Part shown: positions 1 through 36,014 of the stretch, in pieces | Numbering within the stretch: the first letter of the stretch is position 1 | How the letters are laid out: each line of letters begins with the position of its first letter | Assembly: GCA_007376425.1 (NCBI GenBank) | Contig: VMGG01000002.1 | Span: forward strand, 1-36,014 | Length of the DNA: 36,014 nt | Direction: 5' to 3' | Source: Parcubacteria group bacterium Gr01-1014_2 | GTDB taxonomy: Bacteria; Patescibacteriota; Minisyncoccia; 2-02-FULL-40-12 | Notes under the pieces: generated by a model | What the model saw: only the letters and a program-made list of their open reading frames with translations | What the model was told of the DNA's origin: nothing | Databases searched by the model: none | Made by a program: the position numbers and the translations under genes

Positions 1-80
1 GTCGGCTCGACTTAGCGCGGGGGTGAAGAAGCTCCCAAGCGTTGGACTGTTCGTCCATTAAAAAGTTACGTGAGCTGGGT

Positions 81-903
81 AAGTTAAAAAGATGAGCCCA
101 GCATAAACTGACTCATAACGGTAGAGTTCATTATGAAAATTTGATAAAATTATAGTAATGGATAATATCGTGGGAAGACTGAAATCTTTAATTCCGTCAG
201 ATCAGTTTCAACTGATCATAGGTTCATTGATGGGTGATGCTCGTTTAGAGTGTCGTTCAAAGAGTATAAGAGCGAAACATACTGCTCGTTTAAGGATTCA
301 TCAATCCGATAAGCAAAAGGATTATGTGTTTTGGAAGTACCAAATATTGAAAAGTCTTGTCATAAGAGGACCCAGATTTACCAAAGTCTGGCATGACAAG
401 AAAAGAAATAAAAATCATTATTCCTGGTATTTTCATACAATAAGTTCGGAAACATTGGGATTGTTTCATAGATTTTTTTATCGGAACGGAATAAAAATTG
501 TACCGATTGAATTGCTAAAGGAATTAAATCCTTTAGGGTTAGCGATTTGGTACATGGATGATGGATCAAATAATGGCGGCAGCATAACTCTTAATACTCA
601 TTGTTTCTCTGAACAAGAACAGATAGTAATTCAAGATTTATTGAAAAATAAGTTTGGAGTTGTTGCTACTATAGTGAAAGACAGAAACAAATTGAAAATT
701 TGAATCGGCTCTCGCGAGTATCAAAAATTTATTGATCTCGTAAGGCCATATATTCCAGAATCAATGAACTATAAGATTTCAAGTCCCCGTAACGACTTGT
801 CGCTAAATCAGCGGCAGGCGGTGGTTATTTAATCGCCGCAACACGTCAGCTCCGGTGTTCGGAAAAATCGGAGAAGGTATAGTCTAATACACAAATAGTA
901 TTG
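81..903 (+). other. Group I intron 1 in 23S rRNA (E. coli position ~2584), with internal homing endonuclease ORF
   Basis: 5' exon ends in U80. P1: exon GCUGGGU (74-80) pairs with IGS GCCCAGC (96-102), giving a U80-G96 wobble at the splice site. P10: UGA 93-95 with 3' exon UCA 904-906. Last intron base is G903. S-like motif AAGGTATAGTCT at 874-885. Confidence 0.82.
158..832 (+). pseudogene. LAGLIDADG homing endonuclease with in-frame TGA (701-703); reading frame continues to TAA 830-832
   Basis: Motifs LIIGSLMGDARL and LAIWYMDDGS are LAGLIDADG-like. After the TGA the same frame reads IGSREYQKFIDLVRPYIPESMNYKI, a typical C-terminus of this family. Confidence 0.8.
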
Positions 904-912
904 TCAAACCGT

Positions 913-1319
913 CAATTGAGGCGGCTACACCGAGTAATCGGTGTTAGCAAAATCGACTCATATCGGGGAAATCCTACTTAAATACAACCTGTTTAAGAGG
1001 ATAATCCCGAGGGAAGTCAAAAGTTGTAGATTAAGATAGAAAAAGCCCTACACATTTTATGTGAAGGGCTACGACCGGGGCATCAGGTGGCCTGAACTGG
1101 CTACCATATAGCTTGCCGTGTCTAAATACATGTTAGCATGTAGATAATTTTCTGTCAATAGATTGCTAAAAAAGCTAGAAAAATCAAGCAATTTTGACCC
1201 CGTAGAGACTCAATCTTTTTTAAAGGATTGGACGAAACAAAAAGTTTCGTAACATGTCGGTCTTCCACATTAGTGGAAGGTGGTATAGTCCATACAACGA
1301 GTAATCGTTGAGAAATATG
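913..1319 (+). other. Group I intron 2 in 23S rRNA (E. coli position ~2593), no ORF
   Basis: Core-like motifs GGATAATCCCGAGGGAAGTC (~998-1017), GACCCCGTAGAGACTCAATC (~1196-1215), GGTATAGTCC (~1282-1292). 5' exon ends U912, pairing CCGU 909-912 / GCGG 921-924. Intron ends G1319. Joining 912 to 1320 restores helix 93 (AACC/GGUU). Confidence 0.8.
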
Positions 1320-1579
1320 CGTGAGACAGGTTGGTCCTTATCTGGTGTGGGCGCAAAAAGACCTGAGTGGGGTCGCTCCTAGTACGAGAGGACCGGAGTG
1401 AGCGTACCTCTGGTGTACCAGTAGTCCTGCCAAGGGCGTCGCTGGGTAGCTAAGTACGTCAGTGATAAGCGCTGAAAGCATCTAAGCGCGAAGTAAGCGG
1501 GGCAACCCGTTTAGCCGAGAACTACTAATAGACCGATTTTATTCCCGCACTTTATCTGTTTTCAGTAGAATTAAAAACC

Positions 1580-1709
1580 AGTGATTTGGTGGTAATACCG
1601 GCGTTGCCCCACCCGTTTCCATTCCGAACACGGAAGTGAAAGACGCCAAGGCCGATGATAGTTTCCCGCTAAGCTGGGTGCGAAAGTAGGTCGCCGCCAA
1701 TTCACTGGT
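1580..1709 (+). rRNA. 5S rRNA
   Basis: Terminal helix AACCAGTGA...TCACTGGTT and conserved ACCCGTTTCCATTCCGAACACGGAAGTGAAA. Confidence 0.92.
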
Positions 1710-1765
1710 TTTTAAATTTGGCGATTATTTGCTCTGTCTTTTCTTTTCTTTTATGATGAAGAAAA

Positions 1766-2521
1766 ATGAAGCGTCTCTTAAAACAAATAGTGGTCGCCGC
1801 CGTATTTTTTATCATAATTGGCTCTGCTATTTATTTTTCTTTTATAAAGGAGACTGCTACTGGACCGACTCTAACGCCGTCGGTTTTTATTCAGCCATTA
1901 GAAATTATTTCTCAAAATATTTTCAAAGTAGCCGATTTGGATTATGATTTTTTAGTTAAAATAAAAAACCCGAATACCGATTTCGGCGCTAGCAATGTTT
2001 CATATGAAGCAGATATTTTTGATCAGGCCGGCAGTTTAATTGTCAGCATTCGAGATTCAATCAGTCTATTGCCCGGCCAGACAAGATATGAAATCATTTC
2101 TCCGATAGAAACCAATCAGGAGATTGCCGATATTATTTTTAAAGTTACTAATGTTGATTGGCAAAAATTAAAAGAATATATTCCCCAGACCCTTTTTTTG
2201 GTTAAAAATCAGGAATACTTTAAATCGGGCCAGGGGTTTCCGAGATTGAAGGTAACTTTATTCAATGACTCTAATTTTGATTTTGACCGGGTCGATGTTT
2301 ATATAGTTTTATTTGGCGAGAATGATAAGATTTTGGCAGTCAATAAAACAGACATAAGGACTTTTTTATCTAGAACCGACAGGTTTTTTGAAGTCAGGTG
2401 GCTAAAATTTTTTGAGGGTGAAGTTAAACGAGTGGAAATTAATGCTTATACCGATGTTTTTAAAAATGAAAATTTCATAAAACAATATGGAATTCAGGAA
2501 AACTTCCAGAAATTTTACTAA
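1766..2521 (+). CDS. Hypothetical membrane-anchored protein (one N-terminal TM helix)
   Basis: ORF with N-terminal hydrophobic segment IVVAAVFFIIIGSAIYFSF; directly upstream of the SEDS gene. Confidence 0.75.
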   Translation: MKRLLKQIVVAAVFFIIIGSAIYFSFIKETATGPTLTPSVFIQPLEIISQNIFKVADLDYDFLVKIKNPNTDFGASNVSYEADIFDQAGSLIVSIRDSISLLPGQTRYEIISPIETNQEIADIIFKVTNVDWQKLKEYIPQTLFLVKNQEYFKSGQGFPRLKVTLFNDSNFDFDRVDVYIVLFGENDKILAVNKTDIRTFLSRTDRFFEVRWLKFFEGEVKRVEINAYTDVFKNENFIKQYGIQENFQKFY

Positions 2522-3620
2522 CCCGGCCAAATCCCTTCAAGGAAGATTTGACTGGGTAAAATTCGACTTCCCTCTTTTCATAGCCATTCTGGGGTTATCT
2601 GTTTTTAGCCTTTTGAATTTGGCCGGCATTTCCGGAATTGAAAGTACTTTTTTTCAAAAGCAGCTCACCTTTTTTATTATTGGGGCAGCCATTTTACTGG
2701 CCAATCCTTTGATTGATTACAGAATTTTTAAAAACTACTCTTTGCCGTCAACAATCTTTTTTATAGCGAGCATTTTGCTTTTGATTATGACTTTGCAAGC
2801 CGCGCCGGTCCGGGGAGTAACGGCTTGGCTTCACTTGCCTTTCGGAGTTTCATTTGAAACATCCGAGTTTGCTAAGCTGGCCATGGTTTTATTTTTGGCC
2901 AGGTATTTCTCTTCAAGAATTTATCTAAATAATATTTCTGCGATTTTAGTCTCCGGCATTTATACTTTCTTAGTTATTTTTTTAGTTTTTCTCCAACCGG
3001 ATTTTGGTTCGGCTATCATTTTATTCTTAATTTGGCTGGGAGGCTTATTTTTATTTGGCTTGACCAAGAGGCAAGTTTTAATAGCGGCTAATTTTTTGAT
3101 CATTACTGTTTTGATTCTCGGCACTTTTGTTCTTGAGCCTTATCAAAAATCAAGGGTTACCTCTTTTTTAGTGAGTTCACTTGGCCAAGGCAGAGAGAGT
3201 TATAATGTTTTACAATCTAAAATAGCTATTGGTTCCGGAGGTTTTTGGGGTTTGGGATTGGGTTCGGGTTCACAGGCTAAATTTGGAATATTGCCGGAAG
3301 CAAATACTGATTTTGCTTTAGCCTCTTTGATAGAGCAATTTGGACTTTTCGCCTTGATTATTATTTTAATACTTTATTTTGTTATTTTGAGCCGTTTATT
3401 TTCTATTGCCGTAAAAGCCAGGGACGGTTTCTCAAAATTTTTCATTTTTATGTTTTCAGTTTATTTTTTTTCCCATGTGGTGATAAATCTTGGAATGAAT
3501 TTAGGCCTTGTTCCAGTTGCTGGCTTACCCCTGCCTTTTATTAGTTATGGAGGTAGTTTTTTAATTAGTTTGATGATTGGTTTTTCTATTTTAGAGAATA
3601 TACGAATAAGGAATCTTTAA
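2487..3620 (+). CDS. rodA: SEDS family peptidoglycan polymerase (RodA/FtsW)
   Basis: Multi-TM protein with SEDS signatures: LQPDFGSAIILF, GSGGFWGLGLGSGSQAKFGILPEANTDFALASLIEQFG, PLPFISYGGSFLI. The N-terminal start is uncertain because the ORF overlaps the previous gene. Confidence 0.88.
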   Translation: MEFRKTSRNFTNPAKSLQGRFDWVKFDFPLFIAILGLSVFSLLNLAGISGIESTFFQKQLTFFIIGAAILLANPLIDYRIFKNYSLPSTIFFIASILLLIMTLQAAPVRGVTAWLHLPFGVSFETSEFAKLAMVLFLARYFSSRIYLNNISAILVSGIYTFLVIFLVFLQPDFGSAIILFLIWLGGLFLFGLTKRQVLIAANFLIITVLILGTFVLEPYQKSRVTSFLVSSLGQGRESYNVLQSKIAIGSGGFWGLGLGSGSQAKFGILPEANTDFALASLIEQFGLFALIIILILYFVILSRLFSIAVKARDGFSKFFIFMFSVYFFSHVVINLGMNLGLVPVAGLPLPFISYGGSFLISLMIGFSILENIRIRNL

Positions 3621-3672
3621 AGCCTTCGGTAAATGGTTATCCACAAATAGGTGCGGGGCGTGGATAAGGCCC

Positions 3673-3700
3673 TTGACAACTTTTCTTTTACTAATATACT
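3673..3700 (+). promoter_or_regulatory. Sigma70-type promoter upstream of rpoB
   Basis: TTGACA (3673-3678), 16-bp spacer, TATACT (3695-3700). Confidence 0.65.
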
Positions 3701-3706
3701 TGCAGA

Positions 3707-3923
3707 TGCAGACTTTTTAGTCTTTTTTGATAATATATGCCTTTTCCTTGGATTTTGCCAGCCGAGGAGCCGCTGCACTGAGGATAGGCAAAATCGGGGG
3801 AGGAATCGGAAGGGGGTGCCTCACCCCCTCCGAGAATATAGCCTTGGAGATTACGAGGCAATCCAACAATTAAATAGAGAAAAATCCCTTTAACCCTTCA
3901 AAAAGAAGGGTAGGTCTTTTTTT
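3707..3923 (+). promoter_or_regulatory. Structured rpoB leader or small RNA with terminator-like hairpin
   Basis: Hairpins at 3806-3833 (TCGGAAGGGGGTGCCTCACCCCCTCCGA) and ATTTTGCC...GGCAAAAT; ACCCTTCAAAAAGAAGGGT (3893-3911) followed by T7 (3917-3923). Confidence 0.45.
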
Positions 3924-3969
3924 GTTCGTTGCATATCATTTTTGCAGCTTGTCGAATTTATCCAAAAAT

Positions 3970-6900
3970 ATGCTTCAAGAAAAAGTATTCTCAAAATATA
4001 AAACAGATTCGGCCCTGCCTTTGAATTTGATTAAGATGCAGCTCGATTCTTATAATGATTTTTTGGCTAAAGGGTTGAAAAATATTTTTAGGGAAGCATC
4101 GCCGATTAGCGATTGGACTGGGAAAGAAGCCAATCTTAATTTTGTCGATTTCAAAATTGAACAGCCAAGATTTGATGACCAAATCGCCAAAGAAAAAAAC
4201 ATAACTTACGAAGCTCCATTACGGGTTAAACTGCTTTTTGAAAATAAAAAAACCGGCCAGAAAAAAGAACAGGAAGTCTACTTTGCCGATATTCCCCTTA
4301 TGACCAAAAGGGGAACTTTTGTTATTAATGGCATTGAACGAGTGGTTGTTTCTCAGCTCATAAGGAGCCCGGGCGTATTTTTTACTCTTTCCAAATCGAG
4401 CCGCTATAAGAATCTTTTCGGAGCGAAAATTATTCCTTCGCGGGGTGCCTGGCTGGAGCTTGAAACTGAGCAAAGCGGAGTGATATCAGTCAGGATCGAC
4501 CGCAAAAGAAAGGTTCCGGTAACCACCTTGCTTCGCGCTTTTGGTTATTCGACTGATAAGCAGATTCAGGACCTCTTTAAAGAAGCCGATACAGACCAAG
4601 CAATGAAATATATTGCCGCTACTTTAGTTCAAGACCCATCTTCTAATCAAGAAGAAGGCTTAATAGAAGTTTATAGACGTCTTAGGCCGGGTGATTTTGC
4701 TACACCAGATAATGCCAAACAGATGATTTTCAATATGTTTTTTAATTTTTCTCGGTACGACTTGTCTGAAGTTGGCCGTCACAGAATTAATCAGCGATTC
4801 AATCAAAAATATCATTTGACTGAAGAACATCGCTTTTTAAAACCAGAAGATATTGTTTTTATAGTTAAAGAAATCATTAAGTTGAATAATAATCCTTTGG
4901 CTCAACCTGATAATATTGACCATTTGGGGAATCGCCGAGTAAAAACAGTCGGCGAGCAGCTTCAGGAAAAATTAAGATTAGCCCTGAACCGGATGGAGAG
5001 AATAATAAAAGACAGGATGAGCACAGCCGAGCTGGAAATAGCGTTACCTTCCCAATTAATTAACTCAAGACCTTTTATCGCCGCCCTGAAAGAATTTTTT
5101 GCTTCAAGCCAGCTTTCCCAGTTTATGGATCAGACTAACCCGCTTTCGGAACTGGAACACAAAAGAAGGCTTTCAGCCATGGGCCCAGGCGGTTTGACTC
5201 GTGAAAGAGCCAGTTTTGAAGTCAGAGATGTCCACCCAAGCCATTACGGTAGAATTTGTCCAATTCAAACATCGGAAGGGCCAAACATTGGCTTAGTCGG
5301 ACACTTAGCCGTTTTTGGAAAAGTTTCGCCGCTGGGTTTTATTCTTTCTCCTTATCAGAAAGTAAAAAATAGCAAACTTACCGATGAAATAGTATTTTTG
5401 GATGCGGCCGAGGAAGAAAAATATATTATTGCCCAAGCTGGTTCGAACATAGATGAAAATGGAAAATTAATAGACAAGAAAGTTGAGGCCAGGATTAAAG
5501 GTGAGCCGGGCGAAGTCGAAACTTCGGAAGTTGAGCTTATTGATATTTCGCCGAAGCAGCCGTTTTCGGCGGCGACGGCTTTGATTCCTTTCTTAGAGCA
5601 TAACGATGCTAACCGAGCACTAATGGGGTCAAACATGCAGCGTCAAGCCGTTCCATTGATTAAGACAGAGGCGCCTTATGTAATGACGGGCATGGAAAAA
5701 AATGTAGCTTATGATTCTGGTTCAGCCCTGATTTCGGAAACCGAAGGCACAGTTGATTTTTCAGACGGCTCATTAATAAAAATCAGAGGAAAAAATGGAG
5801 AAGCTAAAGAATACAAACTTTCAAAATTCTCCCGTTCCAATGCATATACTTCCATAAATCAAAAACCGATAGTCAGAAAGGGCGATAAAGTGAAAGGAGG
5901 CCAGGTGATTGCTGACGGCCCGGCCATGGATCAGGGGCAACTGGCTTTGGGCAAGAACTTATTAGTTGCTTTTATGTCTTTTGAAGGGGCTAATTTTGAA
6001 GATGCCGTCATTATTTCCGAACGGCTGGTAAAAGAGGATACTTTGACCTCGATTCATATTGAAGATTATTCAGCTGACATTAGAGAAACAAAGCTGGGGC
6101 CAGAATTAACCACGGCCGATATTCCTAATGTCGGAGAAGAAAGACTTAAAAATTTGGATATAGAGGGTATTATCAGGATTGGAGCGGAAGTAAGGAGCCA
6201 GGATATTTTAGTCGGTAAAATTTCACCGAAAGGCGAAACCGATTTAACTCCCGAAGAAAAACTTTTAAGGGCAATATTCGGAGAAAAATCCAGAGATATT
6301 AAAGATACTTCTTTAAGATTGCCTTTTGGGAAGCAGGGCCGGGTGGTGGGAGTCAAGATTTTTTCCCGTGACCAGGGCGACAAGTTACCCAGCGGCGTCA
6401 TGAGGACAATCCAAATTTCAATTGCCCAAACCCGCAAAATCCAAGTGGGCGATAAAATGGCTGGCCGGCACGGCAACAAAGGCGTCATTTCAGTGATTTT
6501 GCCGGAAGAAGAGATGCCATTTTTAGAGGATGGCACTCCGATCGACATTGTTCTAAATCCACTCGGTATTATTTCCAGAATGAATATCGGCCAAATCTTA
6601 GAAACTCATTTGGGCTTAGCGGCCAAGGAGCTTAATTATCGAGCCGTGGTTCCGGCAATGTCCGGGCCGAGCGAACAAGTCGTTATGGAAGAATTAAAAA
6701 AAGCAAAACTGCCCGAAGATGGCAAAGTTATTTTATATGATGGCAAGACTGGCCGGCCCTTCAAGCAAAAAGTCACCGTCGGGATAATTTATTTCATGAA
6801 ATTGCTTCATATGGTTGAAGATAAACTTCATATGCGTTCAGTGGGACCGTATTCTTTGATTACCCAACAGCCCCTTGGCGGGAAAGCTCAAGGCGGAGGC

Positions 6901-7128
6901 CAGAGGTTTGGAGAGATGGAAGTCTGGGCTTTAGAGGGTTATGGCGCGGCTTATACTTTGCAGGAAATGCTGACGATTAAATCGGATGATGTTATAGGCC
7001 GGGCAAAAACATATGAGGCCATCGTTAATGGAGAAGAGATTAAGGCGCCCCATGTGCCCGAGTCATTTAAAGTGCTTTTGTCAGAAATTAAAGGATTGGG
7101 GTTGAATGTGGAGTTGTTAGAAAGATAA
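3970..7128 (+). CDS. rpoB: DNA-directed RNA polymerase subunit beta
   Basis: RpoB motifs: ERVVVSQLIRSPGVFF, YGRICPIQTSEGPNIGLVGHLA, GDKMAGRHGNKGVIS, GGKAQGGGQRFGEMEVWALE. ATG 3970 is preferred over the track start at 3922, which falls in the T-run. Confidence 0.97.
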   Translation: MLQEKVFSKYKTDSALPLNLIKMQLDSYNDFLAKGLKNIFREASPISDWTGKEANLNFVDFKIEQPRFDDQIAKEKNITYEAPLRVKLLFENKKTGQKKEQEVYFADIPLMTKRGTFVINGIERVVVSQLIRSPGVFFTLSKSSRYKNLFGAKIIPSRGAWLELETEQSGVISVRIDRKRKVPVTTLLRAFGYSTDKQIQDLFKEADTDQAMKYIAATLVQDPSSNQEEGLIEVYRRLRPGDFATPDNAKQMIFNMFFNFSRYDLSEVGRHRINQRFNQKYHLTEEHRFLKPEDIVFIVKEIIKLNNNPLAQPDNIDHLGNRRVKTVGEQLQEKLRLALNRMERIIKDRMSTAELEIALPSQLINSRPFIAALKEFFASSQLSQFMDQTNPLSELEHKRRLSAMGPGGLTRERASFEVRDVHPSHYGRICPIQTSEGPNIGLVGHLAVFGKVSPLGFILSPYQKVKNSKLTDEIVFLDAAEEEKYIIAQAGSNIDENGKLIDKKVEARIKGEPGEVETSEVELIDISPKQPFSAATALIPFLEHNDANRALMGSNMQRQAVPLIKTEAPYVMTGMEKNVAYDSGSALISETEGTVDFSDGSLIKIRGKNGEAKEYKLSKFSRSNAYTSINQKPIVRKGDKVKGGQVIADGPAMDQGQLALGKNLLVAFMSFEGANFEDAVIISERLVKEDTLTSIHIEDYSADIRETKLGPELTTADIPNVGEERLKNLDIEGIIRIGAEVRSQDILVGKISPKGETDLTPEEKLLRAIFGEKSRDIKDTSLRLPFGKQGRVVGVKIFSRDQGDKLPSGVMRTIQISIAQTRKIQVGDKMAGRHGNKGVISVILPEEEMPFLEDGTPIDIVLNPLGIISRMNIGQILETHLGLAAKELNYRAVVPAMSGPSEQVVMEELKKAKLPEDGKVILYDGKTGRPFKQKVTVGIIYFMKLLHMVEDKLHMRSVGPYSLITQQPLGGKAQGGGQRFGEMEVWALEGYGAAYTLQEMLTIKSDDVIGRAKTYEAIVNGEEIKAPHVPESFKVLLSEIKGLGLNVELLER

Positions 7129-7134
7129 TAATTC

Positions 7135-10100
7135 ATGGATTTTAATTCAATCAGATTACGTTTAGCCTCGCCAGACGAAATCTTAAGCTGGTCGCATGGC
7201 GAAGTGCTTAAACCAGAGACAATAAATTACCGGACTCAAAGACCAGAGCCGGAGGGTTTGTTTTCGGAAAAAATCTACGGACCGGAAAGAGATTTTGAAT
7301 GCTACTGCGGCAAATACCGAAAAATCCGCTACAAGGGAATAATTTGTGACCGTTGCGGAGTAGAGGTCACTCGTTCCATTGTCAGGCGGGAGAGATTCGG
7401 CCATATAAAGCTTGCTTCGCCGGTTTCCCATATTTGGTTTTTGCGCGGCGTCCCGAGCAGGATGGCCATGATTTTAGATGTGTCTTTGCCTAATCTTGAA
7501 AAAGTGATTTATTTTTCAAGCTACATAATTACTCAGGTCAATGAAGAAGCAAAAACTGAAGCGATGAAGAAAATCGATCAGGAATTCAGGAGTAAATTAA
7601 AAGAATCTAAAAATGAGGAAGAAAAAGAAAAATTCAAAGTTCTCAAAGAAAAAGAGAGGATAATCCTAAAAGAAATCAAGAAATATAAAATTATTTCTGA
7701 ATTGGAATTCAGGGAATTGTCTTTGAAATATGGTGAAGTTTTTGAAGTCGGAATCGGCGCCGAAGCCATCAAGAAAATTTTTGAAGGAATCGATTTGGAC
7801 AATATTGTTAAAGAATTAGAACGAGATTTAAGTATTGCCGGAAATCCACTTCAAATTAAAAAATTGACCCGTCGTTTAAGGCTGATTAAAGGTTTTAGCG
7901 TTTCTAATTCCAGGCCGGAGTGGATGTTTCTTGATGTAATTCCGGTTATTCCGCCAGCCTTAAGGCCGATGGTCCAATTAGACGGCGGACGTTATGCCAC
8001 TTCAGACTTAAATGATTTGTATCGCCGGGTGATTAATCGAAATAATCGATTAAAACATTTATTGGAACTTAAAGCCCCTGAAGTAATCACGAGAAATGAA
8101 AAAAGGATGCTTCAAGAGGCAGTTGACGCCTTGATTGATAATGGCATGAGAAAAGGCCAGGCCCTAACTCAAGCCACGGTCGGCCAAAAAAGAAGCTTAA
8201 AGTCTCTTTCAGATATTTTAAAGGGCAAGCAGGGAAGGTTTAGACAGAATCTTTTAGGTAAAAGAGTAGATTATTCTGGAAGAAGCGTCATCGTTATCGG
8301 GCCAGAACTTAAAATTGACGAATGCGGCTTGCCCAAATACATGGCTTTGGAACTTTTCCGGCCTTTTGTGATTAACCGGTTGATTTCCAAGGGGTTAGTA
8401 AATAATATTCGGGCCGCCGGAAAATTTATTGAAACCGAATCTTCTGAAGTTTGGGAAGCCTTGGAAGAGGTAATTAAGGATAAACTTGTATTGTTAAACC
8501 GGGCGCCGACTTTGCATCGACTCGGAGTCCAGGCATTTCATCCTCGACTGCACGAAGGCAAGGCCATAAGAATTCCGGCTTTGCCAACTCATGCTTTCAA
8601 TGCTGACTTTGACGGCGACCAAATGGCTGTGCATTTGCCTTTGTCTGAAGATGCCCAAGCTGAAGCAAGGAATTTAATGTTGGCCTCCCGGGGGATTCTA
8701 AAACCGGCTACTGGCGAACCAGTTGCTGTGCCGACCAATGACATAGTTTTGGGCTGCTACTGGCTAACAATGATGGTTGATGACTTAAAGGGAGAGGGTA
8801 AAATTTTTTCATCTAAAGAAGAATGCTTGAACGCTTTTGAAAATGAGGTGATTGATTTGCAGGCTAAGATAAAAGTTAGGATGGCTTCAAATAAGAGCGA
8901 AGGGAACAAAGAAGAAATAATTGAGACGAATGCCGGGAGAGTAATTTTTAATGAAATTCTTCCGCCAGATATCAGTTTCGTAAATAAGACCTTAAATAAA
9001 AATGACCTTCAAAAAATAGAAATGGAGGTCTTAGATAAATATGGTTTTAGCGATGAGACCAGTCGGTTTTTAAACGACTTGAAAAATACAGGCTTCAGTT
9101 ATGCTACTCAATCTGGGATTTCCTGGTCAGTTTTCGATTTGAAAATTCCCAAAGAAAAAGAAGAAATTATTAATGCCGCCCAGAAATTGGCTGATGAAAA
9201 CGAAACTCTTTATGAGCAAGGTCTTTTAACTAAATACGAAAGGAGAACTAAAGCAATTGAAATTTGGACTGAAGCTAAATCGAAACTTTCAGACTACGTG
9301 AAAAAGGTGCTTCCTTTGACGAGCCCCGTCAGAATTATGGTTGAATCCAAGGCCAGAGGCTCGTGGTCTGTGATCGACCAGTTAATGGGGATGAGAGGTC
9401 TTTTTACTAATCCAGCCGGAGAAATTATTGAATTGCCGGTCAAAAATTCATTCAAAGAAGGTTTGACTGTTTTGGAATACTTTATTTCAACTCACGGCGC
9501 CAGAAAAGGTTTGGCTGACACTGCTTTAAGGACAGCCACGGCCGGCTATTTAACCCGCCGCTTAGTTGACGTTGTCCAGGATATAACTATTCAGGAAGAA
9601 GATTGTAAAGATAAAGAAGGTTTTATAATTCACGCGAAAGACAGCGAAGCTATTTCTGAAAACCTTGGCAAGCGCGTCATGGGCCGGATCTCTCTCGAAG
9701 AAGTTAAAGATGAAAACGGCAAAGCAGTCATTAAGAAAGGAGACTTAATTTCACGCCATCAAGCTGAGATTGTTGACCATCTTAAACTCGATAGATTAAG
9801 AGTTAGAAGTCTAATCAGCTGTAAATCAAGGAAAGGGGTCTGTCAGATATGCTATGGTTATGATTTGTCAAAAAACCAAATCGTTGAATTGGGCGAGGCA
9901 GTCGGAATCATTACCGCTCAAGCCATTGGGGAACCGGGGACTCAGATGACGATGAGAACTTTTCATACCGGAGGCGTAGCTGGCGGAGACGATATCACTC
10001 TTGGTTTGCCTAGAGTTGAGGAAATTTTTGAAGCCAGATCGCCGTCTTCCAAAGGATTAATTTGCGATGTTGAAGGGCAGGTTAAATCTGTCGAACATAA

Positions 10101-10713
10101 AGAAAATCAAAAAATTATTAAGATAGAAACCGCCGACACCAAAGAAATAAGAGAGTATATTTTGCCGCCTTTGACTTCAGAGATTGTTGCTGAAGGAGAG
10201 TTGGTGGTGAGAGGCCAGCAGTTGTCAGAGGGCAGCTTGGATTTAGGTGAACTTTTCCGGCTTGGCGATAAACCTGAAGTCAGCCGCTATATTATCCGGG
10301 AAATTAAGAATGTTTATTTCACTTCAGGAGAATCAATTAATGATAAACATATCGAAATGATCATTCGTCAGATGTTTTCAAGGGCCAGGATTTTAGATGG
10401 CGGAGACTCGGCTTTTATTCCCGGGGAAGTGCTTGAATTAAATAGAGTTTTAAGTGAAAACGATAAACTTAATCAAGCCGGTAAGAATTCTGTTAAGTAC
10501 GAGCAAATGCTTTCGGGGATTACCAAAGTGGCTTTGACTACAGAGAGTTTCCTTTCGGCGGCCTCATTCCAAGAAACAGCCAGAGTCTTAATTGATGCGG
10601 CCGTGAGCGGCAAAGCCGATAACTTAAGAGGGTTAAAGGAGAATGTAATTATTGGAAGATTAATTCCGGCTGGGACCGGATTTAGGAGGAGAACAGAGGG
10701 CAGGCCAGTATAA
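7135..10713 (+). CDS. rpoC: DNA-directed RNA polymerase subunit beta'
   Basis: Zn-finger [22 protein letters not shown], active site [28 protein letters not shown]. Confidence 0.98.
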
Positions 10714-11107
10714 AAAAGAAAAGCTTCCCTCGGGTATATGTCTTCGGGCCCTTTCTTGGGCAACGCCTTTCAGGAAACGCTCGGCCTCGTACAGTTTTAT
10801 AATTCTATCATTTTCTGTTTATCAGAATATGAATAAGAATTCATATAATAACTGCGCTCGGTTGAAATGAGTAAATTTATTTACTCATTTCTCCCTCGCT
10901 TGTTATTATAAACCCCTCGCTCATCCATCGCCTCGCTACCTATCTTATCTTCTCTTAACGGCTCGGCTCCGGATGTTCCTGAGAAGGCATCGCCCAACTG
11001 GCCCTATTTAAAAATTCAGAGAGATCTATACGCCTCACGCTTTTCTTTTTTTATTTCAGTCCAAAAACCCTTGGAAAATCATGGTTTTTAGTTGAGTTTT
11101 TCTGAAT

Positions 11108-11136
11108 TTGACAGAGTGGAGATTTAGAGGTATAAT
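11108..11136 (+). promoter_or_regulatory. Consensus sigma70 promoter
   Basis: TTGACA (11108-11113), 17-bp spacer, TATAAT (11131-11136). Confidence 0.85.
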
Positions 11137-11240
11137 TGGGATATAGTCAAATTCCTGTTTGTATAGACAGGTCCTCCGTAAGGAGAAGGGCGTTAGGTTC
11201 CTGCGCCAATCAGGAATCAGTTCTTTCAAAGAGGTGCCGT

Positions 11241-11606
11241 ATGGCAACTGATCAGATTATGAATGGTCCGTCGAAGTGGGATTTGATGCTTTCTCTGTTT
11301 CATGGGAATGCCAATCGACGCGAGAGTGTAAGTTTCGTCATTGGCCATCAGTCGTCAGGACTCTACGTTCCCATCGGTGAGTGTATTGAAAAGGGCAGGG
11401 TGACAGTCCAGATCGACTCCCTGCAGAGAGAAGACGGCTCTGGCGAGACGTGGAACTTCACGGGCTACGAAATTGTCACAGAGTGGAAGACGCACTTTTC
11501 GCAGGCCTATGGTCCCGGGCCTACAACGGGCGGACCGCGTCTGGGAAGACCTGCGAAAGGTTTCTTCTCGACGCGAACCCGCACAGGAACCATCGAGTTC
11601 GATTAG
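11241..11606 (+). CDS. Hypothetical protein, orphan passenger gene
   Basis: ATG 11241 (MATDQIMNGPSKWDLML...) preceded by a purine-rich RBS (AAAGAGGTG). It lies downstream of the consensus promoter and upstream of hairpins; the track start at 11136 overlaps the -10 box. Confidence 0.7.
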   Translation: MATDQIMNGPSKWDLMLSLFHGNANRRESVSFVIGHQSSGLYVPIGECIEKGRVTVQIDSLQREDGSGETWNFTGYEIVTEWKTHFSQAYGPGPTTGGPRLGRPAKGFFSTRTRTGTIEFD

Positions 11607-11620
11607 TAACACCTTCCAGC

Positions 11621-11650
11621 TAACGGTCAGACACTTCGCGTGTCTGACCG
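11621..11650 (+). terminator. Strong hairpin with UUCG loop after the orphan gene
   Basis: ACGGTCAGACAC-TTCG-CGTGTCTGACCGT. Confidence 0.7.
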
Positions 11651-11700
11651 TCCCACCAGAGATTTTTTGAAAAAGAAGTTTCTGGCGGGATTCTAAGAAT

Positions 11701-11737
11701 AAGGCACTGGAGAAATCCGGTGCCTTTTCTTTTGGGC
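11701..11737 (+). terminator. Rho-independent terminator
   Basis: AAGGCACTGGAGAAATCCGGTGCCTTTTCTTTT. Confidence 0.7.
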
Positions 11738-11968
11738 TTCGCCGGTGCTAGGTTGCTAAGTCCTCGCTATATTCTTTTCGCCCGTTGGGCGATGCCTTCT
11801 CAGGAACCTCATGAGCCGAGCCGTTAAGAGAAGATGAGATTTGTAGCGAGGCGAAAGAGGAGCGAGGGTTTATTCTGATAAACAAGAGATAAGATAATTA
11901 TAAAAGTTGTATGGGGCCGAGCGTTTCCTGAAAGGCATTGCCCAAGAAAGGGCGAAAATGTTAAGCTA

Positions 11969-14194
11969 TTGGCGATGGGAAGAAAGAAAAAAAAGCTCAA
12001 AAAAGATAGTGACGACGAAAAACCGAAGAAGGGTTCACGGGTAAGTTCTGAAACCCAAAACAGTGTTTTTGCAGTATCCTGCTTTGCGATATCTGTCCTT
12101 ACGGTCTTAAGTTTTTTAGGTCATGGCGGCCGGGCCGGCGATTTATTTAATAATTCTTCTCACACTTTATTCGGCTGGGGCTTTTTTATAATTCCGATTG
12201 CTTTTCTTTTGCTTGGCGTTTCTTTTCTTAGATTTTATAGCCGTGAATCGAAAACCCCCTCAACTTTAGGAGTTGGTATTTTTGTTTTAGCGATTTTGGG
12301 GATATTTTTTATTGTTGGCAATGACCAGATTTTTCAAGACCGAGTCAGTCAAAGCGGTTATCTTGGCGTTATTTTAGGTTACCCCTTGCTTAATCTTTTT
12401 GGCTTTGCCTCCTCCTTGATTATTTTACTGGCCGCGATTTTCATTTCATTCCTGGTTTCAATGGATATACCCTTGCATCGGTTGATTTTTAAGGAAAAAG
12501 AGGAGAATGAAGAAGGGGCTGGCCGAGATTTAAAAGAGGATGAATTGATAATTAGACAAGGAGGCAGTGGAGTTAAGCCGGTTTTTGAAGCGAAAGCTAT
12601 AAAAATGGAGAAAAGGAATGATCCCTCCAACGCTCGAGCTACAGAGGGCGAGGAGGATGAAGAGCCGGAATTCAATATTAAAATTACAAGCCGGAAATGG
12701 AAATTGCCGCCGCTTGATCTATTAAGGAGCGACAGCGATGTCCCCAGGGCCGGTGATGTTGCTGCTTCGGCCGCGGTAATCAGGAAAACGCTTTCAAATT
12801 TTGGAATTGATGTTGAGATGGGCGAGATAAATGTGGGGCCGACTGTAACCCAATACACTTTGCGGCCGGCTGTAGGAGTGAAGCTTTCAAAGATAACTTC
12901 TTTAAACAGCGATCTTGCTTTATCTTTGGCCAGCCATCCTATTCGGATTGAGGCGCCGATCCCGGGCAAATCCTTGGTTGGGATCGAAGTGCCAAACCGA
13001 AAAGCCGCCTTAGTCGGCTTGAAAAATCTTCTTGAGATTGACCAGTTCAAGGAAACCCCTTATTTTCTGCCTTTGGCTTTGGGCCGCGATGTGGCTGGTT
13101 ATCCTGTTTTTGGACCGCTTGAAAAAATGCCCCATCTTTTGATTGCCGGCGCCACGGGCAGCGGCAAGTCAGTGGCTATAAACTCAATTATTTTATCGTT
13201 GCTTTATAAGCATTCGCCTGACCTTTTGAAGTTCATAATGATTGACCCGAAGCGGGTTGAATTAAGTTTATATAACGGCATTCCTCATTTGATCACTCCG
13301 GTAATCGTTGAGAATAAAAAAGCGATCAATGCCCTTCGCTGGATGGTAAAAGAAATGGAAAGAAGATATGAGATGATTTCGCGTTCCCATGCCAGAGATA
13401 TTTTTTCATACAATTCAAAGCAGATTTCCAAGAAGCGGACGTTGATGCCTTTTATTGTTTTGATAATTGATGAACTCGCTGATCTCATGGCTGCTTATGG
13501 GCGAGATTTGGAAGGTTCAGTTGTCCGTCTGGCGCAGATGTCGCGGGCGGTCGGGGTTCATTTAATTGTTTCGACTCAAAGGCCTTCAGTCGAAGTTATC
13601 ACTGGTTTGATTAAAGCAAATATTACCTCGCGGGTCGCTTTTCAGGTGGCGAGCCAGGTTGATTCCAGAACCATTCTGGATATGTCCGGAGCCGAAAAAT
13701 TACTTGGTTCAGGCGATATGCTTTATCTGGCCGGCGATTCTGGCAAGCCTCGGCGGCTCCAAGGGCCTTTTGTTTCAGAAAAGGAAGTCAAGGGCGTGGT
13801 CAAATTCCTCAAGGACCAGGAATATGAAGTCGAGGAGGAAAAAATTGGCGAAACATTAGAAGAATCATTAGCCCAAAGCATTGAAGGCGGTCCGTCTCAA
13901 GCCATTGGTAGAGATTTTTTAGATGATGATGATTTATTATTTGGCGAAGCCAAAGAAACTGTTATTCAAGCTAAAAAAGCTTCCGCCTCTTTACTTCAGA
14001 GGCGATTACGGGTTGGCTATGCCCGGGCGGCTCGTCTTTTAGATATCCTTGAGGAAAAAGGAGTGATTGGTCCTCCTGATGGAGCCAAGCCGAGAGAAGT
14101 ACTGGTTAAAAGTGAAACTAACGAACCAATTATTGACGCTACTGTTGACGAAAAAGTTGACGTGAATGATGAAAACAGCGATACTTTAATATAA
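11969..14194 (+). CDS. ftsK: DNA translocase FtsK/SpoIIIE
   Basis: N-terminal TM helices, Walker A GATGSGKSVAINS, FIVLIIDELADLMA, C-terminal gamma winged helix (LLQRRLRVGYARAARLLDILEEKGVIGP). Starts at TTG 11969 or ATG 11975. Confidence 0.95.
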   Translation: MAMGRKKKKLKKDSDDEKPKKGSRVSSETQNSVFAVSCFAISVLTVLSFLGHGGRAGDLFNNSSHTLFGWGFFIIPIAFLLLGVSFLRFYSRESKTPSTLGVGIFVLAILGIFFIVGNDQIFQDRVSQSGYLGVILGYPLLNLFGFASSLIILLAAIFISFLVSMDIPLHRLIFKEKEENEEGAGRDLKEDELIIRQGGSGVKPVFEAKAIKMEKRNDPSNARATEGEEDEEPEFNIKITSRKWKLPPLDLLRSDSDVPRAGDVAASAAVIRKTLSNFGIDVEMGEINVGPTVTQYTLRPAVGVKLSKITSLNSDLALSLASHPIRIEAPIPGKSLVGIEVPNRKAALVGLKNLLEIDQFKETPYFLPLALGRDVAGYPVFGPLEKMPHLLIAGATGSGKSVAINSIILSLLYKHSPDLLKFIMIDPKRVELSLYNGIPHLITPVIVENKKAINALRWMVKEMERRYEMISRSHARDIFSYNSKQISKKRTLMPFIVLIIDELADLMAAYGRDLEGSVVRLAQMSRAVGVHLIVSTQRPSVEVITGLIKANITSRVAFQVASQVDSRTILDMSGAEKLLGSGDMLYLAGDSGKPRRLQGPFVSEKEVKGVVKFLKDQEYEVEEEKIGETLEESLAQSIEGGPSQAIGRDFLDDDDLLFGEAKETVIQAKKASASLLQRRLRVGYARAARLLDILEEKGVIGPPDGAKPREVLVKSETNEPIIDATVDEKVDVNDENSDTLI

Positions 14195-14272
14195 TTTCTT
14201 AATTCGTATAATTAGTATCCATTAGTATATTAGTATCGATACCAATATACGAATTATACTAATAATACTAAT

Positions 14273-15292
14273 GTGATTGTTAAAAAAACCGATTCAAAAA
14301 CTTCAGACCGGGCAAAGCTAGTTGAAACCGCGGTAAAAGAGATTAGAGATAAATACGGCGAAGGGGCGATAATGAAGCTCGGTGAGGCGAGGCGGGTTGA
14401 TGTTGACGTTATTCCGACCGGTTCCATTTCTTTGGATATTGCTCTCGGGGTAATGGGCATGCCTCGGGGAAGAGTTATTGAAATCTACGGACCTGAAAGT
14501 TCTGGAAAGACGACCTTGGCTTTGCATGTTGTGGCTGAAGCCCAGAAGCGGGGAGGGCAAGCAGCTTTTGTTGATGCCGAGCACGCCTTAGATCCGGAGT
14601 ACGCTAAAAAAATCGGAGTCCGAATTGATGACTTATTGATTTCCCAGCCAGATCATGGCGAACAGGCTCTTGAAATAGTAGAGACTTTGATTAAGTCAGG
14701 GACAATGGATGTGATTGTGGTTGATTCAGTGGCGGCCTTGACTCCCAAAGCTGAAATTGAAGGGGATATGGGTCAGCAGCACATTGGGTTGCAAGCTAGG
14801 CTCATGTCTCATGCTCTTCGCAAGCTTACCGCCATAGTCGCTAAATCAAGGACCGTCTTGATTTTTATAAACCAGATTCGTCATCAGATCGGGGTGATGT
14901 TTGGAAACCCCGAAGTTACGCCGGGCGGCAAGGCTCTTAAGTTTTATTCTTCAATAAGAATAGATGTCCGCCGGATTGCCCAAGTCCAGTCAGGAGAAAA
15001 AATTATTGGCGGCCGGCACCGGGCCAAAGTGGTTAAAAACAAAGTTGCCCCGCCCTTCAGGCAGGCTGAATTTGATATTTTGTATAACGAGGGCATTTCC
15101 CGTCTTTCTGATTTGGTTAATTCAGGAGTTAAATACGGAATTTTGGCTCGTTCAGGCGCTTGGTATAATTTTGATAAAATAAAACTTGGGCAAGGTTTGG
15201 AAAGCGCCCGGAGCTTTTTGAAAGACAACGAAAAAATGGCTCAAGAGATTGCAAAAAAAGTGAGAGATTCGGCGTTTAAGGAAGAAGGCTAA
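14273..15292 (+). CDS. recA: Recombinase RecA
   Basis: [62 protein letters not shown] start. Confidence 0.97.
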
Positions 15293-15293
15293 G

Positions 15294-15527
15294 TTAGACT
15301 CCATATTTTCTTTCTTGCTTAGGAGCAGTCGGGAGCAAGGCAAGCTGACGTGCTATTTTTATGGCTTGAGAAATTCGGCGCTGGTGCTTTTTACAGAGAT
15401 TATTATGCCGGCCCTTTTTTATTTCCAACTCTTGATTTAAAAACTGTCTCAATTCTTTTGGATTTTTATAGTCAAACTTATAAGTATTTTTTTGGCAGAC
15501 TAGGCAAGGCATATCAAAATGGAACAT
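15294..15527 (-). CDS. rpsR: 30S ribosomal protein S18
   Basis: KNPKELRQFLN...CKKHQRRISQAIKIARQLALLP matches S18; gene order rpsF-ssb-rpsR on the minus strand. Confidence 0.85.
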   Translation of the reverse strand: MFHFDMPCLVCQKNTYKFDYKNPKELRQFLNQELEIKKGRHNNLCKKHQRRISQAIKIARQLALLPTAPKQERKYGV

Positions 15528-16083
15528 CCTTCAACTGAACTTCATCTTCTTCGACTTCAGAGTCAGACGGCGGCTCGTTTTCATTGACTATTGGTATTTC
15601 TTCCTTGCCCGCCGTAGGGCTTCGACTGAGCTCAGCCGAACGTCCTTCAGCAGAGGCGGGTTTAATCATTTTTGCTCCTTGGTCCTGCATTCCTTCCCGC
15701 CCTTGGCGCACCGTAGCTTCGCCACGAGGCGAGAGCTCGCCTTCAGCGGCTCTCCTCGGCTTTGGTCCAAGCTGTAAGCTTTCAGCTACTATTTCTGTTT
15801 TATATCTTTTCACCCCATCCTGGCCTTCCCAATTCCGAGTCTGCAAACGGCCCTCAATCATTAACATCGAACCTTTATTCAGGTATTGGTTGGCAATTTG
15901 GGCCAAACGGCCCCAGACCACGACATTATGGAATTCCGAAGATTCTTTTCTTTGGCCGGATTGGTCATTCCAGATTCTATTGGTGACCATTCTTAGGCTG
16001 GCTACTTCTTGGCCCGAAGGAGTTGTCCTGAATTCCGGATCGCTGGCTAATCTCCCGATTAAATAAACTTTATTTAAATTCAT
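15514..16083 (-). CDS. ssb: Single-stranded DNA-binding protein
   Basis: MNLNKVYLIGRLASDPEFRTTPSGQEVASLRMVTNR...; acidic C-terminus ending DVPF. Confidence 0.93.
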   Translation of the reverse strand: MNLNKVYLIGRLASDPEFRTTPSGQEVASLRMVTNRIWNDQSGQRKESSEFHNVVVWGRLAQIANQYLNKGSMLMIEGRLQTRNWEGQDGVKRYKTEIVAESLQLGPKPRRAAEGELSPRGEATVRQGREGMQDQGAKMIKPASAEGRSAELSRSPTAGKEEIPIVNENEPPSDSEVEEDEVQLKDVPF

Positions 16084-16196
16084 TAGTATTATTCGGATGG
16101 GCGCATTCGCATTGTCCCGACTTTGTCGAGGATCCTCGATTCCGCAAAGCTGAATCGGGACCGAAGGACGCAGTCCGAAGGCGCGCTATTCGCATG

Positions 16197-16670
16197 CTAT
16201 AGTTTTTCCAAAATTTCTTCTATTTTTTTATCTAACTCTTCAGTTTCTTTTTTGGTAATTTCCGGCGAGGGGGCTTCTTTCAACGGTTTGGCTGTTTTAA
16301 TTTTTGCCGGTTTTGCGGGTTTGATTTTTTCCTCTTCTTTTTTAATCACCACGAACCTTAATATATTTTCATTAAGCACGAGGTTTTTATTTATTTTTTC
16401 AACTATGTCTCGGGGAGCGAAAAATTCAAGGTAGCCGAAGTTGGAAAACTGCTCCCGTTTAATCGGGTAAGCCAGCCTGATTTTTTTAATTTCTCCGTAG
16501 CGGCCGACAATGCCGCCCGATTTTGAAATTAATTCTTCGATTTCCCGCCTTTTTTCATCAACTTGGGCCTCGGTAAAAGAAGGGAGAAAATGAAAAGCCA
16601 ATTCATATTGCTGTCGCTGGGCCAGTTCTTCCATGTCCCGTAATTTATCATAACGGATTTGTTGGGTCAA
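16197..16670 (-). CDS. rpsF: 30S ribosomal protein S6
   Basis: YELAFHFLPSFTEAQVDE...IKKIRLAYPIKREQFSNFGYLEFFAPRDIVEKINKNLVLNENILRFVVIK. Confidence 0.9.
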   Translation of the reverse strand: MTQQIRYDKLRDMEELAQRQQYELAFHFLPSFTEAQVDEKRREIEELISKSGGIVGRYGEIKKIRLAYPIKREQFSNFGYLEFFAPRDIVEKINKNLVLNENILRFVVIKKEEEKIKPAKPAKIKTAKPLKEAPSPEITKKETEELDKKIEEILEKL

Positions 16671-16677
16671 CCTTGCT

Positions 16678-17706
16678 TTAAATTTTTACTTCCACCACGT
16701 CGCCATCTTGGATAATATAATCTTTACCGACTGTTTTAAGTAGGCCTTTTGATTTTGCGGCAGTCCAACTGCCGACATTAAGCAAAGTTTTCCAGTTTAT
16801 CACTTCTGCCCGGATAAATAATTTTTCAAAATCAGTATGGATTGCTCTTACTGCTTTTGGGATAAGGTCATCTTTTTTGGCAGTCCAAGCGCGGGTCTCG
16901 TCTTCGCCAGTGGTCAGAAAGGTGATAAGGTCAAGGGTTTTATAAGCGGTCTTGATGAGCGAATCCAGACCACTTTCTTTGATGTTAAATTCTTTCATGT
17001 ATTCGTTCTTTTCTTCCGGATCCGCTTCTGACAATGCCAGTTCAAGTGGAGTTGATAGAATTACGTAGTCTTTCCCGTTCATTGCCTTTAATAATTCTCC
17101 ATCAGGCTTGCCCTCCGAAGTTTTAACGAAGGAGGGTTGCCAGCCATCAATTAATTGTTTTTCAGAAACATTGAGAATGAAGATAACTTTTTTATCAATT
17201 AAAAGTTGAAGTGGCGGAAGATCGCTTTTTCCCCCCGACGCTTTCGGTCGGGGTCCCGACTTTTCTAAACGTCGGGACTTAGTCTGTAGATCAGCTAATT
17301 CAAGCTCGGTCTCAATTACTCCTATGTCATTACTTGGGTCTATTTTATTATGAACATGGGTTATTTTTTCGTCCGGAAAAACTCTGACCACATGAGCAAT
17401 GGCATCAGCCTCTCTTATATTAGCTAAAAATTGGTTGCCTAAACCTTCGCCTTGGGCCGCGCCCTTCACAAGTCCGGCGATATCAATGAATTCAATGGTT
17501 GTGTATATTTTTTTGGCTGATTTAGAAATTTCCGCAAGAGCGTCAACCCTTTCATCCGGCACGGCAACAACACCCACGTTTGGTTCAATAGTAGTGAATG
17601 GATAGTTTTGAATATCAACCTGTTTTTTGGTAATGGCCTTGAAAAGGGTTGATTTTCCGACATTAGGCAGTCCGACGATTCCGACTGATAGTTTTGAATA
17701 TGACAT
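16678..17706 (-). CDS. ychF: Redox-regulated ATPase YchF (OBG-like GTPase)
   Basis: VGIVGLPNVGKSTLFKAIT, NYPFTTIEPNVGVVAVPDERVD, IDIAGLVKGAAQGEGLGNQFLANIREADAIAHVVR. Confidence 0.96.
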   Translation of the reverse strand: MSYSKLSVGIVGLPNVGKSTLFKAITKKQVDIQNYPFTTIEPNVGVVAVPDERVDALAEISKSAKKIYTTIEFIDIAGLVKGAAQGEGLGNQFLANIREADAIAHVVRVFPDEKITHVHNKIDPSNDIGVIETELELADLQTKSRRLEKSGPRPKASGGKSDLPPLQLLIDKKVIFILNVSEKQLIDGWQPSFVKTSEGKPDGELLKAMNGKDYVILSTPLELALSEADPEEKNEYMKEFNIKESGLDSLIKTAYKTLDLITFLTTGEDETRAWTAKKDDLIPKAVRAIHTDFEKLFIRAEVINWKTLLNVGSWTAAKSKGLLKTVGKDYIIQDGDVVEVKI

Positions 17707-17800
17707 TGTAAGAATCTATCAATTTATTGTCTTTTTCTCAAGTTTAATATAGCCGTTTTCTGCTTTACGAATGAGAAAAATTAGAAATGATACGATTTTC

Positions 17801-17872
17801 TATAGATTTAACCATTTTTTAGATAGTTTATAGTGTTTATGCATAGATTTTGGTGTATATTGCATAGATTTT
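17801..17872 (+). promoter_or_regulatory. Direct-repeat (iteron-like) operator candidate
   Basis: GCATAGATTTT at 17841-17851 and 17862-17872 (21-bp period); related TATAGATTTA at ~17801 and TAGATAGTTTA at ~17820. Confidence 0.5.
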
Positions 17873-17894
17873 AGAGATATGATAGGATACAAAA

Positions 17895-18614
17895 ATGGAA
17901 GAAAAATTACTCAAAATTAGTGAAGCCGCCGAGATTTTAGGCGTTTCCATAGATACGCTTCGTCGCTGGGATGAAAGCGGAAAGTTACCAGCGATTAAAA
18001 AGGAGGGCGGTACGCATCGTTATTACCGGGAAAAAGATGTAGAGATTTTTGCAAGCGATCTTTTAAAGTTTGCTTCTGATTGGATTCATCAAGGAGCCGA
18101 ATTCCCCGGCGCTTTTTACTGTTCCACGAGTGCCGTGTTTCAGGCAAGATTAGTAAAAATGGAACGCCTGCTTATGGAAAAACCGGGTTTTGAAAAATTA
18201 TACTCTTTGATTGTTTTGGTGGCCGGAGAAATAGGGGACAATTCATTTGCTCACAACTTGGGGAAATGGCCGGATACTCCGGGAATCTTCTTTGGCTACG
18301 ACGTTAAAAAAGGTATTGTTGTACTTGCTGATCGGGGATTGGGCATTTTAGAAACACTGCGCCGCGTTCGTCCGGATTTATCGACGCATGTAAAGGCGGT
18401 AGAAGTTGCTTTCACTGAATTTATCTCCGGGCGGGCGCCGGAAAAGCGCGGCAATGGTCTTAAGTTGGTTCGAGAAGTGGTTCTTGCCCAGCCGATTGAC
18501 CTGTTTTTTACTAGCGGTGACGCGGAAGTACATATGAAGGGGGATGATAAATCTTTTCGGGTTACTCGCGGTCCAAACATAGTACGCGGTTGTATGGCAA
18601 AAATTGAATTTTAA
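17895..18614 (+). CDS. MerR/BldC-like HTH fused to GHKL (HATPase_c) domain
   Basis: N-terminus LKISEAAEILGVSIDTLRRWDESGKLPAIKKEGGTHRYYREKDVE (MerR/excisionase HTH). C-terminal part has N-box-like EIGDNSFAHNLG, ADRGLGI and EKRGNGLKLV boxes. Confidence 0.8.
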   Translation: MEEKLLKISEAAEILGVSIDTLRRWDESGKLPAIKKEGGTHRYYREKDVEIFASDLLKFASDWIHQGAEFPGAFYCSTSAVFQARLVKMERLLMEKPGFEKLYSLIVLVAGEIGDNSFAHNLGKWPDTPGIFFGYDVKKGIVVLADRGLGILETLRRVRPDLSTHVKAVEVAFTEFISGRAPEKRGNGLKLVREVVLAQPIDLFFTSGDAEVHMKGDDKSFRVTRGPNIVRGCMAKIEF

Positions 18615-18633
18615 TGTATTCTAAATAAAACAT

Positions 18634-18924
18634 ATGAAAATAAAATTAGAAAAATTCGGCACAACCCTAATATCCCGTGAATTAGGCAGCGAGGCGTTCA
18701 AGGCGTTTCAGCCCACATTATTTGAACTGCCGCCAAATGAAGAATTGGAAATTGATTTTTCGGGTGTATTAACACTGTCATCTTCATGGGCGGATGAATT
18801 TTTAAGCCCTCTCCTTGAACGGTTAGGCGAGCGGTTAGTATTATTGTCCAGCGATAATCTTTCGGTGCAAGCGACCCTAAAGATTCTACAAGAGGCGAAT
18901 AAGAGGCCTTTCAAATTTAGATGA
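18634..18924 (+). CDS. STAS-like protein (DUF4325 type)
   Basis: LISRELGSEAFKAF...ELEIDFSGVLTLSSSWADEFLSPLLERLGERL resembles STAS-like DUF4325. Family recalled, not searched. Confidence 0.7.
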   Translation: MKIKLEKFGTTLISRELGSEAFKAFQPTLFELPPNEELEIDFSGVLTLSSSWADEFLSPLLERLGERLVLLSSDNLSVQATLKILQEANKRPFKFR

Positions 18925-19124
18925 AAAATGACACAAAAACTAAAATCAAAAAAGAAGTTTACTGGCGGTGCAAAAAATGCGGGGATGAGATTTACTGGAA
19001 TACTCACAAGAAAATGATTATGTGCAAATGCGGAGCCCTCGGAGTCGACGGGTGCGAATTTTATGTGCGGCTTATCGGCAACGAAGCCGATCGGGAAGAA
19101 ATTAAGAAAGAAAGAGAAACATGA
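18921..19124 (+). CDS. Small zinc-ribbon-like protein
   Basis: YWRCKKCGDEIYWNTHKKMIMCKCGALGVDGCEFYVRLIGNEADREEI. CxxC...CxC pairs. Overlaps the previous gene (ATGA). Confidence 0.7.
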   Translation: MKNDTKTKIKKEVYWRCKKCGDEIYWNTHKKMIMCKCGALGVDGCEFYVRLIGNEADREEIKKERET

Positions 19125-19303
19125 AAATAAAAGATTTATTTGCCCTGAGCCATGTCGAAGGGCCAAAAATAAAATCAATACGCCACCCGCTTGGCGTATT
19201 GCGTAGAAATGGGGTTTAATAGAGGGTATGCAGAGGCGTCTGGAAAATCGGCGTAAAATAGAATATAAGGAGTTTTATTGTGTAAAATCTGATATAGTGT
19301 AAT

Positions 19304-19595
19304 CGGAGTAGTGAGAGTTGGTGTTTTTCGGTCTTCGGACTGAAAACAAGGTTGTGCAATAAGTCCGCCATCCGCCTTTGTGCGGTGGATTTGCCCGAAT
19401 AGGGCAGAAGGTGCGGTGAAAAGTAACAGCGGCTTAGCCTACTCCGCCGAAGCAGCTTCGGCTGCGAAGGCCAGGCGGGTGCACCAAGAGTTCAGCCGAG
19501 CATAATTGGAGCAAAATTGAGGGCTGAAAAGCGAAAAAGGATTTTCCTCTCGCTTGCTACTCCCGCAAAGAACTCCCAACACGGGAGTTTTTTGT
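19304..19595 (+). ncRNA. Structured noncoding RNA, identity unknown
   Basis: Extended -10 TGATATAGT (19290-19298) just upstream. Closing stem CGGAGTAG (19304-19311) / CTACTCCCG (19557-19565). Internal UUCG hairpin GTTTTTCGGTC-TTCG-GACTGAAAAC. Terminator AACTCCC-AACAC-GGGAGTT-TTTTT (19571-19594). Confidence 0.6.
19571..19594 (+). terminator. Rho-independent terminator
   Basis: AACTCCCAACACGGGAGTTTTTTG. Confidence 0.8.
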
Positions 19596-19856
19596 TTCCA
19601 AACAATAATGAGTAGTGCGGTGGAGTAAAGTTAGTCCAGGGTCATTCTGGGGGTATGGCTCGTACTATCCTCCCTTGGCCATTACGGCTCACGATAATGC
19701 GCTCATAGCGAGGCTTCGGCAGTTTTATCGTAAAATGAAGGGGGACTTGTCCTGAGGAATTCGAAGGTATTAGTGTAGTTGCGTTCTGACCATCCCGACT
19801 GATAGAGGCATAATAGTATGTTATGGTATATTAAAAATACCCAGTAGATAAATTAT

Positions 19857-20660
19857 ATGGAGAATTTATTAAATAAAATCGAAAGGGTTCCTAAGGACAA
19901 AAAACTGATTGTTTTTGATTTGGATGGGACTCTTGTTGAAACTAAATCAAGCCTAGATGATGAAACGGCAGAATTGTTCGGGCAGCTTTTAGCACAAAAG
20001 AAGGTGGCTGTGATCGGCGGGGCAAGTTTTGAACGGTTCAGAAAAGATTTAGTTGATAGATTAAATGTCTCGCCGGAATTACTTGGCAACCTGTTTTTGT
20101 TTCCCACAACGGCCTCTTCTTTTTATAGATACGACAATAAGTGGATACAGGTATATTCAGAGGAATTTTCAAAAGAGCAAAAAGAAAAAATTATGGATGC
20201 CTTTGAAAAAGCGTTTAAAGAAATCGATTACGTGAGGCCTGAGAAAACTTACGGAGAAATCATAGAAGATAGAGGTTCACAAATTACTTTCTCGGCCTTG
20301 GGTCAAGACGTTGTTGCCGAACTCGGCGAAGAGGGGATTAAACTTAAGAAAAAATGGCGGGATGAAAACCAAGGTTTAAAACTTAAACTGGCTGGAATTT
20401 TGCAAAGGTATCTTCCCGAGTTTGAAGTCAGGGCTGCTGGCTATACTTCAATCGACATAACTCGCAAGGGGATTGATAAAGAATACGCGATTAGGCAAAT
20501 CCAGAAGCACCTTGGCGTTTCAATTGAAGATATGCTCTTTGTCGGTGATGCTCTTTTTGAGAGAGGCAATGACAATGCGGTATTAAGAACTGGAATAATG
20601 TGTTTTGAAATTAAAGAAGTGGAAGACACTAAAGAACTTATCAGATATCTTGTTAAGTAG
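19857..20660 (+). CDS. HAD superfamily hydrolase (HAD-IIB, phosphomannomutase/sucrose-phosphatase-like)
   Basis: Motif I LIVFDLDGTLVETK; motif IV region MLFVGDALFERGNDNAV. Confidence 0.85.
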   Translation: MENLLNKIERVPKDKKLIVFDLDGTLVETKSSLDDETAELFGQLLAQKKVAVIGGASFERFRKDLVDRLNVSPELLGNLFLFPTTASSFYRYDNKWIQVYSEEFSKEQKEKIMDAFEKAFKEIDYVRPEKTYGEIIEDRGSQITFSALGQDVVAELGEEGIKLKKKWRDENQGLKLKLAGILQRYLPEFEVRAAGYTSIDITRKGIDKEYAIRQIQKHLGVSIEDMLFVGDALFERGNDNAVLRTGIMCFEIKEVEDTKELIRYLVK

Positions 20661-20672
20661 ATTAAGTTTGAG

Positions 20673-20712
20673 TTACTATTAATTATATGCGATCGCTTGA
20701 AATTAATAGTAA
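20673..20712. repeat. Palindromic repeat, copy 1 (core GCGATCGC)
   Basis: TTACTATTAATTATATGCGATCGCTTGAAATTAATAGTAA. Confidence 0.8.
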
Positions 20713-20838
20713 AAATAAAAAAGAGCAGATTTTTCATAAGTTAGATTCGGCAACCAGTAAGCTACTCGAAGTAATAGAATTTTTAGTCGGTCTTAATTAC
20801 ATAGCTTTTTCAAAAAAAGCCTAGGAACAAAGTTAAAT

Positions 20839-21222
20839 ATGGATCCTTATTGGGAAGGGCAAAGATTATTTGGTGCTTTAGGCAATCTCGAAAAGGGGAG
20901 CTTTATTAAAAAAGTCGGAAGCGGTAGCTACAAGCTTACTAAAAAGGGGATTAAAAGAATAAATTTTTCTAAATTTTTTAGACTCTCTTTAGATAAAAAG
21001 GAAAAAGACGGTTTATGGCGGGTAGTGATTTTTGATATACCGGAAAAGCAGAAAGTTAAAAGAGATTTATTAAGACAAAAGTTAAAAGAGCTTGATTTTA
21101 AAATGATTCAGAAAAGTGTTTTCGTATCTCCGTATATTTGTGAAAAAGAAATCTTGGAGCTTTGTAAGATCTTGGGTTTAAAGAAAGAAGTTTCTATTTT
21201 GACTACTAAAACTATTAATTAA
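20839..21222 (+). CDS. PaaX-like (Cas2-fold) repressor, possibly truncated or frameshifted at N-terminus
   Basis: wHTH part (GSFIKKVGSGSYKLTKKGIKRI) followed by LWRVVIFDIPEKQKVKRDLLRQKLKELDFKMIQKSVFVSPYICEKEI (PaaX C-terminal/Cas2-like). A short ORF MRSLEINSKNKKEQIFHKLDSATSKLLEVIEFLVGLNYIAFSKKA* (20688-20825) lies upstream in another frame. Confidence 0.65.
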   Translation: MDPYWEGQRLFGALGNLEKGSFIKKVGSGSYKLTKKGIKRINFSKFFRLSLDKKEKDGLWRVVIFDIPEKQKVKRDLLRQKLKELDFKMIQKSVFVSPYICEKEILELCKILGLKKEVSILTTKTIN

Positions 21223-21246
21223 AAGCGATCGCTTGAAATTAATAGT
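21211..21246. repeat. Palindromic repeat, copy 2 (core GCGATCGC)
   Basis: ACTATTAATTAAAAGCGATCGCTTGAAATTAATAGT; overlaps the trpS stop codon. Confidence 0.8.
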
Positions 21247-22240
21247 CTATCTTCATTGCCTTTTTGACTAAATTTATTGTTTCTTCGGCGCGGGCCAGGG
21301 TTTTTTGAGTTCCTTCGGTCAGGATATTCATTACTTCTGCTGATTTTTTTTCTAGTCCTTTTCTTTTTTCGCGGACTGGTTCTAAAAATTTAATCAAATC
21401 TTCGGCGAGCTTGCTTTTAAAAGATGTATAATTTACACTTCCCATTTCTTTTGCCGCTTCTTGCGGGGTAATGGAGTGGATGAGGCCGTAGATTAAAAGA
21501 AGATTTGAAATTTCAGGCCTTTTTTTAGGGTCATATGACGCTGTTGAAAAAGAATCGGTCTTGGCGGTTTTTATTTTTTCTTTTATTTCTTCTGGGCTGT
21601 CTTTTAAAAAGATTGCGTTATTTAAACTTTTGCTCATTTTGGCATTACCGTCCAAACCCATAATCCGCGGCGCTTGTGATAACTTTGCTTGAGGAAGAGG
21701 GAAAATTTGAGTTTTATAGATACGATGAAATTTCTCTGCTATTTCTCTAGTTAGTTCTATCATCGGTAACTGATCTTGGCCTACCGGTACAACATCAGCT
21801 CTTACGATTGTAATATCAGCGGCCTGACTTACTGGATAGCCAAGAAAACCATAAGTCAGCTTTTCACCTTTGGCCCCGAATAAATCTTTTTTCTCGGTAA
21901 TCTCGTCTTTCACCGTCGGATTTCTTTTGAGCGTGTTAATGGTAACTAAATTGGAAAAAAATACTGTCAGCTCGGCAATTTGAGGTATTTTACTTTGAAT
22001 AAAAAAGGTTGTTTTTTGAGGGTCAAGACCGAAGGCAAGATAGTCGAGAGCGACTTCCATAACATTATCGCGAACCTTCTCCGGTTCTTTAAAGTGATCA
22101 GTAAGCGCTTGAACATCGGCAATCATTACAAATGATTCGTATTCATTTTCCAATTCTTTTCTCGAAACAAGCGAACCAAAATAGTGGCCGATATGAAGCG
22201 GTCCGGTTGGGCGGTCGCCAGTTAGAGATACTTTTTTCAT
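21239..22240 (-). CDS. trpS: Tryptophanyl-tRNA synthetase
   Basis: LTGDRPTGPLHIGHYFGSL (HIGH) and KMSKSLNNAIFL (KMSKS). Confidence 0.95.
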   Translation of the reverse strand: MKKVSLTGDRPTGPLHIGHYFGSLVSRKELENEYESFVMIADVQALTDHFKEPEKVRDNVMEVALDYLAFGLDPQKTTFFIQSKIPQIAELTVFFSNLVTINTLKRNPTVKDEITEKKDLFGAKGEKLTYGFLGYPVSQAADITIVRADVVPVGQDQLPMIELTREIAEKFHRIYKTQIFPLPQAKLSQAPRIMGLDGNAKMSKSLNNAIFLKDSPEEIKEKIKTAKTDSFSTASYDPKKRPEISNLLLIYGLIHSITPQEAAKEMGSVNYTSFKSKLAEDLIKFLEPVREKRKGLEKKSAEVMNILTEGTQKTLARAEETINLVKKAMKIDY

Positions 22241-22248
22241 TTTTAACC

Positions 22249-22290
22249 GTAACTATTAGTTAAAAGCGGTCGCTTTTAACTAATAGTTAC
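22249..22290. repeat. Palindromic repeat, copy 3 (core GCGGTCGC)
   Basis: GTAACTATTAGTTAAAAGCGGTCGCTTTTAACTAATAGTTAC, near perfect. Confidence 0.8.
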
Positions 22291-22294
22291 TAGT

Positions 22295-24115
22295 TTATAC
22301 TTCTATAACAACTGGTAAGACCATTGGTCTTCGTTCCGTCTTCTGGAACAAGAACGAGCCGATTTTTTCTTTGATTTCGTCTTTCAAATAGATCCAATTT
22401 ATTGGGCCGCGGCCAGCAGTTTTTCTTTCAACAATGGCCCTGACTCTTTTTCTAACTTCGCCTAAAAGTTCGGTGTTTTCGCGCAAATAGACAAAGCCGC
22501 GGGAGATGATGTCGGGGCTGGTGCGGACTCGGCCAGTCCTTGAGTCAATGGTCGTGACGATGACAAACATTCCGTCTTGGGCTAGAACTTGGCGGTCGCG
22601 CAAGACCACGTTGCCGATGTCGCCGATGCCCAAGCCGTCAACAAAGACATATTGGATTGGAACTTTTTCTTCAGAAACACGAAAGCCCTGCCGGTTCAAA
22701 ACGCCGACGCTGCCGTTATCAAGGATGAATATGTTTTGTTTGGGGAAGCCGTCGGATTGGGCCACTTTGGCTCCTTCGCAAAGCAGATAGTGGTTGGCGT
22801 AAACCGGCAAAAGATATTTTGGTTTGACCTGTCTGATTAAAAGCTTAATGTCTTCCATTAAAGCGTGGCCGCCCGAGTGCACGTCCATAATTTCTTTATG
22901 GATGACGTTGGCGCCCTGCCGATAAAGGTTGTCTTTTAGGCGCTGGATAGTTCGCTCGTTGCCTGGAATGACTGATGAAGAAAAAATAATCGTATCTGAT
23001 TTTTCTACCCTGATTTGGCGGTGGTCCCCGTTGGCAATGCGCATTAAAGCCGCCCGGTCTTCGCCTTGGGCGCCGGTAACGATAGCAATGATCTTATTAG
23101 GCGGGTAGTCGTGGATATTCTTAATGTCAATCATGACATTTGGGTTAAACTTCAGGTAGCCGATCTTTTTCGCGATCTCAATGTTCATTTTCATTGAATA
23201 GCCGTCAAGGGCCACTTTTTTGCCAAGCCCTTCGGCAATACTGATTATTTGGGATACCCGTTCAACCATTGAAGAGAAGGTGGCGATAATGATGCGGGCC
23301 GGCGCGTTTTCTATTATTTTTTTGATGTTTTTGTAGACTTCCGATTCGGATAACTGGCTTCCTTCCTTAGTCGAACCCAGCGATTCCATCATTAAGATTG
23401 ATGGTTTTTCTTGGGTGTTCCAGCGGGACAGATGCGAAAAGTCGGTCGGTTTGCCGTTAACCGGACTCGTATCATAACGCCAATCTCCGGGATGGATAAT
23501 ATTGCCTTGCGGCGTCTGCAAAATTACTCCCAAGGCATCCATGATGCTGTGAGTTACTTCAAAGAGGGCTACTTTGAAATAATCGCCCAAAGCGAATTCT
23601 TCGTCAGCCGAATTAATTTCGTGGGCCACCAGATACTGGGCCAGATTTGATTCTTCAAGTCGCCGGCGAAGCAAGAATAAAGTCAGGCGGCTGGCATAGA
23701 CTGTAGGCCAGCCGAGTTTGGGCAGGATATGCGGGGCAGCGCCGATGTGGTCAAGATGGCCGTGAGAAAGGATCACGCCGCGGATATTTTTTTCTTTTCC
23801 CTCCAGATAGCGGATGTCGGGAATTATATAGTCAATCCCTGGCATATCCTCTTCTGGAAACTGAAGGCCCATGTCCAAAATGACGATGTCGTCTTTGTAT
23901 TCAAAAACGGTCATATTCCGGCCGACTTCTTCCTGCCCTCCCAACGGAATAATCCTGAGTTCGTCGGTTTTCGGCTCAGTCTTTTTTAGACCAACAAAAA
24001 TCCGCCCTTTTTCTTTTTCAGGTTTAAAAATTTTTCTTCTGCTTGTTTTAGTTGTTCTATGACTTCGCAGCGGACCATCGGTTGCTGCAATGTTTGTGAG
24101 TCTTCTTCTCATCAT
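22295..24115 (-). CDS. rnj: Ribonuclease J
   Basis: IPLGGQEEVGRNMTVFEY, LSHGHLDHIGAAPHIL, HPGDWRYDTSPVNG, DVHSGGHALMEDIKLLIRQVKPKYLLPVYANHY. Confidence 0.95.
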   Translation of the reverse strand: MMRRRLTNIAATDGPLRSHRTTKTSRRKIFKPEKEKGRIFVGLKKTEPKTDELRIIPLGGQEEVGRNMTVFEYKDDIVILDMGLQFPEEDMPGIDYIIPDIRYLEGKEKNIRGVILSHGHLDHIGAAPHILPKLGWPTVYASRLTLFLLRRRLEESNLAQYLVAHEINSADEEFALGDYFKVALFEVTHSIMDALGVILQTPQGNIIHPGDWRYDTSPVNGKPTDFSHLSRWNTQEKPSILMMESLGSTKEGSQLSESEVYKNIKKIIENAPARIIIATFSSMVERVSQIISIAEGLGKKVALDGYSMKMNIEIAKKIGYLKFNPNVMIDIKNIHDYPPNKIIAIVTGAQGEDRAALMRIANGDHRQIRVEKSDTIIFSSSVIPGNERTIQRLKDNLYRQGANVIHKEIMDVHSGGHALMEDIKLLIRQVKPKYLLPVYANHYLLCEGAKVAQSDGFPKQNIFILDNGSVGVLNRQGFRVSEEKVPIQYVFVDGLGIGDIGNVVLRDRQVLAQDGMFVIVTTIDSRTGRVRTSPDIISRGFVYLRENTELLGEVRKRVRAIVERKTAGRGPINWIYLKDEIKEKIGSFLFQKTERRPMVLPVVIEV

Positions 24116-24127
24116 AAATTTGGTGAT

Positions 24128-24210
24128 GCGCCCGGCAGGGGTTGAACCTGCACGACCTTGCGGTCATACGGCCCTGAACCGTACATGTCTGCCAATTCCA
24201 TCACGGGCGC
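24128..24210 (-). tRNA. tRNA-Leu(CAG)
   Basis: Reverse complement GCGCCCGTGATGGAATTGGCAGACATGTACGGTTCAGGGCCGTATGACCGCAAGGTCGTGCAGGTTCAACCCCTGCCGGGCGC; 7-bp acceptor stem, long variable arm, anticodon CAG. Confidence 0.95.
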
Positions 24211-24225
24211 TTTTCTATGAGTCGG

Positions 24226-24561
24226 TTATTTGCCTCGGCTTTCGTACTTTTCAAAAATTGACCAGAAACTTAGAATGCCTTTCCCTTCGTTAAAAACTTT
24301 ATGTAATTTTCCTCCCGGTACGGCAACCACATCGCCTCCCTTAACCGGAATTATTTCTTCTTTAACTTCTATTCTTCCTTTGCCGTCTATAAAAACATAA
24401 ACTTCGTCGGCTTCCTTATGGGAGTGGCCGAGCGTTTCTTTTCCGGGATTTAACTCGGTAAGGGACAAGTTCAGGTCTTTTAAAGTGGAGAGGTCATAAA
24501 CCTTGTAGATTTCATTGTCTCTGATGAGTTTGGCCTGTTCCTTATATTGTTTAATATCCAT
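24226..24561 (-). CDS. Cupin domain protein
   Basis: LNPGKETLGHSHKEADEVYVFIDGKGRIEV...VKGGDVVAVPGGKLHKVFN. Confidence 0.85.
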   Translation of the reverse strand: MDIKQYKEQAKLIRDNEIYKVYDLSTLKDLNLSLTELNPGKETLGHSHKEADEVYVFIDGKGRIEVKEEIIPVKGGDVVAVPGGKLHKVFNEGKGILSFWSIFEKYESRGK

Positions 24562-24622
24562 TTGATTTTGTCAACGTGTATTACGGGATCAAATTTATTA
24601 GGTCCTAAGCAGGTTCTAAATT

Positions 24623-26488
24623 TTATTTTCTGACCCTCTTTGTTTCAATGTACCATTCAGCGACATTTACGAATCTTTCCGAAGGCAGTCCCATGAGATT
24701 AATTTCGAAGCCTTTTATTTTTTTGGCTTGGGGGTAGATGTAGTAAGGGCTGTATAAAAATATTGCCGGGAGATCCTCGATGACTAAATTCTGAAAATCA
24801 TTATATTTATTTGCCCGGATTACCGGGTTCAGCGATTGCCTTGCTTCTTCTAAAAGTTTATCAGCTCCGCTGGCATCATACAAAGCCAAGTTCAAACCAG
24901 GATCTTTTTTTTGGGAAGAATGCCAAAAGCTGAAAGGGTCTGGTTCAATATTTAAAACTTCGCCGAAAAGAAGCATTTGGTAAGTTCTTGGCTGAATATA
25001 ATTTTGCTGGAGTTCAATGACCGAAGCGGTGATTAAATCAATTTTCATTCCAACTGCTTCCCAATCTTTCTTAAGCTCGCCGCCGATAGCGACAAAGTCT
25101 TTTCTTAAAGGGACAACAAGCTGGATTTCCAACAGCCTATCGTCTTTTTCTCTTATTCCATCTCCATTTTTATCCTGCCAGCCCGAGTTTTCTAAAATTT
25201 GCCTCACAAAATCAGGATTATAATCGTATTTTTTGACGCTGTTTTCAAAGTCATCGAATATTTCAGGAAGAATAGGAGAATCAACCTTGAAACCGCGTCC
25301 ATAGATGCTTTCAATAATTTTATCCTTATTGACGGAATGAGCCAAGGCTAATCGAACATTTTTATCCGAAAGAACTTCGCTTTGGTTTTGGTTGAAAAAT
25401 ACGGCAAAGTATCTTGGAATTTTAAGCTCGTTAATTTTAACTTTTCCCGGAAACCTTAAGCCACTCAAGTTGTTTGGGCTAATTCCGGCTAGACTTTCCA
25501 CCCCGCTTAAATTGAAAGCCTGAATTAAATCTTCTTCACTGGTGTAAAAATTGAAATTTATCGATTCAATAAACGGGCCGTCCAAATAATAATTTTCATT
25601 GGCTGCCAGTTCGTAAGAAGTAATCCGTCCAAGCCTGTCTTTTTTTAATTTGAAAAATTTGTAAGGCCCGGTGCCAATTGGTTTTAGATTCAATTCGGAA
25701 AGAATAAAGTTCCCTGCCTTTATCTCTTTCCATAAATGGCTAGGTATTATTCCCAGGCTTAAGTTATTTATAAATTGGGCGTAAGGATTCTTAAGCCTGA
25801 ATTCAAGAGTCAGATCATCAATTTTTACTGTTTCTACTCCTTGCCAGTTAATTCTTTGGGGACTTGCAAAATCCTGGTTCTGGGCAATTTTCACCGTAAA
25901 AATAATGTCGTCAGCCGAAAAATTAATGCCGTCATGCCATTTTATGTTCTTTCTTAAATTGAAGCGATAGACAAGGCCATCATCGGAGATGCTGAAACTT
26001 TCAGCTAAATCAGAAATGAAATTTCCTTGGCCGTCATTTTTTAAAAGACCCGAGTAAATTAATTGGGCTAAATCTCGGTCAGTGTCAGTCTGTAAAAGCA
26101 AAGGGTTAATGAATCGGGGTTCGCCAATTAACCCTTCAGTGAATTCCCCCCCAAAATCAGGCTTGGCTTCAGTAATATTGAAATAATAACCTATCAGAAT
26201 GGCAAAGATAGAGCCGATAATTACCAGTGAGAGCCCGAGGATGATATATCTTTCTCTTTTAGATAAAAGTTTAGCCAGATATATTATCCGCTTTTTTTCA
26301 GGAAGAAAACTTTTCAGATATTTTTTCAGGAGGTTTTTTGTCTTCTTCCCAAAACTTTCTTTCTTGGAAGGTTTTTGACCCAAGCCTCCGGAATACAAAA
26401 ATTCAAGATCATCAGCCAAAGTTAGTAAGTAGAAAGTAGTAAGTAGAAAGTAGAATAAAGACTCTAAATTCCATTTTCTAATTTCCAA
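24623..26488 (-). CDS. Peptide-type ABC transporter substrate-binding protein (family 5)
   Basis: FTEGLIGEPRFINPLLLQTDTDRDLAQLIYSGLLKND...KWHDGINFSADDIIFTVK...IGTGPYKFFKL. The true start is probably downstream of the track start. Confidence 0.88.
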   Translation of the reverse strand: MEIRKWNLESLFYFLLTTFYLLTLADDLEFLYSGGLGQKPSKKESFGKKTKNLLKKYLKSFLPEKKRIIYLAKLLSKRERYIILGLSLVIIGSIFAILIGYYFNITEAKPDFGGEFTEGLIGEPRFINPLLLQTDTDRDLAQLIYSGLLKNDGQGNFISDLAESFSISDDGLVYRFNLRKNIKWHDGINFSADDIIFTVKIAQNQDFASPQRINWQGVETVKIDDLTLEFRLKNPYAQFINNLSLGIIPSHLWKEIKAGNFILSELNLKPIGTGPYKFFKLKKDRLGRITSYELAANENYYLDGPFIESINFNFYTSEEDLIQAFNLSGVESLAGISPNNLSGLRFPGKVKINELKIPRYFAVFFNQNQSEVLSDKNVRLALAHSVNKDKIIESIYGRGFKVDSPILPEIFDDFENSVKKYDYNPDFVRQILENSGWQDKNGDGIREKDDRLLEIQLVVPLRKDFVAIGGELKKDWEAVGMKIDLITASVIELQQNYIQPRTYQMLLFGEVLNIEPDPFSFWHSSQKKDPGLNLALYDASGADKLLEEARQSLNPVIRANKYNDFQNLVIEDLPAIFLYSPYYIYPQAKKIKGFEINLMGLPSERFVNVAEWYIETKRVRK

Positions 26489-26491
26489 TCA

Positions 26492-26704
26492 TCAAATAAA
26501 TAATCTCAAGACCGAGATAAGTATAAAAAGTGCGGCTAAAACTATTGTCGCTACGAAAATTCCTTTTTCAATTCCGCGCCTCGTGGCGTAAACCGAACCT
26601 TCTCCGCCAAAAACACCGGAAAGTCCGCCGCCACGCTGTTGAAGTAAAATTGTGATAATTAAAAGAATTGAGACTAAAATTTGGACAATATCTAGTAGAG
26701 TGAT
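26492..26704 (-). CDS. secG: Preprotein translocase subunit SecG, no canonical start codon visible
   Basis: Minus-strand translation ITLLDIVQILVSILLIITILLQQRGGGLSGVFGGEGSVYATRRGIEKGIFVATIVLAALFILISVLRLFI*. LLQQR..GLSG..GG matches SecG. Absent from the ORF track. Confidence 0.8.
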   Translation of the reverse strand: MTLLDIVQILVSILLIITILLQQRGGGLSGVFGGEGSVYATRRGIEKGIFVATIVLAALFILISVLRLFI

Positions 26705-26765
26705 GTCGAATGTCTAAGGTCTAAAGTCTAAAGCCTGAACAGCCTTAGTCATTAGACATTAGTCT

Positions 26766-27113
26766 TTAGTCAATTATTTTGTAAATTATCCCGACGACTA
26801 AATTTATGAATCCTATTATTATTGTTGAAAGCACTAATGCCGTAATTGTTTCGATAGCCATGAAGCCAAAGACATAATCCGTTATCCAAAGCATCAAAGC
26901 ATTTATTACGATTATGAAAAGGCCCAAACTTATTAAAATTATGGGCGCCGACATGAATTTTATAATTGGTTTTAGGGTGAAATTCAAGACGGCTAAAAAA
27001 AGTCCGGCAGTCAGGTAGTTTTGATAACTACCGGAAAAAGCGAAGTTTTGTATTGAATACTGGGCAAAATACAGGCCCAAACTATTGCCCAGTATTGATA
27101 GCAAAATACCCAT
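26766..27113 (-). CDS. Phage holin family 4 / YvlD-like membrane protein
   Basis: Four hydrophobic segments, YLTAGLFLAVLNFTLKPIIKFMSAPIILISLGLFIIVINALMLWI. Confidence 0.75.
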   Translation of the reverse strand: MGILLSILGNSLGLYFAQYSIQNFAFSGSYQNYLTAGLFLAVLNFTLKPIIKFMSAPIILISLGLFIIVINALMLWITDYVFGFMAIETITALVLSTIIIGFINLVVGIIYKIID

Positions 27114-27128
27114 TTATGAAATGATAAC

Positions 27129-28544
27129 TTAAAAAATAGTTTTTTGCAATGCAGTTTTTCTATGCAGTTTTCTATAATAACTAATTGCAAAACGATGGGC
27201 TTCGGAATCAATCCATTTGATAAAATTTTGGACTTCTGGCGGAAGTTTTTTCATTGGCATAGGTTTTTTTAAAGTTGACCCCAAACGAAGCAAAGATGTC
27301 CTGCGGGCCCTCGCGGCTTCGTACGGGGTGAAAGAAAAAACTTCTTTTTTGCCTTTGGCAAGCGAGATGATTGGAAATCTGCCGGCAGTTGTTTTAATAG
27401 CGATATTCAATTGAGCGATTCCGCCATCAATGAAAATTAAATCAGGATAAGGCCACTCCTTCGCCAAAGGCTTCGGAGTGCGCGGCATTCCGGAATGTCG
27501 GAAGCGGCGAATAAGAACTTCTTTAAGCATGGCCGTATCATCAGGCGTTTTTTTAGTCATGATTTTAAATTTTCGATATTCTTTTTTGTCTGGCCGACCA
27601 TTAGAGAAAACAACCATCGCTCCAACGGCATTTTTGCCCTGAATGTTTGAGATATCATAGCCCTCAATTCTTTTTGGTACCGCCGGTAGTTTAAAAATCT
27701 CGGATAGTTTTTTTAAAACAGATTTAGTATCGCGTATCATGTGTCTTGTATCTTGTATGATTTTTGCGTTTGCAAAAACCTTTTCTAGTTTCTCAACTTT
27801 GTTTCTTAATTCAATTGCTTTCTCGAATTCTTTACTTTCGGCCAGACGATTTAGTTCCTTTTTTAACTTTCTAACCAATGTATCTTTTTTACCGGATAGA
27901 ATATTCTTTATAGCCGTGACATTTTTCTTATATAATTTTGCATTTTGATTTTTGATTTTTAAGTTCGGATTTTGTTGTTTCAAACAACAAAATCCGAGGC
28001 ATTTTCCGATGTGATAATTAAGGCAGAAATTATGATGCGGCTGTTTGCAGGTGCAATAAGGGAAAATCTTTCTTAGCAAGCGCAAAGTAGATTTTAACGC
28101 GTTTCCGTCTGTAAATGGTCCGATAAACTCATTTTGTAAATTTTTGAATTTTGGCTTTTGAGTTTTCGCGGGCTGGTGAGTAATGAAAATTTTCGGAAAA
28201 TTTTCATTACTAAAGCCCACGTAGAAGTACTGCTTGTCGTCGCGAAGCAGGATATTAAATTTCGGCTGTTTTTCTTTTATTAGTTTTGATTCAAGGATAA
28301 GGGCCTCGATCTCTGAACCGGTTATTTTGGTTTCTAATCTTTCAGCTTCATTCAGAAGATGTCCCCCAAAAGGCGAGTCAGTCTTTTTATTTAGATACTG
28401 TCTAAGCCGATTTTTCAGATTTCCAGCCTTGCCGATATATAAAATATTTTTCCAGCCTCCGGCTGGTCCGCCTTTGGCGGAAAATATGTAAATACCCGGC
28501 TTATCAGGCGCTTTTTTAATTTGATCGGTTATTTTTTCATTCAT
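27129..28544 (-). CDS. uvrC: Excinuclease ABC subunit C
   Basis: GIY-YIG (PGIYIF...ILYIGKAGNLKNRLRQYL), FNILLRDDKQYFYV, YDISNIQGKNAVGAMVVF, DLIFIDGGIAQLN, EAHRFAISYYRKLH. Ends right after the RNase H-like domain. Confidence 0.92.
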   Translation of the reverse strand: MNEKITDQIKKAPDKPGIYIFSAKGGPAGGWKNILYIGKAGNLKNRLRQYLNKKTDSPFGGHLLNEAERLETKITGSEIEALILESKLIKEKQPKFNILLRDDKQYFYVGFSNENFPKIFITHQPAKTQKPKFKNLQNEFIGPFTDGNALKSTLRLLRKIFPYCTCKQPHHNFCLNYHIGKCLGFCCLKQQNPNLKIKNQNAKLYKKNVTAIKNILSGKKDTLVRKLKKELNRLAESKEFEKAIELRNKVEKLEKVFANAKIIQDTRHMIRDTKSVLKKLSEIFKLPAVPKRIEGYDISNIQGKNAVGAMVVFSNGRPDKKEYRKFKIMTKKTPDDTAMLKEVLIRRFRHSGMPRTPKPLAKEWPYPDLIFIDGGIAQLNIAIKTTAGRFPIISLAKGKKEVFSFTPYEAARARRTSLLRLGSTLKKPMPMKKLPPEVQNFIKWIDSEAHRFAISYYRKLHRKTALQKTIF

Positions 28545-28581
28545 AACCTCGATATTATATAGTCAACTTTATAAAAACGAA

Positions 28582-28607
28582 AAGATCTGGCCGGGAGACC
28601 AGATCTT
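28582..28607 (-). terminator. Intrinsic terminator of the 28635-28901 gene
   Basis: Minus strand AGATCTGGTCTCCCGGCCAGATCTTTTCGTTTTT. Confidence 0.75.
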
Positions 28608-28634
28608 GAGAGGATTTTGAGGGGAGAGCCTAAT

Positions 28635-28901
28635 TTAAGCTAGGCCGTAGTCTCTGAAATGCGAATTGTCGTGCCGGCGGCGCAAAGTGCGTGGCCCGAC
28701 AATGCCATTGTCGTTCAGCGTTTTGAGCTGTTGGAGCCGGCCTTGAAGTTCTTCGAACCGGGCTGATAGGTATTTGTCTCCCGGCCTTTTTTTCAGGGCC
28801 TCTCTGATGTTCGCCGTCTTTTTTTCCAACTGCAGGATTTCTTTTGTTCTGGCGTCTTTGACTCTCTGCTTTTCTTCTTCTGAGATTTGAGCTTCAGCCA
28901 T
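28635..28901 (-). CDS. Small charged coiled-coil hypothetical protein
   Basis: ATG preceded by AGAAGGAGAG RBS, consensus promoter and terminator. Confidence 0.7.
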   Translation of the reverse strand: MAEAQISEEEKQRVKDARTKEILQLEKKTANIREALKKRPGDKYLSARFEELQGRLQQLKTLNDNGIVGPRTLRRRHDNSHFRDYGLA

Positions 28902-28945
28902 GGTCTCTCCTTCTCAAATTGAAGGTGCTGTCGAAACAAAGATTT

Positions 28946-28974
28946 ATCATAGATTTGCCAAATAAGCGTGTCAA
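28946..28974 (-). promoter_or_regulatory. Sigma70-type promoter (minus strand)
   Basis: TTGACA, 17-bp spacer, TATGAT on the minus strand. Confidence 0.8.
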
Positions 28975-29018
28975 TATCACAATGTTCATATCGATAAGAA
29001 TCAATACTGTAAATACAT

Positions 29019-30002
29019 ATGAATAAAGGCATTTTGAAAACCATTGTTTATTATGATTGCTTGGATTATCCGTTGACGGGCGAAGAATTGAAAATTTTTG
29101 CGTTTAAGAATAGCCATGATTTGAAAGACAACGATTTAATCGAAATAGTAGAAGGTTTTCATTTCTTGAAAGGGAGGAGTGATTTAATAAGGATAAGGGA
29201 AAAAAGAAAAGAATTATCCAAAACGAAATGGGAAAAAACTCTTAAAGCAGTCAAATGGCTTGGGGTGATTCCTTATATCAAATTGATTTTCGCATCGGGC
29301 TCCCTGGCTTTGAGCAACACCGATAAAGAAAGCGACTTGGATGTTTTGATTGTGGCAAAGCACGGCCGGATTTGGCTGGCGAGATTTTTAGCCGCATTGT
29401 TACTTGGGTTATTAGGATTAAGGCGAAAAAGACACCAGCGAGTTGCGCCTGATAAAATCTGCTTCAATCATTTCATAACCGATAAATCTTTATATATTCC
29501 TCGAAAAAGCATTTACACGGCCCAGCTTTATGCGCGATTAGTTCCCATCTTGGTTAGCGATGAAAAGCTGATTAACGATTTTTGTGAGGCAAATTCGTGG
29601 ATTAAAGAATATATTCCTAAATTCCAAATTCTCCCGATTCGCAGAGCGAATCGAGGATCCTCGATTCCGCAAAGCGGAATCGGGACAAATTCCAAATTCT
29701 TAAAATTTATAAAAAATATCAGCGAAAAAATTCTGGATACAAAATTAGGCGACTGGCTGGAAAGTGTTTTGCGAAAATATCAGCTCCGGCGGATAAATAG
29801 CTATCATTTAACCCATAAAGTGAGCGGGACGCTAAGCGTCCCAAATAGCCACGCTAAGCGTGGCGGCCGGGTTAAGGCTGATGATGAGAGTTTGGAGTTC
29901 CATCCTGATTCTCCGGAGCTGAAAATTCTTGAAAATTATAATAAAAAAATGATAGAATTAGGATTCGAGGACTTGACAGAAGAGACCTCTTTCGATAAAT
30001 AG
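29019..30002 (+). CDS. Nucleotidyltransferase-fold (Pol beta superfamily) protein
   Basis: FASGSLALSNTDKESDLDVLIV matches the GSx..DxD nucleotidyltransferase signature. Confidence 0.75.
   Translation: MNKGILKTIVYYDCLDYPLTGEELKIFAFKNSHDLKDNDLIEIVEGFHFLKGRSDLIRIREKRKELSKTKWEKTLKAVKWLGVIPYIKLIFASGSLALSNTDKESDLDVLIVAKHGRIWLARFLAALLLGLLGLRRKRHQRVAPDKICFNHFITDKSLYIPRKSIYTAQLYARLVPILVSDEKLINDFCEANSWIKEYIPKFQILPIRRANRGSSIPQSGIGTNSKFLKFIKNISEKILDTKLGDWLESVLRKYQLRRINSYHLTHKVSGTLSVPNSHAKRGGRVKADDESLEFHPDSPELKILENYNKKMIELGFEDLTEETSFDK
29633..29686. repeat. Tandem-hairpin repeat inside a CDS, flanked by 14-bp direct repeats
   Basis: CCCGATTCGCAGAGCGAATCGAGGATCCTCGATTCCGCAAAGCGGAATCGGGAC between two copies of AAATTCCAAATTCT (29619-29632, 29687-29700). 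Confidence 0.85.
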
Positions 30003-30017
30003 ATTATTGTCCCGATT

Positions 30018-30323
30018 ATGAAAATAAGACCCCTTAGAGACCACGTTTTGATTGAGCCTTTAAAGGAAGAGAAGAAGAAAGGCGGGATTATTTTGCCTGA
30101 TACCGTTGAGAAAGATAGACCCGAGAAGGGCCGGGTTTTGGCGGTGGGGCCTGGGAAAACAGACCAAAATGGTAAAAGGATTGCGATGGAAGTTAAAAAG
30201 GGCGATATAGTTTTATTCACGAAATATGGTCCGAATGAGATTAAGGTTGAAGATAAAAAAAGCGGTAAAGAGGTTGAGTATTTAATTGCAAAGGAAGAAG
30301 ATATATTGGCGGTAATAGAGTAA
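30018..30323 (+). CDS. groES: Co-chaperonin GroES
   Basis: MKIRPLRDHVLIEPLKEEKKKGGIILPDTVEKDRPEKGRVLAVGPG. Confidence 0.97.
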   Translation: MKIRPLRDHVLIEPLKEEKKKGGIILPDTVEKDRPEKGRVLAVGPGKTDQNGKRIAMEVKKGDIVLFTKYGPNEIKVEDKKSGKEVEYLIAKEEDILAVIE

Positions 30324-30391
30324 TGTGGGCTTCCGCCTACGCTAAAGCTTCGGCGGATGCTCATTTTTACAGCTATTCGCTGCGCTCATAG

Positions 30392-32026
<1,635 letters not shown>

Positions 32027-32075
32027 AAAAGCCTCTCGCCCCCACACTCATATATGAGTGTGGGGGCTCGGGTAC

Positions 32076-32261
32076 AGCCATTTCGGAGAGCGCCGCCACG
32101 GGAACATCCAGCTCGCTCATTCTCGGCTGCTCCAGCGGCAGCCTCCGAGGGCGTCGGCCGTTTTGTCCCGCTTCGCGGGAACCAAGCCAAAACGGCCTCC
32201 GAATCCGCTCACTGGACATTCCCGTGGCGGCTTACCATTTCTTCTATTTCAGAAAATGGCT
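32076..32261. repeat. Nested inverted-repeat (MITE-like) element between groEL and pyrF
   Basis: AGCCATTT (32076) ... AAATGGCT (32254); GCCGCCACGGGAA (32092-32104) / TTCCCGTGGCGGC (32219-32231); inner CCGTTTTG..TCCCGCTTCGCGGGA..CCAAAACGG. Confidence 0.75.
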
Positions 32262-32290
32262 ATACCCTGCGGGCTTTCTTTTATTTGTTT

Positions 32291-32319
32291 TTGACATCGG
32301 TTGGTTTTTAAACTATATT
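32291..32319 (+). promoter_or_regulatory. Sigma70-type promoter of pyrFE
   Basis: TTGACA (32291), 17-bp spacer, TATATT (32314). Confidence 0.8.
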
Positions 32320-32357
32320 CCCGGCAGCAGCACCTTTCATTTTAGGAGGAAAGTACT

Positions 32358-33095
32358 ATGAATCCAAACGGAATGGTTTTTGTGGCGTTGGATGGGATGG
32401 GGAAGAAAGCGGCTTGCGATTTGGTGGGAAAGTTCACAAGCCTATCAAATCCCTACGTTGGCGTTCTGGCTGGATTCAAGATTCATGATCTTTGGGATCA
32501 AGAAGGCCCGAAGGTTCTCAATGATCTTGAATGCGCCGGCACTGGAGCCGACCTTTGGGTGGATTTGAAGCTTCTTGATGTTCCCCAGACGGTTCAGCTC
32601 CGGGCTCGAGCGGTTCGATACGCCAATGCCCGTTTCCTCACCGTTCATGCTCTTGGTGGGATCGAGATGATGAAGCTGGCGGTTGAATCTGGCCCAAGGA
32701 TCATCGCGATTACTATCCTTACTTCACTTAGCAAAGAAGAAGTGGGGGTGCGTTTCAGAAGGCCGGCGCACGAAGTTGTATCTGAGCTGGCCTGGGAAGC
32801 GAAACAAGCTGGCGTTTGGGGAGTGGTTTGTTCGGCCCACGAGGTCGGAGTTCTTGCGGGCAACTCTAATCTCAAGGGATTGAAATTCATTGTTCCGGGG
32901 ATCAGGCTTGCTGGCAAGGATGCGATTGACCAGAATCAAAAACGGGTTAATACGCCGAGAGCGGCGTTTGAGTCTGGCGCCGATTATATCGTGGTCGGCA
33001 GCGAACTGACCAAAGTGGAAGACCCGATTGCGGTTCTCGGTAAAATCGTGGAGGGGATTTCTGAAGCAGTCGTCAACAAAGGAGTGAGCCGATGA
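32358..33095 (+). CDS. pyrF: Orotidine 5'-phosphate decarboxylase
   Basis: ADLWVDLKLLDVPQTV, GLKFIVPGIRL, DYIVVGSELT; RBS AGGAGG. Confidence 0.9.
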   Translation: MNPNGMVFVALDGMGKKAACDLVGKFTSLSNPYVGVLAGFKIHDLWDQEGPKVLNDLECAGTGADLWVDLKLLDVPQTVQLRARAVRYANARFLTVHALGGIEMMKLAVESGPRIIAITILTSLSKEEVGVRFRRPAHEVVSELAWEAKQAGVWGVVCSAHEVGVLAGNSNLKGLKFIVPGIRLAGKDAIDQNQKRVNTPRAAFESGADYIVVGSELTKVEDPIAVLGKIVEGISEAVVNKGVSR

Positions 33096-33739
33096 ATGAA
33101 ACCGAATTGGAAGCCCTAAAGCTTTTCAATAGTTGCGGGGCGATCATCAAGGGTCATTTCGTCTATGCCAGCGGGCGGCACGGGACCATTTATGTCAATA
33201 CAAAAACGCTTTTTTCCGATTCCAAGGCGATTTCAAAACTTTGCCGGCCAATCGCCGAGAGGTTCAAAAATAGCGCCGTAAATTCTGTTACCGGTCCGGC
33301 CAATAACGGGGTAGTGGTCGCTAGCTGGGTAGCAGAACATCTTTCAAATCTATGTTTAAGGAAAGTGACTTTCGTTCCAACCGTCAAGACGCTCGGCAAT
33401 GATTTTTTGATCAGGCGAATTTTCCGCAATCAGATTTTCAACAAAAGAGTTTTGGTGGTGGAAGATGTGTTGACTACGGGCGGTTCGGCCCGAAAGGTGA
33501 TAGACCTTGTTCTGGCGTTGGGCGGAAACGTGGTCGGGCTGGGCGTTTTTTACAACCGGGGCGGAGAGATTTCGAGGGACGGCGTAGATGTCCTGGATTT
33601 TTTCGCCTTGGTCAACGTTCCCCATCAGTCTTGGAGTGAAAGCGAATGCCCGCTTTGCAAAAACGGGATTCCGATCAATCCGGACTTTGGTCGGGGCAAG
33701 GAATTTCTGGCTCGGAAAAGGTCAACCCTGACTGTCTAA
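33092..33739 (+). CDS. pyrE: Orotate phosphoribosyltransferase
   Basis: GHFVYASGRHGTIYVNTKTLF, PRPP-binding VLVVEDVLTTGGSARKVID; ATGA overlap with pyrF. Confidence 0.9.
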   Translation: MNETELEALKLFNSCGAIIKGHFVYASGRHGTIYVNTKTLFSDSKAISKLCRPIAERFKNSAVNSVTGPANNGVVVASWVAEHLSNLCLRKVTFVPTVKTLGNDFLIRRIFRNQIFNKRVLVVEDVLTTGGSARKVIDLVLALGGNVVGLGVFYNRGGEISRDGVDVLDFFALVNVPHQSWSESECPLCKNGIPINPDFGRGKEFLARKRSTLTV

Positions 33740-33764
33740 AAGCACATTCTGGTTTCTTTCTGAA

Positions 33765-33807
33765 AAGGAGCGTTTGCGGCAATAGCCAAAAGCGCTCTTT
33801 TTTGTTA
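33765..33807 (+). terminator. Terminator after pyrE
   Basis: GGAGCGTTTGCGGCAATAGCCAAAAGCGCTCTTTTTTG. Confidence 0.6.
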
Positions 33808-33818
33808 AGATAAATTTA

Positions 33819-34373
33819 ATGGGAATATTAACTGTCGTTTTAATCATCGTCGCAGTTTTAATTGTCTGGCTTATCGGGACTTTTAATGTTTTAGTGGTTC
33901 GCCGGAATAGAGTGAAAGAGTCGTGGTCAGATATTGAGGTTCAGCTAAAGCGGCGATACGATTTGATTCCGAATTTGGTTAATATTGTAAAAGGGTACGC
34001 GGCTCATGAGCGGGGAGTTTTTGAAGAAGTGACTCAAGCTCGTTCGATGGCTATTGGCGCGAAGACTCCGGAAGAACATAGTAAGGCTGAAAATATATTG
34101 ACCGGCGCTTTAAAGCATTTATTTGCCGTGGCCGAAGCCTACCCGCAGCTCCGCGCCTCTGAAAATTTCCGTGAGCTTCAAATGGAACTTTCTGATACGG
34201 AAAATAAAATTCAGGCCGCCCGAAGATTTTATAATTCAACCGTTTTAGATCTCAATACTTCAATTGAGCAGTTCCCGACCAATCTCGTTGCCGGAATGTT
34301 CGGTTTCAAGAAAGGTGAGTTCTTTGACCTGGAAAACGAACTTGAACACCAAAGTGTTAAAGTTCAGTTCTAA
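33819..34373 (+). CDS. lemA: LemA family protein
   Basis: NVLVVRRNRVKESWSDIEVQLKRRYDLIPNLVNIVKGYAAHERGVFEEVTQAR. Confidence 0.95.
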   Translation: MGILTVVLIIVAVLIVWLIGTFNVLVVRRNRVKESWSDIEVQLKRRYDLIPNLVNIVKGYAAHERGVFEEVTQARSMAIGAKTPEEHSKAENILTGALKHLFAVAEAYPQLRASENFRELQMELSDTENKIQAARRFYNSTVLDLNTSIEQFPTNLVAGMFGFKKGEFFDLENELEHQSVKVQF

Positions 34374-34441
34374 TTGTTCTAAATGTTCTATCGCTTTGCT
34401 TGTTCTAATTGTGAAATTGTGAAAGGATTTCAAAGAATTTC

Positions 34442-34819
34442 ATGGAAAATAGGATAGAGTATGGATTTCAAAAACTTGAGGTATGGAAGCTTGCGAGAAA
34501 ACTTGTTAGCGAAATTTATAGAATTACGAAATTATTTCCCAAAGAAGAACAATTTTCTTTATCTTCGCAATTAAGAAGAGCAGCAATATCCGTGCCATTA
34601 AACATAGCTGAAGGCAGTGCTCGCAGAACTAAAAAAGATTTTGCTTCATTTATTAGAATTGCTATGGGTTCTTTACTAGAGGTTTATACTTGTATAGAGA
34701 TAGCAAACGATGAAAAATACATTAATATATCTGATTATAACAAAGTAAAGTCGCAGATTCAGGAAATTTACTTTAAGTTAGTTTCGTTGGATAAGTTTTT
34801 AACTGGTAAAAACAAGTAG
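34442..34819 (+). CDS. Four-helix-bundle protein (23S rRNA intervening sequence protein-like, S23/avd type)
   Basis: GFQKLEVWKLARKLVSEIYRITKLFPKEEQFSLSSQLRRAAISVPLNIAEGSARRTKKDFASFIRIAMGSLLEVYT. Confidence 0.9.
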   Translation: MENRIEYGFQKLEVWKLARKLVSEIYRITKLFPKEEQFSLSSQLRRAAISVPLNIAEGSARRTKKDFASFIRIAMGSLLEVYTCIEIANDEKYINISDYNKVKSQIQEIYFKLVSLDKFLTGKNK

Positions 34820-34850
34820 AACAACTAGAACAAATTGAACAATTAGAACA

Positions 34851-35735
34851 ATGAATATCTATACTCATAAATCTTCCAACATCCGGAAAACATGGCTCTT
34901 AATCAGCCTGTTTTTGGTTTTGATAATTTTTATCGGCTGGGCGGTAAGTTTAGTTTTTGAAAATCCGGTTATTCTTTATGTCGCCGTCTCCTTTGGTTTG
35001 ATAATGAATATGCTTGCTTACTGGTTTTCGGATAAAATCGCTTTATCAATTGCCCGAGCCAAACCGGTTGAGCGCAGAGAACTGTCGGAACTTTATAACA
35101 TCGTAGAAAACTTGAGCATTACCGCTGGCTTACCGATGCCTAAGGTCTATATCATATCGGAGCCGCAGATAAATGCTTTTGCCACGGGCCGGAACCCGAA
35201 GAATTCGGCCGTGGCTGTAACTGCGGGCGCTTTGCAAAAATTAAATCGCAATGAATTAGAAGGGGTTTTAGCTCATGAATTGAGCCATATTGGCAACCGT
35301 GATATCTTAGTTTCCACTATTGCTGTAGTTTTGTCCGGAGTGATAGCAATGATTGCCGACATATTTTTAAGAATGATGTTTTGGTCAAATAATGAAAGAA
35401 AAAGTGGGCCGATGGTTTTAATTATGGCAATTGCCGCGGTGATTCTTGCGCCTTTTGCAGCCATGCTTTTGCGAATGGCAGTTTCCAGAAAAAGAGAATT
35501 CTTGGCTGATGCTTCAGGTGCTTTACTTACCCGCTATCCTGATGGCCTGGCTTCGGCCCTTGAAAAAATTGGTCAAGACAGTAATCTAATGAGGTCAGCT
35601 TCTGATGCCACCGCTCATTTGTACATATCCAATCCGTTTAAAGGGAAGGAAAGAACAAGCTGGTTTGTCCGTTTATTCATGACGCATCCTCCTTTAGAAG
35701 AACGAATAAGAATACTAAGAGGAATGCGTGTATAA
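34851..35735 (+). CDS. htpX: M48 family metalloprotease HtpX
   Basis: VLAHELSHIGNRDILVSTIAVVL (HExxH), MAVSRKREFLADASGALLT. Confidence 0.95.
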   Translation: MNIYTHKSSNIRKTWLLISLFLVLIIFIGWAVSLVFENPVILYVAVSFGLIMNMLAYWFSDKIALSIARAKPVERRELSELYNIVENLSITAGLPMPKVYIISEPQINAFATGRNPKNSAVAVTAGALQKLNRNELEGVLAHELSHIGNRDILVSTIAVVLSGVIAMIADIFLRMMFWSNNERKSGPMVLIMAIAAVILAPFAAMLLRMAVSRKREFLADASGALLTRYPDGLASALEKIGQDSNLMRSASDATAHLYISNPFKGKERTSWFVRLFMTHPPLEERIRILRGMRV

Positions 35736-35928
35736 CTTTTTACTTGCCCCGTAGTGGAGCCGAAGGCTTCTACTACTGGGGTGACTCATCCGTCATTGGA
35801 AGAGAGGATTAGGATACTGAGGGGGTTAAAGCAAAGTGATTTTTTGCTTTAACGGGCGATTTAGGTTAGCGTACCGGCTAACCGTAAAATCGCCCCGGGT
35901 TTCGCCAGAAAGCGAAACGAAAATTTAA

Positions 35929-36014
35929 GGAAGGGTGCGAGAGTGGTTTAATCGAACGGCTTGGAAAGCCGTGCCCGTTTTACGGGCTCGTGGGTTCAAA
36001 TCCCACCCCTTCCG
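35929..36014 (+). tRNA. tRNA-Ser(GGA)
   Basis: GGAAGGGTGCGAGAGTGGTTTAATCGAACGGCTTGGAAAGCCGTGCCCGTTTTACGGGCTCGTGGGTTCAAATCCCACCCCTTCC; anticodon GGA, long variable arm. Ends at the window edge. Confidence 0.93.

Follow-up and report, generated by a model that had tools for sequence, protein, structure and literature searches.

In CapK-CapS (Chambers et al. 2026, EMBO J), experiments have established that a GHKL protein and a STAS protein together affect DNA binding: the GHKL kinase, activated by ssDNA and DNA damage, phosphorylates a STAS-wHTH repressor at Ser54 after DNA damage (PMC13373217). CapS also controls its own promoter, the reporter was unaffected when the HTH of CapK was deleted, and CapKS mostly precedes immune operons and binds palindromes (PMC13373217). 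A related toxin-antitoxin system, VapKSC, couples a GHKL kinase and its STAS substrate to a toxin (PMC13373217). For the DNA-binding half of the locus described here, the nearest structural reference is the BldC-DNA crystal structure, in which base contacts are made by Lys26 and Arg30, and MerR-activated promoters are characterized by a 19-20 bp spacer (PMC5859096).

We analysed a stretch of 36,014 nucleotides from Parcubacteria group bacterium Gr01-1014_2 (contig VMGG01000002.1, the window), in which a gene for an HTH fused to a GHKL ATPase is followed by genes for a STAS-like and a Zn-ribbon protein (Table 1). Like CapK-CapS, the locus places a predicted HTH-bearing GHKL kinase next to a STAS protein, with an RsbW-like active site and a conserved serine region in a STAS helix, and it is predicted to be autoregulated with its output by DNA binding. 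The domain arrangement is different: CapK is HTH-STAS-GHKL, whereas the putative kinase in the window shows no STAS domain between HTH and GHKL, and the repressor CapS is STAS-wHTH, whereas the STAS protein here has 96 residues and no HTH, the DNA-binding domain being on the kinase; palindromes and immune operons there contrast with direct repeats and no conserved effector operon here. VapKSC shares the GHKL kinase and the small STAS protein, but it includes the PIN toxin VapC, which has no counterpart here, and VapK has no described DNA-binding domain. SpoIIAB/SpoIIAA and RsbW/RsbV share a GHKL protein with an adjacent STAS antagonist, an ExxxNxxxH N-box and a matching STAS fold, whereas no sigma factor partner is visible here and an HTH is covalently attached. 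BldC of Streptomyces (6ama/6amk) resembles the present HTH in sequence, in its recognition helix (K26/R30 corresponding to D20/R24) and in the direct repeats that are its known or, here, its predicted sites (head-to-tail in BldC), but BldC stands alone as a protein of 68 aa and its repeats measure 9 bp, whereas here the HTH is fused to a GHKL domain and the repeats are 20/21 bp apart (~10-11 in one clade). The original prediction knew of no characterized system with exactly this layout; CapK-CapS and VapKSC (PMC13373217, June 2026) now provide comparable systems, and the distinct domain arrangement is the part of that statement which still holds.

Table 1. Features of the locus, with window coordinates and the basis of each assignment
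Feature	Coordinates	Strand	Description and basis
HTH-GHKL gene	17895..18614	+	239 aa; ORF list, Pfam, BldC PDB matches 6ama/6amk, AF2 model, Foldseek, motifs
HTH-GHKL domains			BldC/MerR-type wHTH (~residues 3-54) and GHKL ATPase (~residues 100-239), joined by a linker that contains invariant W63
STAS-like DUF4325 gene	18634..18924	+	96 aa; PF14213, AF2 and Foldseek, adjacency in 79/79 loci, invariant S51-W52
Zn-ribbon gene (DUF7695)	18921..19124	+	Overlaps STAS stop by ATGA; Pfam
Codon 20 (Asp20)	17952..17954	+	Recognition-helix specificity residue, corresponding to BldC Lys26
Operator	17800..17872	+	Four direct repeats; sequence, homologue comparison, covariation with HTH residue 20
Predicted promoter	17860..17888	+	-35, 17-bp spacer, extended -10; homologue comparison
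Transferable unit (operator and two genes)	17817..18924	+	blastn boundaries against many lineages

The HTH-GHKL protein and its STAS neighbour

The ORF list agreed with the three genes originally predicted, in position and in strand. In Pfam searches, residues 5-52 of the 239-aa protein matched PF00376 MerR (E 2.2e-12) and HTH_17 (E 9.5e-12) and nothing was matched past the HTH; the HATPase models gave zero matches on the ATPase half, and no HATPase was among the families most often matched by the 75 aligned homologues. Because these models were silent, the GHKL assignment needed structure. An AlphaFold2 model built with 75 homologues (mean pLDDT 88.6) retrieved the GyrB, topoisomerase II and Hsp90 ATPases from the PDB by Foldseek (probability ~1.0, E ~2e-4). 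Invariant among the 75 homologues were E112xxxN116xxxH120 (N-box), D146xG148xG150 (G1) and R185GN187 (G2), which follow one another as the N, G1 and G2 boxes do in SpoIIAB/RsbW. As modelled, the domain resembles RsbW/SpoIIAB in its fold, its N-box Glu and Asn and its G1/G2 glycines.

A PDB search with the HTH profile ranked BldC first (6ama/6amk, E 6e-6). Against the BldC family NF033787 the HTH scored 28.6 bits, with the curated cut-off at 77, and it is best described, judging by these scores, as a domain related to that family and not a member of it. Nor does the protein fit the description of a classical MerR regulator (19-20 bp promoter spacer, coiled-coil dimer, C-terminal effector domain), as its predicted promoter spacer is 17 bp and its C-terminal half is GHKL. 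One homologous locus (L033) carries a GHKL and STAS pair without HTH, which argues that the HTH is a separable module. MADS defence was considered and rejected, since the mad1 model matches the HTH only as a common BldC-like domain and no MADS genes are adjacent in the window.

The second protein matched PF14213 DUF4325 at E 1.2e-5, its 25.3 bits exceeding the gathering cut-off of 23, and 75 of 76 STAS homologues matched this model at E up to 1. Its AF2 model (pLDDT 97.3) had as its nearest Foldseek matches RsbS, anti-sigma antagonists and STAS domains of stressosomes, with modest statistics (TM 0.62-0.67, E 0.17-0.2); hhalign of the STAS profile with a single RsbS sequence (PDB 6jhk) or an approximate SpoIIAA sequence was uninformative. 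Both of the folds that had been proposed were thus found, that is, a BldC/MerR HTH fused to a GHKL ATPase and a STAS protein beside it, and the ATPase does carry a DNA-binding domain in place of a sigma factor partner.

Ser51 is the candidate phosphosite of the STAS protein. It is invariant in 76 STAS proteins, together with W52, and starts the helix after the central strand; residue 50 is Ser in the window and Pro in most homologues. VapS (9z7o, E 0.37) and CapS (E 1.5) were among the weak best PDB matches of the STAS profile, and ungapped alignment to CapS S54 and VapS S48 placed the serines at S51 or adjacent to it, with a register uncertain by one residue. Phosphorylation of Ser51 is close to an even call, leaning slightly to the negative. 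Patescibacteria also encode apparently uncharacterized single-chain wHTH-HATPase_c_2-DUF4325 proteins of ~340-350 aa (L175, L176, L178, L181, L182, L202), which combine the same three functions and have a motif G-T-x-x-[IV]-S-R in common with the pair, but which use another HTH type, have Ala/Gly at the S51 position and are much diverged (profile-profile comparisons with this family were weak: probability 7, E 0.005 and probability 11, E 0.003). Because of the Ala/Gly in these fused relatives, phosphotransfer would not be general to DUF4325. In addition, three loci (L177, L179, L180) have GHKL and DUF4325 gene pairs without HTH that resemble VapK-VapS; together, the single-chain proteins and the HTH-less pairs show that these domains have been repeatedly combined in Patescibacteria.

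Conservation of the gene pair was surveyed in GTDB species genomes, which yielded 249 relatives, the best 80 of which came from records named as Patescibacteria/CPR lineages or bacterial bins; in a profile search of phylum genomes, the protein was present in 47 of 380. The STAS gene lies directly 3' of the HTH-GHKL gene in all 79 loci with a continuing contig (the window counted; the contigs of L066 and L085 end inside the gap between the two genes and are not among the 79). This adjacency is far above chance, and it extends to other genomes the HTH-GHKL and DUF4325 neighbourhood proposed from the window. The outcomes named beforehand as refuting the proposal, a missing GHKL or STAS fold or an unconserved neighbourhood, were thus looked for and did not occur. 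The Zn-ribbon protein (PF24749 DUF7695, E 1.9e-10), originally listed as a component of the system, has no such record: besides the window, it occurs full-length at the same position in only one of ~80 loci (L059), which rules it out as a core part, and it is an accessory gene, probably co-transcribed with the pair. No family was shared among the neighbouring genes, either adjacent or 3.5 kb away, and the downstream genes vary between loci. In the window, the pair is followed by the Zn-ribbon gene, ~730 bp without a convincing gene, and then a HAD phosphatase. The ~730-bp region (19125-19856) contains short GC-rich inverted repeats and gave no Rfam match at the gathering threshold. Elsewhere in the window, 23S rRNA matches at 1-109 and 1363-1514, with ~1.25 kb between them, suggest a 23S insertion or intron.

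Operator repeats and the residue-20 code

Upstream of the HTH-GHKL gene, two distal repeat copies at 17800 (ctATAGATTT) and 17820 (tagATAGTTT) are followed by two perfect copies at 17840 and 17861, both TGCATAGATTTT, with spacings of 20, 20 and 21 bp. Across loci, the operator consensus consists of direct repeats TGNNTAG[A/T]TT upstream of the start codon, with at least two copies in 73 of 80 loci and 20 or 21 bp in 108 of 121 spacings; four loci lacking the TGNNTAG pattern have TGCATAGGGTT or a near variant instead. With repeats and spacing conserved in homologues, the repeats noticed earlier at 17800-17875 are genuine. In three loci of a diverged clade (L135, L138, L140), the repeats are ~10-11 bp apart and lie past the -10 box, ahead of the start codon.

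The predicted promoter has its -35 TTGCAT (17860-17865) inside the proximal repeat, followed after a 17-bp spacer by an extended -10 TGaTAGGAT (TAGGAT 17883-17888). Six bases separate the -10 from the ATG, so that transcription would start at or near the ATG and the predicted transcript would be leaderless. Among the 107 best-scoring homologue promoters, a 17-bp spacer and an extended -10 were each found in 83. The repeats mostly overlap the -35 box of this near-leaderless predicted promoter, and by clade they lie over the -35, within the spacer or downstream of the -10. Such varied positions over the promoter core would fit steric repression better than activation.

Residue 20 of the HTH aligns to position 29 of the 6ama chain (VDPKTVTRW segment), which is BldC Lys26, and R24, corresponding to BldC Arg30, is invariant among homologues. 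In the alignment, residue 20 predicts bases 3-4 of the repeat in 72 of 72 classifiable loci (Asp with CA, 42; Asn with xG, 20; Met/Gln with TA, 10), and column 20 holds 100% of the operator-class information, compared with 61% for the next best protein column. A wider automatic count that included genomes from a different search gave D-CA 47, N-xG 25, M-TA 10 and Q-TA 3, with three near-misses (one D with CC, one N with GA, one Q with AA) and zero swaps between the three classes; loci outside the alignment sample with D, N, M or Q agreed with the code. Beyond these four residues no clear code was seen (Ala went with CA, Ser with either AG or CA, and Thr with a mixture).

On a tree of the GHKL half alone, we counted 20 changes at residue 20 and 21 operator-class changes. 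Independent pairs on supported branches all agreed in direction and none was opposite, at 3-5 pairs per class, a number with which a sign test is unable to reach 0.05. Because only ~150 bp separate the operator from codon 20, a single recombination event may account for some of the joint changes; in-place cases, among them L101 (Asn, GG/AG, with Met/TA sisters), L070 and L081, argue for true co-evolution of the residue and the operator. Two genomes with two copies (L050/L087 and L071/L089) each have one Asn/xG and one Asp/CA copy, and because these codes differ, the copies should not cross-regulate. The homologue operators and this covariation support the idea, put forward from the window itself, that the repeats are the binding site of the HTH. 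Binding with autoregulation is strongly supported on these comparative grounds; the HTH-GHKL protein is highly likely to bind its own repeats, and there is a good chance that such binding represses its own promoter.

Horizontal movement of the operator and gene pair

The HTH-GHKL protein of the window is 89% and 90% identical to those of G333 and G062, with RecA at 65% and 67%, whereas in comparison with G009, a genome from the window's order, RecA (71%) is more similar than HTH-GHKL (58%). The pair is absent from the same-genus genome G001; there and in G002, of the same family, the slot between ychF and the next conserved genes is occupied by a phosphomannomutase-like gene together with a TrpRS unlike that of the window. 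In the window, a lineage-specific block (17707-22290) between ychF and the RNase J gene contains the pair, the HAD phosphatase, a PaaX-like ORF and another TrpRS.

DNA similarity between lineages (blastn) typically begins at -71 to -96, at the distal repeats, and ends at most ~20 bases from the STAS stop; in a few close genome pairs it reaches further on one side. Since these boundaries enclose both, operator and genes travel together. By these comparisons, the ~1.1-kb unit moves horizontally among Patescibacteria, with a patchy distribution and no conserved effector. A phage or plasmid origin was rejected, as no relative was found in viral contigs and the phage and plasmid matches were of HTH length only.

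A predicted autoregulated switch and its alternatives

Taking these results together, we consider it reasonably likely that the locus is an autoregulated kinase-STAS switch, complete in itself and spread by horizontal transfer. Through its BldC-like HTH, one protomer would occupy each of the tandem direct repeats in front of the operon, and the bound protein would cover the -35 box and repress its own promoter. The fused RsbW/SpoIIAB-like GHKL domain would bind ATP and the bare STAS protein from the neighbouring gene, and binding of the two proteins to each other is quite probable. In favour of the switch as a whole are the conserved adjacency, the predicted folds and the single-chain proteins of Patescibacteria, in which the three domains are physically joined. 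STAS binding, with or without phosphorylation of Ser51, may then change how the protein oligomerizes or how tightly it holds DNA, which would set the level of both proteins. The arrangement would be that of CapK-CapS inverted, with the DNA-binding domain on the kinase and not on the STAS substrate.

In a variant compatible with this switch, the STAS protein would be a stoichiometric binding partner of the GHKL domain, with no phosphotransfer. The uncertain phosphosite register, the Pro at position 50 in most homologues and the Ala that fused relatives have in place of S51 are in its favour, but the N-box, G1 and G2 residues are all kept, S51 is invariant in 76 sequences, and STAS partners are phosphorylated by their kinases in the CapK and SpoIIAB/RsbW systems (PMC13373217); we regard this variant as possible, with the weight of evidence somewhat on the other side.

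A rival reading is a toxin-antitoxin-like or immune module, in which GHKL and STAS would be effector and inhibitor and the HTH would merely keep the operon quiet, in the manner of an antitoxin. The two-gene size, the autoregulation, the self as sole target, the horizontal transfer and the diversified operator specificity would all suit such a module, and the related VapKSC is itself a toxin-antitoxin system (PMC13373217). However, neither protein is similar to a known toxin, nuclease or defence protein beyond the HTH, and no PIN/VapC or other conserved third gene was found around the pair in the surveyed loci. A link to restriction-modification or defence islands was also rejected, since PADLOC and Pfam profiles were alike near and far from the pair, with restriction-modification neighbours about equally frequent in both; enrichment near defence genes is therefore not claimed. 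This explanation seems unlikely.

The target search bears on the switch and on a further alternative alike. The window's protein had been proposed to control transcription directly; in a matrix scan of its own genome (546,582 bases, ~0.55 Mb), the only operator arrays lay at its own promoter, as did the two top-scoring single sites. With no second array in 0.55 Mb, the detectable target is the operon itself, which speaks against broad transcriptional control and for autoregulation, although a switch with itself as sole target also weighs against the switch reading. The alternative is a wider regulator whose true targets are single or degenerate sites invisible to an array search. Single-site scoring gave 84 hits, compared with 88 in the reversed-sequence control, so that it cannot tell weak targets from background, and in one locus (L109) a second operator array precedes a lone STAS gene. 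Against a wider regulator, both of the best single sites are in the protein's own promoter, the others do not rise above the control, and pairs of repeats, sought in 95 relatives and in 59 carrier genomes, occur almost exclusively just upstream of HTH-GHKL homologues, arrays elsewhere being almost absent in the 59 carriers; we judge it improbable. Of the extra operator matches, one (G069:C32) was judged to be chance, lying inside a CDS, as were two in low-complexity repeats (G159:C130, G087:C29), and one (G079:C61) is near a contig end. In L109 (12054-12390), the lone STAS (DUF4325) gene behind the second array has no accompanying HTH-GHKL gene, and its product has AE instead of DE after the SPSW motif.

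MerR-family proteins are frequently activators, and the proximal repeat lies over a poor -35 beside an extended -10, a class II activator position from which the bound protein might recruit RNA polymerase to the weak TTGCAT promoter; such positive autoregulation is the least probable of the alternatives, because the predicted spacer is 17 bp and not 19-20 bp, which rules out MerR-type activation by spacer untwisting, and because other clades with a near-consensus TTGACA have their repeats in the spacer or past the -10.

Returning to the autoregulated switch, its boldest form would be a transposase-free, cargo-free 1.1-kb unit that spreads in Patescibacteria and controls itself alone, its code diversified so that co-resident copies avoid cross-regulation. 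We hold this form to be a long shot; if true, a self-only mobile switch would represent a new class among minimal mobile modules, with either a regulatory or an addiction role.

Collectively, the locus would reverse the logic of partner switching, in that a predicted STAS-responsive kinase itself bears the DNA-binding domain, and this suggests a possible role for the CapK HTH, left unknown by the CapK study. It also offers a DNA specificity code, of one residue and three letters, by which the preference of a BldC-type recognition helix can be read from genomes. For Patescibacteria, in which no published case of a comparable regulator with a defined operator was found in openly licensed PMC text, it supplies a regulator with a defined, predicted operator, and if the module is an effector-free mobile switch, it raises the question of what maintains it in such small genomes.
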